Assembly (NCBI RefSeq): GCF_030542105.1
Contig: NZ_JAUOFB010000005.1
Location: 62,001 to 126,000 of the forward strand
DNA: 64,000 nt
Origin: Hymenobacter sp. BT730
GTDB taxonomy: Bacteria > Bacteroidota > Bacteroidia > Cytophagales > Hymenobacteraceae
Reading direction: 5' to 3'
Below, one piece after another: positions 1-64,000 of this stretch (its first letter is position 1; each line of letters begins with the position of its first letter). A program made the position numbers and the translations under genes. A model generated the notes under the pieces. That model did no database searches, was not told where the DNA came from, and was given only the letters and a program-made list of their open reading frames with translations.

Positions 1-3
1 TTC

Positions 4-49
4 CACTAAAAAGCCCTTGACGTTTATAAACGCCAAGGGCTTTTTAGTG
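4..49. terminator. Rho-independent-type hairpin, probably bidirectional
   Basis: The arms 4-22 and 31-49 are complementary with one mismatch (a20/c33), and the intervening TTTATAAA lets the stem extend inward. Each arm ends in a run of A or T, so it can end transcription from either side. It lies just past the stop of the minus-strand gene that ends at 87 and probably terminates it together with whatever lies left of the window. Confidence 0.8.
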
Positions 50-86
50 CAATTATAGTTTACTAATACTGTGGCCGGTAAGCCAG

Positions 87-623
87 TTAGAACAACTGGG
101 CGGCTTCCCGCTTCACTGCAAACAGGGCCTGGGCCGTGGGGTCTACTTCTTCCGCAATCAGAGTTTCCAGCACGCGCTTGGCCAGCTCAGTGCCGCGGGA
201 CTGCTGGGGCGTGGGCATGGCGTGGTAGGCCTTATTGATCATGGTAAGTACGTTTTCCTTTGCCTGCTTTACCTGTCCCCAGGTTTCGGGGCTCATGTAG
301 AGCTGCTGCGAGAGATTGTGCTCATACTCTGCCCTGATTTCCTGCAGTAGCACGCGGTGGTAGTCGGGCGCCGTCTGGCCGGCGCTGCTCAGGCGCACCA
401 GCAGGTTGTTGGGCGTAATGCGCTCCAGCAATAAGGTAATGCGCTCAAAAGCTTGCAGGCGTAGCGGCAGCGTGGTTTTGCTGGTTTCCAGCCGATACTC
501 GATTAGGCGGCGTTGCTGTTCCTTTTGCAGATATTCTTTGATGAGGAAAAATAAAGCGCCGGCTACAATTAGCGCAGGCAGGATAATTTTTAGCAGATCG
601 AAGACGTAGGTAGTGGTATCCAT
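87..623 (-). CDS. Small single-pass membrane protein, DUF7935-like
   Basis: 178-residue protein of unknown function. After a short N-terminus there is one strong transmembrane segment (about residues 5-28, rich in I, L, A, V), then a charged cytoplasmic helical region with the stretch TTLPLRLQAFERITLLLERI and an alpha-helical remainder. This pattern matches a conserved uncharacterised Bacteroidota family (I recall it as DUF7935). The ATG at 623 (MDTTTYVFDL) is preferred over an upstream in-frame TTG at 644, because the membrane helix then sits right at the N-terminus. It is monocistronic on the minus strand, divergent from the Fe-S carrier gene. The family link comes from memory and the biochemical role is unknown. 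Confidence 0.8.
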   Translation of the reverse strand: MDTTTYVFDLLKIILPALIVAGALFFLIKEYLQKEQQRRLIEYRLETSKTTLPLRLQAFERITLLLERITPNNLLVRLSSAGQTAPDYHRVLLQEIRAEYEHNLSQQLYMSPETWGQVKQAKENVLTMINKAYHAMPTPQQSRGTELAKRVLETLIAEEVDPTAQALFAVKREAAQLF

Positions 624-732
624 GTGGGCAAGAAGGCCAAACAAGTGAAGAAAGAGAAGCTAAGGTACCGGGGTGCTGCCCGGCTGGCAAAGATATACGG
701 TGAACCCCAGCCTTATGTCTGTTGTTATATGC

Positions 733-768
733 CAAAGCCCGGGAGTAGCAGCAGTGCGCCGGGCTTTG
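733..768. other. Hairpin abutting the -7 box of the Fe-S carrier gene
   Basis: CAAAGCCCGG at 733-742 is perfectly complementary to CCGGGCTTTG at 759-768. The right arm ends directly before the TATCTTTG at 769. There is no T run on either side, so an operator or cruciform is as likely as a terminator. Only the inverted repeat itself is certain. Confidence 0.35.
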
Positions 769-776
769 TATCTTTG
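769..776 (+). promoter_or_regulatory. -7 box TATCTTTG upstream of the Fe-S carrier gene
   Basis: TATCTTTG fits the TAnnTTTG -7 consensus of Bacteroidota housekeeping promoters and lies 32 nt before the ATG at 808. No good -33 TTG is present at the expected spacing, so this is a partial match. Confidence 0.4.
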
Positions 777-807
777 CCGACTGTTTTCGTCTAACTCTGC
801 ACACACT

Positions 808-1155
808 ATGGCAACCGCCACGAAACTTGCTCCCATCAGCCTCACTCCCCGCGCGTTGGAAGAGGTAAGAAATATTTTGCGTGAGAAGAATGTCCCGGCC
901 GAATATGGCCTGCGCGTAGGGGTGCAGGGCGGCGGCTGTTCCGGCCTGAGCTACCTGCTGGGCTTTGATAAACCCAAAGAACAGGACGAAACCTTCGATC
1001 TGGACGGGGTACGCCTGGTCATGGATAAGAAGCACGCCATGTATGTAATGGGCATGGAGGTAGACTTCCAGGATGGCTTGAACGCCCGTGGCTTCATCTT
1101 CAACAACCCCCAGGCCAAGAGTACCTGCGGCTGCGGCACTTCGTTCTCAGCATAA
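808..1155 (+). CDS. A-type iron-sulfur carrier protein (HesB/IscA family)
   Basis: 115-residue HesB/IscA-family protein that receives or carries Fe-S clusters for delivery to apo-enzymes in the cytoplasm. The three cluster-ligand cysteines are present: C44 in GGGCSG, and C107 and C109 in the C-terminal CGCG. The length (about 110 residues) is typical. The reading frame is open upstream to a GTG at 673, but the ATG at 808 (MATATKLAPI) gives the standard N-terminus and follows a TATCTTTG -7 box. No isc or suf genes are adjacent, so it stands alone and could be an ErpA, SufA or IscA equivalent; sequence alone does not decide which. Confidence 0.95.
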   Translation: MATATKLAPISLTPRALEEVRNILREKNVPAEYGLRVGVQGGGCSGLSYLLGFDKPKEQDETFDLDGVRLVMDKKHAMYVMGMEVDFQDGLNARGFIFNNPQAKSTCGCGTSFSA

Positions 1156-1178
1156 GCTGCTTGGAATTTAGTATTAAA

Positions 1179-1212
1179 CAAAAGAGCCACCGTCATAGCG
1201 GTGGCTCTTTTG
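1179..1212. terminator. Bidirectional terminator between convergent genes
   Basis: A 14-bp perfect stem: CAAAAGAGCCACCG at 1179-1192 pairs with 1199-1212 around a 6-nt loop, with A and T runs at the ends. It serves the plus-strand Fe-S carrier and the minus-strand gene ending at 1193, whose stop codon lies in the loop. Confidence 0.85.
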
Positions 1213-1858
1213 TTTGCTGCCTCCAAGATTCCTCCAACACTTTTCTCTGTTGGCGTACCGCTTCCCACGTGGCTATATCCCACTCATTGGGATAGTCGAG
1301 TGATTTTCGCCGTGGACTTTCGGCTACGATGTAATGAAAATAAAATTGTTCGGTGGCCATCAACTCCGGAATCTGCGTAGTCAGCCCATCTTCTTCAATA
1401 GTAGTGATAATTAACCCTTCCTTTAGGGCCTTCCCCAGCCGCTTAGGAATCCAAGCGCTACCAGCCTCCCAGGCATAAGAGTCTTCATCCTCCGTACCGA
1501 TGTGCAGTTGGTGAAAGTCATTTGCAAACTCTATTGCCGTCAGCCATTCCCCTGTATTAGGACTAGTTTCAACATTACTACCCAGCTCGGCTATTCGCAT
1601 ACTGAATGTCAATTGCTCGGGCACAGAATTGCGTTTCTGAATATAGAATAACCACGCTTTTGCATAAGAAATGCTCCTGCTAGTCGGAAGGTGAGCCTCC
1701 GATACAGGTGTTCTAAGAATAGTTACGCGGTGTCCCACTGTAAGCAGCACAGTCGAAAATGCTCCTGTCTCTACCACCACAAATGCGCTATTTGAATTCA
1801 CCCGCAATTCTAAAGCGCCGAGGCCAGACTCGAATATCTCTTTATAAAGGCAATGCAT
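1193..1858 (-). CDS. Hypothetical protein, no recognised family
   Basis: 221-residue predicted soluble protein beginning MHCLYKEIFE. I recognise no domain. It has no signal peptide or membrane segment, is acidic in the middle (around IGTEDEDSY) and has a basic, Q/R/K-rich C-terminus ending KEPPL. Its stop codon (1193-1195) lies in the loop of the terminator shared with the convergent Fe-S carrier. Base composition is more AT-rich than that of the neighbouring ChaN-like gene. It begins 12 bases beyond the stop end of the ChaN-like gene, and both are on the minus strand. The size and self-contained fold could suit an immunity-type or regulatory protein, but nothing in the sequence proves it. 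Confidence 0.75.
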   Translation of the reverse strand: MHCLYKEIFESGLGALELRVNSNSAFVVVETGAFSTVLLTVGHRVTILRTPVSEAHLPTSRSISYAKAWLFYIQKRNSVPEQLTFSMRIAELGSNVETSPNTGEWLTAIEFANDFHQLHIGTEDEDSYAWEAGSAWIPKRLGKALKEGLIITTIEEDGLTTQIPELMATEQFYFHYIVAESPRRKSLDYPNEWDIATWEAVRQQRKVLEESWRQQTKEPPL

Positions 1859-1870
1859 AGTAGTATCGAC

Positions 1871-2746
1871 TCAATAAGTCTTCGTCATATCCTCCGGCAC
1901 TACCAGCACATAATCCGCTTTCTGCCGATTCTCTTTATCCAGATCCTTCAACTGTTCCTGCGAGACGGTGCTGATGGTCATAATGCGTAGCTGGGGCTCA
2001 GCCTGGCGCAGGTACCAGACAATGCCATCGTGGTTATCGGAGTGGTAGCTGCCGTTGAGGTGCAGCAGCAGCTGACCGGACAGGCGGCTTTGGCGGATGA
2101 AGTAGGCCATGGTAGCATCCTTTAGCGCCTGGGCCTGAATAATGTTCTGTACGCTGCTGGCGTGGGCGGCATCAGCCCCAAACATCTTGCGCATGTTCTG
2201 GTAACCGGGTAGCTCGAAATCTACTGTAATGGGCAAGGGCGCAAACCAGGTTTTTTCATTGGTTGCCAGGGTATCAAGGGCCGTGAGGCCGCCTTTGGCG
2301 ACGAGGGAGGCATAGCGGCGCGGCACGTTGGTGCCTACTACACGCAGCTTTTGCTGCCGGGCCAGCTGTAGGAGCGGCTTATAGTCGGTAGAGTAATTGG
2401 GCCAGGGGCGGCTCTGGGCTTCGAAGGCTTTATCGTCCAGTTCGCCTACGTTGTACTGCTCGACCAGCGGCTGCACGTCACGCTCAAACATTTCCAGGCC
2501 CAGCACCAGCTGACCTTGCTTGAGTTGGGCCAGGTCGCGGGCTACCTGTAGCTCCAGCCAATGCGCTATGGGGTTGTTATGCTGTTCCCCAAATAGCACC
2601 ACATCGGCCTTCGCCAGTGCTTTCAGCATCTTGTCGTAGCGCACCGAGCGGCCAGCACCCGTGAATAATCGGTAAGCTGGTTTATCGGCAGCGGTGAAGC
2701 TGGCCAGTAGCAGTGCCGCGGGAAGCAGGAATTTGGATAACATCAT
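1871..2746 (-). CDS. ChaN-like haem-uptake/Tiki-superfamily protein
   Basis: 291-residue secreted or periplasmic protein of the ChaN family (haem-binding uptake protein, Tiki/EreA-like superfamily). Family hallmarks are GEQHNNPIAHWLE near residue 53, a GLEMFERD segment, and HLNGSYHSDNHDG in the C-terminal third, which supply conserved Glu and His residues. The first 20 residues form a signal peptide (FLLPAALLLASFTAA) without a lipobox cysteine, unlike the classical ChaN lipoprotein, so it is probably soluble in the periplasm. ChaN of Campylobacter binds haem; most other members are uncharacterised. The function here is inferred from family membership only. Confidence 0.88.
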   Translation of the reverse strand: MMLSKFLLPAALLLASFTAADKPAYRLFTGAGRSVRYDKMLKALAKADVVLFGEQHNNPIAHWLELQVARDLAQLKQGQLVLGLEMFERDVQPLVEQYNVGELDDKAFEAQSRPWPNYSTDYKPLLQLARQQKLRVVGTNVPRRYASLVAKGGLTALDTLATNEKTWFAPLPITVDFELPGYQNMRKMFGADAAHASSVQNIIQAQALKDATMAYFIRQSRLSGQLLLHLNGSYHSDNHDGIVWYLRQAEPQLRIMTISTVSQEQLKDLDKENRQKADYVLVVPEDMTKTY

Positions 2747-2787
2747 ACTGGCAACAAGATAAGTGGAGGCATTAACGAAGCTACACA

Positions 2788-2833
2788 GAAAGCCCCGACG
2801 TAGGTCTGCAAGCGCAGCTACATCGGGGCTTTT
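2788..2833 (-). terminator. Hairpin terminator after the ABC permease gene
   Basis: GAAAGCCCCGAcGTAG at 2788-2804 pairs with CTACaTCGGGGCTTT at 2818-2832, with a 13-nt loop. Read on the minus strand it follows the stop of the ABC permease (2854). The T tract is short. Confidence 0.7.
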
Positions 2834-2853
2834 CAGCTAACCAATAAGTTAGA

Positions 2854-4188
2854 TTATCCTTTATAGAACAGCCAACGGGACAGCTCGCGGTAGTTCACCT
2901 TCTTGCCATACATGAGAATACCTACCCGGTAGATACGGCCCGCTACCCAAATAGCAAACATAAATCCGGCAATCAGCAGCAACATAGACAGACCCAGCTG
3001 CCAGGCGGGCACACCACCAAAAGGCAGGCGCATCATCATAGCAATAGGCGAAGTCAGGGGGAACATGGACATCCAGAAAGCTACCGAGCCGTTGGGATTG
3101 GTAGTCAATACCGCCTGCGACACTACAAAAGTGAGTACCAGCGGCATGGTGACGGGCATCATAAACTGCTGGGTGTCCGTTTCGCTATCCACGGCCGAGC
3201 CGATGGCCCCAAACAAGGCACCATAGAACAGGTAGCCGCCCAGGAAATAGAACAGGAAGCAGGCAATCAGCAAGGGCATGTTCAAATCAGCGCTTTTCAG
3301 GGCCTGCGAGAATTTAGCGGCAACGTTGTCCTGCTTGGCTGCCTGATCCTGCGTGGTGGTAGGGCGCACCAGGGCCGTGGTACGGGCGGCGCGGTCTTCC
3401 ACAACCTTATCCGGACTGATTGAGCCGGCCATCACCGAGCTGATGCCCATGGAGAGCAGCACCCACAGGGCCAACTGTGTAAAGCCTACGGCGGCAATAC
3501 CCAGCACTTTGCCCATCATCAGCTGAAAAGGCTTCACGGAGGAAATGACCACTTCTACAATGCGGCTGGTCTTTTCTTCCATCACGCCGCGCATAATCTG
3601 CACGCCATAAATGAAGATGAAGATGTAAATCAGAAAGCCGAAGAAATAGGCCACGGCTGTGCTAATGCCGGTGCTGGAGCTTTTTTCGCCGTCGTCGCTC
3701 AGGCTCACGGTTTGCAGGTCCACGTCAGCCTTCAGATTATCCAGCACCTTATGGTCGAGGCCGGCGGCGCGCAGCCGCTGATTCTCAATGGCATTGTTGA
3801 CGGCACGGTTGATGTCATTTTCCAGCGACATGCTTAGCCCCTTGCGCGAAAACACCTGAAAGCCGGTCGGGTTGGCCACATCCAGCTTAGGTACATACAG
3901 CAAGGCATCGTATTTGGCCTTTTTGAACTCCGCTTTGGCGGTAGCTAAATCAGCCGATGCCCGCGTGAAGCTGATATCGTCCTTTGCTTCGGGCAAATTC
4001 TCGGTGAAGAGCCCCCCGGCATCAGACACGGCCACTACTTTGCCGCTGTCCGACATTTTGGCTATCAGTACCGGCACCGCAAACATGCCCACCGTGAGCA
4101 AGGGCCCGATAAGGGACATAATGATGAAACTCTTTTTGCGTACGCGGGTCAGATATTCACGCTGTACGATAAGCCAGATTTTTGACAT
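2854..4188 (-). CDS. ABC transporter permease, NatB/YhaP-like (ABC-2 family)
   Basis: 444-residue inner-membrane subunit of an ABC-2-type exporter. Residues 20-45 form the first membrane helix after a basic N-terminus (IWLIVQREYLTRVRKKSFI). A large extracytoplasmic domain of about 130 residues follows, then five or six helices in the C-terminal half. This layout, with VMEEKTSRIVEVVISSVKP between helices, is the NatB/YhaP signature. It lies 35 nt downstream of the ATP-binding subunit gene in the same direction, so the two form a transcription unit. NatAB in Bacillus extrudes Na+, but many relatives have unknown substrates, so the substrate is not assigned. Confidence 0.92.
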   Translation of the reverse strand: MSKIWLIVQREYLTRVRKKSFIIMSLIGPLLTVGMFAVPVLIAKMSDSGKVVAVSDAGGLFTENLPEAKDDISFTRASADLATAKAEFKKAKYDALLYVPKLDVANPTGFQVFSRKGLSMSLENDINRAVNNAIENQRLRAAGLDHKVLDNLKADVDLQTVSLSDDGEKSSSTGISTAVAYFFGFLIYIFIFIYGVQIMRGVMEEKTSRIVEVVISSVKPFQLMMGKVLGIAAVGFTQLALWVLLSMGISSVMAGSISPDKVVEDRAARTTALVRPTTTQDQAAKQDNVAAKFSQALKSADLNMPLLIACFLFYFLGGYLFYGALFGAIGSAVDSETDTQQFMMPVTMPLVLTFVVSQAVLTTNPNGSVAFWMSMFPLTSPIAMMMRLPFGGVPAWQLGLSMLLLIAGFMFAIWVAGRIYRVGILMYGKKVNYRELSRWLFYKG

Positions 4189-4223
4189 GATGGTGTAGTA
4201 GTTGCGGGTTGTCAGTATCGGGC

Positions 4224-5174
4224 TTACGCCAGGATAGAATCGGATTCGGGCACGTAGTCGGGGTGGGTTTCGCGCACCCGACGAATGAAAATGTCGTTGA
4301 TGCTGGGCACCTTCTCACGGAAGGTGTGCACCTCCACATTGGCAGGCCCGATAAGGTAGCGCAACAAATCATTGGGCTTGCCGTGCACAATGCGGATGCA
4401 GTCGTAGAAGTGGCCGTTTTCGCGCTCCTTATGCTCAATTACCTCGAAATCGGGGTGTACCACTATTAGTCGGCCGCGGCCTTCCACCTCATACGTTTGC
4501 GTGCGGTAGGCATCACGCACCTCGCTCACGGGGCCATCCAGCACTTTTTTGGAGCGGTTAATCAGGGCAATATGGTCGCACATTTCCTCCACCGATTCCA
4601 TGCGGTGCGTGGAGAAGATGATGCTGGCACCCCGGTCCCGCATGGCCAGGATTTCGTCTTTCAGCAAGTTGGCATTGATAGGGTCGAAGCCCGAAAATGG
4701 CTCGTCCAGAATCACCAGCGTGGGGTCGTGCACCACGGTAGCAATAAACTGCACCTTCTGCTGCATTCCCTTCGATAGGTCCTCGATGTTCTTATCCGCC
4801 CATCCCTTAATATCGAAGCGTTCCAGCCAGCCTTTGATTTTGTGCCGGGCTTCCTCCTTCTTAATACCCTTCAGCTGTGCCAGGTAGAGAAGCTGCTCCC
4901 CTACTTTCATCTTTTTGTAGAGGCCCCGCTCCTCCGGCAAATAGCCAATGTGGCCAATGTGCGAGGGATTCAGCCGCTCGCCACGAAACAGGACTTCGCC
5001 CGAATCGGCCCCGGTAATCTGGGTGATGATGCGGATAAGCGAGGTTTTGCCCGCGCCATTAGGGCCCAGCAAACCGAAGATGGAGCCTTCAGGCACCTCC
5101 AGGCTTACCCCATCGAGGGCGGTATGGTTGGCGTACTGTTTATGCACGTCAACAACTTGAAGAATTGGTTTCAC
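4224..5174 (-). CDS. ABC transporter ATP-binding protein, NatA/YhaQ-like
   Basis: 316-residue ATPase. Walker A GPNGAGKT is at residues 37-44, the Q-loop position carries Glu in LPEERGLY (usual in this subfamily), the signature LSKGM is at 133-137, Walker B LVILDEP at 153-159, and the switch His in FSTHRMES. About 80 C-terminal residues after the nucleotide-binding domain match a DUF4162-like regulatory extension. Translation starts with GTG (5172-5174), since no in-frame ATG gives a complete N-terminal strand. It is the first gene of a two-gene operon with the permease that follows and supplies the energy for export. Confidence 0.93.
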   Translation of the reverse strand: MKPILQVVDVHKQYANHTALDGVSLEVPEGSIFGLLGPNGAGKTSLIRIITQITGADSGEVLFRGERLNPSHIGHIGYLPEERGLYKKMKVGEQLLYLAQLKGIKKEEARHKIKGWLERFDIKGWADKNIEDLSKGMQQKVQFIATVVHDPTLVILDEPFSGFDPINANLLKDEILAMRDRGASIIFSTHRMESVEEMCDHIALINRSKKVLDGPVSEVRDAYRTQTYEVEGRGRLIVVHPDFEVIEHKERENGHFYDCIRIVHGKPNDLLRYLIGPANVEVHTFREKVPSINDIFIRRVRETHPDYVPESDSILA

Positions 5175-5257
5175 GGCAAAAAAGATCAGTGGATGATTTT
5201 CAGGGGCTAATGTAGCGTTTTTACTATGTCTATCATGTGATAGGTCAACCCATTATT

Positions 5258-5887
5258 TTATTCTTCCAACTCCCGCAAAGTGGCTTCTAGCTGATCCAGA
5301 TACTTGCCGTAGCGGCGCTGTTGCCGTTGCTGGCCCACATAAAGCAGCGCCGCCATAAGGAATAGGGTGACAAATACCACTAGACTCGTCAGGCCCCAGT
5401 CTACAGTGCCTTGATGTATGGCATTCAGAATGGCGTTGTGCTTACCATAAGCAATGGCTAGTACCACCGTGGTGAGGAAAGCAATAGCCACGTATGATTT
5501 ATTCTTAATTAAGGCGCGCATTTGCCGGATAGACTCCCGGATATGCCCGTAGGTGGTACCGTCGCCTAGCCGGAGTTGTTTGATAATCTGCCGCTGCCGG
5601 AATACGTACCACGAGACAAAAATAATCATCAGTGCTACGGCCACATCCAGCAGCACCAGGCTCCCGCCCAGCAAGTGTCGCCGACTCAGATTCGTGATAT
5701 TACCCACGTTCAGAATCACAATTAAAAAAATAATACGCTGGTCCCGCTGCACATTGCGCAGCATTTCACTGACGGGACTAGCCGGTTGGTTGGCAAGCAT
5801 AGCTTGGAGCTTTTGGTGAGTTAAGGTAGGGTCTGAAGTGCCGGTGGGCTGCTGTTGCCACTGCCGGCGAAAGGCATCGAGTTCCAT
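5258..5887 (-). CDS. Membrane protein coupled to an ECF sigma factor (candidate anti-sigma)
   Basis: 209-residue protein with a soluble N-terminus (about 55 residues, starting MELDAFRRQWQQQP), then four predicted membrane helices: about residues 52-72, 76-96, 131-150 and 162-185. A charged coiled tail ends LEATLRELEE. Its ATG overlaps the TGA of the sigma-factor gene (ATGA at 5884-5887 on the minus strand), which implies translational coupling and near-equal production. It does not resemble FecR or a zinc-binding anti-sigma domain. The position and membrane topology suggest it restrains the sigma factor; this is inference from context. Confidence 0.85.
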   Translation of the reverse strand: MELDAFRRQWQQQPTGTSDPTLTHQKLQAMLANQPASPVSEMLRNVQRDQRIIFLIVILNVGNITNLSRRHLLGGSLVLLDVAVALMIIFVSWYVFRQRQIIKQLRLGDGTTYGHIRESIRQMRALIKNKSYVAIAFLTTVVLAIAYGKHNAILNAIHQGTVDWGLTSLVVFVTLFLMAALLYVGQQRQQRRYGKYLDQLEATLRELEE

Positions 5888-6387
5888 CAGGCGAGTTGGG
5901 TTAAAAGGTGACGGAGCTTATCCTGCACGCGGTGCATCTTCACGCGCACATTGTTTTGGGTGATGCCGAGGATATCGGCCATTTCCTCGTAGGTGCGCTC
6001 TTCCAGATACAGCAGCACAAAGGCCTTTTCTACATCAGATAGCCGTTCTATAGCCCGGTAAAGCTGGGCTAGGTCGTCGGCATCGGGACCTGATTCAGGC
6101 GGCAGGGCAATGTCTGGCCCGACAGCGTCCAAACGGCCGGTAGTGGGGCTTCGCGTGCGGTGCCGCAACGCCGAAATGGCGACATTCAGGGCAATACGGT
6201 AGAGCCAGGTACTTACTTTGGCGCGACCCTGAAAACTAGGCCAGGCCCGCCAAAGCTGCAGCACAATTTCCTGGTACAGGTCCTGCTGGTCGTCGGCATC
6301 AGCCCCATAAACGCGGGTCACCCGCCGCAGCAAGGGTTGGTACTGGTTCAGGACAGCCAGGAAATCCGGCGAAGCATCAGCAGACAT
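5887..6387 (-). CDS. ECF-type RNA polymerase sigma factor
   Basis: 166-residue sigma-70 family protein. Region 2 is visible as DQQDLYQEIVLQLWRAW through STWLYRIALNVAI (residues about 30-75) and region 4 as LSDVEKAFVLLYLEERTYEEMADILGITQNNVRVKMHR (about 115-155), the helix-turn-helix that reads the -35 element. Regions 1 and 3 are absent, as in extracytoplasmic-function sigmas. It directs transcription of an unknown regulon. It is the first gene of a two-gene unit with the overlapping membrane protein; no surface receptor or FecR gene is adjacent. Confidence 0.93.
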   Translation of the reverse strand: MSADASPDFLAVLNQYQPLLRRVTRVYGADADDQQDLYQEIVLQLWRAWPSFQGRAKVSTWLYRIALNVAISALRHRTRSPTTGRLDAVGPDIALPPESGPDADDLAQLYRAIERLSDVEKAFVLLYLEERTYEEMADILGITQNNVRVKMHRVQDKLRHLLTQLA

Positions 6388-6507
6388 AGCGGCAGGGTTT
6401 GGCTTATAAGTCGCCGCTCCTGCTTCAACATTACAACTCCTGGAATATTTTTTTCAGTATCCCCTACCCCGCTGTCATCTCACAGCAAAATCCTCCCTCA
6501 CTCCATC

Positions 6508-6618
6508 TGTCATTCTGAGCTTTCTGAGCTTTGCGAAGGACCTTCTCAAGGCTGAACGACTCGCGTAACAATGAATTGTTCTTTGGTGAGAAGGTCCTTC
6601 GCAAAGCTCAGAATGACA
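6508..6618. repeat. Palindromic interspersed repeat, copy 1
   Basis: The arms 6508-6548 and 6587-6618 are complementary over about 32 bp around a 38-nt loop. The left arm carries an extra 9-bp tandem duplication (CTGAGCTTT twice, 6515-6532). It shares GCGAAGGACCTT in the arms, GAACGACTCG at the same place in the loop, and the TGTCAT ends with the copy at 9683-9785. It sits in the 311-base gap between the sigma-factor start and dnaJ. Apart from this repeat and the dnaJ terminator, the gap has only the sigma-gene upstream region, in which I recognise no clear promoter. Confidence 0.8.
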
Positions 6619-6643
6619 TAATATTCCATTAGCCACAAACACA

Positions 6644-6680
6644 AAAAAGCCCGGCTTCCAAACTGGAAACCGGGCTTTTC
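6644..6680 (-). terminator. dnaJ: Rho-independent terminator of dnaJ
   Basis: AAAAGCCCGGcTTCCA at 6645-6660 pairs with 6664-6679 (one G-U) around a 3-nt loop, followed on the minus strand by six T. It lies 19 nt past the dnaJ stop. Confidence 0.88.
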
Positions 6681-6698
6681 TACCGTTAGCGCAGGCCC

Positions 6699-7838
6699 TT
6701 ACTGGAAGTATTCCTTCACTTTCTCAAAGAAGCCTTTATCGTTCTTGCCAGGGTTGGGCGTGAAGTTGCGTGAGTCCCGTAGGCGCTCCAGCAGCTCGCG
6801 CTCCTCGCCGGTCACGCTTTTCGGCGTCCAGACATTCAGATGAATAAGCTGGTCGCCGCGGCCATAACCGTTCAGATCCTTGATGCCTTTGCCGCGCAGG
6901 CGCAGGATCTTGCCAGGCTGGGTACCCGGATCTACCTTAATTTTGACTTTGCCTTCGATGGTAGGCACTTCAATGTTAGCGCCCAAGGCGGCATCGACAA
7001 AGGATATGTACTGCTCATACATAATGTTGTTGCCGTCGCGCCGGAGTACTTCGTGCGGCTCCTCCTCAATCTGAATGAGCAGGTCGCCGGGTACACCACC
7101 ACGCTCGGGGTAGTTGCCTTTGCCGTTCATGGAGAGCTGCATGCCCTCGGCTACGCCGGCCGGAATGTTAATCGGAATGATTTCTTCCTGCAACTGGCGG
7201 CCTTCACCGTGGCACACGTCGCACTTGCTGGTTACCACTTTGCCTTCGCCGTTACAGGTAGGGCAGGTGGAAGAACTCACCATCTGACCCAGCATGGTAT
7301 TTACCACACGCTTTACCTGGCCCTGGCCGTGGCAGGTGCTGCAGTCCTTCAGATCGGTACCGTTTTTAGCGCCGGTGCCGGAGCAAGGGGCACACGCCAC
7401 GTAGCGCTTCACCTTGATTTTCTTCTCTACACCGTTGGCTACCTCTTCCAGGTCCAGCTTCAGCTTGATGCGCAGGTTGGAACCCTTACGCACGCGCCGG
7501 CCGCCTTGTCCGCGGCCTCCGCCGCCAAAGAAGCCCTCGAAGCCACCGCCACCGAAGATGTCGCCGAACTGGGAGAAGATGTCTTCCATGTTGGGGCCAC
7601 CGCCATTACCGCCCACACCCTGATGGCCGAAACGGTCGTAGCGGGCGCGCTTTTGCTCGTCTGACAGCACTTCGTAGGCCTCCGCGGCTTCCTTAAACTT
7701 GTCCTCGGCAGTAGGGTCGTCGGGGTTTTTATCGGGGTGATATTTGATGGCCACCTTGCGGTAGGCCTTCTTTATCTCATCCCCCGCCGCGGTTTTGGCC
7801 ACACCCAACACCTCGTAATAATCTCGCTTCGTTGCCAT
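6699..7838 (-). CDS. dnaJ: Chaperone protein DnaJ
   Basis: 379-residue Hsp40 co-chaperone that delivers unfolded clients to DnaK and stimulates its ATPase. Domain order is complete: J domain 1-70 with the HPD motif at 34-36, a Gly/Phe-rich linker (about 74-120, with [15 protein letters not shown]), four zinc-binding CxxCxGxG repeats ([32 protein letters not shown]) and the two beta-barrel client-binding domains. It lies 50 bases downstream of grpE on the same strand, so the pair is probably co-transcribed; dnaK is not in this window. It has its own strong terminator. Confidence 0.98.
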
Positions 7839-7855
7839 TGTTGGTTTACTCGTCT

Positions 7856-7879
7856 GTCATGCTTTTTGGTGAGCATGAC
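7856..7879 (-). other. Intercistronic hairpin between grpE and dnaJ
   Basis: GTCATGCT at 7856-7863 pairs perfectly with AGCATGAC at 7872-7879 around an 8-nt loop. It lies in the 49-base spacer between the two cistrons and could act as an RNA-processing or stability element. There is no T run typical of a terminator on the minus strand. Confidence 0.45.
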
Positions 7880-7887
7880 CAATATTT

Positions 7888-8478
7888 TTACTGGCCCAAT
7901 ACTACTTTGGCGTGCCGGATAACCTTGTCGCCCAGATAGTAGCCTTTCTCAATCTCATCCACAATTTTGCCCTTCAGATCTTCGGAAGGAGCCGGAATCT
8001 GGGTGATGGCCTCGTGCAGATCAGGGTCAAACGCACCGCCTTTAGCTTCCATAGAAACCAAGCCTTTCTGCTGAAGCGTCTTGGCCAGTTTTCCGTGAAT
8101 GATGTCGATGCTCTCGCGCACAGCGTTGGCATCCTCGGTGTCTTTGGTGAAGTTGCGGGCCCGGTCAAAATCATCGAGCACAGGCAGCAGCGCCACCATC
8201 AACTCCTGATTGGCGGTCTTGAACAGGTCCGTACGCTCTTTAGAGGTGCGACGCTTGTAATTTTCAAACTCCGCGGCCATGCGCAGGTACTTGTCCTTCA
8301 GCTCAGCTAGCTCCGCATCGGTTTTAGAGCCTTCCTGCTTCGGCGCGCCCTCTACTTCGCCCAGATCGGGGGCATTGGGGTCTTCAGGCAACTCGCCGGC
8401 AATGTGGTCGGCAGCAGCACCAGCCGTGGTTTGGTCAGCCTGCAGGTCGTCGGGGTGTGGTACTTTATCGTCAGCCAT
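7888..8478 (-). CDS. grpE: Nucleotide exchange factor GrpE
   Basis: Protein of 196 residues from the ATG at 8478 (MADDKVPHPDD), the exchange factor that releases ADP from DnaK. An acidic, disordered N-terminus of about 60 residues is followed by the long dimerisation helix (AELAELKDKYLRMAAEFENYKRRT) and the C-terminal beta domain with FDPDLHEAI and GYYLGDKVIRHAKVVL, the family signature. In-frame ATGs also exist at 8520 (MSNRFNPF) and 8571. A sigma-54-like promoter at 8538-8553 would place +1 near 8526, only 6 nt before 8520, which favours the 8478 start, but this is not certain. It is followed by dnaJ. Confidence 0.93.
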   Translation of the reverse strand: MADDKVPHPDDLQADQTTAGAAADHIAGELPEDPNAPDLGEVEGAPKQEGSKTDAELAELKDKYLRMAAEFENYKRRTSKERTDLFKTANQELMVALLPVLDDFDRARNFTKDTEDANAVRESIDIIHGKLAKTLQQKGLVSMEAKGGAFDPDLHEAITQIPAPSEDLKGKIVDEIEKGYYLGDKVIRHAKVVLGQ

Positions 8479-8537
8479 TTTCGCTTGAAATCGTCGGAAT
8501 GGATTGAATCGGTTGGACATAAGCAATTGCCGCAGGC

Positions 8538-8553
8538 ACAAGGAACCTGCCAA
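8538..8553 (-). promoter_or_regulatory. Possible sigma-54-type promoter of grpE-dnaJ
   Basis: On the minus strand TTGGCAGG-TTCC-TTGT resembles the -24/-12 consensus TTGGCACG-N4-TTGC with the exact 4-nt spacing. It has one mismatch in the -24 block and T in place of C at -12. The predicted +1 is near 8526. Confidence 0.35.
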
Positions 8554-8578
8554 ATGCCCGGCAGGTGTCAATTTGGCA
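8548..8578. promoter_or_regulatory. Inverted repeat TGCCAAAT-N15-ATTTGGCA upstream of grpE
   Basis: TGCCAAAT at 8548-8555 and ATTTGGCA at 8571-8578 are perfect inverted copies. A nested pair ACCTGCC/GGCAGGT at 8545-8551 and 8560-8566 is also perfect. The repeat overlaps the -24 element of the putative sigma-54 promoter, so it could be an operator or a structured leader. Confidence 0.4.
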
Positions 8579-8627
8579 CAACAACCTTACCTACCTGGCT
8601 TTTAGTTCGGAAAATTCGGCCGAAGTC

Positions 8628-9623
8628 TTACTGTGCGTGCAGTTCCTGCCAGATCATATCCTTCAGCTGCTGAATATTCTTGTTGGTCAGGCTGGAAATG
8701 AAAATGGTGGGAATATCTGTCGGCAGCGTGGCTTTGATTTCAGCTTCCAGCTCCTCATCCAGCATATCTGCCTTGGTAATAGCCAGCATGCGGCGCTTGT
8801 CCAGCAAGTCCGGATTAAACTGCTCCAGCTCGCTGAGCAATACCTGATACTCGGCCGCAATGTCGGGTGAGTCGCAGGAAATCATGAACAGCAGAATGGC
8901 GTTCCGCTCAATGTGGCGCAGGAAACGGTGGCCTAGCCCCCGACCTTCGGCCGCACCTTCAATGATGCCGGGAATATCGGCCATCACGAAAGATTTGTAG
9001 TCACGGTAAGCCACTACGCCCAGGTTAGGTACCAATGTGGTGAAGGCATAGTCCGCAATTTTGGGCTTAGCCGCGGATACCACAGAGAGTAGCGTGCTTT
9101 TGCCAGCATTGGGGAAACCCACCAGGCCCACATCAGCTAGCAGCTTCAACTCCAGAATGACCCACTCATCAATGCCAGGCTCACCGGGCTGCGCGTATTG
9201 TGGGGCCTGGTTAGTAGCGGATTTGAAGTGGTCGTTGCCGAGGCCACCGCGGCCGCCGGGCGTGAGGATAACGCGCTGGCCGTCTTCGGTTATCTCCACC
9301 TTTTTCTCGCCGGTTTCGGCGTCGCGGGCAATGGTGCCCAGAGGAACCTGAATAATGATATCGTCGCCCTGCTTGCCGGAGCGCAGGTTTTCGCCCCCGC
9401 CTTCGCCTGCCTGGGCAATGAGGTGCTTCTGGTACTGCAAGTGCAGCAGCGTCCAGAGCTGGGAGCTGCCTTCCAGGATGATGTGGCCACCGCGGCCACC
9501 GTCGCCACCATCAGGACCACCATTGGGCAGGCCTTTGGCGCGGAAGAAATGGTGCGAGCCCGCTCCACCCTTACCCGAGCGACAATTGATTTTAACGTAA
9601 TCGATGAAGTTATTAGAAGCCAC
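8628..9623 (-). CDS. obgE: GTPase Obg/CgtA
   Basis: 331-residue essential ribosome-associated GTPase. The glycine-rich OBG domain occupies residues 1-160 ([25 protein letters not shown]). The G domain follows with P-loop GFPNAGKST at 169-177, switch [27 protein letters not shown], and TKAD as the G4 motif. The C-terminal domain seen in some orthologues is absent, as is usual in this phylum. Start is GTG (9621-9623), directly giving [12 protein letters not shown]. Adk lies upstream and grpE downstream on the same strand. Confidence 0.97.
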
Positions 9624-9682
9624 TGGTTTGCGTGTTGATTACTGAAGGTTGCCGGTTGACTTGGCAGCCAACTCAAAAACAA

Positions 9683-9785
9683 CTGTCATCCGGAGCGCCG
9701 CGAAGGACCTTATCCGCGGGAACGACTCGTCGCAACGAGGATCATTCTGGCGGGATAAGGTCCTTCGCGGCGCTCCGGATGACAG
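9683..9785. repeat. Palindromic interspersed repeat, copy 2
   Basis: The 33-bp arms 9683-9715 and 9753-9785 are perfectly complementary around a 37-nt loop containing GAACGACTCG. It is the same family as 6508-6618, sharing TGTCAT-C-GAGC, GCGAAGGACCTT and the loop decamer. The two copies differ at several arm positions, but each difference is mirrored in the partner arm. It occupies most of the spacer between obgE and adk. Confidence 0.85.
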
Positions 9786-9825
9786 ACGTTATCTGCTACT
9801 GCCCAAATGGGCAGCGGCTACAAAG

Positions 9826-10449
9826 TTACGCTTTTACTTCGTCGGTTGCTTGACGGCTGCTTTCCGGGGTGGCAGGCTGATGCTGATCAATGATTCTGCA
9901 GATCTGCCCGAAGATGTCTTCGATAGCGCCAATACCATTGAGCGCATGGAATTTATTCTGCTGGGCATAGTAGCCGGCCACCTGGGCAGTTTCGGTATTG
10001 TAGACAGTTACACGCTTGCGGATTTTCTCTTCGTTCTGGTCATCGGGGCGGCCGGAGGTTTTGCCACGCTCCAGCAGGCGCTTTACCAGCTCTTCTTCGG
10101 CTACTTCCAGCGCCACCATGCACGACACGTTGGTGTTGTGCTGGGCCAGCAGCTCATCCAGGCTCTGGGCCTGGGGCACTGTGCGCGGGAAACCGTCAAA
10201 AATAAAGCCGGCAGCTTGCTTATTGGCTTGCAGGGCGCTGTCAATCATGCCAATCACCACTTCATCGGGCACCAGCAGGCCTTCGTCCATCAGCCGTTTG
10301 GCCCGCAGGCCCAGCTCGGTGCCCTGCGTAATCTGCGCCCGGAGCAGGTCGCCGGTAGAGAGATGCACGAGGTTGTAGCGAGCAATCAGCTTTTGACTTT
10401 GGGTTCCTTTACCGGCGCCGGGAGGGCCGAACAGCACAATATTTAGCAT
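9826..10449 (-). CDS. adk: Adenylate kinase
   Basis: 207-residue enzyme interconverting ATP + AMP and 2 ADP in the cytosol. The P-loop GPPGAGKGT is at residues 8-16, followed by LSTGDLLRAQI, the AMP-binding FDGFPRTVPQAQ and the LID segment ERGKTSGRPDDQNEEKIRKR, which is the short, zinc-free LID type. The reading frame extends to 10512, but MLNIVLFGPP at 10449 is the conserved start. The Gln- and Pro-containing C-terminal tail after IIDQHQ is not conserved. It sits between hpt and obgE, all on the minus strand. Confidence 0.97.
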   Translation of the reverse strand: MLNIVLFGPPGAGKGTQSQKLIARYNLVHLSTGDLLRAQITQGTELGLRAKRLMDEGLLVPDEVVIGMIDSALQANKQAAGFIFDGFPRTVPQAQSLDELLAQHNTNVSCMVALEVAEEELVKRLLERGKTSGRPDDQNEEKIRKRVTVYNTETAQVAGYYAQQNKFHALNGIGAIEDIFGQICRIIDQHQPATPESSRQATDEVKA

Positions 10450-10555
10450 AGAGCGGAGCGTTTCGCGAAGGAGAAATGCGGGAGGTTGGGAAAGATACTG
10501 AATCAGGGGCAAAAGCCCGGTACGGCAATCGGCAGATTTTGGCTACCCTTTGGGG

Positions 10556-11095
10556 TTAAACAGCCTTATAAACGTCGGGGTAGTTACGCCCCAAGCCATC
10601 ATAGTCCAGGCCATAGCCTACAATGAAATCATTGGGGATACTAATGCCTACGTAGCGGATATGCAGCTCGTGAAGCAGGCATTCGGGCTTCATAAACAGG
10701 GTAGCTACCTCCAAAGAGGCCGGCTGCTGCTTATTAAACTGCTCCAGCAGTAGCTGCATGGTGTTGCCGGTATCTACAATGTCTTCCAGCAGCACTACGT
10801 GGCGGCCTTGTACTTCTTCCCGCAGGCCCAGCACTTGCTGTATGTGGCCGGTACTGCCAGTACCTTCATAAGAAGCCACCCGGATAAAGGTGATTTCGCA
10901 GGGGATGGTAATTTCCTTCAGCAGATCGGCGGCAAACATGAAGGAGCCATTGAGCACTGCCACAAACAGCGGCTGGCGGCCAGCGTACTCCTGATTCAGG
11001 CGTTGGGCCAGCAGACGAATAGCCGTCGAAAGCTCATTTGCCGACAAATACGGCGCAAACTCCTTGTCGTGCAATGAAATAGTAGACAGCGTCAT
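10556..11095 (-). CDS. hpt: Hypoxanthine phosphoribosyltransferase
   Basis: 179-residue purine-salvage enzyme transferring ribose-5-phosphate from PRPP to hypoxanthine or guanine. The PRPP-binding loop HVVLLEDIVDTGNTM, the substrate region VLNGSFMFAADLL and the C-terminal NDFIVGYGLDYDGLGRNYPDV are diagnostic. The ATG at 11095 gives MTLSTISLHDKEF; upstream codons in the same frame do not resemble the family. It shares direction with adk, obgE and grpE and follows hppA. Confidence 0.95.
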   Translation of the reverse strand: MTLSTISLHDKEFAPYLSANELSTAIRLLAQRLNQEYAGRQPLFVAVLNGSFMFAADLLKEITIPCEITFIRVASYEGTGSTGHIQQVLGLREEVQGRHVVLLEDIVDTGNTMQLLLEQFNKQQPASLEVATLFMKPECLLHELHIRYVGISIPNDFIVGYGLDYDGLGRNYPDVYKAV

Positions 11096-11147
11096 CCAGC
11101 GCGGGGTTGATTTTGGGGCGTAAGCGAGGCCAAAGGTAGCAGAAAAA

Positions 11148-11178
11148 AAACAGCCCCTCCGCGCCGGAGGGGCTGTTT
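11148..11178 (-). terminator. Rho-independent terminator of hppA
   Basis: AAACAGCCCCTCCG at 11148-11161 pairs perfectly with 11165-11178 around a 3-nt loop, followed on the minus strand by a run of T. It is 22 nt past the hppA stop. Confidence 0.9.
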
Positions 11179-11199
11179 CATTAGTCAATATTCACGGCC

Positions 11200-13470
11200 T
11201 TAGCGAGTTTCGCGCAGCATCATGAAAACAGCTTTTGCCGCGGCGGGCGCTATATCAGCGTATTGCACCTTGGGTCTGGAGAGGCTTTCCAGGGTTTGTT
11301 CGGCAGGAGCTGGCATGGCTACTCCGCGCTGCGGAGCAGCATCGGGCGCTGCAATGTGGGGCGCAATAACCAGGGATACGATGGACATCAACTTGATGAG
11401 GATGTTCATGGACGGGCCGGAAGTGTCTTTGAATGGGTCGCCGACGGTGTCGCCGGTTACGGAGGCTTTGTGGGCGTCGGAGCCTTTATAATGCATGGTT
11501 CCGTCAATCAACACGCCTTTTTCAAACGACTTCTTGGCGTTGTCCCAGGCGCCACCGGCATTACTCTGGAACATAGCCATCAGTACACCACTCACGGTTA
11601 CTCCGGCCAGCAAACCGCCCAGTATTTCGGGCGAAGAAGCGCTGGAGAACATGCCCCGGCAGCCAAAGCCCACTACAATAGGCGTGAGCAAGGCAATGGC
11701 CCCAGGCAACACCATTTCCCGAATAGCCGCCTGCGTGCTGATAGCCACGCATTTTTCATACTCCGGACGACCTGTGCCTTCCATAATACCCGGAATCTCG
11801 CGGAACTGACGACGCACTTCCTGCACCATAGCCATGGCGGCCCGGCCTACGGCAGCAATAGCCAATGAAGAGAAGATGAAGGGAATCATGGCGCCGATGA
11901 AAACGCCGGCCAGCACGGGCGCCTTACTGATATCAATAGACGTAATGTTGGCCGTGCCCATGAAGGCCGCGAACAATGCCAGCGAGGTGAGGGCAGCCGA
12001 AGCAATGGCGAAGCCTTTGCCCGTGGCAGCGGTTGTGTTACCTACCGCATCCAGAATATCGGTCCGCTCGCGCACTTCCTTGGGCAGCTCGCTCATTTCA
12101 GCAATACCACCGGCGTTATCGGCTATGGGGCCGAACGCATCAATAGCTAACTGCATGGCCGTAGTAGCCATCATACCCGCTGCAGCAATAGCTACACCAT
12201 ACAGGCCAGCCGCTTCATAGCTTAACACAATACCGGCGGCCAAAACCAGGATAGGGAGAACGGTTGATTCCATTCCTACCGCCAGACCACCGATAACGGT
12301 AGTAGCGTGACCGGTGCTGCTCTGCCGAACAATGCTGAGCACAGGACGCTTGCCCATAGCCGTGTAGTATTCGGTGATGATGCTCATGAGCGTGCCCACT
12401 ATCAGGCCGACTACCACAGCATAGAAAATATCCATGGCGTCAAACGTAATTCCGCGGATTACCAGACTACCGGAGGGCATTATCCACATAATCAAGAAGT
12501 AGGATGCCACGGCCGAAATGAGGACCGATATATAGTTACCCAAGTTGAGCGCCGCCTGCACATTGCCTCCCTCCTTCACCCGCACCATCAGAATACCGAT
12601 GAGGGAAGCCACAATGCCCATACCAGCAATAGCCATGGGCAATAGTATGGGGGAAAGACCATCGAACTGGTCACCGGTGGCAATTACCTCGCGCCCCAGC
12701 ACCATGGTAGCCAGAATAGTAGCTACGTAAGAGCCGAACAAGTCGGCGCCCATACCGGCCACGTCACCTACGTTGTCACCTACGTTATCGGCAATGGTTG
12801 CCGGGTTACGCGGGTCGTCTTCGGGAATACCGGCTTCTACTTTACCTACCAGGTCGGCACCAACGTCGGCTGCTTTGGTATAGATACCACCGCCTACGCG
12901 GGCAAACAGGGCAATGCTTTCTGCGCCTAGCGAAAAGCCGGTGAGTACTTCCAGCGCCTTTTCCATCTCAACGCCGTTGGCACCGCCTTGGCCTACCACA
13001 AACATCTGGTAGAATACAATGAATAGGGAGCCCAGACCTAGTACGGCCAAGCCAGCAACACCCATTCCCATAACTGAGCCACCGGAGAAGGAAACCTTTA
13101 GTGCCTGCGAAAGGCTGGTACGGGCAGCCTGTGCGGTGCGCACGTTGGCCTTGGTGGCAATTTTCATCCCAATAAACCCTGCCAGGGCCGAGAATACGGC
13201 ACCAATGATGAAGGCTACTACGATAACGGGACTGGATTTTTCACCCGTTGAACCCAGGTAGAAAAGGAAAGCACAGGCAATGAGCCCAAATAAAGCTAAC
13301 ACACGGTACTCCGCTTTGAGAAACGCAATAGCACCATCAGCAATGTAGCCGGCAATGGTGCGCATTCGTTCGTCGCCGGGGTCTTGCCGCGTCACCCAGC
13401 CGGAGCGCAACCACGTGTACAAAAGGGCCAGTATGCCCAGCCCAGGCACTACGTAAAGAAATGGGGTCAT
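11200..13470 (-). CDS. hppA: Membrane-bound ion-translocating pyrophosphatase, K+-dependent class
   Basis: 756-residue integral membrane enzyme that couples pyrophosphate hydrolysis to cation pumping across the inner membrane. The PPi-site segment [19 protein letters not shown] is present, followed by [16 protein letters not shown]. The C-terminal [10 protein letters not shown] and [18 protein letters not shown] complete the active site. In [13 protein letters not shown] the two determinant positions are Ala and Gly, the pattern of the K+-requiring class; Lys and Thr there mark the K+-independent class. Whether it pumps Na+, H+ or both cannot be decided by eye. The length and roughly 16 helices are normal. 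Confidence 0.97.
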
Positions 13471-13514
13471 AAAGCGGTGGTAAGAGAGTTGGTGTTGGGT
13501 TGGATGAGAACAGA

Positions 13515-13570
13515 CAAAGGGCTGGTAAAATAGAGGTTATTCGCTAAACCTCAATTTTATCAGCCCTTTG
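13515..13570 (-). terminator. Long hairpin between acyltransferase gene and hppA
   Basis: CAAAGGGCTG-TAAAAT-GAGGTT at 13515-13538 pairs with AACCTC-ATTTTA-CAGCCCTTTG at 13547-13570 with two single-base interruptions. The stem is about 23 bp. There is no long T run, so it may be a terminator for the acyltransferase transcript or a stability element. Confidence 0.6.
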
Positions 13571-13593
13571 GCAGTAGTTTTTGTGGTATGTTC

Positions 13594-14769
13594 TTACATC
13601 TTTCGGAAGTAGTTCACAAAAACCCGTTCAGTAATCCAATATAAGCCGTAGCATATAACTGTTACAAGGGGTACAATCAATAGGTAGTAACGCTCATACC
13701 AAAATAGTTTTCCTGTTATAGCTACCATAAGCCCATAACATAATAGAAGTAAGGGGTAGTGATAGAGGTACAACGAAAAGCTAAATACCCCAAGCTTATG
13801 GAAGGCTCGAAAAACAAAGTTATTCTGCGCTATTTTTCCGGCAAGCAAAACTAATACGGCTACTACAGCGAGAATTCCTGCCATAAATGCGGCCAGCAAC
13901 TTTAACTTCACTAGGGCCATTCCTATCAGCAACAAGAGCAATCCTAAGACCAAAGCCCATAAGAGCAAACCAGGCAACTTACGTACCCTTTCTAAAATTT
14001 TTGTTTTTACAATAGTGTCATACAATGCTGCCCCAAGCGCAAAGAACAGATTGTATTGCAGCATCCATACCCAAATAGTAGTGATGCCCATACGAATCAT
14101 GATTACACTAATAATATAGCTAAGCACTGACAGAGCATAATATGACGGAGCCATTCTGAATACGAAAGGAACCAATAGATAGAATAGCGCTTCGGGCAGC
14201 AACGACCAATACACCACATTATTACCCAAGTATTCTATATTTAAGGGCAAAAACACTATTGATTTAAGTAACTCCCAAAAGTCAAGTACTTGCATCGACA
14301 TCCACGCACTGTTTAAATTTTGATTAAGTTCTCTTGAAGAACCCGCTTGGATTGTATTCAAAAAGTAATTAGATAATATATACAGAATAGTCCCTGCTAA
14401 TAATAACGATATTATGAATGGTGGATAAATACGCACAATTCTATTAAAATAAAAAGACCAAGGTGTTCTGGGTTTTCGAATAAAAGCATAACGAATAAAG
14501 AACCCGGATAGAACAAAAAAGAAAATAACCATTTCATAGCCTGCCGCGCTCAGCATATCTACACTAAAGGCAAAATAATCAATCAGTTGCCACCCGCTTC
14601 GCGGTATAGCTTCTAAATACTGTTGCCCACCAGACCATAGAATAAACTTGGCATGATATATAACTACATAAAAGGCACAGAAACCTCTGAGCACATGTAG
14701 TGTATCAAGCTGCTGGTAAGACAAGTGGGAAATTACCTCTTTGGGTGCAGCCAGTTTTTGCGCGCTCAT
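13594..14769 (-). CDS. Acyltransferase family 3 membrane protein (OafA/YrhL-like)
   Basis: 391-residue polytopic protein of the acyltransferase-3 family, which O-acylates surface sugars or lipids. The N-terminal hallmark is LRGFCAFYVVIYHAKFILW, with the catalytic His of the R-x10-H type, followed by FVLSGFFIRYAF and RIVRIYPPF, and about ten membrane helices. The frame is open to a TTG at 14808, but the ATG at 14769 (MSAQKLAAPKE) is preferred. The gene is visibly AT-richer than hppA, consistent with a variable glycan-modification gene. Its substrate is unknown; it may decorate the polysaccharide made by the 19-35 kb locus. Confidence 0.9.
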   Translation of the reverse strand: MSAQKLAAPKEVISHLSYQQLDTLHVLRGFCAFYVVIYHAKFILWSGGQQYLEAIPRSGWQLIDYFAFSVDMLSAAGYEMVIFFFVLSGFFIRYAFIRKPRTPWSFYFNRIVRIYPPFIISLLLAGTILYILSNYFLNTIQAGSSRELNQNLNSAWMSMQVLDFWELLKSIVFLPLNIEYLGNNVVYWSLLPEALFYLLVPFVFRMAPSYYALSVLSYIISVIMIRMGITTIWVWMLQYNLFFALGAALYDTIVKTKILERVRKLPGLLLWALVLGLLLLLIGMALVKLKLLAAFMAGILAVVAVLVLLAGKIAQNNFVFRAFHKLGVFSFSLYLYHYPLLLLCYGLMVAITGKLFWYERYYLLIVPLVTVICYGLYWITERVFVNYFRKM

Positions 14770-14825
14770 TAGTTGAGTGTTTAATTTTTTCACAGAAAAT
14801 ACCTTCAAAGGTATCTGTTCTTGTA

Positions 14826-15740
14826 TTACAACTCCCGCATCAGCACCTGATATAAAGCCAGCATACTTTTAATATCCTGCTTATCCACAATTTCGTGCGG
14901 CGTATGCACATTATCTTCCGGAGCCCCCACAAAGCACCAATCCCAGGGCTGGGCACCGTGCTGTAATTCCTTAGCATCGGAGCCACCACTTCCTTCTACC
15001 TCCAGCTGGTGTGGAATGCCTGCCTTACGAGCTATGTCCCGAATACGATTTACATAGGAACGACGTGGGATAAGTGAGTCACGCAGTGAAATAACCACGC
15101 CTTGCCCCGGATCTACTCCTTCCGTTACCCAGGTGATATCTGAGATGAGCGCCTGGTGTACTCCGTATTGCTCATAGATGTACTTCGCTAAATAAGCCAC
15201 GGAGCCCCCACCATGTTCCTCCCAACAGCTGAACACAATAATTCCATGCTCCAGAGTTTCGGCCAGCCGTAAGGCATTCCAGACGCCCAAACGGTTATCC
15301 AGATAACAACTCTGGATAGTGGTTTCTGTCTCCCGGAAGTTGCACTGGAAAGTTAGTTCAGTACCCCGCTCAATCTCCCGGGTGAACTCATAGCCCAATG
15401 CGCCCGTTTCTTCGTCAACGGTCAGGCTGCAGGAGATGTCACCGTACGCATCTTGCCCTACAAGTTGGTATCCTGGCTCTGTAGCCGGGCCACCAATACG
15501 CACTAGTTCGTGGCCATAGCGCACTGTGAAACCAATAGAATCAATATGCGCAAAAACAGCAGTGCGGGGCTTTCCAAAAATCAAAATAATACAATCTTGA
15601 AAATCCTTACCGACTACCATCTCCGGCTGGACACTCCAAGAGGCCTTGTGTTGGTTTATGTAGTTTTGCAGAAACTGCGACAAAGCCGTTTCATTTCCGG
15701 ATGGTGCCGGAATACGGCACAAGGTGTGTAGCAGCTGCAT
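14826..15740 (-). CDS. M42/M20-type metallo-aminopeptidase-like protein
   Basis: 304-residue zinc peptidase-like protein. Metal-ligand motifs appear in the expected order: FAHIDSIGF (His and Asp), CYLDNRLG (bridging Asp), CWEEHGGG (catalytic Glu-Glu), LISDITW (Asp) and NVHTPHEIV (last His). This order is typical of M42 aminopeptidases of the glutamyl aminopeptidase/CelM clan. Lengths of 330-360 are more usual, so the dimerisation domain may be reduced. The ATG at 15740 ([15 protein letters not shown]) is chosen over a TTG at 15761. It is divergent from the TPR gene. Its role is probably peptide turnover. Confidence 0.88.
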
Positions 15741-15752
15741 AGGAATATCTAC

Positions 15753-15786
15753 TTTGTCCAAATCTAGTTTAATTGCCCTACTTTCG
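15753..15786 (+). promoter_or_regulatory. Possible promoter of the TPR-protein gene
   Basis: TTTG at 15753-15756 and TACTTTCG at 15779-15786 approximate the Bacteroidota -33/-7 pair, although the spacing (22 nt) is longer than usual and the -7 has one mismatch. If it is used, translation must start at the ATG at 15854. Confidence 0.3.
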
Positions 15787-15853
15787 TCCTATCGTTGCAT
15801 CACTGCCAAGTAGTTGTTGCGCTGATTTATGGCCGTACTATAGGCTCGTTACC

Positions 15854-17101
15854 ATGCTCAAACTGCATTTTATCCTGTCTATCTTTTGCCTGCTTCCTTT
15901 CTGGGGACAGGCACAGCAGACTGATACTGCCCGCTCCGCTGATCCAATCCGCAATATTGAGCTGGAGAACGTAGATGTTGCCCCTGGCGCCGTAGATACT
16001 AAAGGCTGGCTGTTGCTTGATCGGGATATTCAACTGGAACTGGATGGAGCCGTTGAAAATCTATACAACTTCAAATTCGACCGGGCCGAGAAGCAATTCC
16101 GTTCCTTACGTCGGCGCTATCCGAAGCACCCGATGCCTTATTTCCTGCTGGGCCTGAGCACCTGGTGGAAAATAGTCCCCACGAATGTACAAACCAAGCA
16201 GTACGATAAGCTTTTCTTTGCCTATATGGATACGGCCGTGGTATACGGCGAAAGATTATATGAGCAAGACAACAAGAACTATGAAGCCTGTTTTTTCTTA
16301 GCGGCAGCCTATGGTTTTAGTGGCCGCTTACATGCAGAGAGAGGCAACTGGCCCAAAGCTACCATTAGTGCTAAACGGGCATTGAAGTACGTTGAAATTA
16401 GCAATGAAGCCAATGGTCTCAGTCCGGAGTTCCTGTTTGGGCAGGCCTTGTTTAACTACTACTCGGTTTGGATCCCGGAGCACTACCCCATATTGAAACC
16501 GGTACTGCTGCTGTTCCCCAAAGGCAATCAGCAGCTAGGCCTGCAACAGCTACGCAATGTGTCGGAAAATGGCTTCTACACGGGTACAGAAGCCCGGTTT
16601 TTCCTCATGCGGATTCTTAACAATGAGGAAAACAATCCAGCCAATGCAATGCCCGTGGCGCGCTATCTGGCCACTACCTATCCCGACAATGGCTACTTCC
16701 AGCGCTTTTATGCCTTGTTGTGTTACAATGAAGGGGAATTCCGGGAGTGTGAAAGGATAAGCCGCGAGATACTGGATAAAATCAACCGCGGCATGCCAGG
16801 ATATGAAGGCATCAGCGGCCGTTATGCCACCTACTTTCTCGGGTGGATGATGCAGAACAAGTACAAGGATCTAGCGAAGGCCAAAGATTACTACCAGCGC
16901 TGCATTGTATTCGCAGAATCGACTGGTGATACGGATGGGGGATTTTACCTGTATGCTAACCTGAATCTGGCGCGCTTAGCTGAAAAGGAGAAAGACACCC
17001 AGACTGCGCGGCGTTATTATGATATCGTCCGCGAGAAGTCAGAACGAAGGTCGGAGCAGTACCGGGAGGCGAAGGAATATTTGAAGAAGCATAGGAAGTA
17101 A
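15854..17101 (+). CDS. Secreted tetratricopeptide-repeat-like protein
   Basis: 415-residue exported protein. A signal peptide (LKLHFILSIFCLLPFWGQAQ) is followed by a helical repeat body with TPR-like segments: YNFKFDRAEKQFRSLRRRYPKHPMPYFLLGL, FYTGTEARFFLMRILNNEEN, and a final run of YYQRCIVFAESTGD and ARLAEKEKDTQTARRYYDI. There is no enzymatic motif, so it is probably a periplasmic scaffold or adaptor. The frame is open from 15773, but the signal peptide fixes the start at 15854. It ends 16 nt before the membrane protein at 17118, so the two are likely co-transcribed. Function not recognised. Confidence 0.88.
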   Translation: MLKLHFILSIFCLLPFWGQAQQTDTARSADPIRNIELENVDVAPGAVDTKGWLLLDRDIQLELDGAVENLYNFKFDRAEKQFRSLRRRYPKHPMPYFLLGLSTWWKIVPTNVQTKQYDKLFFAYMDTAVVYGERLYEQDNKNYEACFFLAAAYGFSGRLHAERGNWPKATISAKRALKYVEISNEANGLSPEFLFGQALFNYYSVWIPEHYPILKPVLLLFPKGNQQLGLQQLRNVSENGFYTGTEARFFLMRILNNEENNPANAMPVARYLATTYPDNGYFQRFYALLCYNEGEFRECERISREILDKINRGMPGYEGISGRYATYFLGWMMQNKYKDLAKAKDYYQRCIVFAESTGDTDGGFYLYANLNLARLAEKEKDTQTARRYYDIVREKSERRSEQYREAKEYLKKHRK

Positions 17102-17117
17102 AGGATAAAGGGCCGAC

Positions 17118-18431
17118 ATGGAATTAAAAGACCTTTTTTTAACACCCATATATCTTGGGGTGTTCTATGCCATTGCCTTTGCAGTACGCCCCCGCTTTAC
17201 AAATATTTATACCAAAAAATATTTTATCCCTGCTTTATCTGTCAAATTAGCAGGGGCTGTTCTGCTCGGCGTAATTTATCAGTTCTACTACGGCGGAGGC
17301 GACACATTTAATTATTTTAATCACGTTAAAATAATACACAAAGCTTTTTCAGATTCCTTTGCAAAAGGATTTCAAATACTACTATCTCACGGCGAGTATA
17401 ATCAAAACACGGTACAATATACCGCATTCATGCCGTGGTATCGTGCCCCCACCGAGTTTTTTGTAGTAAAAATCGCCTCGGTTTTTAGTCTATTGTGTTT
17501 TAATACTTATTCAGTAATAGCACTATTATTTGCCATTACAAGCTTTGCGGGAATGTGGGCAATGTATATAACCTTTGTCCGAATTTCACCTGTTTTATAC
17601 AACAAATTAACATTACCCATTTTCTTTCTTCCCTCTGTGTTTTTTTGGGGATCCGGCCTAATGAAGGATTCGCTTTGCATAGGAGCTCTGGGCTGGACAT
17701 TTTACGGGTTTTATCACATTTTCATTGAAAAGAAAAATATTTCCAATGCCCTTGTTTTAGGTCTACTTGGAATGTATATTTTAATTTCCGTGAAAGTATA
17801 TATTTTACTTTCTTTTCTACCTCCAGCTTTGTTATGGGTTTTTAATGAAAATAATCAGCGCATAAAGTCCACTGCATTAAGATTAATACTTAAGCCATTG
17901 TTCATAGTTCTTGGGCTAGCCACGGGGTACTTAGGTGCAACTAACCTAACTGCAGGTGATGAGAAATATGATGTAAACAAAATTGGTGAACGAGCCAAGA
18001 TTAATCACGACTATCTTACATCATATGTAGAGAGTGGTTCTGCTTATGACATTGGCGAATTTGATGGGTCTTTAAATTCCACAATAAAAGTAGCGCCACA
18101 AGCAATTATTATATCTATTTTTCGCCCCTTCCTTTTTGAAGTAAGGAGCCCTATTATGCTTTTATCGGCTTTAGAATCCACCTTATTCATTTGGCTTACT
18201 ATTATGTTGTTTTACAAAACTGGATTCTTCCGAAGTTTTGCAATAGTGGCCAGTACACCAATATTGATCTTCAGTTTTCTCTTTGCTATTATTTTTGCTA
18301 TTGGCGTAGGCGTCAATAGTGGCAACTTTGGAACATTAGTAAGATACAAAATACCACTAATGCCATTTTATCTTTCAGCCTTATATATCATGCAATTTAA
18401 ATCTAATCTCAGAATACGCACTACTAAATAA
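17118..18431 (+). CDS. Polytopic membrane protein, unknown (Wzy/glycosyltransferase-like topology)
   Basis: 437-residue integral membrane protein with roughly ten hydrophobic segments and one long hydrophilic loop (residues about 285-330, GDEKYDVNKIGERAKINHDY). FFLPSVFFWGSGLMKDSL lies in the middle, a segment I have seen in uncharacterised Bacteroidota exopolysaccharide-cluster proteins. The topology resembles O-antigen polymerase (Wzy) or GT39-like enzymes, but I see no defining catalytic motif. The gene is strongly AT-rich compared with the preceding TPR gene, suggesting acquisition with the glycan locus. Function inferred only from topology and context. Confidence 0.85.
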   Translation: MELKDLFLTPIYLGVFYAIAFAVRPRFTNIYTKKYFIPALSVKLAGAVLLGVIYQFYYGGGDTFNYFNHVKIIHKAFSDSFAKGFQILLSHGEYNQNTVQYTAFMPWYRAPTEFFVVKIASVFSLLCFNTYSVIALLFAITSFAGMWAMYITFVRISPVLYNKLTLPIFFLPSVFFWGSGLMKDSLCIGALGWTFYGFYHIFIEKKNISNALVLGLLGMYILISVKVYILLSFLPPALLWVFNENNQRIKSTALRLILKPLFIVLGLATGYLGATNLTAGDEKYDVNKIGERAKINHDYLTSYVESGSAYDIGEFDGSLNSTIKVAPQAIIISIFRPFLFEVRSPIMLLSALESTLFIWLTIMLFYKTGFFRSFAIVASTPILIFSFLFAIIFAIGVGVNSGNFGTLVRYKIPLMPFYLSALYIMQFKSNLRIRTTK

Positions 18432-18792
18432 AGCCACGATTTTATATGGATTAAATTAATTTATACGATGCCACGTATTTGGCTTGCATTTCCTTAATTA
18501 TTAATTCATAAACGATTATAATGGTTGTAATACTTATCAAAGTAACGAGAATTTTTCTTACTAATAAGGTTGCTATATATTACTAGAAACACCTGTGGAA
18601 AGGTCTATTACAATCTGGCTGGTAGTGAGCAATTAGTTTAACTCTCATCATCTGCCTCTTAGTTAGGAGAAAGCAAATTATATATGCTCTCCTATGTCAG
18701 GGTTCTCGCTTAATATTTTCTACAAAAAAACACCCATTCAGGCAAGCCTGAATGGGTGTTTTTTTTGGCAGCTAGGCCAGTGCGTGCTATAA
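18432..18792. other. AT-rich intergenic region, no gene seen
   Basis: 361 bases between convergent genes. Apart from the terminator at 18724-18766 I see no open frame of note, no repeat and no promoter. The low GC continues that of the preceding membrane-protein gene. Confidence 0.6.
18724..18766. terminator. Bidirectional rho-independent terminator
   Basis: CACCCATTCAGGC at 18731-18743 pairs perfectly with 18746-18758 over a 2-base loop (AA), flanked by seven A on the left and eight T on the right. It separates the plus-strand membrane-protein gene from the minus-strand oxygenase. Confidence 0.92.
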
Positions 18793-19575
18793 CTACTTCT
18801 TAACGCGTTCAACTGCTGCTTTCAGGCCTGCCTTTAGGTTCTTAAGCAGGCCGCCTGTTCCTTCTGTATTAACATATACAGTGTTATGCTCACCAGTAAT
18901 TTCATTGGCCGGACGAGTCTTGGTGTAGTAATACACAGCCAGCGACTTACGTGTCATGCCACCAGGGGCAGCCAAAGGTTTGGGATGCCCGTGGAAGGAA
19001 ACCTCGTTGGTTTCGAAAATAACGCAGCGGTTAAAAATGGGAGCCACATTTTCTAACTGCTTTTTCTTTTTCATGTCCCAGAGCTCCAGATGGCCGTTGT
19101 ACTCATCCTTCCAGTCTTTGTTCATATACACAATGGCGTTCATGCGCCGATGGTATTTGGTGGTCTGGTGATAGTTGAAGTCAACGTGTACGTCAAGGAA
19201 AGCGCCCGTTACGGATTGGTGCAGTCCGCCCCCGAAAAGTTCATCATCCCCCATCAGCTCCGGAATACCGGTAATGTCTTCCACCATGTGAAGAAATTTC
19301 TCCCCGTTGAACTCGTCAAAAACTTGTTGTAGCAATGGGTGCTCATTGCCAAACTTGGTGAGGGCAAACTTATTTTTCTGGTTTATATATGTAGTACCAT
19401 CCCAGTTGCCGGTCGTTACGTCTGGATAAGCCTCCAAAATCTGCTCGGCGGCCTCAGGGCGGAAGAATCCGTCATATACAAGGTAGTGGAAAGGCTTTTT
19501 AGGGTCGTTCCATTGCTGTTTCAGCTCAGTAACGTGGGCTTGCAGCTTTTCGAAATCGATTAATTCCTGGCTCAT
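18793..19575 (-). CDS. 2-oxoglutarate/Fe(II) oxygenase (prolyl-hydroxylase-like)
   Basis: 260-residue protein with a P4Hc-type double-stranded beta-helix. The iron ligands are H130 and D132 in LDVHVDFN and a distal His in VSFHGHP (195 or 197); the co-substrate Arg is R209 in TRKSLAVYYY. The N-terminal FHYLVYDGFFRPEAAEQILEAYP is typical of bacterial 2OG-Fe(II) oxygenases found in exopolysaccharide clusters. The hydroxylated target is unknown. It is downstream of the glycosyltransferase array on the same strand, separated by 175 bases and preceded by its own AT-rich upstream region. It could modify a sugar or a surface protein. Confidence 0.92.
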   Translation of the reverse strand: MSQELIDFEKLQAHVTELKQQWNDPKKPFHYLVYDGFFRPEAAEQILEAYPDVTTGNWDGTTYINQKNKFALTKFGNEHPLLQQVFDEFNGEKFLHMVEDITGIPELMGDDELFGGGLHQSVTGAFLDVHVDFNYHQTTKYHRRMNAIVYMNKDWKDEYNGHLELWDMKKKKQLENVAPIFNRCVIFETNEVSFHGHPKPLAAPGGMTRKSLAVYYYTKTRPANEITGEHNTVYVNTEGTGGLLKNLKAGLKAAVERVKK

Positions 19576-19750
19576 CAGAAGGAGAATTTGGTTTGTTTAT
19601 TTTATATGGCTCCGTGGGTTGAACTCACTTCGAACCAATTGAAAACCGTAGCTAAAAGTACGATAATACCCTAACACTTGTAACGCAACACTGCCCTGAG
19701 AAGACAGGCCTCAGTTGCTTGGCCCCACATGACATTGAGTGCAAATCCGA

Positions 19751-20974
19751 TTACAGCTGAGCAAAAATATGGTCAGCGGTGGGTAGGTACTGGCTCAGCC
19801 CGCGGTACGCAATACCGGCGGCCCGGCATTTTTCCCGCAGCTCGACCTTATCCATCTGCAACAGCTGTTCTACGCGTGGGTATACGCGGGTAGCCTCAGC
19901 TTCAGTAAAGCCATTAACCACCACTCCTACATCATATTTTTCTGCAACTAAGTCATCCTCAGACACTCCAGCGCATACTAGGTACGGCAGGCCGCAGCAT
20001 AGGTATTCACCAACTTTGATAGGTGAGCGAAACTTTTGGGAAGGAAGAGAAGGCACGGCCACAACACCAAAATCGGCGGCAGAAATGTATTCTTGAACTT
20101 GCTCGTAAGGGCTACGAGTTATAGTATAGCAACTCTTTGGCAATCCTTCGGCCTGCATCAGGCCATCAATATGGGTTGGGGAGTCGGGCGAGACGATGAG
20201 AAAGTGTAGCTCAGGATTTAGCTGGTGAAAGCGGTTAAACAGAACGGCTATTTCTTGGTCATAATATATACCGCCAAACTTACCTAGATATAGAATCACC
20301 TGCTTATCAGCGGGAATATGGTACTTAGCCCGGACCCGCTGTCGGCCTTCTGGTCGGAAGAAAATTTTGGTCTCATCTACGCAGCTCGGCAACTTGTATA
20401 CTTTGGCCTTAGTACCCCATTCCTGCATTCGTTTCATCATATGCACCGTACCAGTGGAAAGGATATCTGCATTCATGCCCGATACCCGCTCCATATAGTG
20501 CAGGCCACGATAAGCCAGGCTGGTTTCGGGCCAGACGTGACAGTCCCGCATGAACTCACTATGGGGCTCATACTGGAAACCATAGTAGCGCAGTCCCAGC
20601 AACTTGGCCATAACAAAGGCAAAAGCACCGGCAATGGTACCCAGTGCCCCAATGCTGCGGGCTCCAGGGCTGATGCGGAGCTTAAGCACCAGAAAAAAGC
20701 CGCTCAGCAAGTCATAGGCTTTTTTTAACAGTTTAAAGCGGCCGGAATGCCACTTCAATGGGTGCCACTCAATATTATCTGCGGCTAGATAGGCCCGCAT
20801 TTGGGCGGCCTGCTCTTCATTTAAGGCGTATTCTTCCTGCTCGTAGGTAATCAGATGCAGGCGAATATCTGGTTGCTGACGGCCAGCATGCTGCATAAAA
20901 GGCAGCATATTAGCTTTAAACAACGGGTCATTACAGCTATTATAAACGTACGCTATTACGTGGCGGAGCTTCAT
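19751..20974 (-). CDS. Glycosyltransferase, GT4-like
   Basis: 407-residue GT-B fold protein. The C-terminal half shows the donor-binding half of group-1 transferases: VILYLGKFGGIYYDQEI, then YISAADFGVVAVPSLPSQKFRSPIKVGEYLCCGLPYLV, with the EX7E-type region partly degenerate. The N-terminal half is the acceptor domain. The start ATG overlaps the TAA of the preceding GT4 gene by one base (TAATG at 20972-20976 on the minus strand), which indicates tight co-translation. It contributes one sugar to the surface polysaccharide; donor and acceptor are not predictable. Confidence 0.9.
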   Translation of the reverse strand: MKLRHVIAYVYNSCNDPLFKANMLPFMQHAGRQQPDIRLHLITYEQEEYALNEEQAAQMRAYLAADNIEWHPLKWHSGRFKLLKKAYDLLSGFFLVLKLRISPGARSIGALGTIAGAFAFVMAKLLGLRYYGFQYEPHSEFMRDCHVWPETSLAYRGLHYMERVSGMNADILSTGTVHMMKRMQEWGTKAKVYKLPSCVDETKIFFRPEGRQRVRAKYHIPADKQVILYLGKFGGIYYDQEIAVLFNRFHQLNPELHFLIVSPDSPTHIDGLMQAEGLPKSCYTITRSPYEQVQEYISAADFGVVAVPSLPSQKFRSPIKVGEYLCCGLPYLVCAGVSEDDLVAEKYDVGVVVNGFTEAEATRVYPRVEQLLQMDKVELREKCRAAGIAYRGLSQYLPTADHIFAQL

Positions 20975-22224
20975 TATTTGGATGATTCGTTAAGCAAGGC
21001 TTCCCATTGCTGCATGATTTTGGTGGGCGCGAAATCCTGCACCCGGGAATATGCTTGCGCCGCATAGTACGTGGCCTGAGCGGAATCGGCTAACATATGC
21101 GTCAGGGTAGCTGCCCACACCGGCGCTACTTGCTCTAGCTTGTCTTCAGCCAGTAAGGGCAGCAGCACACCAAACTCGGCCCACTCGGGCGCAGAAGCAT
21201 ACTGTGTAGCTGGCGTTTGGGGCGCCAGAATTTCCCGGGGCCCAGTAGGACAGTCGGTAGAGGCTACCGGCACACCACAGGCCATAGCCTCACACAGAGC
21301 CATCGGAAAGCCTTCGGTGGCTGAGCATAGTAGCGAAACGCTGGCCCGGGCAATGTACTGAAAGGGGTTGCTTTGGAAGCCGAAGAAGTAGACGTCGAAG
21401 TCAGAGGTTAATGGCTGATTGTCCCATACCTGCCAACTACGTAAGCCCAGTTCCTGACAACGGTGTATTACGTCGGCACGCATAGGCCCGTCACCGAGCA
21501 AAGCCAACTTGGGTGCTTTCTGGCCTTGGGCACGAAGGGCATGCAGCACATCAATGAGGGCTTTCTGGTTTTTTTCCCGGGCCAAGCGACCAGCTGTAAT
21601 TAGAATGGGGTGATTAGCAAAGAGCTCTTGGGTAGAAGCAGGTAGCTGCTCCTGGCTGCGACGACGGATGCCTTCTACGTCGAAGAAATTATTGATGGTC
21701 ACTACTTTTGCTGGCGCCAAACCAAATGTATCGATAAGCTCCTGGCGCAGGTCCCGGCTTACTGGCACTATGTAGTCAGCGGATCGATAAAGCCAAGGCA
21801 TGAGCACACGTCGGCGTAGCCAGCCTAGTACTCCGCGGATGTTCGGGTCATGGCGCTTCGAGTTGTGAATGCACAGCAGCACCTTTTCCGAACCTTTGCT
21901 TAACAAGTTCAGATAGTCAGCACCTTCCAGATGGCTGATACATACGTCAATCTGGTGCTCCCGTTTCAGCTCTTTTACCCGCTTAATCCGTTTAATGAAG
22001 GTATTAAGCTTGCCCAGAATGCCCGAGCCAGCCGGCACGTCAAGTCCTATCAGCGTATTTTGGGAAGGAAAAGCTACTTCCCTATCACCTTCAAAAACAC
22101 ACTCAATTACCCGATGATGCCGAGCCAGTTCCTGCCCATGATCATGAAAAACCCGCTCGGCCCCCCCATAACTAAGTTGTGGTATGAGCAGCAGTATATT
22201 CTTGCGTGGAGAAGGGACATTCAT
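20974..22224 (-). CDS. Glycosyltransferase, GT4 (group 1)
   Basis: 416-residue GT-B glycosyltransferase. The N-terminal glycine-rich LLIPQLSYGGAERVFHDHGQELA is the classic group-1 signature (GGAER). The C-terminal donor domain has LITAGRLAREKNQKALIDVLHAL and ATEGFPMALCEAMACGVPVASTDCPTGPREIL, which contains the EX7E motif. It is a cytoplasmic enzyme at the membrane, adding a hexose or deoxyhexose from a nucleotide sugar to a lipid-linked acceptor. It lies 15 nt downstream of the GT2 gene and overlaps the next gene by one base, inside one long minus-strand unit. Confidence 0.94.
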   Translation of the reverse strand: MNVPSPRKNILLLIPQLSYGGAERVFHDHGQELARHHRVIECVFEGDREVAFPSQNTLIGLDVPAGSGILGKLNTFIKRIKRVKELKREHQIDVCISHLEGADYLNLLSKGSEKVLLCIHNSKRHDPNIRGVLGWLRRRVLMPWLYRSADYIVPVSRDLRQELIDTFGLAPAKVVTINNFFDVEGIRRRSQEQLPASTQELFANHPILITAGRLAREKNQKALIDVLHALRAQGQKAPKLALLGDGPMRADVIHRCQELGLRSWQVWDNQPLTSDFDVYFFGFQSNPFQYIARASVSLLCSATEGFPMALCEAMACGVPVASTDCPTGPREILAPQTPATQYASAPEWAEFGVLLPLLAEDKLEQVAPVWAATLTHMLADSAQATYYAAQAYSRVQDFAPTKIMQQWEALLNESSK

Positions 22225-22239
22225 GCGGAAAAGACAAAG

Positions 22240-23259
22240 CTAGCGGCGCTTTAAATGGCGCAGCACAAAATTTTTAGCCGCAAATTTAGCGAATAAGCGG
22301 GGGGGCAGTTTGTAGTACCTGGCTAAGGGCTGGCTATAGTACTCCCTCCAGGAGTTGTAACTTCTGTCTGGGTTGAGGTAACAAGTAAGGAACCACCGCT
22401 CCGCCACTGCCCGCAACATTGCCGCCGAATCAGCAAAACCGCTTTGCTGATTACTAGTATGGATTTTCCAGAGCCACTCGTGTACCTCAGCCAGGGTAAT
22501 ATCACCCAGATGGAAAGGATGATGAGAAATGGTATTGTGCAAGTGGAGTTCCCGAGCCGAATACGGTACGCCAAAGGTTTTTAACAGTCGCTCCCGAATT
22601 TCATTAGCTACCCGTAGCCGCTCATCATATATAGCGGGCCGCACACTATGGGCTAGCACACGGTACTGCACCAAGGCCTCTGGTAGGTTAGCAATGGTAA
22701 GTAGGGGCAAATAGCGTCCAAAGAAGTCATAGTCTTCCGTCTGACGCAACTGTTCATTATAGTGCAAGCCTCTACTCTGCCATAAGCTACTACGCAACAT
22801 AACTGAAGGATTGCCGATAGTCATATTAAATACCATCATGGCCCGGGCATCGGCGGGTTGGGGAGGGTATTTAAATAGCATCTGACCTGCCCCAAAACAC
22901 TGTACCCAACTGCCGACAATATCTATTTCTGGATGCGCATCCAAAAAAGCCACTTGTTTTGCTAGTCGCTCAGGGTGGCACAGGTCGTCGCCATCCATCT
23001 TAGCCACCAGGTCGCCTTTTACCAGGGTCATACCGAAGTTATCGGAACCAGCCCGACCTAGGTTTACAGGGTTGGTATAAAGTCGGATCCGCGGGTCGTT
23101 CAGAGCCTGAATGCGCTCGGCCGTCCGGTCCGTTGACCGGTCATTGACAATTACAATTTCAAAATCCTGAAACGTCTGATTGAGCAGACTTTGCAATGTC
23201 TCCTGTATGTAGGCTTCAACGTTATATACCGGTACTAGGACCGAAACCCGGGGCGACAT
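22240..23259 (-). CDS. Glycosyltransferase, GT2 family
   Basis: 339-residue GT-A glycosyltransferase. The N-terminal SVLVPVYNVEAYIQETLQSLLNQTFQDFEIVIVND and the metal-binding motif DGDD at 89-92 define family 2. HNTISHHPFHLGDITLAEV marks a variable acceptor-binding C-terminal part. No membrane helix is evident, so it is cytoplasmic. It sits 37 nt downstream of the DUF1919 gene and 15 nt upstream of a GT4 gene. Confidence 0.94.
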   Translation of the reverse strand: MSPRVSVLVPVYNVEAYIQETLQSLLNQTFQDFEIVIVNDRSTDRTAERIQALNDPRIRLYTNPVNLGRAGSDNFGMTLVKGDLVAKMDGDDLCHPERLAKQVAFLDAHPEIDIVGSWVQCFGAGQMLFKYPPQPADARAMMVFNMTIGNPSVMLRSSLWQSRGLHYNEQLRQTEDYDFFGRYLPLLTIANLPEALVQYRVLAHSVRPAIYDERLRVANEIRERLLKTFGVPYSARELHLHNTISHHPFHLGDITLAEVHEWLWKIHTSNQQSGFADSAAMLRAVAERWFLTCYLNPDRSYNSWREYYSQPLARYYKLPPRLFAKFAAKNFVLRHLKRR

Positions 23260-23296
23260 AGGCAGAATAAATCAGGGGAAAAGGGCTGCAGATGAG

Positions 23297-23938
23297 TTAA
23301 GCAGATTTTTGCTCAACCCACGCCAGTAAATCGAAATACGATAAGGAACGACGGAACAGTTCCATACCATTGGTGGTATAGTCGGGCACCACCACGCCGG
23401 CAGCTAATCCGGCAATAGGCTTTTTCAGGAGCAGCAATTGTTGATATGGCAGCGCAGTAAATTCGCGTACCAACTCAGGCGTAGCGAAGTCTTTACTACC
23501 ATCAAACTTCACTCGTAAATTATCCCAGTTTATGCGCGCTACACGGCGCAGCCACTTTTCAGCAGCTTCTTCCGGTGTGTGGTAGTGCAAAAATTGAATC
23601 TCTACTTTGTCGCCAAGCGAAGCAATGGGAAATGGGTGCTTATGGGTCTTTTGCAGATCATTAATAATTTCATAGCGTGACTTTTCTAAGAATACTAAGG
23701 GCAGGCTCAAATAGTATTTAGGGTTACGCAATAGTTCAATGTAACACGGGGCCATTAGCATCAGGCCAATAAAAGGCGTGTTGAAAGGCAGTTCAAAGTG
23801 TTTGTAAACCTCCGCGCCCCAGCAGTCGTTGGAAATTACCGTAAAGTCGCGGTTGCGAAGTTGCTGCTGTTCCCGAAGGCGGCGCCTTTGGTACATAGCC
23901 TCATTAATTTTACTGCGTACGCGGTTAAGAAGTGACAT
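23297..23938 (-). CDS. DUF1919 protein, exopolysaccharide-cluster family
   Basis: 213-residue protein of the DUF1919 family, found in surface-polysaccharide clusters. The family signature DFTVISNDCWGAEVYKHFELPFNTPFIGL is at residues 30-58, and the conserved KVEIQFLHYHTPEEAAEKW is in the middle. Some members are suspected to transfer a sugar or phospho-sugar group, but the reaction is not established. It has no membrane segment. It lies between two GT2 genes in the same direction with spacers of 15 and 37 nt. I recognise the family but not the chemistry. Confidence 0.9.
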   Translation of the reverse strand: MSLLNRVRSKINEAMYQRRRLREQQQLRNRDFTVISNDCWGAEVYKHFELPFNTPFIGLMLMAPCYIELLRNPKYYLSLPLVFLEKSRYEIINDLQKTHKHPFPIASLGDKVEIQFLHYHTPEEAAEKWLRRVARINWDNLRVKFDGSKDFATPELVREFTALPYQQLLLLKKPIAGLAAGVVVPDYTTNGMELFRRSLSYFDLLAWVEQKSA

Positions 23939-23953
23939 ATAAACCTCTTTGGG

Positions 23954-24997
23954 TTAATTAGTTTCTGACAGCCGCTGTTGCAGAGCACGCACTGCACAGA
24001 AAAGCCGTTTTGCTTCCCCCCAATTTGCCAGGGAGACCCGGAAGTTTTGCAGCAACCGAAGTGCTTCGAATTCCGCTATTTCGCCTTCTTTTGGAGGATG
24101 CTGCCAAACTATCATTACCTGGCCTGCTCGATGAGCCAGCTCTTTAGTCAGCCACAAAAGCCTCTTGGCATACAGAAAATTAAAACCAGCATCGCTCAGG
24201 TTAGGATGCCTGGTGACAAAGTAATACACGATACTGATCAATAAAGCAGAAGGTGCACCAGGACCAATCCGTAGTAGATATTCCCAGGTCAGCCGGTTCC
24301 GATACATATAGTGCCTGAATCGTAACCGCTCGTCATACCATAGTTTGTAGCCTGCCAGCCGCAGCGCTTCTCCAAGTTCGATATCTTCTCCTCCTGCCAG
24401 TATTTTGCCGCGCTTCACTTGGGTCAGAAAATGAAAGCCATGTGCTTGTAGCTTTAGCCAAGCGGAGCGGCGCACTACGGAGCCGGCACCATATACAAAT
24501 CCATCTTTGTCCGGATATGGACCACTTATACCACGGTTTTGCGGTCCAATAGCATATACGGCCTGCACTTCTTTGAACCAATCAGGTGGCGGCACTTCGA
24601 AGAAGCCTTCGGCGCAAGCACCAAGAACCCCGATTTCAGGGTTAGCCTGCATTATCTCAAAAGCCATCTGGGTATAATCTGGTGCAAGCAGATTGTCATC
24701 ATCTACTATTGCAACAGCTTCATAACGGGCTACATCCAAGCCTCGCTTTAAGGCATGCTCCTTGCCCGCTTTAGGCTCATCAAGTACCCGAAAAGGCACA
24801 TTCACGGGAAGCAGCTCTTGCCCTAAACGCATAGCTACAGCCAAGGTATCATCATTGGAAGCATTACTAATTAATAGTACCTCCCATAGTACATGTTGTT
24901 CTACCCTCTGCGCTGCCACAGATCGAAACACATTGGCTATTCGATCAGCACCATTATGCGTACAAATGAGTAGTGTTACTCCTTCCAGAGGATGCAT
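23954..24997 (-). CDS. Glycosyltransferase, GT2 family
   Basis: 347-residue GT-A enzyme. The N-terminal GVTLLICTHNGADRIANVFRSVAAQ opens the nucleotide-binding fold; the metal motif is DDD at 99-101 in AIVDDDNLLAPDY. GEDIELGEALRLAGYKLWYDERLRF supplies the ED catalytic-base region typical of chain-elongating members. Spacing to the DUF1919 gene is 15 nt. Upstream, a 136-nt AT-rich spacer separates it from the next GT2 gene, so a second promoter is possible there, though I see none. Confidence 0.94.
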   Translation of the reverse strand: MHPLEGVTLLICTHNGADRIANVFRSVAAQRVEQHVLWEVLLISNASNDDTLAVAMRLGQELLPVNVPFRVLDEPKAGKEHALKRGLDVARYEAVAIVDDDNLLAPDYTQMAFEIMQANPEIGVLGACAEGFFEVPPPDWFKEVQAVYAIGPQNRGISGPYPDKDGFVYGAGSVVRRSAWLKLQAHGFHFLTQVKRGKILAGGEDIELGEALRLAGYKLWYDERLRFRHYMYRNRLTWEYLLRIGPGAPSALLISIVYYFVTRHPNLSDAGFNFLYAKRLLWLTKELAHRAGQVMIVWQHPPKEGEIAEFEALRLLQNFRVSLANWGEAKRLFCAVRALQQRLSETN

Positions 24998-25133
24998 GCA
25001 GTAAAATATTATACAAGCTTTTTTGGCAATACATAGAATATATTTATCTCAACAATTATTTACAAATAATATTTTCCATTCTACACATATCACACTTTAC
25101 TCTATTACTTAGCTCTATTTTTATTTTGCTCGT

Positions 25134-26075
25134 TTATTTAACCCGGCGTAAAACAGGCAGAGACAATAATATTAAATTTTTTATTTCGCTCATATTTGGA
25201 AACTCACCAACAGAGAACTTACAGTATAGTGATTTAACGAAATAGTTCCGCGCTTTTTTATACTGTTTATTTCCGGCCATTATACCGGCCAGAATGTTAT
25301 AATTATCACTCTGTTTTAGAGTTAAATTACGGTGGTATTTCTGCTGCAGCTCCTCATCCAAGTACTGACACATTTTTCCCAGGCGCAAAAGGAACTGTTC
25401 TTGCTTGCCTGACCGAGTAACACCATTAGAATGCACTCGGTAAACACTCATGAGGTCCGACAAGTAACCTATACGCCCTTTGGTAGCCAAAAGGGCGAAA
25501 AGTGGTAAATCTACAACCACTGATTTATGGACCCAACTAGGCAGAGTAGGCAACACACCATTTCGGTACATTACAGATGCAGTTGCAATAAACCAACCGC
25601 TGGTAATATCATTTAAGCTGTATTCTGGCTTCTCATTCTGGTTCATTAAATGAGCTTGCCGAGCCGGATCATTTTCATATACCACTTCGGCATTATGAAA
25701 ACACATAGTAAATTCAGGATTCGCCTCCATAAAATCTACCTGCTTTTGAAGCTTGTGCATACTGGTCCAGTAGTCATCCCCTTCAATAATAGCAACGTAT
25801 TTGCCATGTGAGGCCTTCATCGCACGCTCAAAATTGCGTGACACCCCTAGGTTAGTATCATTCGATAGCAGACGAATTACCTCAGGGTGTTTTTGCAGAT
25901 AATCAGTCAGAATTGTGGGTGTCTGATCTATAGAACAATCATCGGCAATTACTATCTCAATCGAAAAATTGACATTCTGAGCCAGAATGCTGTCTAGCGC
26001 CTGCGCTACATATTTTTCGTGGTTGTAAGTCACAACCATCACACTTACCAAGGGGGTACTTGAATATTTCAGCAT
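25134..26075 (-). CDS. Glycosyltransferase, GT2 family
   Basis: 313-residue GT-A glycosyltransferase. SVMVVTYNHEKYVAQALDSI and the metal-binding EGDDYW at 98-103 identify family 2. It is closely related to the next gene upstream (26128-27039): both share a YNHE start, a DDCS/EDCS segment and EGDD[YF]W, so they are probable paralogues. The ATG at 26075 (MLKYSST) is chosen over a TTG at 26093. The gene is AT-rich. The C-terminus ends in a basic stretch (LPVLRRVK). Confidence 0.93.
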   Translation of the reverse strand: MLKYSSTPLVSVMVVTYNHEKYVAQALDSILAQNVNFSIEIVIADDCSIDQTPTILTDYLQKHPEVIRLLSNDTNLGVSRNFERAMKASHGKYVAIIEGDDYWTSMHKLQKQVDFMEANPEFTMCFHNAEVVYENDPARQAHLMNQNEKPEYSLNDITSGWFIATASVMYRNGVLPTLPSWVHKSVVVDLPLFALLATKGRIGYLSDLMSVYRVHSNGVTRSGKQEQFLLRLGKMCQYLDEELQQKYHRNLTLKQSDNYNILAGIMAGNKQYKKARNYFVKSLYCKFSVGEFPNMSEIKNLILLSLPVLRRVK

Positions 26076-26127
26076 AGGCCGAAGGAGAGTCAAAGAGAAC
26101 TCAGATCATTCTAGAAAAATGAACTGA

Positions 26128-27039
26128 TTATTTGGCCGCACTTCGGAACAACCAAGCGTTAAATAACTTTGGGCTAAGAGTTATGGCTCGAAAGTAATCC
26201 AGCCAGCCATTTATCCCCTTCTTGTTTTGCCGCATCAATAAGCTACGCTCAAAATACCAATATTGCAAAATGGAATCATATCGTTCTGCAAAGGCTGGAA
26301 AGAGCTCTTGATACTGTTTTAGTTCAAAGATACGTTTATTGATAACCGAAAGGCTTTTCGTACGATTCGAAACCCGGGAAACACTGTCTTGGTGATGTCT
26401 GTATTTCGACATTACACGTGGCAAGTAGTAAATATTGCCATGTTGAGTTAAGAGCAATTGCAAGGTATAATCACCACTATATACCTTAACATACCAATCC
26501 GGTAATTGTAAGGCGGAACGCCGGAATAACATAGATGCTGTAGGTATACCCCATCCCTGTACAATTATATCCTTCTGAGAAATTATCGGCCTTTCAGGCG
26601 ATAACATATCTGGAAAGGTTGTGCTAAATAGCGTTGTCTGAATACTTCCATCATCAGCAAATGTTTCTGCATCATGAATGCAAAGCACACAGTCAGGCCG
26701 TGAGTCCAGTATTTCTACCTGAAGCGCGAGTTTATGCTTATCTGTCCAGAAATCATCACCCTCTAAAAGCGCAATATACTCACCTGTACAGGCAGCAAGG
26801 GTTGCCATTAGGTTAGGCATAATGCCTAGGTTTGCAGCTGGCAGCAGCGCCTTGACCCTTTCCGGATAAAGGCGTTGATATTCCTGAACAATAGCTCGGG
26901 TGCTATCTGTTGAACAATCTTCACCAATGACGATTTCTACGTCAAAGTTAGCTTCTTGCATCAAGGCAGAGTCAATTGCTTGACGCAGAAACCGCTCATG
27001 ATTATAGGTGATGCAACAAACACTTACTTTCGGGGGCAT
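26128..27039 (-). CDS. Glycosyltransferase, GT2 family
   Basis: 303-residue GT-A glycosyltransferase with VSVCCITYNHERFLRQAIDSAL at the N-terminus and the metal motif EGDDFW at 93-98. The acceptor region has the RYHQDSVSR-like HHQDSVSRV segment. It is paralogous to the following GT2 gene at 25134. It lies 42 nt downstream of the acyltransferase and is transcribed in the same direction. Sugar specificity is unknown. Confidence 0.93.
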   Translation of the reverse strand: MPPKVSVCCITYNHERFLRQAIDSALMQEANFDVEIVIGEDCSTDSTRAIVQEYQRLYPERVKALLPAANLGIMPNLMATLAACTGEYIALLEGDDFWTDKHKLALQVEILDSRPDCVLCIHDAETFADDGSIQTTLFSTTFPDMLSPERPIISQKDIIVQGWGIPTASMLFRRSALQLPDWYVKVYSGDYTLQLLLTQHGNIYYLPRVMSKYRHHQDSVSRVSNRTKSLSVINKRIFELKQYQELFPAFAERYDSILQYWYFERSLLMRQNKKGINGWLDYFRAITLSPKLFNAWLFRSAAK

Positions 27040-27081
27040 ACTGAAAATTTAAAGAAAAAGGAAAGTAAATCCCTTTTATGT

Positions 27082-27717
27082 TTAATTAGTTTTTAAAGGG
27101 AGTGCCCGAGCCGGCACACCAACCACTGTAGTATAATCGGAGACGTCTTGGTTAACAACAGCGCCTGCACCGACTACAACATGATGACCAAGGCATACGC
27201 GTGGTAGTACTGTAGCGTTTGCTCCAATGAAACAAAAGTCGCCTACTTGTACTCCCCCCAACAACCGAGCACCAGGAGCAATTTCACAGAAGTCCCCTAT
27301 CACGGCGTCGTGATGTATGCTTGCACCTGTATTAATTAGCGTTCCTTCACCAATTCGCGCATTCGGCGAAATTAATACTTGATGCATCACATTAACTCCC
27401 GCTCCTAACACACTCCCATGCTTACTGATTGAAGCAGAGGCCGAAATTGCGGAACTTAATTCTCCACCTAGTTCCTGGAACTTACGAGCTAAATGATGAC
27501 GAACTTTGACACCGCCAACACCTAAAACAAAGCGTTTGTCGGATGCCAGCCATTCTACAGCCAAATGCGGCGCATTAAGGATAGGATATAGGGCAAAAAG
27601 CCTATCTGGCATGTTAGGCGTTACATCATCATAGAAAGCTACAGCCTCAGCGCTCCACTCGTTTTCGAATAAGTGGAGAATTTCAATGGCATGCCCGCGT
27701 GCCCCAATTATTAGCAT
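27082..27717 (-). CDS. PglD/NeuD/VioB-like sugar O/N-acyltransferase
   Basis: 211-residue left-handed beta-helix acyltransferase. The N-terminal MLIIGARGHAIEIL is the Rossmann-like nucleotide-sugar domain of the NeuD/PglD/VioB family. From about residue 90 the hexapeptide repeats follow (GSVLGAGVNVMHQVLISPNARIGEGTLINTG, then IGDFCEIAPGARLLG and VGDFCFIGANATVLP). PglD and VioB acetylate UDP- or dTDP-4-amino sugars with acetyl-CoA. Position, 138 bases downstream of a DegT aminotransferase, fits that role (inference): the aminotransferase makes the amine and this enzyme acylates it. Confidence 0.92.
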   Translation of the reverse strand: MLIIGARGHAIEILHLFENEWSAEAVAFYDDVTPNMPDRLFALYPILNAPHLAVEWLASDKRFVLGVGGVKVRHHLARKFQELGGELSSAISASASISKHGSVLGAGVNVMHQVLISPNARIGEGTLINTGASIHHDAVIGDFCEIAPGARLLGGVQVGDFCFIGANATVLPRVCLGHHVVVGAGAVVNQDVSDYTTVVGVPARALPLKTN

Positions 27718-27855
27718 ACTCTAAGCAGAAAGATGAAGTATTAATCAAGCAGCTTACACTATTATAATAGCATAAGCTGTGTGATTAATACTTTTACACT
27801 ATGCCTTTTAGGACCTATACCGCAGACATCTAAAAGTCAAGACCAATTATATCAT

Positions 27856-28938
27856 TTAGTCCTGCAGTGTCTCAACAATAACTGCACAGATCCGTTCCAC
27901 ATCAGCGTCCTCCAGACCATAGTAAAGAGGCAAACACAGTACACGTACTGAGACGTCTTCTGATACAGGTGCTGGTTGTTTATCCGTATAATCTAAAGTA
28001 TTTAGTGATGGGTAGAAATATCGCCGCGGCGTTATACCCTCGGCAATAAGTGCATCACGCACCTTCAATAAAACTTCTTCTGAAGGTAGCAACGTCGGAT
28101 AATATGAGTAGTTGTATTTTGTTTCGTTATGAATACGCGGACGTGCAAAGGGTGTATGTGCAAGCAAACGGTCATATTGCTCACTAATTTCCTTACGCCT
28201 CCTGATAAGTTCATTTACACGAGGCAGCACACATAACCCCATAGCAGCATGGAATTCTGAGCTCTTGCCATTCACGCCTACACCCCAGAATGCTTCTGGG
28301 CCATTGTGGCCAAAGTTTCGCATGTAACTAATCTTATGAGCTAACTCATCATCATTCGTTACAATTGCGCCACCTTCTACTGTATGAAAAAGCTTAGTTG
28401 CATGGAAGCTTAAAGTGGAAATATCTCCATAATTAAGTACAGAGTTATTCTTATACGTTACCCCAAAAGCATGAGCAGCATCATATATAACACGCAAATT
28501 TCGACGTTTAGCAATTTCCTCGATTGCCTCTACGTCGCAGGGATTACCATAGACATGCGTAGCCATAATTGCCACTGTCTGAGGTGTAATAGATGCTTCT
28601 ATTAGCTTTGGGTCAAGGCAAAGCGTCTCAGGGTCAATATCCACAAATACAGGCTTGCAACCTTCCCATACCAGACTTGATGTGGTAGCTACATAGGAGA
28701 AAGGGGTGGTAATAACCTCACCTTTTAATTCTAAAGCCTTAATAGCTATTTGCAGAGCAATAGTACCATTGTTCACGAAAAACAGATGCTTTACCCCTAG
28801 GTAGTCACGCAACTGCTTCTCCAGTTCAACGACCAATGGGCCTGCATTTGTCAGATATACTCGGTCCCAGATGCCGGCAAGATATTCCACATATTCTTCC
28901 AGTGGCGGCAAATACGACTTTGTGACGTTGATATTCAT
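27856..28938 (-). CDS. DegT/DnrJ/EryC1-type sugar aminotransferase (VioA/FdtB-like)
   Basis: 360-residue PLP-dependent nucleotide-sugar aminotransferase. The Schiff-base Lys is K182 in SFHATKLFHTVEGG; D153 in IYDAAHAFG binds the pyridine nitrogen; TNAGPLVVELE at 30-40 is typical of the family. Overall shape (VTKSYLPPLEEYVEYLAGIWDRVYLTN) suggests VioA-like dTDP-4-keto-6-deoxyglucose 4-aminotransferase, which with the neighbouring acyltransferase would make a 4-acylamino-4,6-dideoxysugar. FdtB-like 3-amination is an alternative, as an FdtA-like protein is encoded at 35996. Substrate is inference. Confidence 0.94.
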   Translation of the reverse strand: MNINVTKSYLPPLEEYVEYLAGIWDRVYLTNAGPLVVELEKQLRDYLGVKHLFFVNNGTIALQIAIKALELKGEVITTPFSYVATTSSLVWEGCKPVFVDIDPETLCLDPKLIEASITPQTVAIMATHVYGNPCDVEAIEEIAKRRNLRVIYDAAHAFGVTYKNNSVLNYGDISTLSFHATKLFHTVEGGAIVTNDDELAHKISYMRNFGHNGPEAFWGVGVNGKSSEFHAAMGLCVLPRVNELIRRRKEISEQYDRLLAHTPFARPRIHNETKYNYSYYPTLLPSEEVLLKVRDALIAEGITPRRYFYPSLNTLDYTDKQPAPVSEDVSVRVLCLPLYYGLEDADVERICAVIVETLQD

Positions 28939-28983
28939 GCAATTCTGGGTTGAAGTGTTAAAAGCTAATCAGCAATCATATAG

Positions 28984-30753
28984 CTAAACTATACTTTGTG
29001 CTAAATCAGCATATTGGTGTTGAGCAACAATCTTGCCTTGACTTAATTCATAGATACGGTCACATTCTCGCAACGTAGTAATACGATGCGCAATGATAAG
29101 AATGGTTATATCCGTTTGCGAAAGCTTGTTAATTGCTTCATTAACTTCCCGCTCTGTTTCATTGTCCAGCGCGCTAGTAGCTTCATCCAGCATTAGTATT
29201 TCTGTGCGCTTATACAGTGCACGGGCAATACCAATGCGTTGTCTTTGGCCACCAGAAAGTTTAGACCCTCGTTCACCAATAAAAGTATCAACTCCCAAAG
29301 GTAAGCTTTGAATAAAGCTCTGTAATGAGGCTTGTTCTATGGCATAGTTCAAACGCTCCTGATCAACATCTTTATCGCCAAGGGTAATATTATCTTTAAT
29401 TGACGCCTGCATAAGGAAAGTATCTTGCTTTACATAGCCAATGATACTATGCCAAGCTTTTAGATGCTGAGGTGTCAAGGGCTTCCCATCAACTAGAATA
29501 CTTCCCTGCTGCTCTGTATAGAACCGCAGAAGCACATTCATCAACGTTGTTTTACCTGAGCCGGAACTACCGATGAACCCTACCTTCTCTCCTTTCCGAA
29601 TGGTAAGACTAATATCCTGTAATACTACTTTCTCTTCTTTAGGAAAGGAAAATGATATATGATCAAGAGCTAATGTCTCTTGAAAACTCAATGGCAGCTG
29701 CTCTTCCGGTATCTGCTCTTTATATTCAGGAGTCCGAAAATCCTCTAAATTTTCAATAGCATATTGACTTTGCTTAATCTGAACCATGGACATCAGGATC
29801 CGGTTCACGGAAGGCATTAAGCGATAAGCTGCTGCAGCAAATAAACCTACTAATGCAATAAGGTTGGCAGAATTAGTAGCGACAAATAGAGAATACAAGA
29901 AAATGGTGAGCACACCCAGAATGGCAACCATTTCAATGATACGCAAAGGCATTAGGGAATACAAATATGATTCCGCATCTAGCTTTCTCGTTTCACGCTG
30001 AGTTTCTAAGAGTTGGTCACGAAAGCGACCTTGCTTATTTGCAAGTCGCAATTCGATAAAACCCATAAAAATATCTGTTATCGTAGAAATAGAAATTGGG
30101 CTTAGTTCATTAATTCTCTTGCCAATATATTGTGTACGGGAACGAAGAACCCGATAAGTAATAAGTGTAGTAGGCAACAAGACGATTACCAACACTGCTA
30201 ATAGCAGCGGTTGATAAATCATGATACCAATTATAATAACTAAAATTATGGTTAACTCAGAAAAGAATATGAACATGGGCCGGATAACCATATTCACATA
30301 AGTACTTGGCACTTGCAAAGAGCTATTGATTAAACTAGCAGAGCCATAATCATTGAAATGCCAAAAGGGGAAATTTAAATATTTCTCAAGTTGTGAGCGC
30401 ACAATTTGCAAACCTACTTCTGCAGTAAATGCCGTTTGCATGTAGTTAATCCAAACAGAAAAAGCATTTTTTAATAAAAAAAATACAAAAATAACAACTA
30501 CAAGAAATAGCAAAAAAGATCGGTCAGATTCAAAGCCTAGTGTTTGGAACAACCAATTAAAATATTTGTTTTGGTGTATTCCTGCAGGCTCAGCGGCAAC
30601 AATCATTATTGGCACAAGTGTAGCCAAGCCAATTACATCTAGTAGAGATGAAATTAGCAGTAAGAAAAACATCCATATTGTTTTTCTCTTTTGCGAGGCA
30701 CTCAGATAGTACCGAATGCTTGAAAGGCTGTATTGAATTATTCCGGTGTTCAT
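28984..30753 (-). CDS. ABC half-transporter, PglK/MsbA-type flippase
   Basis: 589-residue fused permease-ATPase. Six membrane helices span roughly residues 1-310. The nucleotide-binding domain has Walker A GSSGSGKTT, signature LSGGQRQR, Walker B ILMLDEATS and switch His in IIAHR. Length and context match PglK-type flippases that move lipid-linked oligosaccharide across the inner membrane; no separate Wzx is seen in the window. It lies 45 nt upstream of the aminotransferase gene. Alternative: lipid A or peptide exporter. Confidence 0.93.
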   Translation of the reverse strand: MNTGIIQYSLSSIRYYLSASQKRKTIWMFFLLLISSLLDVIGLATLVPIMIVAAEPAGIHQNKYFNWLFQTLGFESDRSFLLFLVVVIFVFFLLKNAFSVWINYMQTAFTAEVGLQIVRSQLEKYLNFPFWHFNDYGSASLINSSLQVPSTYVNMVIRPMFIFFSELTIILVIIIGIMIYQPLLLAVLVIVLLPTTLITYRVLRSRTQYIGKRINELSPISISTITDIFMGFIELRLANKQGRFRDQLLETQRETRKLDAESYLYSLMPLRIIEMVAILGVLTIFLYSLFVATNSANLIALVGLFAAAAYRLMPSVNRILMSMVQIKQSQYAIENLEDFRTPEYKEQIPEEQLPLSFQETLALDHISFSFPKEEKVVLQDISLTIRKGEKVGFIGSSGSGKTTLMNVLLRFYTEQQGSILVDGKPLTPQHLKAWHSIIGYVKQDTFLMQASIKDNITLGDKDVDQERLNYAIEQASLQSFIQSLPLGVDTFIGERGSKLSGGQRQRIGIARALYKRTEILMLDEATSALDNETEREVNEAINKLSQTDITILIIAHRITTLRECDRIYELSQGKIVAQHQYADLAQSIV

Positions 30754-30912
30754 TTATTGAAGTTCTCTTCGGCAATAGGAAGTTGTTGCAGTAGGGCAGG
30801 ATAGCTTACTTGCTGAAAAGAAGTAACAAAGATACATCTTTCTCACGGCTTAACTTTTTATACAAATAATATTCCCTATATAATATATATCAAGTTCACG
30901 GTGCGTATAAGC

Positions 30913-30968
30913 ACTATGATTTACAAAGCAGTCAGGCTATGTAGCCTGACTGCTTTGTAAATCATAGT
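30913..30968 (-). terminator. Perfect 27-bp palindromic hairpin after UXS
   Basis: Bases 30913-30939 are perfectly complementary to 30942-30968 around a 2-base loop. It starts 13 nt past the end of the decarboxylase gene (30981) on the minus strand. It is a likely terminator, but the stem is unusually long and lacks a T tract. Confidence 0.7.
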
Positions 30969-30980
30969 TTCTAATTCTAG

Positions 30981-31922
30981 CTAAACATGTTCCTTGAAAT
31001 ACTCCAAGGTACGGCGAAGACCTTCTTGGCGGTCCACTTTGGGTTCCCAACCTAAAATCTCTTTCGCTTTAGTAATATCCGGCTTGCGCTTCATCGGGTC
31101 ATTCATAGGTAACGGACGGTAATCCGGCTTGAATTCCACGCCAGTTAAACGGGCTATTTCCTCACCAAATTCCTTAATGGTGATTTCAGAGGGATTACCG
31201 ATGTTCACAGGCAAATGGTAGTCGCTCAAAAGCAAGCGGTAAATCCCCTCCACTAAGTCATCTACGTAACAGAAAGAGCGCGTCTGCGAACCATCACCGA
31301 AGACAGTAAGTGCTTCACCCCGCAAAGCCTGCGACAGGAATGCTGGCAATACACGGCCGTCATCCAAGCGCATACGTGGGCCGTAGGTATTGAAAATTCG
31401 GATAATACGGGTTTCCAGACCATGATGATTATGGTAAGCCATCGTAATTGCCTCCTGGAAGCGCTTGGCTTCGTCATAGCAGCCACGAGGACCTACTGGG
31501 TTTACGTTGCCGTAGTACTCCTCTACTTGTGGATGAACCTCTGGGTCACCATACACTTCTGAGGTACTGGCAATCAGAACACGTGCTCCTTTTACCCGAG
31601 CCAAGCCCAGCAAATTATGCGTACCTAAGGAGCCTACTTTTAAGGTCTGAATCGGAATCTTCAGGTAGTCGATGGGTGAAGCAGGTGAAGCAAAGTGCAG
31701 GATATAGTCCAGTTTGCCGGGCACGAAGACGAACTTCGATACATCGGCGTGATGGAACTCGAAATTCTCGCTGCCAAACAAATGCTCAATATTCTTCAAG
31801 TCACCTGTTACTAGGTTATCCATGGCAATGACATGGTAGCCTTCTGCCAGGAACCGGTCGCAGAGGTGCGAACCTAGGAAGCCTGCTCCGCCAGTAATCA
31901 GAATACGCTTCTTCTCAGACAT
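30981..31922 (-). CDS. UDP-glucuronate decarboxylase (UXS family)
   Basis: 313-residue short-chain dehydrogenase-type NAD+-dependent enzyme converting UDP-glucuronate to UDP-xylose. The Rossmann motif [10 protein letters not shown] is at 11-20; the catalytic Tyr149 and Lys153 lie in [23 protein letters not shown] and [27 protein letters not shown] match the UXS signature rather than epimerases. It is downstream of UDP-glucose dehydrogenase, which makes its substrate, 76 nt apart and co-directional. Confidence 0.95.
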
Positions 31923-31998
31923 GCTTTCAGTTATTTATTTGGAGGTATTAGCTGTTGATAAGGTTGCCAGATAAGGTTTTATATAATGAATAACAACT

Positions 31999-33336
31999 CT
32001 AAGCAGGCTCTTTGTGCGTAGTACGGATACCGATGCAGTGATAGGCAAATCCTGTTTTCTCCATCTCTTGGGGTTCATAAATATTACGGCCATCGAAAAC
32101 CACTTTTTCCTTTAATAAGCGTCCAACTACCTCAAAGTTGGGCGAGCGGAACTCGGGCCATTCGGTAACAATTAGCAACGCATCGGCATCTATAACAGCC
32201 TCGTATTGATCCTTCGCATACGTAATCGTATCGCCAAGCGTGTGTTTAGCTTCCTGCATTGCTACTGGGTCATAGGCTGATACAATGCATCCTTCGGCCA
32301 GCAGCTTCTCGATAATTACAAGTGAGGGAGCTTCGCGCATATCATCCGTCTTAGGCTTGAACGATAAGCCCCACATAGCCATCTTTTTGCCTTTGAGGTC
32401 ACCATCAAAGTGCTTTACTACTTTATCAAACAGCACTTCTTTTTGGGCTTCGTTCACGCTTTCCACTGCCTTCAACACCTGCATGTCATAGCCATTTTCA
32501 GCAGCTGTTTTAATAAGCGCTTTTACATCTTTGGGAAAGCATGAGCCGCCGTAACCAATGCCGGGATAGATGAACTTGGTACCAATCCGGGCATCAGAGC
32601 CAATACCTTTGCGTACCATGTTCACGTCGGCCCCCATGATTTCGCATAGGTTAGCAATATCGTTCATGAACGATATTTTGGTCGCCAGCATGGAATTGGC
32701 AGCATATTTCGTCATTTCGGCCGAAGGGATATCCATGAAGATGATGGGGTGGCCGTTCAGCAGAAATGGCTTATAAAGTTTGCTCATCACCTCTTCCGCC
32801 CGCTCGGATGAGACGCCTACCACAATACGATCAGGCTTCAGGAAATCATCAATAGCAGCGCCCTCCTTCAGGAATTCAGGATTGGAAGCAACATCAAATT
32901 CAATATCAACCCCACGCTTTTCAAGTGCTTTTTCAATCTCCTTACGCACTTTGGCCGCCGTCCCTACAGGAACTGTACTCTTTGTTACAATTACACCGTA
33001 GCCATTCATATGCTCACCTATGCCACGAGCAACTGCTAAGACGTATTTCAAGTCTGCGGAACCATCCTCGCCAGGAGGAGTTCCAACTGCAATAAATGCT
33101 ACGTCACAGTCTTGAATGGCTTCACCTAGATTCGTGGAGAAATGCAGACGATCGGCAGCAACATTGCGTGAGACCATCTCCTCTAAGCCCGGCTCGTAAA
33201 TAGGCAGGATTCCTTTATGGAGGTTGTCTATTTTCTTCTGATCTATATCAACACAGGTGACCTCAATGCCTACTTCGGCAAAGCATGTACCCGTTACAAG
33301 GCCTACATAGCCGGTACCTACTACTGCTATTTTCAT
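31999..33336 (-). CDS. ugd: UDP-glucose 6-dehydrogenase
   Basis: 445-residue enzyme oxidising UDP-glucose to UDP-glucuronate with 2 NAD+. N-terminal Rossmann GTGYVG at 7-12; catalytic Cys is C266 in GYGGSCFPKD; EFLKEGAAIDDFLKPDR contains the conserved Glu. The C-terminal domain (MAMWGLSFKPKTDDMREAPS) binds UDP. It is upstream of the UXS gene, so UDP-xylose synthesis is encoded as a unit. The UDP-glucuronate could also go directly to a uronic-acid-containing polymer. Confidence 0.96.
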   Translation of the reverse strand: MKIAVVGTGYVGLVTGTCFAEVGIEVTCVDIDQKKIDNLHKGILPIYEPGLEEMVSRNVAADRLHFSTNLGEAIQDCDVAFIAVGTPPGEDGSADLKYVLAVARGIGEHMNGYGVIVTKSTVPVGTAAKVRKEIEKALEKRGVDIEFDVASNPEFLKEGAAIDDFLKPDRIVVGVSSERAEEVMSKLYKPFLLNGHPIIFMDIPSAEMTKYAANSMLATKISFMNDIANLCEIMGADVNMVRKGIGSDARIGTKFIYPGIGYGGSCFPKDVKALIKTAAENGYDMQVLKAVESVNEAQKEVLFDKVVKHFDGDLKGKKMAMWGLSFKPKTDDMREAPSLVIIEKLLAEGCIVSAYDPVAMQEAKHTLGDTITYAKDQYEAVIDADALLIVTEWPEFRSPNFEVVGRLLKEKVVFDGRNIYEPQEMEKTGFAYHCIGIRTTHKEPA

Positions 33337-33374
33337 ATTACCTGTATGCTTAAATAAGTCTGTTATCGTTCATG

Positions 33375-33402
33375 AAAAGTGGGCATTACATCATCCACTT
33401 TT
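33375..33402 (-). terminator. Possible hairpin at the end of asnB
   Basis: AAAAGTGG at 33375-33382 pairs with CCACTTTT at 33395-33402. The asnB stop codon sits in the loop. The short stem and missing T run downstream make it a weak call. Confidence 0.3.
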
Positions 33403-35290
33403 TCCACCAGTGCTGAAACACAATGAGCGCCCAGATGCGGGCGTGCACATCACCAGGGTTACGCGAGAAGAGTTGCGCTTTTAATGAGCGAATAGCATCT
33501 ACATCGAATATACCCTGCGACTCAATGAAAGTGTCCGACATCAGGTCGTCTTCGATGAGGGGACGCAGCTCGTTGCGGAACCACTTCAGCAAAGGTACTT
33601 CAAATCCGTGTTTCGGACGCTTGTAGAGTTCTTCGGGCAGCATGGGCCGGAAAGCATCCTGCACGATTTTCTTCTTCATTTTCGCGTCGATCTTGCTTTC
33701 GACGGGCAAGGAGAAGGCGAAGTTTACTACGTTGTAATCCAGAAATGGACTGCGTACTTCCAAGGAATTTGCCATGCTCATGAGGTCCACTTTGGCATTC
33801 ATGTCATAAGGCAGCACCAGGTTCATATCCGTTAGGAGCACCTCGTTCAGGTCGCCATCGGCGCGCAGATTTTGGAGGATGTCCTTGCGGCGCTTTTCTA
33901 CCAGCTTCTTTCCTACTTTGCGGCGAGAGGCAGCGCTGAGCAGGCTACGAGCATCCTTCTCCGAAGCTAATGAGGCCCAATCCCAGTAACGGTCCTTGGG
34001 CCCGCTGCTCATGCCACGGGAAAAGCGTTGGAACTGGCGGACTTTGTTTCCTAAGAAGGAGTTGCGGGATTTTGGCAGTACTTCCCATAGTATGCCCAAG
34101 CCAGCTACGGCTTCGGCTTTGGGGCCACCGCGGCGCACCTGCCATTCGGCCATGTGCTTGTTATAGCCGGCAAACAGCTCATCGGCACCGTCGCCGGAAA
34201 GAGCAACGGTTACTTTTTCGCGGGTTTGCTTGCTGAGGATATACACGGCCAGTGCCGAAGAATCGGCGAAAGGCTCATCAATGTAATTGAGCACATCAAA
34301 GATGTGGTCGTAGAGGTCCTGATTGGTCAGGGAGAAGACCGTATGATTGGTCTTATGCATTTTGGCAACCAGGTTGGCGTACTTCGTCTCGTCGAAGAAA
34401 GGCTCGTCCTTGAAACCAATGCTGAATGTGTTCAGATGCGGCGTATGCCGGGCAGCCAGCGCCGTAATAACAGAGGAGTCGATGCCACCGCTCAGGAAAG
34501 AGCCTAATGGTACATCGGCCACCAAGCGGCGCGCCACTGACTCATCCATCAACTCTACCAGCTTCTGCTGCTGCTGCTCGTAAGTAAGCTTGTTTTTTGC
34601 AACCTTCTTGGGGTCATAGGGAATACGATACCAAGCTTTGCGCACCACTTTCTGCCCCTTGATAAACAGGTAATGGCCGGGCAGGAGCTTTTTTACTCCT
34701 TTGAAAATAGTAGCAGGGCCGGGAATGTAATTGAGCTGCAGGTAATGGCTGAGCGCGGCATAGTCCAGCTTGCGCGGCACGCCCAAGGCCATCAGCGCCT
34801 TCATCTCCGAACCAAAAAGAAGCTTGTCCTCGTCGCGGTATACCAGCAGGGGCTTCACCCCCATCCGGTCGCGGGCAATGAATAAGGAGTCTTCTTCTTT
34901 ATCGTAGATAGCCAGCGAGAAGAAGCCGTTCAGCTTTTTCAGGAAGCCGCGGCCCTCCGTGATATACAGCTGCAGAATAACTTCTGTGTCGGTCTGGGAA
35001 TGAAAGGTGTATCCTTTCTTTACCAGCTTTTGCCGTAGCTCTCGGAAGTTGAAAATTTCGCCATTAAAGATAATGGTATAGCGGCCGGCCGCGTCCGTCA
35101 TGGGCTGATTCCCATCGCACGATAAATCCAGGATGCTTAGGCGACGATGACCCAGTCCTACCCTATCGTAAACGTAATGTCCCTGCGAATCAGGCCCACG
35201 GCTGCTGATAGCGTCAGTAGAAGCATGAAGCGAAGCCAGCGAGTTGCGGCCTGCATCAGTAAAAGCGAATATTCCGGTGATTCCACACAT
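33386..35290 (-). CDS. asnB: Asparagine synthase-type amidotransferase (glutamine-hydrolysing)
   Basis: 634-residue class-II glutamine amidotransferase. Processing leaves Cys2 as the nucleophile (MCGITGIFAF); RGPDSQGHY and FNGEIFNFRELR bind glutamine; SGGIDSS at 267-273 is the ATP pyrophosphatase P-loop and SGDGADELFAGYNKH the second synthetase motif. True asparagine synthetases and sugar- or polymer-amidating enzymes of exopolysaccharide clusters both look like this (the latter are called XrtA-type amidotransferases where exosortases occur). Position at the head of the glycan locus favours the second. ATG at 35290 fixes Cys2. Confidence 0.93.
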   Translation of the reverse strand: MCGITGIFAFTDAGRNSLASLHASTDAISSRGPDSQGHYVYDRVGLGHRRLSILDLSCDGNQPMTDAAGRYTIIFNGEIFNFRELRQKLVKKGYTFHSQTDTEVILQLYITEGRGFLKKLNGFFSLAIYDKEEDSLFIARDRMGVKPLLVYRDEDKLLFGSEMKALMALGVPRKLDYAALSHYLQLNYIPGPATIFKGVKKLLPGHYLFIKGQKVVRKAWYRIPYDPKKVAKNKLTYEQQQQKLVELMDESVARRLVADVPLGSFLSGGIDSSVITALAARHTPHLNTFSIGFKDEPFFDETKYANLVAKMHKTNHTVFSLTNQDLYDHIFDVLNYIDEPFADSSALAVYILSKQTREKVTVALSGDGADELFAGYNKHMAEWQVRRGGPKAEAVAGLGILWEVLPKSRNSFLGNKVRQFQRFSRGMSSGPKDRYWDWASLASEKDARSLLSAASRRKVGKKLVEKRRKDILQNLRADGDLNEVLLTDMNLVLPYDMNAKVDLMSMANSLEVRSPFLDYNVVNFAFSLPVESKIDAKMKKKIVQDAFRPMLPEELYKRPKHGFEVPLLKWFRNELRPLIEDDLMSDTFIESQGIFDVDAIRSLKAQLFSRNPGDVHARIWALIVFQHWWKKWMM

Positions 35291-35300
35291 AATGAGCGGG

Positions 35301-35308
35301 CAAAAGTA
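35301..35308 (-). promoter_or_regulatory. -7 box TACTTTTG upstream of asnB
   Basis: On the minus strand TACTTTTG fits TAnnTTTG and ends 10 nt before the ATG at 35290. The nearest TTG upstream is 15 nt from it, shorter than the usual spacing. This is a candidate promoter for the start of the glycan locus. Confidence 0.4.
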
Positions 35309-35416
35309 CGAAGTATCGGGTAGCAAGTTTTGAAAAAGTACTGCCGTCACTCGTAACCAAACGTTTAAGCCGGGAGTACAGCTCTATATAATCCTCTTCT
35401 ATAGCTTTTCCTTCCT

Positions 35417-35926
35417 ATGAATCTGCAGCAACAAATGGATTTACAACAGCAATTTGAAGCCGCGGTAACGCGGGTAGATGGGCTTCCCCAGGAGCAGGCC
35501 GGTCCGCATATGACCGAACTCTACGGCTTATATAAACAGGCTACCCAAGGCGACCATGATAACCAACCGGATACAGTTGACGTGGACGAGCACGACAACC
35601 CGGATGGGCCCAAAGGCATGTCGCAGGCACAATGGGATTCCTGGAGCAAATACAAAGGCATGAGCGAGGAGGCAGCTAAGCGGCAATACATTCAGCGGTT
35701 GCTGGAAATAGCCGGCCCGCTGGATCAGGAAGCCGTTCTGCTCACGGGTAGCGGCCAGCCGGCTACTCGCGACCAGGTAACCGACCAAACGGCGAATGAG
35801 CTACCCTCCCCCGGGACAGAAAAAGCTCAACGGGAAGGGCCTGGTATCTCAGCCGGAGGACTGCGCGGTAATCTGAACGCCGGAGCACCCTACGGCGGCG
35901 AAGACGAGCTGAAAACGCAGCAATAA
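35417..35926 (+). CDS. Acyl-CoA-binding-protein-like protein
   Basis: 169-residue cytoplasmic protein. Residues 7-100 match the four-helix ACBP fold: LYGLYKQATQGD holds the conserved Tyr and Lys, QAQWDSWSKYKGMSEEAAKRQYI the Trp-Trp and Lys-Gly-x-Ser block plus the final Tyr. Relative to animal ACBP there is an acidic insert (about 15 residues rich in D, P and N) between helices 2 and 3. The C-terminal 65 residues are low-complexity and probably disordered. ACBP binds medium- and long-chain acyl-CoA esters. Bacterial copies are uncommon. It is divergent from asnB and separated from it by about 125 bases. Confidence 0.85.
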   Translation: MNLQQQMDLQQQFEAAVTRVDGLPQEQAGPHMTELYGLYKQATQGDHDNQPDTVDVDEHDNPDGPKGMSQAQWDSWSKYKGMSEEAAKRQYIQRLLEIAGPLDQEAVLLTGSGQPATRDQVTDQTANELPSPGTEKAQREGPGISAGGLRGNLNAGAPYGGEDELKTQQ

Positions 35927-35995
35927 AGAATTTAGAATTTCCCTTCCAGCAAATAACATAGGTGCAGCATCGGTCGATTTTCGGTTGATCAGCGC

Positions 35996-36403
35996 TTATT
36001 TTTTACCCCATACTTCACGGAACAGCTCATAGCTGCGGATATAATCCGCTTCGTCATAGAGCTCGGAAGCAAACGTGAGTTGGATAGCCGTTTCCGAGTA
36101 CTGCATGGTGTGCCAGCTGTTGGGCGGGATATAGACGCCTTGATGCGGACTGTTGAGACGAAAGCTCAGTAGTTCTCCATCGGGCCGCTCAACAACTACA
36201 ATGATGCGCCCGGACAGCGCCACCAGCACCTGCTCTGTTTTGTAATGTGCGTGGCGACCCCGCACTATGGTTTCTGGGGTATGATAGGTCCAGAAGGTTC
36301 GCTTGGGCACGAAGGGCAGCGTCCGGCCTTCCTCGGCCACGGAAATAAAGCCGATATCGGGTTCCCCCAGTTTCGAAAAATCGATGAGGTGGGGAGCTAG
36401 CAT
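35996..36403 (-). CDS. FdtA/QdtA-like sugar 3,4-ketoisomerase (WxcM-like cupin)
   Basis: 135-residue single cupin of the WxcM-like/FdtA family. The active-site pair H51 and H53 in RGRHAHYKTEQVLVALSG matches the two histidines required for isomerisation of dTDP-4-keto-6-deoxyglucose to the 3-keto form. PPNSWHTMQY gives the second cupin motif. The family supplies the keto-sugar for a 3-aminotransferase such as FdtB, so it may belong with the DegT aminotransferase at 27856. It is 32 nt downstream of glcD. Confidence 0.88.
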   Translation of the reverse strand: MLAPHLIDFSKLGEPDIGFISVAEEGRTLPFVPKRTFWTYHTPETIVRGRHAHYKTEQVLVALSGRIIVVVERPDGELLSFRLNSPHQGVYIPPNSWHTMQYSETAIQLTFASELYDEADYIRSYELFREVWGKK

Positions 36404-36435
36404 GCAGAATGCGAAGGAGAAGGCAGCACAGTTGA

Positions 36436-37848
36436 TTAAAAGATTTTGCCAGGGTTCATAATACCATGCGGATCGAACACCTGCTTGATACCGCGCATCA
36501 GGTTCAGGTTAGCTTCTTTCAGCGCAATACCTATATAGCCCTTCTGCACCAGCCCGATGCCATGCTCCCCGGAGATGGTCCCGCCCAGCTTCACGCAAAG
36601 CTCAAAAATCTCACTGATGGGCTGGCGCAGGCCCACATTCCATTGCTCATCCGTCAGGTTACCACGGATAATGTTCACGTGCAGGTTACCGTCGCCGGCA
36701 TGGCCGTAACACACGCTTTTGAAACCGTAGCGCGCACCTATTTCTTTCACTCCTCTCAGCAGGGTGGGCAGCTCGGCACGGGGTACTACCGTGTCTTCTT
36801 CCTTATAGACCGAGTTGTAGCGCACTGAGTTACCGATGTTGCGGCGGATTTTCCACAGCTCGTCTTTCTGGGTGGCATTGTCGGCCAGCAAGATTTCGCC
36901 TACGTCGTAGCCTTCCAGTACCCCATATACTTGCTCGGCTTCCTTGTAAAGCTGATCCAAATCCTGCCCATCCAGTTCGATTAGCAGGTGGGCCCGAATG
37001 TCCTCAGGCAGCGTCAGGGGAATTTTCAGATAGTCCGAGGACCAGGCAATAGCCTCTCGCTCCATAAACTCCATGCCGGAAGGAATGATACCGGCCCGGA
37101 ACACGGCCGCCACGGCTTCGGCTGCCTGCTCCTCCCGCCGGAAAGGCACCAGCATCAGGATATTATGTTGCGGATACGGCAGCAGGCGGAAAACTACCTT
37201 TGTAATAATCCCCAGTGTACCTTCTGACCCAACCATCAGTTGCGTGAGGTTGTAGCCGGTGGAATTTTTCAGTGTATTGGCGGCTGTCCAGATAATGTCG
37301 CCGGTTGGCAGCACCACTTGCAGGTTTAGGACATAGTCCTTTGTAGTGCCATACTTCACGGCTTTGGGGCCACCACTGCTGTGGGCCAGGTTGCCGCCCA
37401 GGAAACAGCTACCCTTGCTGGCAGGGTCGGGCGGATAAAATAGCCCGACCTCTTTCACCGCATTCTGGAATACCTCATTTACCACCCCTGGCTCTACCGT
37501 TGCCTGCAGGTTGCGCTCATCAATTTCAATGATTTTATTGAGGCGCTCGGTACTGATAACTACGCCTTTATGTATCGGCAATGCACCGCCGCTTAACCCG
37601 GTGCCGGCACCGCGTGGCGTAATGGGCAGGTAGTTTTCGTGGCACAGCCGCACAATCTGGCTTATCTCTTCGGCGTTAGCGGGCCGAAGTACTACCCCAG
37701 GCTCAAAATGCAGGTCTTCTGTATGGTCCCGGCCATAGTCGGCATACACGTCGGCTTCCACCCGCTGGGCCGTGAGAACATGCGTCTTTCCTACGATGCG
37801 TTCAAAGGCCTCAAGTAGTGCCGGGGTGATGATTTGAAACTCAGACAT
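36436..37848 (-). CDS. FAD-linked oxidase, glycolate oxidase GlcD-like
   Basis: 470-residue flavoprotein of the D-2-hydroxyacid dehydrogenase/GlcD family. The FAD-binding PCMH domain (1-240) has ITPRGAGTGLSGGALP and GSCFLGGNLAHSSGGPKAVKYG; the FAD-oxidase C domain ends with CYGHAGDGNLHVNI and SGEHGIGLVQKGYI, which line the active site. It oxidises D-lactate or glycolate to a keto acid, passing electrons to a quinone or Fe-S partner. GlcE and GlcF genes are not seen next to it, so a stand-alone D-lactate dehydrogenase is equally possible. Confidence 0.93.
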   Translation of the reverse strand: MSEFQIITPALLEAFERIVGKTHVLTAQRVEADVYADYGRDHTEDLHFEPGVVLRPANAEEISQIVRLCHENYLPITPRGAGTGLSGGALPIHKGVVISTERLNKIIEIDERNLQATVEPGVVNEVFQNAVKEVGLFYPPDPASKGSCFLGGNLAHSSGGPKAVKYGTTKDYVLNLQVVLPTGDIIWTAANTLKNSTGYNLTQLMVGSEGTLGIITKVVFRLLPYPQHNILMLVPFRREEQAAEAVAAVFRAGIIPSGMEFMEREAIAWSSDYLKIPLTLPEDIRAHLLIELDGQDLDQLYKEAEQVYGVLEGYDVGEILLADNATQKDELWKIRRNIGNSVRYNSVYKEEDTVVPRAELPTLLRGVKEIGARYGFKSVCYGHAGDGNLHVNIIRGNLTDEQWNVGLRQPISEIFELCVKLGGTISGEHGIGLVQKGYIGIALKEANLNLMRGIKQVFDPHGIMNPGKIF

Positions 37849-37872
37849 TTTCTGCTTGATGAGGAACTCGCT

Positions 37873-37880
37873 TATCTTTG
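37873..37880 (+). promoter_or_regulatory. -7 box TATCTTTG at the NlpC/P60 gene
   Basis: TATCTTTG fits TAnnTTTG. It ends 5 nt before the ATG at 37886, so a transcript from it would be nearly leaderless. No well-placed -33 TTG is seen, and the position makes a start codon at 37856 unlikely. Confidence 0.35.
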
Positions 37881-37885
37881 CCCCG

Positions 37886-38548
37886 ATGAGGCATTACTCT
37901 GCTAAGGTACAGGTTTCGGCGTTCCGGGTTCATTGGTTTTACTATACAGTGCTGGCATTAGTGCTGTTTCTGACGGGCTGCAACAGCACCCGAAAAGTGA
38001 ATTACCGCAACGGCCGCTATGTATCAGCCCGCGAAATGGCGCGCATCAAAGCAGAGGAGCGCCGGCGGGGCGGGGCCCGCAAGACCAAAACTGTACGTAA
38101 TGCGCCGGCCGGGCGCAGCAAAGTAGTAGCCAAGCGCAAAGGGCCTACGGGCCCTACCAGCCGGGATATTACCACCGTTATCGAAACGGCCCGCTCCTAC
38201 CAGGGCACACCATATAAGTATGGCGGCACCACCCGCATGGGGATGGACTGTTCCGGGCTACTCTGTGCTTCTTTTAATGCTATTCAGGTACCCATTCCGC
38301 GCTCCTCAAATGAGCAGGCTCTGTGGGGCACGCCCGTTCGCCCGCAGGAACTGCAGGCCGGCGACCTGATTTTTTTTGGAGCATCGCCTGGCAGTAGTAC
38401 TATTACTCATGTGGGTTTGGTAACGGAGGTATCGGCTGAGGGAGTGCAATTTATCCATTCCTCGACCTCCTTAGGCGTAGTGGAAAATAGCTTAGAATCC
38501 GACTATTATCTCAGTCGTTTTATTCGAGCGGTACGTCCAAAAATCTAA
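37886..38548 (+). CDS. NlpC/P60 (C40) family lipoprotein peptidase
   Basis: 220-residue cell-wall hydrolase-like lipoprotein. A signal peptide ends in the lipobox LTGC with acylation at C32. A basic, disordered linker (RRRGGARKTKTV) follows, then the C40 domain with Cys122 in MDCSGLL, His175 in ITHVGLV and a third polar residue H191. It cleaves D-gamma-Glu-diamino-acid bonds in peptidoglycan stem peptides. In-frame ATGs at 37856 and 37859 would extend the signal; the ATG at 37886 is chosen because of the -7 box just before it. It is divergent from the oxidase. Confidence 0.9.
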   Translation: MRHYSAKVQVSAFRVHWFYYTVLALVLFLTGCNSTRKVNYRNGRYVSAREMARIKAEERRRGGARKTKTVRNAPAGRSKVVAKRKGPTGPTSRDITTVIETARSYQGTPYKYGGTTRMGMDCSGLLCASFNAIQVPIPRSSNEQALWGTPVRPQELQAGDLIFFGASPGSSTITHVGLVTEVSAEGVQFIHSSTSLGVVENSLESDYYLSRFIRAVRPKI

Positions 38549-38641
38549 TTGTTAGGCGTACCTTTGCGGCGAAATCGTGGTATGGGCGCAGCTGGGGCAT
38601 ATTGTTAATATTTCGATAATATCTCCCCCGGCTGAGCTCCG

Positions 38642-38649
38642 TACTTTTG
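38642..38649 (+). promoter_or_regulatory. -7 box TACTTTTG upstream of TonB-dependent receptor 1
   Basis: TACTTTTG fits TAnnTTTG and ends 45 nt before the ATG at 38695. The -33 is not recognisable at 18-21 nt. Confidence 0.4.
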
Positions 38650-38694
38650 CATCCGTTTTCAAGGCATCCTCATTTTTCACCAATTACCCTTTTT

Positions 38695-41600
38695 ATGAAG
38701 AATTTAGGTTTACGCCACCTCTTCCTACTGCTGCTGATGGTACTATCGGCGCAGATGGGTTGGAGCCAGGGCACGACCACCGCAGCCATGAACGGTATTA
38801 TTACCGACAAGGCTGGAGCAGGCTTGCCTGGGGCAACGGTAATAGCCGTTCATACCCCTACCAACACACAATATGTGGCCCCCACCAACGCTGAGGGTCG
38901 CTTCAACATCCAGAACATGCGTGTGGGTGGCCCTTACACCGTACGGGTAACCTTCATTGGCTACAAAGAAGCGGTACGTGAAGGTCTTTCGCTGGCCCTG
39001 GGTCAGAACCAGCGTTTGGACATCAACCTGAGCGAAGAAACCACTCAGTTGAGTGGCGTAACCATTACTGGTCAGCAGGACCTGGTTATCAATTCTGGCC
39101 GCACGGGTGCTTCTACCAGCGTACAGCGCGAGCAAATCCAGCGCCTGCCTACCCTGAACCGTTCCCTCCAGGACTTTACCCGTCTGACGCCTCAGGCTTC
39201 CGGCAACTCGATTGGCGGCAGCAACAACCGCTTTAACAACATCACCATTGATGGTGCGGTAAACAACGACGTATTTGGTCTGGCTGGCAGCGGTACTCCC
39301 GGTGGCCAGGCAGGCACGCAGCCTATCTCGCTGGATGCTATTGACCAGATTCAGGTAAACGTAGCTCCTTACGACGTTAAGCTGGGCAACTTCACCGGCG
39401 GTGGCATTAACGCCGTAACCCGTTCCGGCACCAACGACCTGTCTGCTTCTATCTATGGTTTCTACCGTGATGAGAACACCACGGGTAAAAGCATTTCGGA
39501 GCCCCGCACGAAAGCAGCGGACTTCTCGAACTACCAGACCGGTGTTCGGATTGGTGGTCCCATCATCAAAGACAAACTGTTCTTCTTCGCCAACGGTGAA
39601 ATTTCCCGTCGTCGTGAGCCCCTGCTGTTCCTGCCCGGCACCTCAGAGTCGCGCTTCCGCATGGGTGAGCTGGATACCCTGGCTCTGCGCACCCGCGAAA
39701 AATACGGTTACGATATCGGTAACTACGGCGCCTATACCCGCCGCACCGACAGCGACAAGATCTTTGCTCGTCTGGACTGGAACATCAACAGCAACAACCA
39801 GCTGACCCTGCGTCACAACTTCGTACAGGCTTTCGACGACAACTTGTCGCGCAGCTCGAACAGCATTCGACTGGGCAACAATGCTTACGTGTTCAATAAC
39901 GTAACCAACAGCACAGTACTGGAGCTGAACAGCAAGTTCGGCGAGATTGGCAACAACCTCATCCTGAGCTACGGCCGTATCCGTGACAACCGTGATGTAG
40001 CCGGCAGCATCTTCCCGCAGGCTCAGATCAGCGACAAAGGTCGTACGCTGTTTGTTGGTAGCGAGCGTAGCTCGGTAGCCAACGAGCTGGACCAGGACAT
40101 CATCGAACTGACGGACAACGTGACCAAGACGTTTGGCAAGCACAACTTCACGCTGGGCACGCACAACGAAATCTTCAAGTTCCGGAACCTGTTCATCAAC
40201 AACCTGAACGGTCGTTACGATTTCAGCTCGATTAACAACTTTGTAAACGGCGCTCCTAGCCGCGTACGGGCTACCTACTCGCTGGACCCCAACAACCCGT
40301 TGCCAGACGCTGGTTTCACTGCGGCACAGCTGGGCTTCTATGTTCAGGACGAATACAATGTATTGGACAACCTGCGCCTCACGGCTGGTGTGCGCCTGGA
40401 TGTACCCGTATTTGCTGATCAGCCCGCGAACAATCCGCTGGTGGAGAAGACTTTCGGCTCGGATATCAGCACGTCCAACACACCAAATGGTGAGCTCCTG
40501 TGGGCCCCCCGCCTGGGCTTTAACTGGGACGTGAATAATGATTCCAAAGTACAGGTACGTGGTGGTACGGGTGTATTCACCGGCCGGGTTCCATACGTTT
40601 GGATTTCCAACGGCTTCACTAATAACGGCCTGACGCTGGGCACCATTGACCTGCGCAGCACTACCGCTGCTCCGTTGGCGTTTGAGCCAGACTACACCAA
40701 ACTGAGCAGCACGTATGCTAGCGGCGCGGTGAAAACCACTGAAATCAACGTTATCGGCAAAGATTTCAAGATTCCTCAGGTATGGCGCTCTAACCTGGCT
40801 GCTGACTTCAAGCTGCCCGGCGACGTAACCTTCACCCTGGAAGGCATCTACTCCAAGACGCTGAACGATATCTACTATAAGGATATCAACCTGAAGGCCC
40901 CCGTTGGCCGTCTGGCCGGCGCAGATAACCGCCCGGTGTATGCTGCCAGCACCAATGACCGCCGGGTAAACCAGGCATTCACTAACGTACTGCTGCTGGA
41001 CAACACCAGCAAGGGCTACCGTTACAACCTGACGGCGCAGGCGCAGAAGGCATTTGCAGGTGGTTTGAACACGTCGTTGGCTTACACCTATGGCGAGTCG
41101 AAAGACATCAACAGCGGCACGAGCAGCACGGCGCTTTCTAACTGGGAGTTCAACCAGATTAATGATGACCCGAACAACCCGGCGCTGTCGTACTCCACGT
41201 TTGATCTGCGTCACCGGATTTTGGGCACAGGTGGATACACCTTCAGCTACGCCGGTGATAAAATGTCCACTACCCTTTCGGTAGTATACGAAGGCCAGTC
41301 TGGCCGTCCGTTCACGTACCTATACGGCCAGTTGGGACGGGATTTGAACAACGATGGTGCTTTCTCCAACGACCTGTTCTACATCCCCCGCAACGAGAGT
41401 GAAATTTCGTTGGTAGCCCCTACGGGCGACAACCGCACTCCTAGCCAGATCTGGGCTGACCTGGATTACTTCATCAGCCAGGATGACTACCTAAGCAAGC
41501 ACCGGGGTGAATACGCGGAGCGCAATGCCGCCCGTACCCCCTGGACCCACCAGTTTGACTTCCGTATTGCCCAGAATTTCAACTTCTTGGCCGGCGGCAA

Positions 41601-41850
41601 GAAAAACTCGCTGGAGCTTTCGTTAGATATCATTAACGCCGGCAACCTGCTCAATAAAGACTGGGGCCGTCAGTACTTCGTTACCAACAACGCTTACGAA
41701 CTGCTGAAAGTGGAGAGTGTAGATGCATCGGGACGTCCTTCTTTCTCGTTCCCCAATGCCTTCTCGCCCACCACAGGCAAAGCCTATGATGTGAGCAGCT
41801 TTACCTCACGTTGGCAGGGGCAATTTGGTGTACGGTATAGCTTCAACTAA
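38695..41850 (+). CDS. TonB-dependent receptor, Oar-like, with carboxypeptidase-regulatory-like domain (1)
   Basis: 1051-residue outer-membrane beta-barrel. A signal peptide (LFLLLLMVLSAQMGWSQ) is followed by a CarboxypepD_reg-like domain (about 27-115, with AGLPGATVIAVHTP and GRFNIQNMRVGGPYTV), a plug domain (about 125-240) and a barrel ending in a Phe-rich strand (QFGVRYSFN). It belongs to the Oar-like group rather than SusC, with no SusD gene next to it. The barrel imports or binds an unknown ligand with TonB/ExbBD energy. It is a tandem paralogue of the next gene; the ATG at 38695 is chosen over a start at 38647 for the signal peptide. Confidence 0.94.
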   Translation: MKNLGLRHLFLLLLMVLSAQMGWSQGTTTAAMNGIITDKAGAGLPGATVIAVHTPTNTQYVAPTNAEGRFNIQNMRVGGPYTVRVTFIGYKEAVREGLSLALGQNQRLDINLSEETTQLSGVTITGQQDLVINSGRTGASTSVQREQIQRLPTLNRSLQDFTRLTPQASGNSIGGSNNRFNNITIDGAVNNDVFGLAGSGTPGGQAGTQPISLDAIDQIQVNVAPYDVKLGNFTGGGINAVTRSGTNDLSASIYGFYRDENTTGKSISEPRTKAADFSNYQTGVRIGGPIIKDKLFFFANGEISRRREPLLFLPGTSESRFRMGELDTLALRTREKYGYDIGNYGAYTRRTDSDKIFARLDWNINSNNQLTLRHNFVQAFDDNLSRSSNSIRLGNNAYVFNNVTNSTVLELNSKFGEIGNNLILSYGRIRDNRDVAGSIFPQAQISDKGRTLFVGSERSSVANELDQDIIELTDNVTKTFGKHNFTLGTHNEIFKFRNLFINNLNGRYDFSSINNFVNGAPSRVRATYSLDPNNPLPDAGFTAAQLGFYVQDEYNVLDNLRLTAGVRLDVPVFADQPANNPLVEKTFGSDISTSNTPNGELLWAPRLGFNWDVNNDSKVQVRGGTGVFTGRVPYVWISNGFTNNGLTLGTIDLRSTTAAPLAFEPDYTKLSSTYASGAVKTTEINVIGKDFKIPQVWRSNLAADFKLPGDVTFTLEGIYSKTLNDIYYKDINLKAPVGRLAGADNRPVYAASTNDRRVNQAFTNVLLLDNTSKGYRYNLTAQAQKAFAGGLNTSLAYTYGESKDINSGTSSTALSNWEFNQINDDPNNPALSYSTFDLRHRILGTGGYTFSYAGDKMSTTLSVVYEGQSGRPFTYLYGQLGRDLNNDGAFSNDLFYIPRNESEISLVAPTGDNRTPSQIWADLDYFISQDDYLSKHRGEYAERNAARTPWTHQFDFRIAQNFNFLAGGKKNSLELSLDIINAGNLLNKDWGRQYFVTNNAYELLKVESVDASGRPSFSFPNAFSPTTGKAYDVSSFTSRWQGQFGVRYSFN

Positions 41851-41870
41851 CCGCCTCACCGCACAGAATG

Positions 41871-41906
41871 AAAAGGGCAGAGAATAATCTCTGCCCTTTT
41901 TTTGTA
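41871..41906 (+). terminator. Rho-independent terminator of TonB-dependent receptor 1
   Basis: AAAGGGCAGAGA at 41872-41883 pairs perfectly with 41888-41899 over a 4-nt loop and is followed by a T run, 20 nt past the stop. Confidence 0.92.
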
Positions 41907-42064
41907 CTATTTTTATCTATAATCCAAAAATGTGATTTTACCCGGATAGATAAAAACCCGCTTTAAATCCATCTGAGCAAGTATTTGGCAAAAGCGGAGG
42001 CCGGCCTTACAATATGATTTTCTTTTATTAACCTCTTCATAGCGTGAGACTTCGATAAGCCTGC

Positions 42065-42072
42065 TACTTTTG
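42065..42072 (+). promoter_or_regulatory. -7 box TACTTTTG upstream of TonB-dependent receptor 2
   Basis: TACTTTTG fits TAnnTTTG and ends 25 nt before the ATG at 42098. The same octamer precedes receptor 1 and the tRNA gene. The upstream 190 bases are AT-rich and hold no other motif I recognise. Confidence 0.45.
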
Positions 42073-42097
42073 TACCGTTTTTCACTTAAACCGTCAT

Positions 42098-45000
42098 ATG
42101 AAAACACTTCTTCTCCGTCTGAGTATACTGATGTTGCTCGCGGTGGCTTTTAGTAACACTGGCTGGGCTCAAGGCACAACCACAGCAGCCATGAACGGTA
42201 CTATTACCGACAAGGCTGGCGCCGGGCTTCCTGGGGCAACGGTTATTGCCATCCACACGCCCACCAACACGCAGTATGTAGCCCCGACCAACTCGGAAGG
42301 CCGCTTCAACATCCAAAACATGCGCGTAGGTGGCCCGTACACCGTACGGGTAACCTTTATTGGCTACAAGGATGCGACTCGTGAAGGCTTATCTCTGTCG
42401 CTGGGCCAGAACCAGCGCTTAGACATCAACCTGAGCGAGGCTACCACGGAGCTGGGCAACGTGACCGTAACCGGTCAGCAGAACCCAGTTATCAATTCTG
42501 ACCGCACGGGTGCTGCTACCACGGTAGCCCGCGAGCAGATTGAGCGTCTGCCTACGATTAACCGCTCTTTGAGCGACTACACCCGTCTCACGCCGCAATC
42601 AAACGGCAACAGCTTCGGTGGCCGTAGCAGCAGCTTTAACAACGTGACCATTGACGGCGCTATTTTTAACAACGCCTTTGGTCTGCAGTCTACAGTAGGT
42701 AGCCAGGCAGGTGCTCAGCCTATCTCGCTGGATGCTATTGACCAGATTCAGGTAAGCATTGCTCCCTTCGACGTACGTCAGGGCTCGTTCACCGGCGCCG
42801 GCATTAACGTAGTAACCCGTTCCGGCACCAACAAATTTACTGGCTCGCTGTACGGTTTCTACCGCGACCAGGCCCTGGTAGGCCGCAAAGTAGGCGACTT
42901 TGAGCAGGACTACCCCAAGTTCCGCCTGCACAACGAAGGCTTCCGTTTTGGCGGCCCTATCATCAAGGACAAAGTATTCTTCTTCGTAAACGCCGAGCGT
43001 GAACGTCGTAACGACCCGCCGACGGGCAACTTCACGGCTAACCGCTCTGATACGCCTCCGGCAGTGGGCTCCCAGACCTCGCAGGCATCGGCCCGTGACC
43101 TGGAAACCCTGCGCACGTTCCTGCAGGATAAGTATGGCTTCAGCGCTGGTGACTTTGAAAACTACCAGCTCCGCTCCAACAGCGACAAGGCTACCGTGAA
43201 GCTGGACTGGAACATTACCCAGAACCACCGCTTCAACATCAAGTACAACTGGTTGCAGTCGTATGCTGATATCCCTCCGAGCACCTCGGGCGCTATCAAC
43301 AACCAACGCTCCCAGTCGCAGTTTGGTCTGCCCTTCTCGTCTTCTTACTACACCATCAATAACAACCTGAACTCGTTCATTGCTGAATTGAACAGCACCT
43401 TGGGTGGTGGTAAGTACTCGAACAATCTGACGGCTGGCTTCACGGCTTTCCGCGACTTCCGCGAAAGCAGCGGCGGTATTTTCCCGCTGGTTGACATTGG
43501 TACCCAGGTGGGCCGTAGCACCGGCGCCGGTCTGAATGGTATTACAGCCTCAAACTCCCTGACGACGTTCGGTTACGAGCCCTTCTCGGCTAACAACATC
43601 CTGAACTCGGATGTAGCGCAGATTGGTGACAACTTCACGGCTTACCTGGGCAAGCACAACGTAACGGTGGGTACTTATAATGAGTACTACAAGTTCAAAA
43701 ACGGTTTTGCTCCGAACTACTACGGTAACTACTCCTACAACTCGCTGGAGGATTTCTACGCTTCGGCCGGATATAACTACGACCGTAGCACAGGTGCTTA
43801 CACGCCGTTGGCAGCTGGCGAAACCCGTCCGGGTCCGGCCCGCTACAACCTGCAGTACTCGGCTCTGCCCGGCGGCTTCCCCTTCGCGGAAATCACCGCT
43901 GCTCAGCTCGGCCTGTATGCCCAGGACGAATGGTCGCCGCTTAATAACCTGAAAGTAACGTATGGCCTGCGCGCCGACTTACCTTTCCTGACCTCTGACC
44001 TGCAGCAGAATACCAATGTTGCTGCCCTAACCTTCCGTGATGGTGTAAAAATCAACACGGGTGAAGTACCTGAGAAGCGCGTGCTGCTTTCACCCCGCGT
44101 TGGTTTCAACTGGGACGTAAACGGCGACAGCAAAACGCAGCTGCGCGGTGGTACGGGTATTTTCACCGGCCGCGTTCCGTTTGTATGGCTGTCTAACCAG
44201 GCCAGCAACAATGGTGTGCAGTTTGGCTCGTTCAGCACTGCTGGCTCGGTACCTACTACTTCGTCTAACGGTACGGTTAACCCCAACGCTTCGATCTATC
44301 CTTTTGACCCGAGTGTCACTGCGTATGTTCCGAAGAATGCCTCGGCCAACACGGCCTATAACCTGGCTGTAACGGATAAGGATTTCAAATTCCCACAGGT
44401 ATGGCGCACCAACATGGCCGTTGACCAGGAGCTGCCCGGTGGCATCATCGGTACGCTGGAAGCGTTCTACACCCGCGACCTGAACGCTGTATACCATCAG
44501 AACGTGAACCTGCCCGGCAGCGAGAGTGCTCCTTTCGCTCGTGCGAACGGTGCTGACAATCGTCCGATCTTCTACACTTTTGGTGCACCCCTGACTGGCG
44601 CTAATGCCGGACTCGTGTCTACTACCCGGAATTACCAGATTTACGGTTCAGTTCCAAGCAGCCAAGGTGGTAACACGGCTGCCCGCCCGAACATCAGTGA
44701 TGCCATCGTAATGAAGAACACCAACAAGGGTTATTCATACGCTGTTACGGCCCAGTTGCAGAAAGCCTTCACCAGCGGTCTGTTCCTGAGCGCGGCTTAC
44801 ACTTACTCGGACGCTCGCTCGGTAAACGATGGTGGCTCTATTGCCCAGTCTATCTGGCGTGACCGTTCCGTCTCCGGTGACCCGAACGCCGAAGCACTGA
44901 GCTACTCGCAGTTCCTGCAGCAGCACCGCGTAATTGGTTCGATGTCGTATCGTAAGGAGTACCTGGGCCACCTGGGCACTACGCTCTCCATGTTCTTCGA

Positions 45001-45613
45001 GGCTGCTCCAGCCGGTCGCTTCTCGTATGTGTACTCCGGTGACATGAACGGCGACAACCAGACGTCGAACGACCTGATGTACATCCCCCGCAACCAGAGC
45101 GAAATCAACCTGCGTGACATTACGCTGACGGCTGCTCAGGGTGGTGGCGTTTACTCCGCTGCTCAGCAGTGGGCTGACCTGGATTACTACATCAAGCAGG
45201 ACAAGTATCTGAGCCAGAACCGTGGTGAATATGCGGAGCGTAACGGTGCTGTTCGTCCATGGCAGAATCGCCTCGACGTACGTCTGTTGCAAGATATCTT
45301 CACCGAGATGGGTGAAAACCGCAACACGCTGCAGCTGAGCATTGACATCTTCAACGTTGGTAACCTACTCAACAAAGACTGGGGTACTTTCCAGACGGCT
45401 AACCGCACTAACCCACTGACGTTTGATGGCTACAACGCTCAGGGTCAGCCAGTATTTGAGTACCGTTACCTGACGAACCCATCTACCTCGACGGTAAATG
45501 GTGTTACCACGGTAAACTCTGCTGTTCCTCTGTCCCGCACCTTCCGCGACGATACCGGTGGTATCGGCTCGCGCTGGCAGGGTCAGGTTGGCCTACGCTA
45601 CATCTTCAACTAA
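42098..45613 (+). CDS. TonB-dependent receptor, Oar-like, with carboxypeptidase-regulatory-like domain (2)
   Basis: 1171-residue outer-membrane barrel, about 120 residues longer than receptor 1, the difference being spread over extracellular loops in the barrel. A signal peptide (SILMLLAVAFSNTGWAQ) precedes a CarboxypepD_reg-like domain nearly identical to that of receptor 1 (KAGAGLPGATVIAIHTP), a plug and a barrel ending QVGLRYIFN. It has its own -7 box and terminator, so each receptor can be expressed independently. Ligand unknown; loop divergence suggests a different ligand from receptor 1. Confidence 0.95.
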   Translation: MKTLLLRLSILMLLAVAFSNTGWAQGTTTAAMNGTITDKAGAGLPGATVIAIHTPTNTQYVAPTNSEGRFNIQNMRVGGPYTVRVTFIGYKDATREGLSLSLGQNQRLDINLSEATTELGNVTVTGQQNPVINSDRTGAATTVAREQIERLPTINRSLSDYTRLTPQSNGNSFGGRSSSFNNVTIDGAIFNNAFGLQSTVGSQAGAQPISLDAIDQIQVSIAPFDVRQGSFTGAGINVVTRSGTNKFTGSLYGFYRDQALVGRKVGDFEQDYPKFRLHNEGFRFGGPIIKDKVFFFVNAERERRNDPPTGNFTANRSDTPPAVGSQTSQASARDLETLRTFLQDKYGFSAGDFENYQLRSNSDKATVKLDWNITQNHRFNIKYNWLQSYADIPPSTSGAINNQRSQSQFGLPFSSSYYTINNNLNSFIAELNSTLGGGKYSNNLTAGFTAFRDFRESSGGIFPLVDIGTQVGRSTGAGLNGITASNSLTTFGYEPFSANNILNSDVAQIGDNFTAYLGKHNVTVGTYNEYYKFKNGFAPNYYGNYSYNSLEDFYASAGYNYDRSTGAYTPLAAGETRPGPARYNLQYSALPGGFPFAEITAAQLGLYAQDEWSPLNNLKVTYGLRADLPFLTSDLQQNTNVAALTFRDGVKINTGEVPEKRVLLSPRVGFNWDVNGDSKTQLRGGTGIFTGRVPFVWLSNQASNNGVQFGSFSTAGSVPTTSSNGTVNPNASIYPFDPSVTAYVPKNASANTAYNLAVTDKDFKFPQVWRTNMAVDQELPGGIIGTLEAFYTRDLNAVYHQNVNLPGSESAPFARANGADNRPIFYTFGAPLTGANAGLVSTTRNYQIYGSVPSSQGGNTAARPNISDAIVMKNTNKGYSYAVTAQLQKAFTSGLFLSAAYTYSDARSVNDGGSIAQSIWRDRSVSGDPNAEALSYSQFLQQHRVIGSMSYRKEYLGHLGTTLSMFFEAAPAGRFSYVYSGDMNGDNQTSNDLMYIPRNQSEINLRDITLTAAQGGGVYSAAQQWADLDYYIKQDKYLSQNRGEYAERNGAVRPWQNRLDVRLLQDIFTEMGENRNTLQLSIDIFNVGNLLNKDWGTFQTANRTNPLTFDGYNAQGQPVFEYRYLTNPSTSTVNGVTTVNSAVPLSRTFRDDTGGIGSRWQGQVGLRYIFN

Positions 45614-45633
45614 GTCAACGGCTTAGTAACTTT

Positions 45634-45668
45634 AAGAGGGCGGAGAGGTTTCTCCGCCCTCTTTTTTT
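45634..45668 (+). terminator. Rho-independent terminator of TonB-dependent receptor 2
   Basis: AAGAGGGCGGAGA at 45634-45646 pairs with 45651-45663 over a 4-nt loop and ends in a T run, 20 nt past the stop. Confidence 0.92.
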
Positions 45669-45689
45669 ATAAAAAATGCAGCCTGGAGC

Positions 45690-45719
45690 TTGCAGATTCA
45701 GATATCGGCTGTACTTTTG
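45690..45719 (+). promoter_or_regulatory. Promoter of the tRNA-Ala gene
   Basis: TTG at 45690-45692, a 19-nt spacer, then TACTTTTG at 45712-45719. This is the best full match in the window to the Bacteroidota -33/-7 promoter. The tRNA starts 39 nt after the -7 box. Confidence 0.65.
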
Positions 45720-45758
45720 TACCACCAAATGCTTCTCGGCAGCTGGTATTTGAAATAA

Positions 45759-45832
<74 letters not shown>

Positions 45833-45841
45833 CTTTTCTTT

Positions 45842-45873
45842 AAAAGCCTGACTTCATCAGTCAGGCTTTTTTT
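45842..45873 (+). terminator. Terminator of tRNA-Ala
   Basis: AAAAGCCTGACT at 45842-45853 pairs with AGTCAGGCTTTT at 45859-45870 over a 5-nt loop, with extra T after. It starts 10 nt past the tRNA. Confidence 0.9.
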
Positions 45874-45911
45874 ATGCTCTTACTTAATGGTCTATTGAAG
45901 TTGATACTACG

Positions 45912-45968
45912 CCTCTTCCCACAAAAAAAGCCTGACCGATGAAGTCAGGCTTTTTTGTGGGGAAGAGG
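45912..45968 (-). terminator. Terminator of cysK, an inverted copy of the tRNA terminator core
   Basis: Long hairpin: CCTCTTCC and a following A-rich/GCCTGAC arm at 45912-45936 pairs with 45944-45968. On the minus strand it follows the cysK stop (46006). Its core (GCCTGAC-cgatgaa-GTCAGGC) is the reverse complement of the tRNA terminator core with one change. Confidence 0.88.
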
Positions 45969-46005
45969 TACCGGAACAAACGAATAGATTGGGTGCCTTA
46001 CGAAG

Positions 46006-46926
46006 TTAAACGAATAGCCCTTCTACAGACAGGTACCGCTCTCCGGTATCGTAACAGAATGTGAGGACGCGGCCACCCTGGGGAATTTCCTCTAGCTTTT
46101 TGGCAACGGCTGCCAGGGAGGCCCCAGAGGATACTCCTACAAACAAGCCCTCTTCGCGGGCGGCTCGCCGAGCCATGTCATAAGCTTCCTGCTGGCTGAT
46201 CTGAATGGTGCCGTCCAGCACTTCCCGATGCAGGTTTCCGGGAATAAAGCCAGCTCCGATACCTTGTAATGGATGCGGCCCTGGTGCACCACCGCTGATA
46301 ACCGGTGAAAGCTCCGGCTCTACCGCAAACACTTTTAGGTTAGGGAATTTTGGCTTGAGCACCTCCGCCACGCCGGTGAGGTGGCCACCGGTGCCTACAC
46401 CCGTAATATAATAGTCGAAGCCATCGGGCGCATCCCGCAGAATTTCGGCGGCGGTGGTTTCGATATGGACTTTCACGTTGGCCGGGTTATCGAACTGCAT
46501 GGGCATCCAGGTGCCAGGCGTGTTCTGAACAATTTCCTGAGCCCGCTCGATAGCACCTTTGGTGCCTTTCTCGCGGGGAGTTAGTTCCAGTTCGGCTCCG
46601 AAAGCAGCCATCAGTCGGCGGCGCTCAATGGACATCGATTCCGGCATGACAATAGTAATCTTGTAGCCTTTCACGGCCGCTACCATAGCCAGCCCTACGC
46701 CCGTATTGCCGGAAGTAGGCTCCACAATGGTCATCCCCTGGATGAGGGTGCCATCCTGCTCTGCCTGCTCTACCATGGCCAGAGAAATCCGGTCTTTAAT
46801 GCTACCGCCGGGGTTGGCACGTTCCAGCTTCATCCAGACTTCTACATCGGGGCGGTGTGCAAAGAGGCGGTTCAGGCGCAACAGCGGGGTGTTGCCAATA
46901 GTATCCAGAATGGTGTTTACTTTCAT
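46006..46926 (-). CDS. cysK: Cysteine synthase (O-acetylserine sulfhydrylase)
   Basis: 306-residue PLP enzyme converting O-acetylserine and sulfide to cysteine. PLP Lys is K44 in [15 protein letters not shown] at 71-76 binds the substrate carboxylate; [16 protein letters not shown] binds the phosphate. Length and motifs are of CysK type. It lies downstream of cysE on the same strand (79 bases between), the usual arrangement for a cysteine-synthase complex, in which the CysE C-terminus ending FSI could insert into the CysK active site. Confidence 0.96.
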
Positions 46927-47005
46927 GAGCTATGCTTCAGTGTAAATGGTGTCAGATAGAAGAATGGATAAAAACGCTGGCCCCGGGCATGGGGCAGGAT
47001 TCTGC

Positions 47006-47836
47006 TCAGATCGAAAATGTAAAGTCGGCAGTGGGGTCTTCCGTACGGGTGACATGAATCTGGGCGCGGTGGTACACCCTGGAATGGGAGGGTACACTTT
47101 CCGTTAGCCAGACATTTCCTCCAATAATACTGTGGCTACCAACTACCGTGCTGCCTCCCAGAATAGTAGCGCCGGCATAAATAACTACGTAATCTTCAAT
47201 GGTGGGGTGCCGCTTGATGTTGGCCAGCTCCTTTGTTACACTGAGTGCCCCCAGGGTAACGCCCTGAAAAATCTTTACATGCCGCCCAATTACGGCTGTC
47301 TCGCCAATAACTAATCCGGTACCATGGTCGATGCAGAAGGAGGAGCCAATCTGTGCGCCGGGGTGAATATCAATACCGGTACGGGCGTGGGCGTACTCAC
47401 TGAGCACGCGTGGCAGTAAAGCAATTTTTAGTTGATGCAGAGCATGTGCCAGCCGGTATAAGGCAATGGCATAAAACCCCGGATAAGTACGCACTACTTC
47501 AGTTTGCCCCTGCGCGGCCGGATCGGCAGCCACAATGGCGGCCGCATCCTGCAGCAGCAACTGGTGCAACGCCGGCAGGCGGCTAAACAGATGCGTGGCG
47601 GTTTCCCGGGCTATATCGGGTGCCATAGGCAAAGCCGTCAGAATAGCTGCTAGCTGCAACTGCAGCTGCTCCAGCGTAGAATCAATGGCCTCTTCCGTAG
47701 GTAAAGAATGCTCAGCACGCTCCGGAAACAGTACATTCAGTACCTGCTCAGCTAATTGGCATAGGGCCTCTCCCGGCACGGGAGCAGCGACCTGTTGATG
47801 AGCCTGAGCAAGCGTGCGAATAAACGACGAATCCAT
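47006..47836 (-). CDS. cysE: Serine O-acetyltransferase
   Basis: 276-residue left-handed beta-helix acetyltransferase using acetyl-CoA and serine. The N-terminal helical domain (1-140) is followed by hexapeptide repeats: TGIDIHPGAQIGSSFCIDHGTGLVIGETAVIG, with catalytic H171 in DHGTG, and VTLGALSV. The C-terminus ends TFSI, and a terminal Ile is the residue that binds CysK in known cysteine synthase complexes. It is the first gene of a likely cysE-cysK unit and controls entry into cysteine synthesis, in other bacteria by cysteine feedback. Confidence 0.96.
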   Translation of the reverse strand: MDSSFIRTLAQAHQQVAAPVPGEALCQLAEQVLNVLFPERAEHSLPTEEAIDSTLEQLQLQLAAILTALPMAPDIARETATHLFSRLPALHQLLLQDAAAIVAADPAAQGQTEVVRTYPGFYAIALYRLAHALHQLKIALLPRVLSEYAHARTGIDIHPGAQIGSSFCIDHGTGLVIGETAVIGRHVKIFQGVTLGALSVTKELANIKRHPTIEDYVVIYAGATILGGSTVVGSHSIIGGNVWLTESVPSHSRVYHRAQIHVTRTEDPTADFTFSI

Positions 47837-48004
47837 AAGAACAATAGCAAATCAACGCGTAAGAATACGGCTACACCGAGGACAGAGCGTACATAACTCT
47901 GGCCTAACCCGAAGGTTTAGCGGAGAGTAACCGCACACCTCCGCTGCGCGTTAGATTGGAAATATAGTATCTGGTCTTTCATATTCACCATATCAGTACC
48001 TTTT

Positions 48005-48346
48005 ATGGCCGACACCACCATCACCAAAGTTGATTCCGCCTACTCGCCTAAGGGCCACGATGGCGAGAAATATCTCGCATCCGGGATTCACATGGCCATG
48101 CGCCTGTGGGAAAACGAACAACCTGCCGCTGCCAAAGAGCCGGCAGCCCGCCCGTATGAAACAGTGGGCTACGTTATTAGCGGACGGGCAGAGCTACATC
48201 TGGCCGGGCAAATGGTGCTGCTGGAGCCCGGCAACTCCTGGGTAGTGCCCAAAGGGGCTGAGCACAGCTATAAAATACTGGAGCCTTTTACGGCAGTAGA
48301 AACTACTTCTCCCCCGGCCCACGTGCACGGCCGTGAGGATAAGTAA
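48005..48346 (+). CDS. Small cupin-fold protein
   Basis: 113-residue single cupin. The conserved core VGYVISGRAELHLAGQMVLLEPGNSWVVPKGAEHSYKILEP contains the second metal-binding His (AEHSY) and the usual G and P turns, but the first cupin motif has Tyr-Glu rather than His-x-His, so metal binding may be weak. The tail PPAHVHGREDK has His residues that could help. No partner gene. Function unknown, possibly a small-molecule binder or a stress protein. Confidence 0.85.
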   Translation: MADTTITKVDSAYSPKGHDGEKYLASGIHMAMRLWENEQPAAAKEPAARPYETVGYVISGRAELHLAGQMVLLEPGNSWVVPKGAEHSYKILEPFTAVETTSPPAHVHGREDK

Positions 48347-48362
48347 GGATTTGGCCTCCTTT

Positions 48363-48408
48363 AACCGAAACTGCCCTGCCCGCAAAAACGGGCAGGGCAG
48401 TTTCGGTT
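48363..48408. terminator. Bidirectional hairpin between convergent genes
   Basis: AACCGAAACTGCCCTGCCCG at 48363-48382 pairs perfectly with 48389-48408 (20 bp, 6-nt loop). No strong T run. It lies between the cupin gene and the PAP2 gene. Confidence 0.75.
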
Positions 48409-48431
48409 ACTAAGCAGTAAGGTTTATCCCA

Positions 48432-49268
48432 TTAGCGCAGACTGAGTACTACCCGCACACCAGTAGCATCCAGACTTTGCCAGGGTGTGGCCGATACATG
48501 CCCAATAGAACGGCCCGGGTTTGGCTTGTGTCCCCAACGGTTGCGGTGCGTGAGGTAGCCTAAGTGCGCTGAGAGAATACCGATACCGGCTCCGGCCACC
48601 ACGTCGCTTTGCCAATGGCGGTTGTTAAGCATGCGCAAAGCAGCCACACTGGTAGCCAAGGTATAAGCTCCCACACCGTACCACTGGCTTTTATCACGAA
48701 ACTCGGTGTGGACAATGCTGGCCGCCAGAAAGGCCTGGGCTGTGTGGCCTGAGGGAAAAGACTGCATATTGGAACCATCGGGCCGACGAATGTGCGTGGT
48801 GTATTTCAGGGCCATAACGGCCGCTCCGAATATCAACTCCGACTTGATCACTACCAAAGCCATGTTCAGCCGGTCGTTGTGCGATTCTACGCCGGCCAGC
48901 GTAGTAGCGGCTAGTTCCAGGTAAGGTGCTAGCACCAGGTAATCATCTACGTGAGTATGGAAGTTGGGGAATTGGCGGTGCAGGTCGCGCTGTGCATCGT
49001 AGCTGCTGTATAGGCCATTGCCATTAATGGTAGTGAGGCCATACCCTATCAGTAATGCCGGAATGGCAGTGGCGCGCACCACCTTGGTCTGATACCAGCG
49101 ATTCGCCTTTCCGGGAACTTCGTACTTGTGCACCGAGTCGGCTGGGGCGGTAGTTTGGGCATTAGCTGGTATGGGGCTTAAGCCAATGCTAAACCAAACC
49201 AGAATAATGGCGCAGTAAGACTGCCAGTGAGAGCCAAGAAAAGTGGGCTGATTTGAGTTAGTAAACAA
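48432..49268 (-). CDS. PAP2-family phosphatase, membrane/periplasmic
   Basis: 278-residue phosphatidic-acid-phosphatase-like protein. The tripartite active site is complete: KYTTHIRRP at 155-163 (K-x6-RP), PSGHT at 172-176, and RHWQSD with R217, H218 and D222. The N-terminus has a signal-like segment (IILVWFSIGLSPIPANA) and a few hydrophobic segments. It could dephosphorylate undecaprenyl pyrophosphate or lipid phosphates, recycling the carrier used by the glycan locus; that role is inference. The frame starts with TTG (49266-49268), since no in-frame ATG precedes the motif region; a missed upstream start is possible. Confidence 0.9.
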   Translation of the reverse strand: MFTNSNQPTFLGSHWQSYCAIILVWFSIGLSPIPANAQTTAPADSVHKYEVPGKANRWYQTKVVRATAIPALLIGYGLTTINGNGLYSSYDAQRDLHRQFPNFHTHVDDYLVLAPYLELAATTLAGVESHNDRLNMALVVIKSELIFGAAVMALKYTTHIRRPDGSNMQSFPSGHTAQAFLAASIVHTEFRDKSQWYGVGAYTLATSVAALRMLNNRHWQSDVVAGAGIGILSAHLGYLTHRNRWGHKPNPGRSIGHVSATPWQSLDATGVRVVLSLR

Positions 49269-49279
49269 AGAAAATCATG

Positions 49280-49747
49280 TTAAATACCTAACAAATATAA
49301 CAACTCATTCTCATGCTGAAGGGAAGCACCTTTTATGTAATAATGCTTGTCACCTAGTGTGAATTCATACAAATCAGTATTTAAAATTTGCTTTTTAGTC
49401 AGCATTATTTCTGTTAAAGCACAGGAATTAGATTGTGCATTCATACACAACCATGGATAGGTCTTAAAACAGACAAAATCATCTTGCAAACTCAATTCGC
49501 TGATAACTCTATTCATGAATTTCCCAGCTCTTATAACGCCAGTGTAATAATACCCCCACCCTACCACCAATACATCTAATGCATAACAATAGCCCCTATA
49601 GGGTGAATCACCTACTTTAGCCCAAGTGGCAATAAGTAAAATTGTAAGGCTAATAGGCCCATAAAAATATATAGTGAGACGAGCGTTTCTTTCCATATTT
49701 TCAAAATATTGGTAGCCCGCCTCATTTGCCTTAAATACAATTTTCAC
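49280..49747 (-). CDS. Hypothetical two-helix membrane protein
   Basis: 155-residue protein of unknown function. The N-terminal soluble segment (KIVFKANEAGYQYFEN) is followed by two membrane helices (YFYGPISLTILLIATW and YALDVLVVGWGYYYTG), then a soluble tail with three cysteines. AT-rich compared with both neighbours. The GTG at 49747 is the first plausible start outside the upstream gene, whose stop lies at 49770; an ATG at 49696 (MERNARL) would drop the N-terminal segment. It lies 22 nt after the PPIase gene and 11 nt before the PAP2 gene on the same strand. Confidence 0.65.
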   Translation of the reverse strand: MKIVFKANEAGYQYFENMERNARLTIYFYGPISLTILLIATWAKVGDSPYRGYCYALDVLVVGWGYYYTGVIRAGKFMNRVISELSLQDDFVCFKTYPWLCMNAQSNSCALTEIMLTKKQILNTDLYEFTLGDKHYYIKGASLQHENELLYLLGI

Positions 49748-49769
49748 CTTTCTTATATTAGTTGTCTGT

Positions 49770-51767
49770 CTATGGCAGCAGTTCAATTCGGTCAATCCTA
49801 TCCCCTATCTGCAGCTTGCTGACGATATCCATTCCTTTCTCTACCTGCGCAAAAATGGTGTAGCGGCCATCCAGGTGCGGTGTGGGCGAATGGGTGATAA
49901 ACCACTGGCAGCTTTCCGTGTCTTTGCCCGCCGAGGCCAGGCCCACGGCTCCTTCACTGTAGCGCAGATCAGCAAACTCTGAGCGCAGATTATAGTCGGA
50001 GCTGCCCCAACCGTCACCGCGCGGGCAGCCGCCCTGCACTACAAAGTTGGGTACCACGCGGTGAAAGTTCTTCTCATTATAGAACCCCGCTTTCACCAGC
50101 TGCACAAAGCTGGCCACCGAGCCTGGAGCCTGCTCTACCAGCAAGACCAGCGTAACGGGGCCTTTGCTGGTATGCACCACCGCTTTCTGATTAACCGGAA
50201 TTGTCTGCACCACATTCCAGTCAATGGGGTGCGTGGCGGCTTTGGCTATGGGCTGAGCAGTAGGGGCTTTTTTCTCCAGATAGTCAATGGTAAGCTGCAC
50301 CGACTGCCAGGCCTCCAGGTCGCGGGGCAGCACCAAGCGGCGCTGCGCCTCCCGCAGGAACGCAGTACCGGGCAGCTCAGTGCCTAGCGCCAGCTTGGGG
50401 TCCCGGATAGCCTCGGCCGCCGTGCCCATCAACGCTACATCGCCACTGCTGATGGCCTTTTTCAGAGCCTGAGCAAACGCGGCGCGCTTATCTGCCGGAA
50501 AGGACGCCTGGTTGCGCATGGCTACCAGCGCTTCTATTCCATATGTACCCAGCACCACGGGCTGGCCGGATGCAAATGTGGCCTGCTCTACAAATGGATA
50601 GGCCGCAGGGTCTTCGCTTAAAGCCTTCAATAAATAGCCCTTTTCGTATACTGAGCTAGTCTCGGCAAACCGTTTCTCAATTGCGGTCCGGATATCAGCG
50701 CGGGATGGGCCCTCCTGCCGGAGGGCGGCCGCCAGCAGCGTCGCCCGTACGCGCCAGGGAGCTGTTTTATTGGCTTTATCCAGAAACAGGGTGCCAGGCT
50801 CCCCGGTAGCATGGACCAGAAAGAACTCGGCGGCTGTTAGAGCTACGTGTTCTTCGCTATCGGCCAGGGCATCCCAGGCAGCTTCCTTTACCGGGACGTA
50901 CATGGCTTTCGTCATGGCACGCAGGGCACTTAGCCGCACCCGGTAGTCTTTATCCCGCCGAGCCAGCGCAGCCAGCGTGGCGGGCACTTCAGGAGCATTT
51001 ACCTTGCCCAAGGCCAACGTTGCGGCAGCCCGTACGGCATAGTCAGGGTCGGTTTGGCAGGCTTTGGTAATTTGAGCGGCAAAGGGAGTCAGGTTGAGGT
51101 TGCGGATGCGAGCCAGGGTGTTGGCCGCTGCCAGGCGGGCCCGGTAAGGCGTAGGCATGGCCAACAGCTGCACCACGCGGGTAACAGCTGCATCCGAGGT
51201 AATACCTCGCAGCCCCGCCCGATACAGGCCCCATGCCTGCCCTACCTGGGCGCTGGTGTCCTGCAGCAATGGGGCGGGCAGCCGCACCAGTGTTTCAAAC
51301 GATGCGCGGGAGGTACTACGCCCCAGGGCTTCCAGCACGTAGCGCCGCACTGCCCGGTCGGACTCGGTGGTGATGCGGGCGGCTAGAGCTTCCTGGCCGG
51401 CGGTAGTATCAGCTGTTTGTCCTAGCGCGAAGGCGGCAGCCCGGCGCACGGAGGCATCAGGGTCAGCGGATAGCAACCGGGCCAGTGCCGGCACGGCCGT
51501 ACGGTCCTGCACGGAGGCAAAAGCCAGCGCGGCCTCTCGGCGGTAAAGAGCTTCCGGGCGCTCCAAAAAAGGGAGCAGCGTACTGGTGCTGCGCTCATCC
51601 TGAGCTGTAGCTATCTGCCGCAGCGTAGCATCAGCATACTTATTGGGAGGGCCAGGAGGCGCGGAATTCGCGGAGCTGGAAACCGGAACACGGGGGGCGC
51701 AGGCCGTTAGGCACAGGAGCAGGGCAGCGGCAAAAGTAGCCCGGGAGGAGCAGGTAGGGAGGTGCAT
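49770..51767 (-). CDS. HEAT-repeat/cyclophilin fusion lipoprotein (peptidyl-prolyl isomerase)
   Basis: 665-residue secreted protein. MHLPTCSS begins a signal peptide with the lipobox LTAC (C23). Residues about 50-500 are alternating helices of HEAT type (SADPDASVRRAAAFALGQ; TDPDYAVRAAATLALGKV; RDKDYRVRLSALRAM). The last 150 residues are a cyclophilin: FHRVVPNFVVQGG, the active-site and CsA-pocket block CQWFITHSPTPHLDGRYTIF. It probably assists folding of periplasmic or outer-membrane proteins while the HEAT part binds a partner. The frame is open 113 codons further upstream, but that part is a shadow overlapping the divergent gene. Confidence 0.92.
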   Translation of the reverse strand: MHLPTCSSRATFAAALLLCLTACAPRVPVSSSANSAPPGPPNKYADATLRQIATAQDERSTSTLLPFLERPEALYRREAALAFASVQDRTAVPALARLLSADPDASVRRAAAFALGQTADTTAGQEALAARITTESDRAVRRYVLEALGRSTSRASFETLVRLPAPLLQDTSAQVGQAWGLYRAGLRGITSDAAVTRVVQLLAMPTPYRARLAAANTLARIRNLNLTPFAAQITKACQTDPDYAVRAAATLALGKVNAPEVPATLAALARRDKDYRVRLSALRAMTKAMYVPVKEAAWDALADSEEHVALTAAEFFLVHATGEPGTLFLDKANKTAPWRVRATLLAAALRQEGPSRADIRTAIEKRFAETSSVYEKGYLLKALSEDPAAYPFVEQATFASGQPVVLGTYGIEALVAMRNQASFPADKRAAFAQALKKAISSGDVALMGTAAEAIRDPKLALGTELPGTAFLREAQRRLVLPRDLEAWQSVQLTIDYLEKKAPTAQPIAKAATHPIDWNVVQTIPVNQKAVVHTSKGPVTLVLLVEQAPGSVASFVQLVKAGFYNEKNFHRVVPNFVVQGGCPRGDGWGSSDYNLRSEFADLRYSEGAVGLASAGKDTESCQWFITHSPTPHLDGRYTIFAQVEKGMDIVSKLQIGDRIDRIELLP

Positions 51768-51876
51768 ACGCAGCCAAAGTAGCCAAATTCTCGGGAGCCT
51801 GCCACTGGCGGGCAGGCTTCGGCGTGGTTTTAGCTGAGCGCAGACAAATCCGGTCTGCTCCTTACCTTCGTCCTCT

Positions 51877-52794
51877 ATGAACTCTTCCCTACTCCGTCGT
51901 TGTACGCTGCCCGTTCTGGGCCTGCTGCTGGCTGCTGCCTCCTGTACTGCTCCGCGTTCTGTTATCCACTCGGGTAAGGTTACGCCCCGGGGGCAGTTTA
52001 AAGTGGGCGGTGATGTTATTTTCAATGTAGGAACCAAAACCCTGAGCGAGCTGGGTAATGCGGTGAAAGACGAAGCCGCCGCCGCCGCCAACAAGGATAC
52101 TGTCAACTATAATAAACGGTTTGAGCGGGTGCAGACCGCGGCGCTGGCCTATGTGCTGGACCCCATTCAGCCCAATTCCGACCTATACCTGCGCTATGGC
52201 TTGCTGGACCGGGTAGACGTGGGTTATAAGTATGCCTTCGGCACCCACGTATTCGATGCCATGTACCAGTTCCTGGGCCCCACGGGCACTCCGGAAAACC
52301 CCGAGGGCGCGGCTGGTGCCACCTATGGTAGCATTGGCTTTCAATATGCTACCCAACGGGCCAAGCTGCCTAGTGTGCCTTTTTTGGATGATGTGGCAAC
52401 ATTCCTGAATTTCCGGGCCACCCGCCACGACCTGATGATACCGCTGGTCTTCAGCCGCTCATTGGGGCCGGAGGAGGAAATTGGCGCGCTGTCCTATGGT
52501 GTGGTTTATAACCATACCTTTCTGCGCTACGGCTTTGAACCACAAAAGCTTTTCCTGCCGGGCAGCAACACCCCAGTTGCCGGGTTAGTACGTCGTAATA
52601 ACTTCGCCTCTTTCGGCATGTTCGTAAACGGTAAGTTTGGCTTCCGCTACGCTTATATTCTGCCGGCGTTATCAGTGTTCTACCAGAATTACGGCACGTA
52701 CGAGCTCCTGAACGGCGCCTCCTCTAAGATGAAAGGCGTCACGTTCATTCCTTCCCTGGGGCTGCAGTTCCGGATTCCGGCCGGGCGGCGGTAA
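51877..52794 (+). CDS. Uncharacterised outer-membrane-type lipoprotein
   Basis: 305-residue lipoprotein (signal peptide, C23 in AASCTAPRS). The body is beta-rich with alternating hydrophobic residues (YLRYGLLDRVDVGYKYAFGTHVFDAMYQ; FGFRYAYILPALSVFYQNYG), resembling small outer-membrane barrels. An Ala-rich low-complexity stretch (DEAAAAANKD) follows the N-terminal segment. I recognise no domain. It is divergent from the HEAT-cyclophilin gene, sharing 109 bases of intergenic DNA, and convergent with the DUF4136 gene 10 bases away. Confidence 0.85.
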   Translation: MNSSLLRRCTLPVLGLLLAAASCTAPRSVIHSGKVTPRGQFKVGGDVIFNVGTKTLSELGNAVKDEAAAAANKDTVNYNKRFERVQTAALAYVLDPIQPNSDLYLRYGLLDRVDVGYKYAFGTHVFDAMYQFLGPTGTPENPEGAAGATYGSIGFQYATQRAKLPSVPFLDDVATFLNFRATRHDLMIPLVFSRSLGPEEEIGALSYGVVYNHTFLRYGFEPQKLFLPGSNTPVAGLVRRNNFASFGMFVNGKFGFRYAYILPALSVFYQNYGTYELLNGASSKMKGVTFIPSLGLQFRIPAGRR

Positions 52795-52804
52795 GTCAGT
52801 CGGC

Positions 52805-53389
52805 TTACTTTTCGTTGTTGAGGTAGCCCTTTGTAAATACGCGGTATTCATCGAAAATGGAGCGCACAGAGCGGCGTAGAACCGTTACGCCCTGCGTACC
52901 GGCGGGCACGGTTACGCCCCCGGCATACCCATTCCAGATAGCGCGGTTAGTCCGATTATCAATCAGGGTAATGAGCAGGGTACCATCCCGCAACAGCAAG
53001 CGCAGGGGCTGGTAGGCCTCCCGCTGACTCATCGGCGTGGTTTCCGTCTCTACCTGGCCCGAGGCCAGCCAGGAGGTAAAAGCAGGCTGCGCAAACCCCC
53101 GAAAGCGCAGGTCGCCCTCATACACGTTAAAGTTTACCAGTAAATCGGGGCGGCGGTCCGTGAGCTGGTAGCCTTGCTGGCGCAACCGGGTGCGGATGGC
53201 GTCGCGCAGGATTCGTCCCAGCTTGCTGGTGTCAGCGGCCAGTCCGTCGCCGGAGACGAATGAGAAAGTGCGGTAATACCGGAAGTCGGCCTTATAGCTA
53301 TAATCCGATTCAATCTGGGCCTCATAAGCGGTAAAACAGCCTGTGAGTGAGAGACCAAGGGCGACTAGTAGGATGGCAGATGGTTTCAT
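52805..53389 (-). CDS. DUF4136 lipoprotein
   Basis: 194-residue lipoprotein with lipobox LTGC (C18) followed by TAYEAQIESDYSYKADFRYYRTFSFVSG, the N-terminal part of DUF4136. The family has an alpha/beta domain, here with an LRQQGYQLTDRRPDLLVNFNVY block, and is common in Bacteroidota and Proteobacteria; its function is unknown. The C-terminal half has LITLIDNRTNRAIWNGYAGG. The gene is convergent with the preceding gene. It is probably anchored in the periplasm. Confidence 0.9.
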   Translation of the reverse strand: MKPSAILLVALGLSLTGCFTAYEAQIESDYSYKADFRYYRTFSFVSGDGLAADTSKLGRILRDAIRTRLRQQGYQLTDRRPDLLVNFNVYEGDLRFRGFAQPAFTSWLASGQVETETTPMSQREAYQPLRLLLRDGTLLITLIDNRTNRAIWNGYAGGVTVPAGTQGVTVLRRSVRSIFDEYRVFTKGYLNNEK

Positions 53390-53512
53390 AGGCTTATAAT
53401 AGATATTGAATAAGTAAGATACTGATCTTACCGCAGCTTATCTACTGATTTCCAGACCAAAATGGATTCCTTGCCCTGAAATATTTTGGCCTTTCCCTTT
53501 CCCTATTTTCCA

Positions 53513-55390
53513 CTACCGATACCCGGCTGCCTGCAGCTGAAACAGCTCAGCATAGCGCCCGCCTTTGGCCAGCAGCTCGGCATGAGAGCCAATTTCCACA
53601 AACTGCCCGTGCTCAATCACCAGAATCCGATTCGCCATGCGCACCGTGCTGAAACGGTGACTGATGAGTACGGCCGTTTTGCCTTGAGTAAGGTCAGCGA
53701 AGCGCTGGAATACTTCGTGCTCGGCGCGGGCATCTAAGGCGGCCGTGGGCTCGTCCAGAATCAGGAGCTGGGCGTCCCGCATATAGGCGCGGCCCAGGGC
53801 TATTTTCTGCCATTCTCCTCCGCTTAGGTCTACCCCTTTAGAAAAGCGCCGGCCTATTATCTGGTTATAGCCATCGGGCAGCTTGCGCACTACGGAGTCG
53901 GCCAGGCTTTGCGCGGCGGCCTGCTCAATGCGGGGCTGGTTGTCTTTTTCGTCGATGCGGCCTACGGCCAGGTTCTGGCCGGCGGATAGCTGGAACCGGA
54001 CAAAATCCTGGAAGATGACGCCTATTTCCTGGCGCAGCTCGGCGGGGTCGTACTCGCGCAGGTCATAACCATCGAGCAGAATGCGGCCTTCGGTGGGGTC
54101 ATAAAGCCTGGCCAGCAATTTAACGAGGGTGGTTTTCCCCGCACCGTTTTCGCCTACCAAAGCCAGCTTTTCCCCGGCATGCAGCGTGAAGTTGAGATGG
54201 CGCAAAGCCCAGCCGGCGGCGTTGCGGTACTTGAACCCTACATTCTCGAAGGTAAAACCTTGTTGAATAGGCCGCGGGAAAGGCCGCACGGGCTGGGCTT
54301 CGTTGCGCACAATGCGGGGCTGCAGGTGAAAAAAGTCGAAGAAATCCTGCAGGTATAAGGCGCCTTCGGCTACGGAGCTGAAGCGGCTCAGAATGCCTTC
54401 CAGCAAGCCCCGCATCCGCCCGAAAGAACCCGCCAGGAAGGTAAGCTGGCCAATGCTGATGGCCCCTTTTACGGCCTGACTAATGATGTAAACATAAGCG
54501 GCGTAGTACCCGGCGGCACCAACGGCAGCGAAGAAAGCGCCCCACCCGGCCCGGCGAAGGGCCAGTACTTTGTTTTTCTGGTAAAACTCATCCGAAAGCA
54601 CGCGAAACCGGTCAATCAGAAAACCAGACAGGCCAAAGATCTTAACTTCCTTAGCCGTTTCATCGGAAGCACCTGTCTGGCGTAGGTAGTCCAGTTCGCG
54701 CCGTTCCGGCGTCCAGGAATGTACCAGCGAGTAGCTGCGCTCATTAAAGTGCGACTCGCCCAAAAACGCCGGTATCACGGCTATCAGCAACAGCAATAGC
54801 AGCCAGGGGTTGAAAGCGGCCAGACCTACAGCCAGAAACAGCATGGTAATGACGTCCTGTGCCTGCGCCAGCACCTGCGACATGAGTACGGTGCGGGAGA
54901 GAGTTTGGCGGCGGGCGCGCTCCAGCTTATCATAGAAAGTGCTGTCTTCAAACTGGTCCAGGTCCAACTCGGCGGCGTGTTCCATCAGTCGCACCGAGGA
55001 ACGGTTGGCAAACAAGTCGCCCAGCAGAGAGTCGAGCAAAGCCACGGCCCGGCCCAGCGTATCCGAAAGCACCGCTAGCCCAAACTCCAGCGCCAGCAAG
55101 CCCAATACCGGCGTGAGCACACGCTCGGCCGAGGGCAGACGGCTGAGGCTGACAACCGTATCCAGGATCAGCTGACCCACATATAGCATGGCCAGTGGAA
55201 GGGCTGCCCGCACCAGGCGCAGGGCCATATTACTGAGGGTGAGTGCGGGGCTGGTTTCCCAGATTAGCCGTAGAAATGCGGGCAAATGCCGAAGCGCCGA
55301 TACCCGCTCGCGCACTGTTAGCGTGGGCTTACCATCGGGGCGCGGGCGTTTAGCAGAAATTGATTTAAAAAAAGAGGAGAACCAGGACAT
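53513..55390 (-). CDS. ABC half-transporter (fused permease-ATPase)
   Basis: 625-residue exporter. After a basic N-terminus, about six membrane helices occupy residues 50-330. The ATPase domain carries Walker A GENGAGKTT, signature LSGGEWQK (E for Q), Walker B LLILDEPTAALD, and His in LISHRFS. It is not obviously linked to a substrate gene. The ATG at 55390 is chosen over the far start at 55450. It lies downstream of the catalase gene on the same strand, with about 157 bases between. Confidence 0.92.
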   Translation of the reverse strand: MSWFSSFFKSISAKRPRPDGKPTLTVRERVSALRHLPAFLRLIWETSPALTLSNMALRLVRAALPLAMLYVGQLILDTVVSLSRLPSAERVLTPVLGLLALEFGLAVLSDTLGRAVALLDSLLGDLFANRSSVRLMEHAAELDLDQFEDSTFYDKLERARRQTLSRTVLMSQVLAQAQDVITMLFLAVGLAAFNPWLLLLLLIAVIPAFLGESHFNERSYSLVHSWTPERRELDYLRQTGASDETAKEVKIFGLSGFLIDRFRVLSDEFYQKNKVLALRRAGWGAFFAAVGAAGYYAAYVYIISQAVKGAISIGQLTFLAGSFGRMRGLLEGILSRFSSVAEGALYLQDFFDFFHLQPRIVRNEAQPVRPFPRPIQQGFTFENVGFKYRNAAGWALRHLNFTLHAGEKLALVGENGAGKTTLVKLLARLYDPTEGRILLDGYDLREYDPAELRQEIGVIFQDFVRFQLSAGQNLAVGRIDEKDNQPRIEQAAAQSLADSVVRKLPDGYNQIIGRRFSKGVDLSGGEWQKIALGRAYMRDAQLLILDEPTAALDARAEHEVFQRFADLTQGKTAVLISHRFSTVRMANRILVIEHGQFVEIGSHAELLAKGGRYAELFQLQAAGYR

Positions 55391-55452
55391 ATGCAGGGGC
55401 AATGGCACACTTCGCGCCGAAGTGAAACGCCGGCCGTTTTGGCAGAACACAC

Positions 55453-55527
55453 TACCGCCCGGTAGGTGCTACAACCAACAGAACACCTTGCGGTTCCTGC
55501 TGATTCTGCAGATCCTACCGGGCGGTA
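55453..55527 (-). other. 14-bp inverted repeat between catalase and ABC transporter genes
   Basis: TACCGCCCGGTAGG at 55453-55466 and CCTACCGGGCGGTA at 55514-55527 are perfect inverted copies 47 nt apart. On the minus strand it starts 21 nt past the catalase stop. It may be a terminator or a structured leader for the ABC gene. Confidence 0.5.
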
Positions 55528-55547
55528 TGCGTTACCCGCTACAGCGG

Positions 55548-57221
55548 TTAGTACGGCCGGGCTTCGTGGGCAGTGGCTTCGGCCTGCTCTACGGCCTGGG
55601 CATTTTTGCTTTCATTAGCCTGGGTAGCGCCAGCCTGATGTTTCTGGGCATTGCGGATGCCTTCGGCTACGCGGCGGCCCCAGTCCGGGTCGCAATTCGT
55701 GCAAAGCTCAATCATCTTGTCCTGCACTTTCTGGTTGGCATCAGCCAGGGCGCCTACCATGTTATTGATGAGGTCGTCCCGCTCCCAGTCTTCGTGCAGA
55801 CGGTACCGCTCGCCGGCCTGCTTGAAGTTATTCTGCCGGTCGATGGTTTCCCGAATCAGGCGGCCTTTGTACTCGGGCATGTGGTCAGGGGCGGTGCGAG
55901 GCGCTTCCTTGAGGCCGTTCAGGCTGCTGGGCTCGTAGTTGATGTGCAGATTCTGACCGGGCGCGGAGTCCACATGGTAGGCCATCTGGCCGTCGCGCTG
56001 GTTGGTAGCTACGTGCTTTTTGGGCGCGTTGATGGGCAGCTGCAGGTAGTTAGTACCCACGCGGTAACGCTGCGTGTCGGAATAGGAGAACGTGCGGCCC
56101 TGCAACATCTTGTCGTCGGAGAAGTCGAGGCCGTCCACCAAAACCCCGGTACCAAATGCGGCCTGCTCTACCTCCGCAAAGTAGTTTTCCGGGTTGCGGT
56201 TCAACGTCATCTTGCCTACGGGCAGGAACGGAAACTGCTCCTGAGGCCAGATTTTGGTATCATCCAGCGGGTCGAAGTCCAGTTCCGGGTGCTCGTCGTC
56301 ACTCATAATTTGCACGCACAGCTCCCACTCCGGGAATTTACCCGCCTTGATGTGGTCGAACAGGTCCTGGGTGGCGTGGTTGAAGTTCTTGGCCTGAATA
56401 GCTTCGGCTTCGGGCTGCGTGAGGTTTTTAATACCCTGCAGCGGCTCCCAATGGTACTTCACCAGTACGGCTTCGCCCTGGGCATTTACCCACTTATAGG
56501 TATTCACACCGGAGCCCTGCATTTGCCGGTAGTTGGCCGGAATGCCCCAGGGCGAGAACAGGAACGACACCATATGCATGGCCTCGGGCGTGTTGCAGAT
56601 GAAGTCAAAAATTCGCTCCCCACTCTGCCGGTTGGTGACGGGGTCGGGCTTCTGGGAGTGAATCAGGTCCGGGAACTTCATAGCGTCGCGGATAAAGAAC
56701 ACCTTGAGGTTGTTACCTACCAGGTCCCAGTTGCCATCCTCAGTATAGAACTTCACGGCAAAGCCACGGGGGTCACGCAGGGTTTCGGGCGAGTGGCCAC
56801 CGTGTCCTACCGTGCTGAAGCGCACGAATACCGGCGTTTGCTTGCCTTTGGTGTTGAAGAGCTTGGCGCGGGTGTATTTTTCAATCGGCTCGTCGCCTAC
56901 TTTACCATAGGCTTCAAATACGCCGTGGGCACCCGCGCCCCGGGCATGCACCACGCGTTCCGGTACCCGCTCCCGGTCGAAATGGCTGATTTTTTCCAGA
57001 AACTGATAGTTCTCCAGCGTAGCCGGGCCGCGGTTGCCCACGGTGCGGAGGTTCTGGTTATTGGTGAGCGGGTGACCTTGGCGGGTGGTGAGGGTCTGGC
57101 TGTTTTCGCCGGCGGCCGTGCGCTGGTCCTGCGAAGAACCGGCCCCTGTTACAGCCGTGCCAGTGCCATCAGCCGGCGTATGACCTTTTCCACCAGCGGC
57201 TTTTTCTTGCTCTTTATCCAT
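55548..57221 (-). CDS. Catalase (haem-dependent, monofunctional)
   Basis: 557-residue haem catalase, degrading H2O2. The catalytic His is H92 in [11 protein letters not shown], the Asn N164 in [11 protein letters not shown], and the proximal haem Tyr Y380 in [14 protein letters not shown]. The signature [29 protein letters not shown] marks a clade near that of plant and Pseudomonas KatB-type enzymes. The first 45 residues (Gly, Ala, Thr, Gln) and the last 30 (Ala, Gln, Glu) are low-complexity, unlike typical enzymes. Likely induced by oxidative stress, but I see no clear OxyR site. Confidence 0.97.
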
Positions 57222-57367
57222 AAGTCCTATCGAGAAATGATGATTTGCACCTAAAATACCAAGCAGACAGGCAGTCTGTTTATAAATGCATCAACAAAAT
57301 TTTGGTCTTTATGAATGGCAACACTTTCCGTAATGGCTTTATCCTGGCGGGTACTGGCTGAGGCCGT

Positions 57368-57375
57368 TACCTTTG
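57368..57375 (+). promoter_or_regulatory. -7 box TACCTTTG upstream of the MFS gene
   Basis: TACCTTTG fits TAnnTTTG. It ends 5 nt before the ATG at 57381, so the transcript would be nearly leaderless. A -33 is not clear. Confidence 0.35.
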
Positions 57376-57380
57376 TTGTA

Positions 57381-58565
57381 ATGCCCCTTCCCGTTACCTC
57401 CTCTCGTGTGTACAACATTGGCTTCTGGCTGATGTCGTTGTCGTCGTTTCTGTTTTTCCTGAGCTTTAATATGCTCGTGCCGGAACTGCCCGACCACCTG
57501 ACCCGGCTGGGCGGTGCTGACTACAAGGGACTTATTATTGCGCTGTTCACACTTACTGCCGGCCTTTCCCGCCCTTTCAGCGGTAAGCTGGCCGATACCG
57601 TGGGGCGCATTCCGGTGATGGTATTTGGCTCTTTGGTTTGCTTTGTGTGCGGGTTCTTTTACCCCTGGGCCACCACCGTTTTCGGCTTTCTTTTCCTAAG
57701 ACTAGTCCACGGCTTCAGCACCGGTTTTAAACCTACTGGCACGGCCGCCTTCATTGCCGATATTGTCCCACTGAACCGGCGCGGCGAGGCCATGGGTATG
57801 CTGGGGGTAGCAGGCTCCCTGGGCATGGCGGCGGGCCCCGCGCTGGGCAGCCTGATTACGCAATGGTTTTCGCTGAACACCATGTTCTACTGCTCCTCTG
57901 GCGCGGCGCTGCTGTCGTTGCTGGTGCAGGGCACGCTCACGGAAACGCTTCCTCAGGATCAGCGGGAGCGGTTTAGCTGGCGTCTGCTGCGGCTCAACTG
58001 GGGCGAGATACTAGAGCCGCGGGTGCTGGCCCCGTCCCTGGTCACGCTGCTGTGCCTGTTTCCGTATGGCGTAATTCTCACGGTGGTGCCCGACCAGAGC
58101 CAACTGATGGGTACCACCAATAAGGGCTTGTTTTTCACCTGCTACACCGTAGCCTCGCTGGTAGTGCGGCTGGTAGCCGGCCGTGCCTCTGACCGCTACG
58201 GCCGCGTGCCGGTGCTACGTGCCTCTACGGCGCTTATGCTGGTTTCCCTGCTTGTGCTGGCCGGGGCACATTCCCTGGGAGTTTTTCTGCTGGCCGCCGT
58301 ACTCTTTGGGCTGGCAGGCGGTATAAACTCCCCTACCCTTTATGCCTGGACCATTGACCTGAGCCACTCGGAACGGCGCGGCCGGGCCGTAGCCACTATG
58401 TACATTTTTCTGGAAGCCGGTATTGGCCTGGGTGCCTTATTGGCCGGCTGGCTCTACGGTAATGTGGCCGCCCATCTGCCCTATGTCCATTATGTAAGCG
58501 CCGGACTTACGCTCATTGCTTTAATTTATCTGTTCGTTGGGGTTCGCGCGCGCCATACGGCCTAA
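57381..58565 (+). CDS. MFS transporter
   Basis: 394-residue major-facilitator protein with twelve predicted helices. The loop 2-3 motif is GKLADTVGRIPVMVFG (G-x-x-x-D-x-x-G-R) and its C-domain equivalent AGRASDRYGRVPVLRAS is also present; GVAGSLGMAAGPALGSLI is a motif C-like segment in helix 5, seen in drug and metabolite efflux pumps. The ATG at 57381 (MPLPVTSSRVY) is preferred over that at 57315 because of the promoter element between them. Substrate unknown. Confidence 0.9.
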   Translation: MPLPVTSSRVYNIGFWLMSLSSFLFFLSFNMLVPELPDHLTRLGGADYKGLIIALFTLTAGLSRPFSGKLADTVGRIPVMVFGSLVCFVCGFFYPWATTVFGFLFLRLVHGFSTGFKPTGTAAFIADIVPLNRRGEAMGMLGVAGSLGMAAGPALGSLITQWFSLNTMFYCSSGAALLSLLVQGTLTETLPQDQRERFSWRLLRLNWGEILEPRVLAPSLVTLLCLFPYGVILTVVPDQSQLMGTTNKGLFFTCYTVASLVVRLVAGRASDRYGRVPVLRASTALMLVSLLVLAGAHSLGVFLLAAVLFGLAGGINSPTLYAWTIDLSHSERRGRAVATMYIFLEAGIGLGALLAGWLYGNVAAHLPYVHYVSAGLTLIALIYLFVGVRARHTA

Positions 58566-58746
58566 CGAAACTTTTGTTTAGGATCTGGCATATTATTTTT
58601 AATGTGCAGCCTCTCCCAGTATAATACAACTCCCTTAATTCTGTACATTTGGAGAAGCGTACTGGGCTTGTACTCTGGCAAGAGCGCATGCGGGTACCTA
58701 TGTGCTTATAAAAGCAGCTATTTCATTCTTTTACCTCTTATTACTT

Positions 58747-60780
58747 GTGTTGAATCCTTTACGAATCAGGCAGCGCGTGCTGTTGCTGGCCATAGTTTGT
58801 TGCGGCTTTTCGGGTCAGGCGCAAGCCCAGGCAGATCCTATTAAGTTTGGTAAAGTCAGCGTAGCTGATTTCACGCCGCTAGCGGCAGATTCTGCTGCGC
58901 CGGCGGTGGTATTGTGCGATTTTGGCGTGTCGAAAGTGGTGGGCGGCGACGATGGCTTCCGCCTGAACTTTGAACGCACCACCCGGATCCTGATTCGCCG
59001 CAAAGCCGGCTATGATTGGGCTACTGTAGAGGTACCGCTCTATCATCATGATGAGCGGACGGAGCGCATTAAGGCACTTAAGGGCACCACCTATAATCTG
59101 GAGGGCGGCAAGCTAGTTGCTACCAAAATGGGCAACGAGAGCATCTTCCGGGACAAGGTGGACGAGCACTTCAATAATTGCCGCTTTACCCTGCCTAATG
59201 TAAAGGAAGGCTCTATTATCGAATTTACTTACACCCTGGATTCCGACTTCCTTTTCAACCTGCAGGACTGGCAGTTTCAATACACCATTCCCGTGCGCTG
59301 GAGCGAGTACCGCACCCTGATTCCGGCTTACTTCCGCTACAAACAGATTACGCGCACCTACCTGCCTTTCACGATTCAGGAAGAGAAGTCAGTACCATAT
59401 TCTACCCGGGTGTCGCAAACCCTGGATGGGCGGCTGGACAAGCAGGACATTCCCATTTCAACCAATGCCCTGAGCAGCCGCTGGGCTATGCAGAATATCC
59501 CTGCCCTGCAGAAGGAGCCTTTCATGACTTCCAACCGCGACTATTTTTCCTCAGTCGAGTTTGAGTTGGCGGTGATTCAGTATTACAATCAACCCCCGAA
59601 GGATGTAGCCAACACCTGGGAAAAGATTGCGGAAGACCTGTTGAAAGAAGAGTACTTTGGACATGATCTGAACCGCACTTCGCCAATAGCCGCCGCTATG
59701 GCCGAGTTGCCCGCTCGCTACCCCGAAGAACAGGCCCGAGCCGCTGCGGTAGTGGCCCAGGTACAGCAAGCCGTGAAGTATAATGGCGAAGAGCGGTTTC
59801 TGACCCAGGTTTCCCTGAAACAGGCCGTGAAGAATGGGCAAGGAAATTCGGCGGCGGTCAACCTGCTACTAGTGCAGGCCCTGCGCGAAGCTGGTCTCAA
59901 TGCCAACCCACTGCTGTTAAGCACCCGCTCACACGGGCACGTGCTGCTGGATATGCCCGTGCTCAATCATTTTAACTATGTGGCAGCCCACGTGCGCCTG
60001 GCCGATGGCAAGGACTTTCTGTTGGATGCCACTGACCCGTTGCTTCCTGCGGGCATGCTGCCGGAGCGCTGCCTGAACGGGCAGGGCCGTTTAATTACGG
60101 ATATCCCTGCCCAAAACCGCTGGGTTTCCCTGGCCCCGGCGCAACGACATACGGAGTACAGCAACGCCAACCTTACTTTGGCGCCCGATGGTACCCTGCA
60201 GGGCAAAGGCCATTGGGAATGGGGCGGTTATGCTGGTCTGGAAGCCCGCGCCACCGGCACCACCGACCTGGTGCGCACCCTGCGCCAGCATCTCGGCGAC
60301 GAAACCCCAAACCCCGCCCCGGTTCTGCCTGCAGCCGCCGATATCAGTAAGCCGCTGGCGTTGGATATGACTGTTCAGATTCCGGGGAGCGAAGCCGGAG
60401 CTGCAGGAACTATCTACCTCGCCCCTATGAAGCATTTTGGTTTGACAAGCAACCCGCTCCGGGCTGAAAACCGCTACTTCCCGGTGGATTTCGGTACGGG
60501 GCGCGACAGAACACATCTGCTCACTATTACACTGCCCAAGGGATATAGTGTAGCGGAACTGCCTAAATCCCAGGTTTTCACGCTTCCCAATGGAGGTGGT
60601 CAATTCCAGTACTCCTGCCTGCAGCAAGGCAATACTATCAGTATAACCAGCAGGCTGAGCCTCCCCAAGACCCAGTACCCTACAACTGAATACAGTGCCC
60701 TACGGGAGTTATATGACCGGGTAGCGGCCAAGCACGCCGAGCCCTTGGTGCTGAGCAAAATCACTAACACGCAGCCTTAA
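58747..60780 (+). CDS. DUF3857/transglutaminase-like protein, catalytic Cys and His lost (1)
   Basis: 677-residue exported protein from the GTG at 58747, giving a signal peptide with a basic start (LNPLRIRQR) and VLLLAIVCCGFSGQAQA. The DUF3857 domain (30-240) has YDWATVEVPLY and FTLPNVKEGSIIEFTYTL. The transglutaminase-like core has NGQGNSAAVNLLLVQALREAG with Ser368 where active enzymes have Cys, Tyr411 in HFNYVAAHV in place of His, and Asp427 kept in LLDATDP. It is therefore probably a non-enzymatic member. GTG at 58702 or TTG at 58750 are alternative starts. It lies 38 bases before the next paralogue. Confidence 0.9.
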   Translation: MLNPLRIRQRVLLLAIVCCGFSGQAQAQADPIKFGKVSVADFTPLAADSAAPAVVLCDFGVSKVVGGDDGFRLNFERTTRILIRRKAGYDWATVEVPLYHHDERTERIKALKGTTYNLEGGKLVATKMGNESIFRDKVDEHFNNCRFTLPNVKEGSIIEFTYTLDSDFLFNLQDWQFQYTIPVRWSEYRTLIPAYFRYKQITRTYLPFTIQEEKSVPYSTRVSQTLDGRLDKQDIPISTNALSSRWAMQNIPALQKEPFMTSNRDYFSSVEFELAVIQYYNQPPKDVANTWEKIAEDLLKEEYFGHDLNRTSPIAAAMAELPARYPEEQARAAAVVAQVQQAVKYNGEERFLTQVSLKQAVKNGQGNSAAVNLLLVQALREAGLNANPLLLSTRSHGHVLLDMPVLNHFNYVAAHVRLADGKDFLLDATDPLLPAGMLPERCLNGQGRLITDIPAQNRWVSLAPAQRHTEYSNANLTLAPDGTLQGKGHWEWGGYAGLEARATGTTDLVRTLRQHLGDETPNPAPVLPAAADISKPLALDMTVQIPGSEAGAAGTIYLAPMKHFGLTSNPLRAENRYFPVDFGTGRDRTHLLTITLPKGYSVAELPKSQVFTLPNGGGQFQYSCLQQGNTISITSRLSLPKTQYPTTEYSALRELYDRVAAKHAEPLVLSKITNTQP

Positions 60781-60818
60781 ACTGCCTTTCTCTGCCTTTT
60801 CACTTCTATTTTCCTTTT

Positions 60819-62870
60819 ATGATATCACGCGTACTCTTATCCTGTGGCCTGACCGCGGGCCTGGTACTGACTGGCCTTACCCAGGCCCATGCGCAAGCCG
60901 ACCCTATTAAGTTTGGCAAGCTGGACCCAAAGGACTTCGACGCCAAAAATTTTGTAGCTGACAGCGGAGCCGAGGCCGTTATTCTATGTGACTTTGGCCG
61001 TTCCCGCATTGACTATCAGCAGGATGGCTTCCGGGTAGTATTCGACCGTATTACCCGTATCAAAATCCTGAAGAAATCAGGCTACGATTGGGCTACGGTC
61101 CGCATACCCCTATACAAGAAAAACTCGGGCGAGGAAAAGGTCACAGCCCTGAAGGGTATGACCTATAATATGGTGAACGGGGAAATGGTAAAAGAAAAGC
61201 TTGAAGCGACGGGCATGTTTACCGAGCAGGTAGATGTCAATCATTCGGCCCGCAAATTCACCCTGCCCAATGTGAAGGAAGGCTCCGTTATTGAGTATGC
61301 CTATACAGTTGCCTCCGATTTCGTCTATAACTTTCAGGATTGGCAGTTTCAGCACACAATTCCGGTGCGCTGGAGTGAATACCGCGCCAACATTCCGGAA
61401 TACTTCGATTATAAGATGTTGATGCAGGGCTATGAGCCCCTGGAGGTGAATGAGCACCCAATATCTACTGGTCAAATGACGGTGCGCTGGTCAGGCCAAA
61501 CCAAGTTCGGACTGGCAGATACCCGGACGGCGGGGGGAGCTGAAACCCTCACTCCCCAGGTGACCAACCACCGCTGGGCTATGAAGAATGTGCCTGCCTT
61601 CCGCGACGAGCCTTACATGACGACCCGGCAGGACTATATTGCCCGCATTGATTTTGAACTGGCCGGCACCAAAATGCCCGAGCAGCCATATGATATCAAG
61701 CTAGGCACCTGGGTAAGTGTGGGCAATGAGCTGATGGGCAACGAGAACTTTGGACTGCAGCTAAACCGTACCGGCTTCCTAAAAGCCGAGGTAGCAGCTA
61801 TTGTAGCGAAATACCCCGACCCGACGGAGCGCGCCGCCGCTTTAGTAGCTCTCACCAAACAGAGCATCGGCTTTGACGGTAACGACCAGCTCACCAGCAA
61901 CGATGGCATTCGCAAGGCATTTGAGCAGCACCGGGGAAACTCTGCCGATGTAAATCTGCTGCTGATTGGCTTGCTGCGGGATGCCGGCTTAACCGCTACC
62001 CCGGTTATCCTCAGCACCCGCGACCATGGCCGCATCGATGAAAACGTGCCTATGGTTAACCGTTTTAACTATGTACTGGCCCACGTAGCTCTACCCGACA
62101 ATAAAGAGCTCCTGCTGGATGCCACTGAGCCCCTGGCCAGCGTGGGTATGCTGCCGGAGCGCTGTCTGAACACCATGGGCCGTCTGATTCCCGACAAGGC
62201 TGATCAAGGGCGCTGGATTGAAGTGGCCTCCTCACAGCGCTACGTGCATTTCCAGATGGCGCAACTGGCGCTGGATGAGCGGGGTGGTCTGACCGGAAAA
62301 GTGCATGACGAGCACGGCGGCTATCAGGCTCTGCAGGCCCGGACCAAACTACATGCAGACGGGGAGAAGAAATATGTGGAGAATAACTACCTGAAGGCTA
62401 ATGAAGGCTGGGAGATATCGAAATATACTTTCCAACAGAAAGACGTGCTCAGCAAGCCACTGGCACTTGATATGGAAGTGAAAGTGGCCGGTGGTGAGGC
62501 CGCTGCCTCCACCATCTACCTTAGCCCTATGCGGCATTTCGGGGAAAACCGTAACCCCTTCCTGCTGGAAAACCGCCTCTTCCCGGTAGACTTTGGCGCC
62601 GCCCACGATGAAACGCACATGCTCACTTTCACGCTGCCCGCTGGCTACGAGGTTGAGGAGCTGCCCAAGAGTGTGCTGGTAAGCCTGCCTGATAATGGGG
62701 GCCGCTTCCAGTACAGTGTTACCCCCAGCCCCGCTGGTCTGCAGGTAGTAAGCCGCATTACCTTCAGCAAGCCGTCGTACTCAGCCGAAGAATACGCGGA
62801 CCTGCGAGAGTTCTACAATCATATCGTGGCGAAGCACGCCGAGCAGATTGTGCTCAAAAAGAAATCCTGA
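60819..62870 (+). CDS. DUF3857/transglutaminase-like protein, catalytic Cys and His lost (2)
   Basis: 683-residue exported paralogue of the previous gene; the N-termini share ADPIKFGK after the signal peptide (LLSCGLTAGLVLTGLTQAHAQ). DUF3857 domain 30-260 with FTLPNVKEGSVIEYAYTV. At the transglutaminase site HRGNSADVNLLL has Ser375 for Cys and NRFNYVLAHV has Tyr418 for His, while Asp434 in LLLDATEP is kept. It has the same loss as the first copy, so it happened before the duplication. Likely a periplasmic binding or scaffolding protein. It is co-directional with the third member, 1 base apart. Confidence 0.93.
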   Translation: MISRVLLSCGLTAGLVLTGLTQAHAQADPIKFGKLDPKDFDAKNFVADSGAEAVILCDFGRSRIDYQQDGFRVVFDRITRIKILKKSGYDWATVRIPLYKKNSGEEKVTALKGMTYNMVNGEMVKEKLEATGMFTEQVDVNHSARKFTLPNVKEGSVIEYAYTVASDFVYNFQDWQFQHTIPVRWSEYRANIPEYFDYKMLMQGYEPLEVNEHPISTGQMTVRWSGQTKFGLADTRTAGGAETLTPQVTNHRWAMKNVPAFRDEPYMTTRQDYIARIDFELAGTKMPEQPYDIKLGTWVSVGNELMGNENFGLQLNRTGFLKAEVAAIVAKYPDPTERAAALVALTKQSIGFDGNDQLTSNDGIRKAFEQHRGNSADVNLLLIGLLRDAGLTATPVILSTRDHGRIDENVPMVNRFNYVLAHVALPDNKELLLDATEPLASVGMLPERCLNTMGRLIPDKADQGRWIEVASSQRYVHFQMAQLALDERGGLTGKVHDEHGGYQALQARTKLHADGEKKYVENNYLKANEGWEISKYTFQQKDVLSKPLALDMEVKVAGGEAAASTIYLSPMRHFGENRNPFLLENRLFPVDFGAAHDETHMLTFTLPAGYEVEELPKSVLVSLPDNGGRFQYSVTPSPAGLQVVSRITFSKPSYSAEEYADLREFYNHIVAKHAEQIVLKKKS

Positions 62871-62871
62871 T

Positions 62872-64000
62872 ATGCGGCTACATTTCCCTCTTATAGCTGG
62901 GCTGCTGGCGTTTACCAGTACTGCCGGGGCCAGCCCCAAGGTGCGTTTTCCGGTAGCTGCTATGCCGGCCGCGTTGCGTGAAAATGCTCATGCTGTGGTG
63001 CGCCTCTATGACCATACCTTCACGGTAAAGTCGGCGGGGCAGGCAGTAAACACGCTACATTTTGCCATTACGGTGCTCGATGAGCAGGGTGATGACTACG
63101 CTACTGATATAGTGAGCTATGACCGGTTTACCAGCATTAACTACCTGCGCGGCACCGTGTACGATGCCAATGGAAAGTTACTGCGCACGTTACGCTCATC
63201 GGATATTAAGGATGTCAGCCTTTCTTCCGGCGCCAACCTTTCCGATGATAACCGGGCCCAGGTAGCACGCCTGCAGCAAGGCAGCTATCCTTACACGGTA
63301 GAGTTTGAGGAGGAGTATACCACTTCCAACACGCTTTTTTACCCGGTGTGGCGTCCGCTGCTGAACACGCATTTAGGAGTAGAGCAGTCACACTTCCAGG
63401 TGCTGATGCCTGGTTCGCTCCCGGCGTTGCGTTATCGGGAACTCAACCTGCCTGCTGAGGTGCAAGCCAAACATCAGACGGTAGGTAATCAGATTGTGCA
63501 TGAGTGGAGCATAGCTAACCTGCCCGCACTGGAACTGGAGGCCTACAGCCTGCCTGCGCGTGAACTGCTCCCCGCCGTGTATACTGCTCCTTCGCAGTTT
63601 GAAGTACAGGGCCATACCGGTGACTTATCTACCTGGGAAGGCCTCGGGAAATGGGAATATAAGCTAAACGAAGGGCGCAATGTGCTGCCGGAAGCCGTTA
63701 CGGCCCGCATGAAAGAACTGGCCCAGCGCGTACCGGATATGCGGGAGCGTACCCGCCAGGTATATGAATACTTGCAGGGCAGCACCCGCTATATCTCCGT
63801 GCAATTGGGTATTGGAGGCTGGCAATCGGCACCCGCCACAGAGGTAGCAACCCGGGGCTACGGCGACTGTAAAGGCCTTTCCAACTATGGCATGGCCTTG
63901 CTGCAGGCGGCGGGTGTACCCTCCTACTGTGCCCTGGCCGGCGCTGACCAGCCCGATATTCAGACGGACTTTCCCAGCAACCAGTTCAACCACATGATTC
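62872..64000 (+). CDS. DUF3857/transglutaminase protein, catalytic residues kept (3), partial
   Basis: The first 376 residues of a protein that runs off the window edge. Signal peptide LHFPLIAGLLAFTSTAGA, then a DUF3857 domain (25-235), then the transglutaminase core beginning near 280. GYGDCKGLSNY gives C333 and NQFNHMI gives H374, the Cys and His of an active enzyme; the Asp would lie beyond the edge. It starts one base after the stop of the preceding paralogue (TGAtATG), so translation is probably coupled. It is the only one of the three with an intact Cys-His pair. Confidence 0.92.
   Translation, partial: MRLHFPLIAGLLAFTSTAGASPKVRFPVAAMPAALRENAHAVVRLYDHTFTVKSAGQAVNTLHFAITVLDEQGDDYATDIVSYDRFTSINYLRGTVYDANGKLLRTLRSSDIKDVSLSSGANLSDDNRAQVARLQQGSYPYTVEFEEEYTTSNTLFYPVWRPLLNTHLGVEQSHFQVLMPGSLPALRYRELNLPAEVQAKHQTVGNQIVHEWSIANLPALELEAYSLPARELLPAVYTAPSQFEVQGHTGDLSTWEGLGKWEYKLNEGRNVLPEAVTARMKELAQRVPDMRERTRQVYEYLQGSTRYISVQLGIGGWQSAPATEVATRGYGDCKGLSNYGMALLQAAGVPSYCALAGADQPDIQTDFPSNQFNHMI

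Follow-up and report, generated by a model that had tools for sequence, protein, structure and literature searches.

The locus examined here raises the question of what two transglutaminase-like proteins that appear to have lost their catalytic residues could contribute beside a paralogue that keeps them. The three DUF3857 genes lie at the end of the window, that is, the whole stretch of 64,000 nt from Hymenobacter sp. BT730 that was analysed (GCF_030542105.1, contig NZ_JAUOFB010000005.1, positions 62,001-126,000, forward strand), and follow one another on the same strand with gaps of 38 nt between members 1 and 2 and 1 nt between members 2 and 3, a spacing that an earlier, sequence-only reading had given correctly (Table 1). 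The third gene is complete at L006:5373-7310, and members 1 and 2 share 47% identity. A scan for promoter-like sites (7, against 4.3, sd 1.9, in shuffles) and terminator-like sites (5, against 6.8, sd 2.4) was uninformative, and we therefore base no operon claim on it.

Table 1. Coordinates of the three genes, of their catalytic-site codons and of a second DUF3857 pair in the same genome.
Feature	Position	Strand	Description
Member 1	58747..60780	+	677 aa; signal-peptide-like N-terminus, DUF3857, predicted dead transglutaminase-like domain, weak DUF3858 match
Ser368 codon, member 1	59848..59850	+	replaces catalytic Cys
Tyr411 codon, member 1	59977..59979	+	replaces catalytic His
Member 2	60819..62870	+	683 aa; signal-peptide-like N-terminus, DUF3857, predicted dead transglutaminase-like domain
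Ser375 codon, member 2	61941..61943	+	replaces catalytic Cys
Tyr418 codon, member 2	62070..62072	+	replaces catalytic His
Member 3	62872..64000 in window	+	645 aa; gene runs 809 nt beyond window end
Cys333 codon, member 3	63868..63870	+	alignment with intact paralogue on contig C5
His374 codon, member 3	63991..63993	+	alignment with intact paralogue on contig C5
C5a/C5b DUF3857 pair, own genome	L007:5956-7902, L007:7960-9954		active gene and dead paralogue

All three proteins match DUF3857 (PF12969) above the curated cut-off of 24.6 bits (25.0, 33.1 and 69.3 for members 1, 2 and 3), and member 2 alone exceeds the Pfam Transglut_core cut-off (24.3 vs 23), with member 1 at 17.6 (E 0.0047) and member 3 at 21.9 (E 2e-4) falling below it. 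Matches to DUF3858 (Pfam) lie under the cut-off for members 1 and 3, and NCBIfam has no family matching members 1-3 or the C5 pair. Export of all three, another point of the sequence-only reading, is supported by a crude home-made test that detects signal-peptide-like N-termini in 64/65 member-1-type, 76/78 member-2-type and 77/77 member-3-type rows, the internal control of the same test being positive in 2, 6 and 15 rows, respectively.

Aligning members 1-3 with the intact contig-C5 paralogue places Ser and Tyr at the catalytic Cys and His positions of both members 1 and 2 and leaves the Asp in place (D427 in member 1, D434 in member 2), just as had been read beforehand. Of the 150 rows of this type with a residue at the nucleophile position, 87 have Ala there, 57 Ser, 5 Val and 1 Thr; across the phylum the position holds Ser, Gln, Val, Ile and others, and Cys is found in 0/75 M1/M2-type rows of the fetched phylum loci, some genes being counted twice. 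Polar pocket residues are retained in the dead members without a conserved nucleophile, which was sought in 67 M1/M2-type rows and not found: N379 is conserved in 64, S399 in 64 and R401 in 60 of these rows, and conservation extends to G404 (66), N417 (64) and D434 (66). Median dN/dS was 0.0625 for member 1 (18 pairs, one saturated pair being left out), 0.080 for member 2 (27 pairs; 0.088 with all 29, which include two pairs with L087 that are non-orthologous copies at 0.56-0.58) and 0.071 for member 3 (29 pairs), all from pairs chosen by member-3 similarity, several of them with dS > 1. With their catalytic residues lost and their genes under purifying selection like that on the active member 3, members 1 and 2 are, as judged from sequence, pseudoenzymes.

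Member 3 keeps both Cys and His in the same alignment, as had been claimed. The Asp that the earlier reading looked for beyond the window is absent, and what stands of that expectation is an acidic residue, Glu393 (in WLECTSQ), 48 nt past the window end. Glu occupies this third position in 77/77 Hymenobacteraceae-centred rows with a residue there, counting the own row, in 15/16 member-3 rows class-wide and in 44/46 rows of the phylum loci, the other two (L301 and L313) carrying Asp. The complete Cys-His-Asp/Glu triad, here C333, H374 and E393, is present in 77/77 rows with residues, own included. Because Glu is the rule in the member-3 family, we read the site as Cys-His-Glu, and this conserved site marks member 3 as a predicted active-type transglutaminase-like enzyme.

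The linkage of active and inactive members, on which the sequence-only reading also staked its case, extends far beyond the family. Across 296 Bacteroidota genomes (matched at E cut-offs of 1e-80 and 1e-60, with up to four candidates scored in each), 74 of 75 member-3 loci have an M1/M2-type gene on the same strand no more than 700 nt away, and at the 75th a piece of such a gene runs off the contig edge, giving 75/75 when this case is counted; the corresponding figures are 15/16 in the class sample and 23/25 among the nearest relatives fetched. The class and phylum samples have genomes in common, as have two subsets of the fetched loci, and these sets are thus not independent. The linkage spans 19 families, both gene orders and one to three dead copies per active gene, so the trio as a fixed order did not hold: the active gene comes first in families f68, f36 and f16, and dead copies lie mostly upstream overall. 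At every one of the 78 Hymenobacteraceae-centred loci, member 3 comes next after the last dead gene, on the same strand, and in 14 the two overlap by 4 nt; six of these loci were scored with three dead copies, and two of the six (L073, L113) are cases of split ORFs. Since the arrangement is conserved across relatives, chance is excluded, and its near-constant adjacency across the phylum suggests that the active enzyme needs the dead copies to do its job.

By genome, both types occur in 71 of the 296, member 3 only in 1, the M1/M2 type only in 16 and neither in 208, where M1/M2-type genes are counted as profile matches, residues being read in fetched loci only, and a Fisher test on the co-occurrence ignores relatedness. 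As 16 of the 87 genomes having the dead type are without member 3, the dead gene can live alone; one of these, G172, has one PF12969 match. The types are also found apart in G039 of the class sample, whose member-3 gene and three M1/M2-type genes are spread over four contigs with no two close together, and in G025, with both on one contig about 91 kb apart. Besides, among 25 same-genus genomes (own included), G001 and G012 have no PF12969 match and G015 has only the C5-type pair, and the trio is therefore dispensable. Five of the 80 class-wide loci (L199, L214, L220, L240, L253) are without a family ORF at the cut-offs used, ambiguous bases cover the Cys and His places of the G174 row such that its script score of 'dead, alone' is not a real call, and the trees (quick and FastTree) contain many weakly supported branches. 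For members 1 and 2 alike, distance correlation with member 3 over 41 loci gives a partial r of 0.53, just slightly higher than for neighbouring control genes (0.43 and 0.34); too near the controls, it was set aside as evidence for contact and is a weak hint at most.

Tandems of an active and a dead gene also occur in 30/34 C5a-type cases of the class sample, a second lineage, and in 2/2 cases of a third. Like the trio, the C5 pair sets an active gene beside a dead paralogue; unlike the trio, its active gene comes first and carries Cys-His-Asp, its C5b-type dead gene has also lost the Asp in 24/28, and a gene of about 1100 aa lies upstream in 22 genomes (TPR and MORN in one scanned). In three C5b-type rows (L242, L257, L264) a Cys lies two positions ahead of the Cys column; these were counted dead by alignment. 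Other active DUF3857 genes stand alone in 15/17 cases of the same sample; added modules were found in one 1250-aa protein scanned (TPR) and one 850-aa protein scanned (DUF2569), and were judged by length in the remaining lone active relatives.

Predicted models of member 2 (pLDDT 90.2) and of a member-3 orthologue (pLDDT 89.0) were compared with known structures using Foldseek and VIA-align, whose lists can miss folds; a PDB sequence search with member 3 alone gave no match. The only solved relative found, PDB 3kd4 (BDI_1141 of Parabacteroides distasonis, deposited as 'Putative protease', DUF3857/DUF3858), follows the member-3 orthologue model over nearly its whole length (Z 27.1 over 487 residues) and the member 2 model with Z 23.9 over 483 residues, the latter aligning through to the C-terminus despite the absence of a listed DUF3858 match in member 2. 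Unlike the trio, 3kd4 belongs to a separate lineage. Its relative L241:4595-6286 (8e-121) has YGTPLE where active members carry YGDCKD, and in 3kd4 the His and Asp are both missing at their places (via two alignments); on these residues, 3kd4 reads as a dead member, despite its label. A single relevant paper on this structure turned up, PMC4866520, and it names 3kd4 only as a superfamily member.

In the models, the catalytic domains of the member-3 orthologue and of member 2 have a transglutaminase-like fold. The former resembles LapG, a C93 periplasmic cysteine protease (Z 10.5, 134 residues), as well as TG2 and factor XIII (Z ~9.5 over 150 residues), while the latter resembles TG3, PNGase and TglA (Z 9.2 to 10.5). 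LapG, TG2 and factor XIII are not known to have a DUF3857 part, and LapG is controlled by LapD, not by dead paralogues. The human EPB42 gene lies near transglutaminase genes, so a dead/active neighbourhood alone is not unique. Member 2 also resembles the dead transglutaminase folds of Rad4/XPC and Protein 4.2 (Z 8.1 to 10.2), which, unlike the trio, are eukaryotic and not exported bacterial proteins; PMC10318531 describes inactive transglutaminase-fold families as excision repair scaffolds and names EPB42 as inactive. The likeness of the DUF3857 part of member 2 to OST1/ribophorin I (Z 10.8) and to the M1 aminopeptidase N-terminal domain (Z 7.8 to 8.6) is weak and does not go beyond a common arrangement, with no shared function implied.

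We favour, at somewhat better than even confidence, an enzyme of the envelope whose pseudoenzyme partners are near-obligate, the dead members being predicted non-catalytic substrate-binding subunits of member 3. Member 3 would be exported by the Sec route and act as a cysteine hydrolase or transamidase of transglutaminase-like fold through Cys333-His374-Glu393, a site assigned by conservation. Members 1 and 2 would be exported paralogues unable to perform this chemistry, with free variation at the nucleophile position and largely free variation at the His position, but with the fold and the polar residues of the pocket kept; in the emptied site they would most likely bind a protein or peptide substrate of the kind that member 3 acts on, and either present it to member 3 or hold it nearby. 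Gene count, through the observed linkage, would set a partner ratio of 1:1 to 3:1 if the proteins are in contact. Substrate binding or regulation by dead forms in a complex, as the sequence-only reading had proposed, fits the purifying selection, the retained pocket and the kept linkage.

The dead members could instead be negative regulators or shields, blocking member 3 or mopping up the product or substrate of a dangerous envelope hydrolase. Dead genes that are nearly always linked, mostly upstream and present in one to three copies per active gene would suit an inhibitor produced first and in excess, but we consider this unlikely given the reversed order in three families, the 16 genomes with the dead type and no member 3 (other DUF3857 enzymes checked in G172 only) and a conserved pocket that points to a ligand and not to a docking face alone. 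Those 16 genomes, the separation of the types in G039 and G025 and the weak distance correlation speak for binding proteins of the envelope that act independently, belonging to the pathway and gene cluster of member 3 but never touching it. This we regard as quite unlikely: member 3 is without the dead type in just 1/72 genomes, with a dead-type piece at the contig edge there, and its near-absence without the dead type implies that it needs it.

A catalytic chemistry of another kind in members 1 and 2, with a Ser nucleophile or migrated residues, is suggested by the Ser at the Cys position of both window copies and by the retained Asp; it is nevertheless very improbable, as that position is mostly Ala (87/150), also Val or Thr, with more residues phylum-wide, and His403 and Cys449 are conserved in only 20/67 and 14/67 M1/M2-type rows across the phylum. 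Ser, Cys449 and His403 were accordingly rejected as catalytic candidates, their positions varying among relatives. Functionless, decaying tandem duplicates, of which the few broken copies (L073, L113) might be a sign, are, for most lineages, scarcely credible against a dN/dS near 0.08, conserved columns across 67 rows and linkage through 19 families.

The enzyme with pseudoenzyme partners may be one case of something wider, a tentative reading that we place a little short of even: an undescribed, Bacteroidota-wide envelope enzyme-pseudoenzyme class, in which plain-length (~650 aa) DUF3857 enzymes are built for a dead paralogue in three lineages (M3 with M1/M2, C5a with C5b, and that of 3kd4, itself the dead half) and fused-module relatives stand alone. 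If this is true, the solitary state of module-fused active relatives would mean that the dead partner stands in for a module, for targeting or for substrate binding, that such relatives carry in the same chain. In the literature searched, outside which most subscription papers lie, DUF3857 appears in a single paper and there solely as a lolA neighbour, DUF3858, PF12969 and PF12970 are absent, and nothing was found on active/dead DUF3857 pairing.

The pairing of active enzymes with dead paralogues is already known in kind; the DUF3857 case is widespread, almost exceptionless where examined, and masked by 'DUF' labels and the 'putative protease' name. With it, a set of uncharacterised envelope proteins in a large phylum would become a system of two or three parts that is open to testing, and the reading of 3kd4 would change. 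Because one, two or three dead copies, both orders and dead-only genomes occur, the family allows the contribution of a dead enzyme to be probed cleanly.

As to substrate hints, 64 of the 78 Hymenobacteraceae-centred loci have an MFS gene upstream (at position -1 in 56) and 37 have a T9SS reprolysin-type gene nearby; both were rejected as near-relative synteny, and class-wide no neighbour keeps a fixed place beside the M1/M2-type and member-3 genes beyond close relatives. Pfam lists no T9SS C-terminal sorting domain for members 1-3. The gene downstream of the trio carries one.

The three DUF3857 genes at the end of the window (table) run in the same direction with gaps of 38 nt and 1 nt, exactly as the sequence-only reading had placed them, in a source genome of 4.1 Mb and 13 contigs. 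A Pfam scan found DUF3857 in all three, and among them only member 2 exceeded the cut-off for the transglutaminase-like domain. Sequence identity is 47% between members 1 and 2 and 18% between members 1 and 3. The closest named relatives of member 2 come from Hymenobacter species, with a top identity of 63%.

Positions of the three DUF3857 genes in the window
Gene	Position (nt)	Strand	Feature
Member 1	58747-60780	+	ORF
Member 2	60819-62870	+	ORF
Member 3	62872 onward, end 809 nt beyond the window	+	ORF

With the paralogue whose site is intact, encoded on contig C5 of the source genome, as the alignment reference, the site reads S368/Y411/D427 in member 1 and S375/Y418/D434 in member 2, bearing out the proposal that both lack Cys and His and retain the Asp. 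Member 3 has the C333 and H374 attributed to it; the Asp expected as its third residue is absent, and Glu393 holds the position. Across 78 Hymenobacteraceae-centred loci (77 named and the window's own), Cys, His and Glu are found in 77/77 member-3 rows with residues there, one row being cut off. In the 152 dead rows of these loci, the Cys column holds Ala (87), Ser (57), Val (5), Thr (1) or a gap (2) and never Cys, the His column holds Tyr in 150/150 rows with a residue, and the Asp is kept in 149/149. Because Ala and Ser alternate in the nucleophile column of the dead members, a Ser-nucleophile enzyme is a poor reading of them.

For 29 close species pairs, chosen by member-3 similarity, the median dN/dS of member 3 was 0.071; that of member 2 was 0.080 over 27 pairs, with two non-orthologous pairs dropped (0.088 with all 29), and that of member 1 was 0.0625 over 18 pairs. 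In 67 full-length rows of the M1/M2 type (dead genes like members 1 and 2), the nucleophile column varies (Ser 17, Gln 14, Val 12, Ile 10, and others), yet N379, S399, R401, G404, N417 and D434 are retained in 60-66 rows, and N579 and R586 in all 67. Thus, the site was emptied of its chemistry but not freed.

AlphaFold models were made of member 2 (pLDDT 90.2) and, in place of the window's truncated member 3, of its close orthologue from Hymenobacter guriensis (locus L049; pLDDT 89.0). Each matches the PDB structure 3kd4 along nearly the entire chain of that entry, member 2 at Z 23.9 (Foldseek E 4e-28) and the member-3 orthologue at Z 27.1 (E 4e-30). In the member-2 model, S375 opens a helix and Y418 opens a strand, like the Cys and His of the member-3 orthologue. 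Matches of middling score link the modelled catalytic domains to LapG, TG2 and factor XIII, member 2 also to the dead folds of Rad4/XPC and Protein 4.2, and the DUF3857 part of member 2 to OST1. Such scores show arrangement rather than function. The 3kd4 entry, the only solved DUF3857 relative found, itself reads as a dead member despite its deposition as a putative protease.

Among the 39 nearest-relative genomes, 30 have a PF12969 match, own included; of 25 same-genus genomes, two (G001 and G012) have none, and G015 carries the C5-type pair only. In a near-relative set of 40 loci selected from the matches, together with the window's own, an M1/M2-type neighbour stands beside 23 of 25 member-3 loci; at L028, which lacks one, the contig ends about 0.8 kb away, and in G025 (L035, L036) some 91 kb separate the M1/M2 and M3 types. 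Each of the 77 named loci carries one, two or three dead ORFs, with member 3 after them in the same orientation; being fetched via the dead gene, this set shows that a dead gene has member 3 behind it, and not that every member 3 has a dead gene in front. Dead ORFs number two in 62 loci, one in 10 and three in six (78 loci, window included), two of these six reflecting split genes. The dead gene is split into ORFs in L073 and L113, and member 3 is split in L009, assembly error and decay not being distinguished. The last dead gene lies between an overlap and 290 nt from member 3, barring one locus at 2617 nt (L119), where a T9SS-tailed ORF intervenes, and a 4-nt overlap recurs in 14 of 78 loci. 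No set among the 77 named loci contains two member-3 genes; in G331, a genome of the phylum sample, two lie within 6 kb.

The linkage extends to the phylum. In 296 genomes, partly overlapping the class set described below, member 3 occurs in 72, the M1/M2 type in 87 and both in 71. An M1/M2-type gene lies within 700 nt on the same strand at 74 of 75 member-3 loci, across 19 families, and at the 75th (G430) a 284-aa M1/M2-type piece, a few nt from member 3, runs off the contig. The anticipated linkage of active and inactive members therefore stands, while their order varies: dead genes come first in most families and the active gene in f68, f36, f16 and once in f77, and three times dead genes flank member 3 on both sides within 5 kb. 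Linkage that survives such rearrangement speaks against mere inherited order. In the fetched phylum loci, M3-type rows have Cys and His in 46/46, with Glu in 44 and Asp in 2, and Cys appears in 0/75 M1/M2-type rows, some of which are the same gene twice. The M1/M2 type occurs without member 3 in 16 genomes (15 fetched, plus G172 from the class set), as a single gene with no family neighbour; at one such locus, L320, the contig ends 1.1 kb away. In most of the fetched lone genes (L314-L328), the residues in the Cys and His columns vary freely.

Class-wide, PF12969 matches 61 of 149 genomes, own included. The analysis took in each of the 80 match loci from other genomes, five of which yielded no family ORF, and two loci of the source genome; together they gave 132 family ORFs. 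The M3 type (n = 16) has Cys in 16, His in 16, Glu in 15 and Asp in one; the M1/M2 type (n = 28) never combines Cys with His (Cys alone 1, His alone 5). The C5a type, that of the intact paralogue, keeps Cys, His and Asp in 34/34, and its dead counterpart, C5b (n = 28), has Cys at the column in none and Asp in four. A dead gene within 600 nt on the same strand accompanies 15/16 M3-type genes (exception, G039) and 30/34 C5a-type genes (exceptions, G039, G082, G155, truncated by a contig end, and G150, 1.2 kb from one). The C5 pair (L007:5956-7902 and 7960-9954) is a second active-plus-dead pair in the source genome, conserved class-wide. In 22 genomes the C5a-type gene is immediately preceded by a gene of a family of about 1100 aa (L211:9069-12395 and relatives), with TPR and MORN repeats in the one protein scanned. 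A further 17 active genes belong to none of these types, and 15 of them stand alone. Eight of the 17 encode about 1250 aa (L190, L192, L196, L212, L213, L225, L236, L239), with the active DUF3857-transglutaminase half C-terminal and a dead neighbour in 0/8; L212, the sole one scanned, has TPR repeats in front, and L205 (853 aa), also of the other active type, has a DUF2569 part behind. In two pairs, L241 and L261, a dead gene follows an active one, and the dead gene of L241 (L241:4595-6286) is closely related to 3kd4.

In a quick tree built from 96 rows, a single branch separates each of the M1/M2, M3 and C5b types from all other rows (support 99, 100 and 100, respectively). A FastTree built from 148 rows groups the two dead positions separately within Pontibacter and again within Hymenobacter subgroups, and copies from one locus are sisters in just 1/66 loci; judging by this second tree, the dead gene seems to have doubled more than once.

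Residues, linkage, selection and fold class are established here; member 3 is putatively active, the members may meet in the envelope, and the dead ones may handle substrate. We consider it somewhat probable that the dead members are partners of member 3. That they inhibit it appears unlikely, and that they are binding proteins of the same pathway slightly more so. Distances of members 1 and 2 each correlate with those of member 3 (partial r 0.53; controls 0.43 and 0.34; 41 loci), which does not decide among these readings. The domain families are already known, as are pseudoenzyme partners, and the literature searched, which took in few subscription journals, yielded no report of active/dead pairing among DUF3857 proteins.

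Other genes surround the set, and foreign ORFs enter it in two loci. In L119, an ORF before member 3 (11470-13563) is T9SS-tailed with a weak glycosyl-hydrolase-79 match, and in L071 a DUF4249 protein (7735-8925) separates the two dead genes. Downstream of member 3 in L006 lies a reprolysin-like metalloprotease with a T9SS sorting domain (7417-10743), its family being near the set in 37 of the 78 Hymenobacteraceae-centred loci, followed on the minus strand, convergent with the trio, by a 711-aa helix-hairpin-helix protein and a 282-aa protein (10837-13833), whose families are near the set in 68 and 44 of the 78, respectively.
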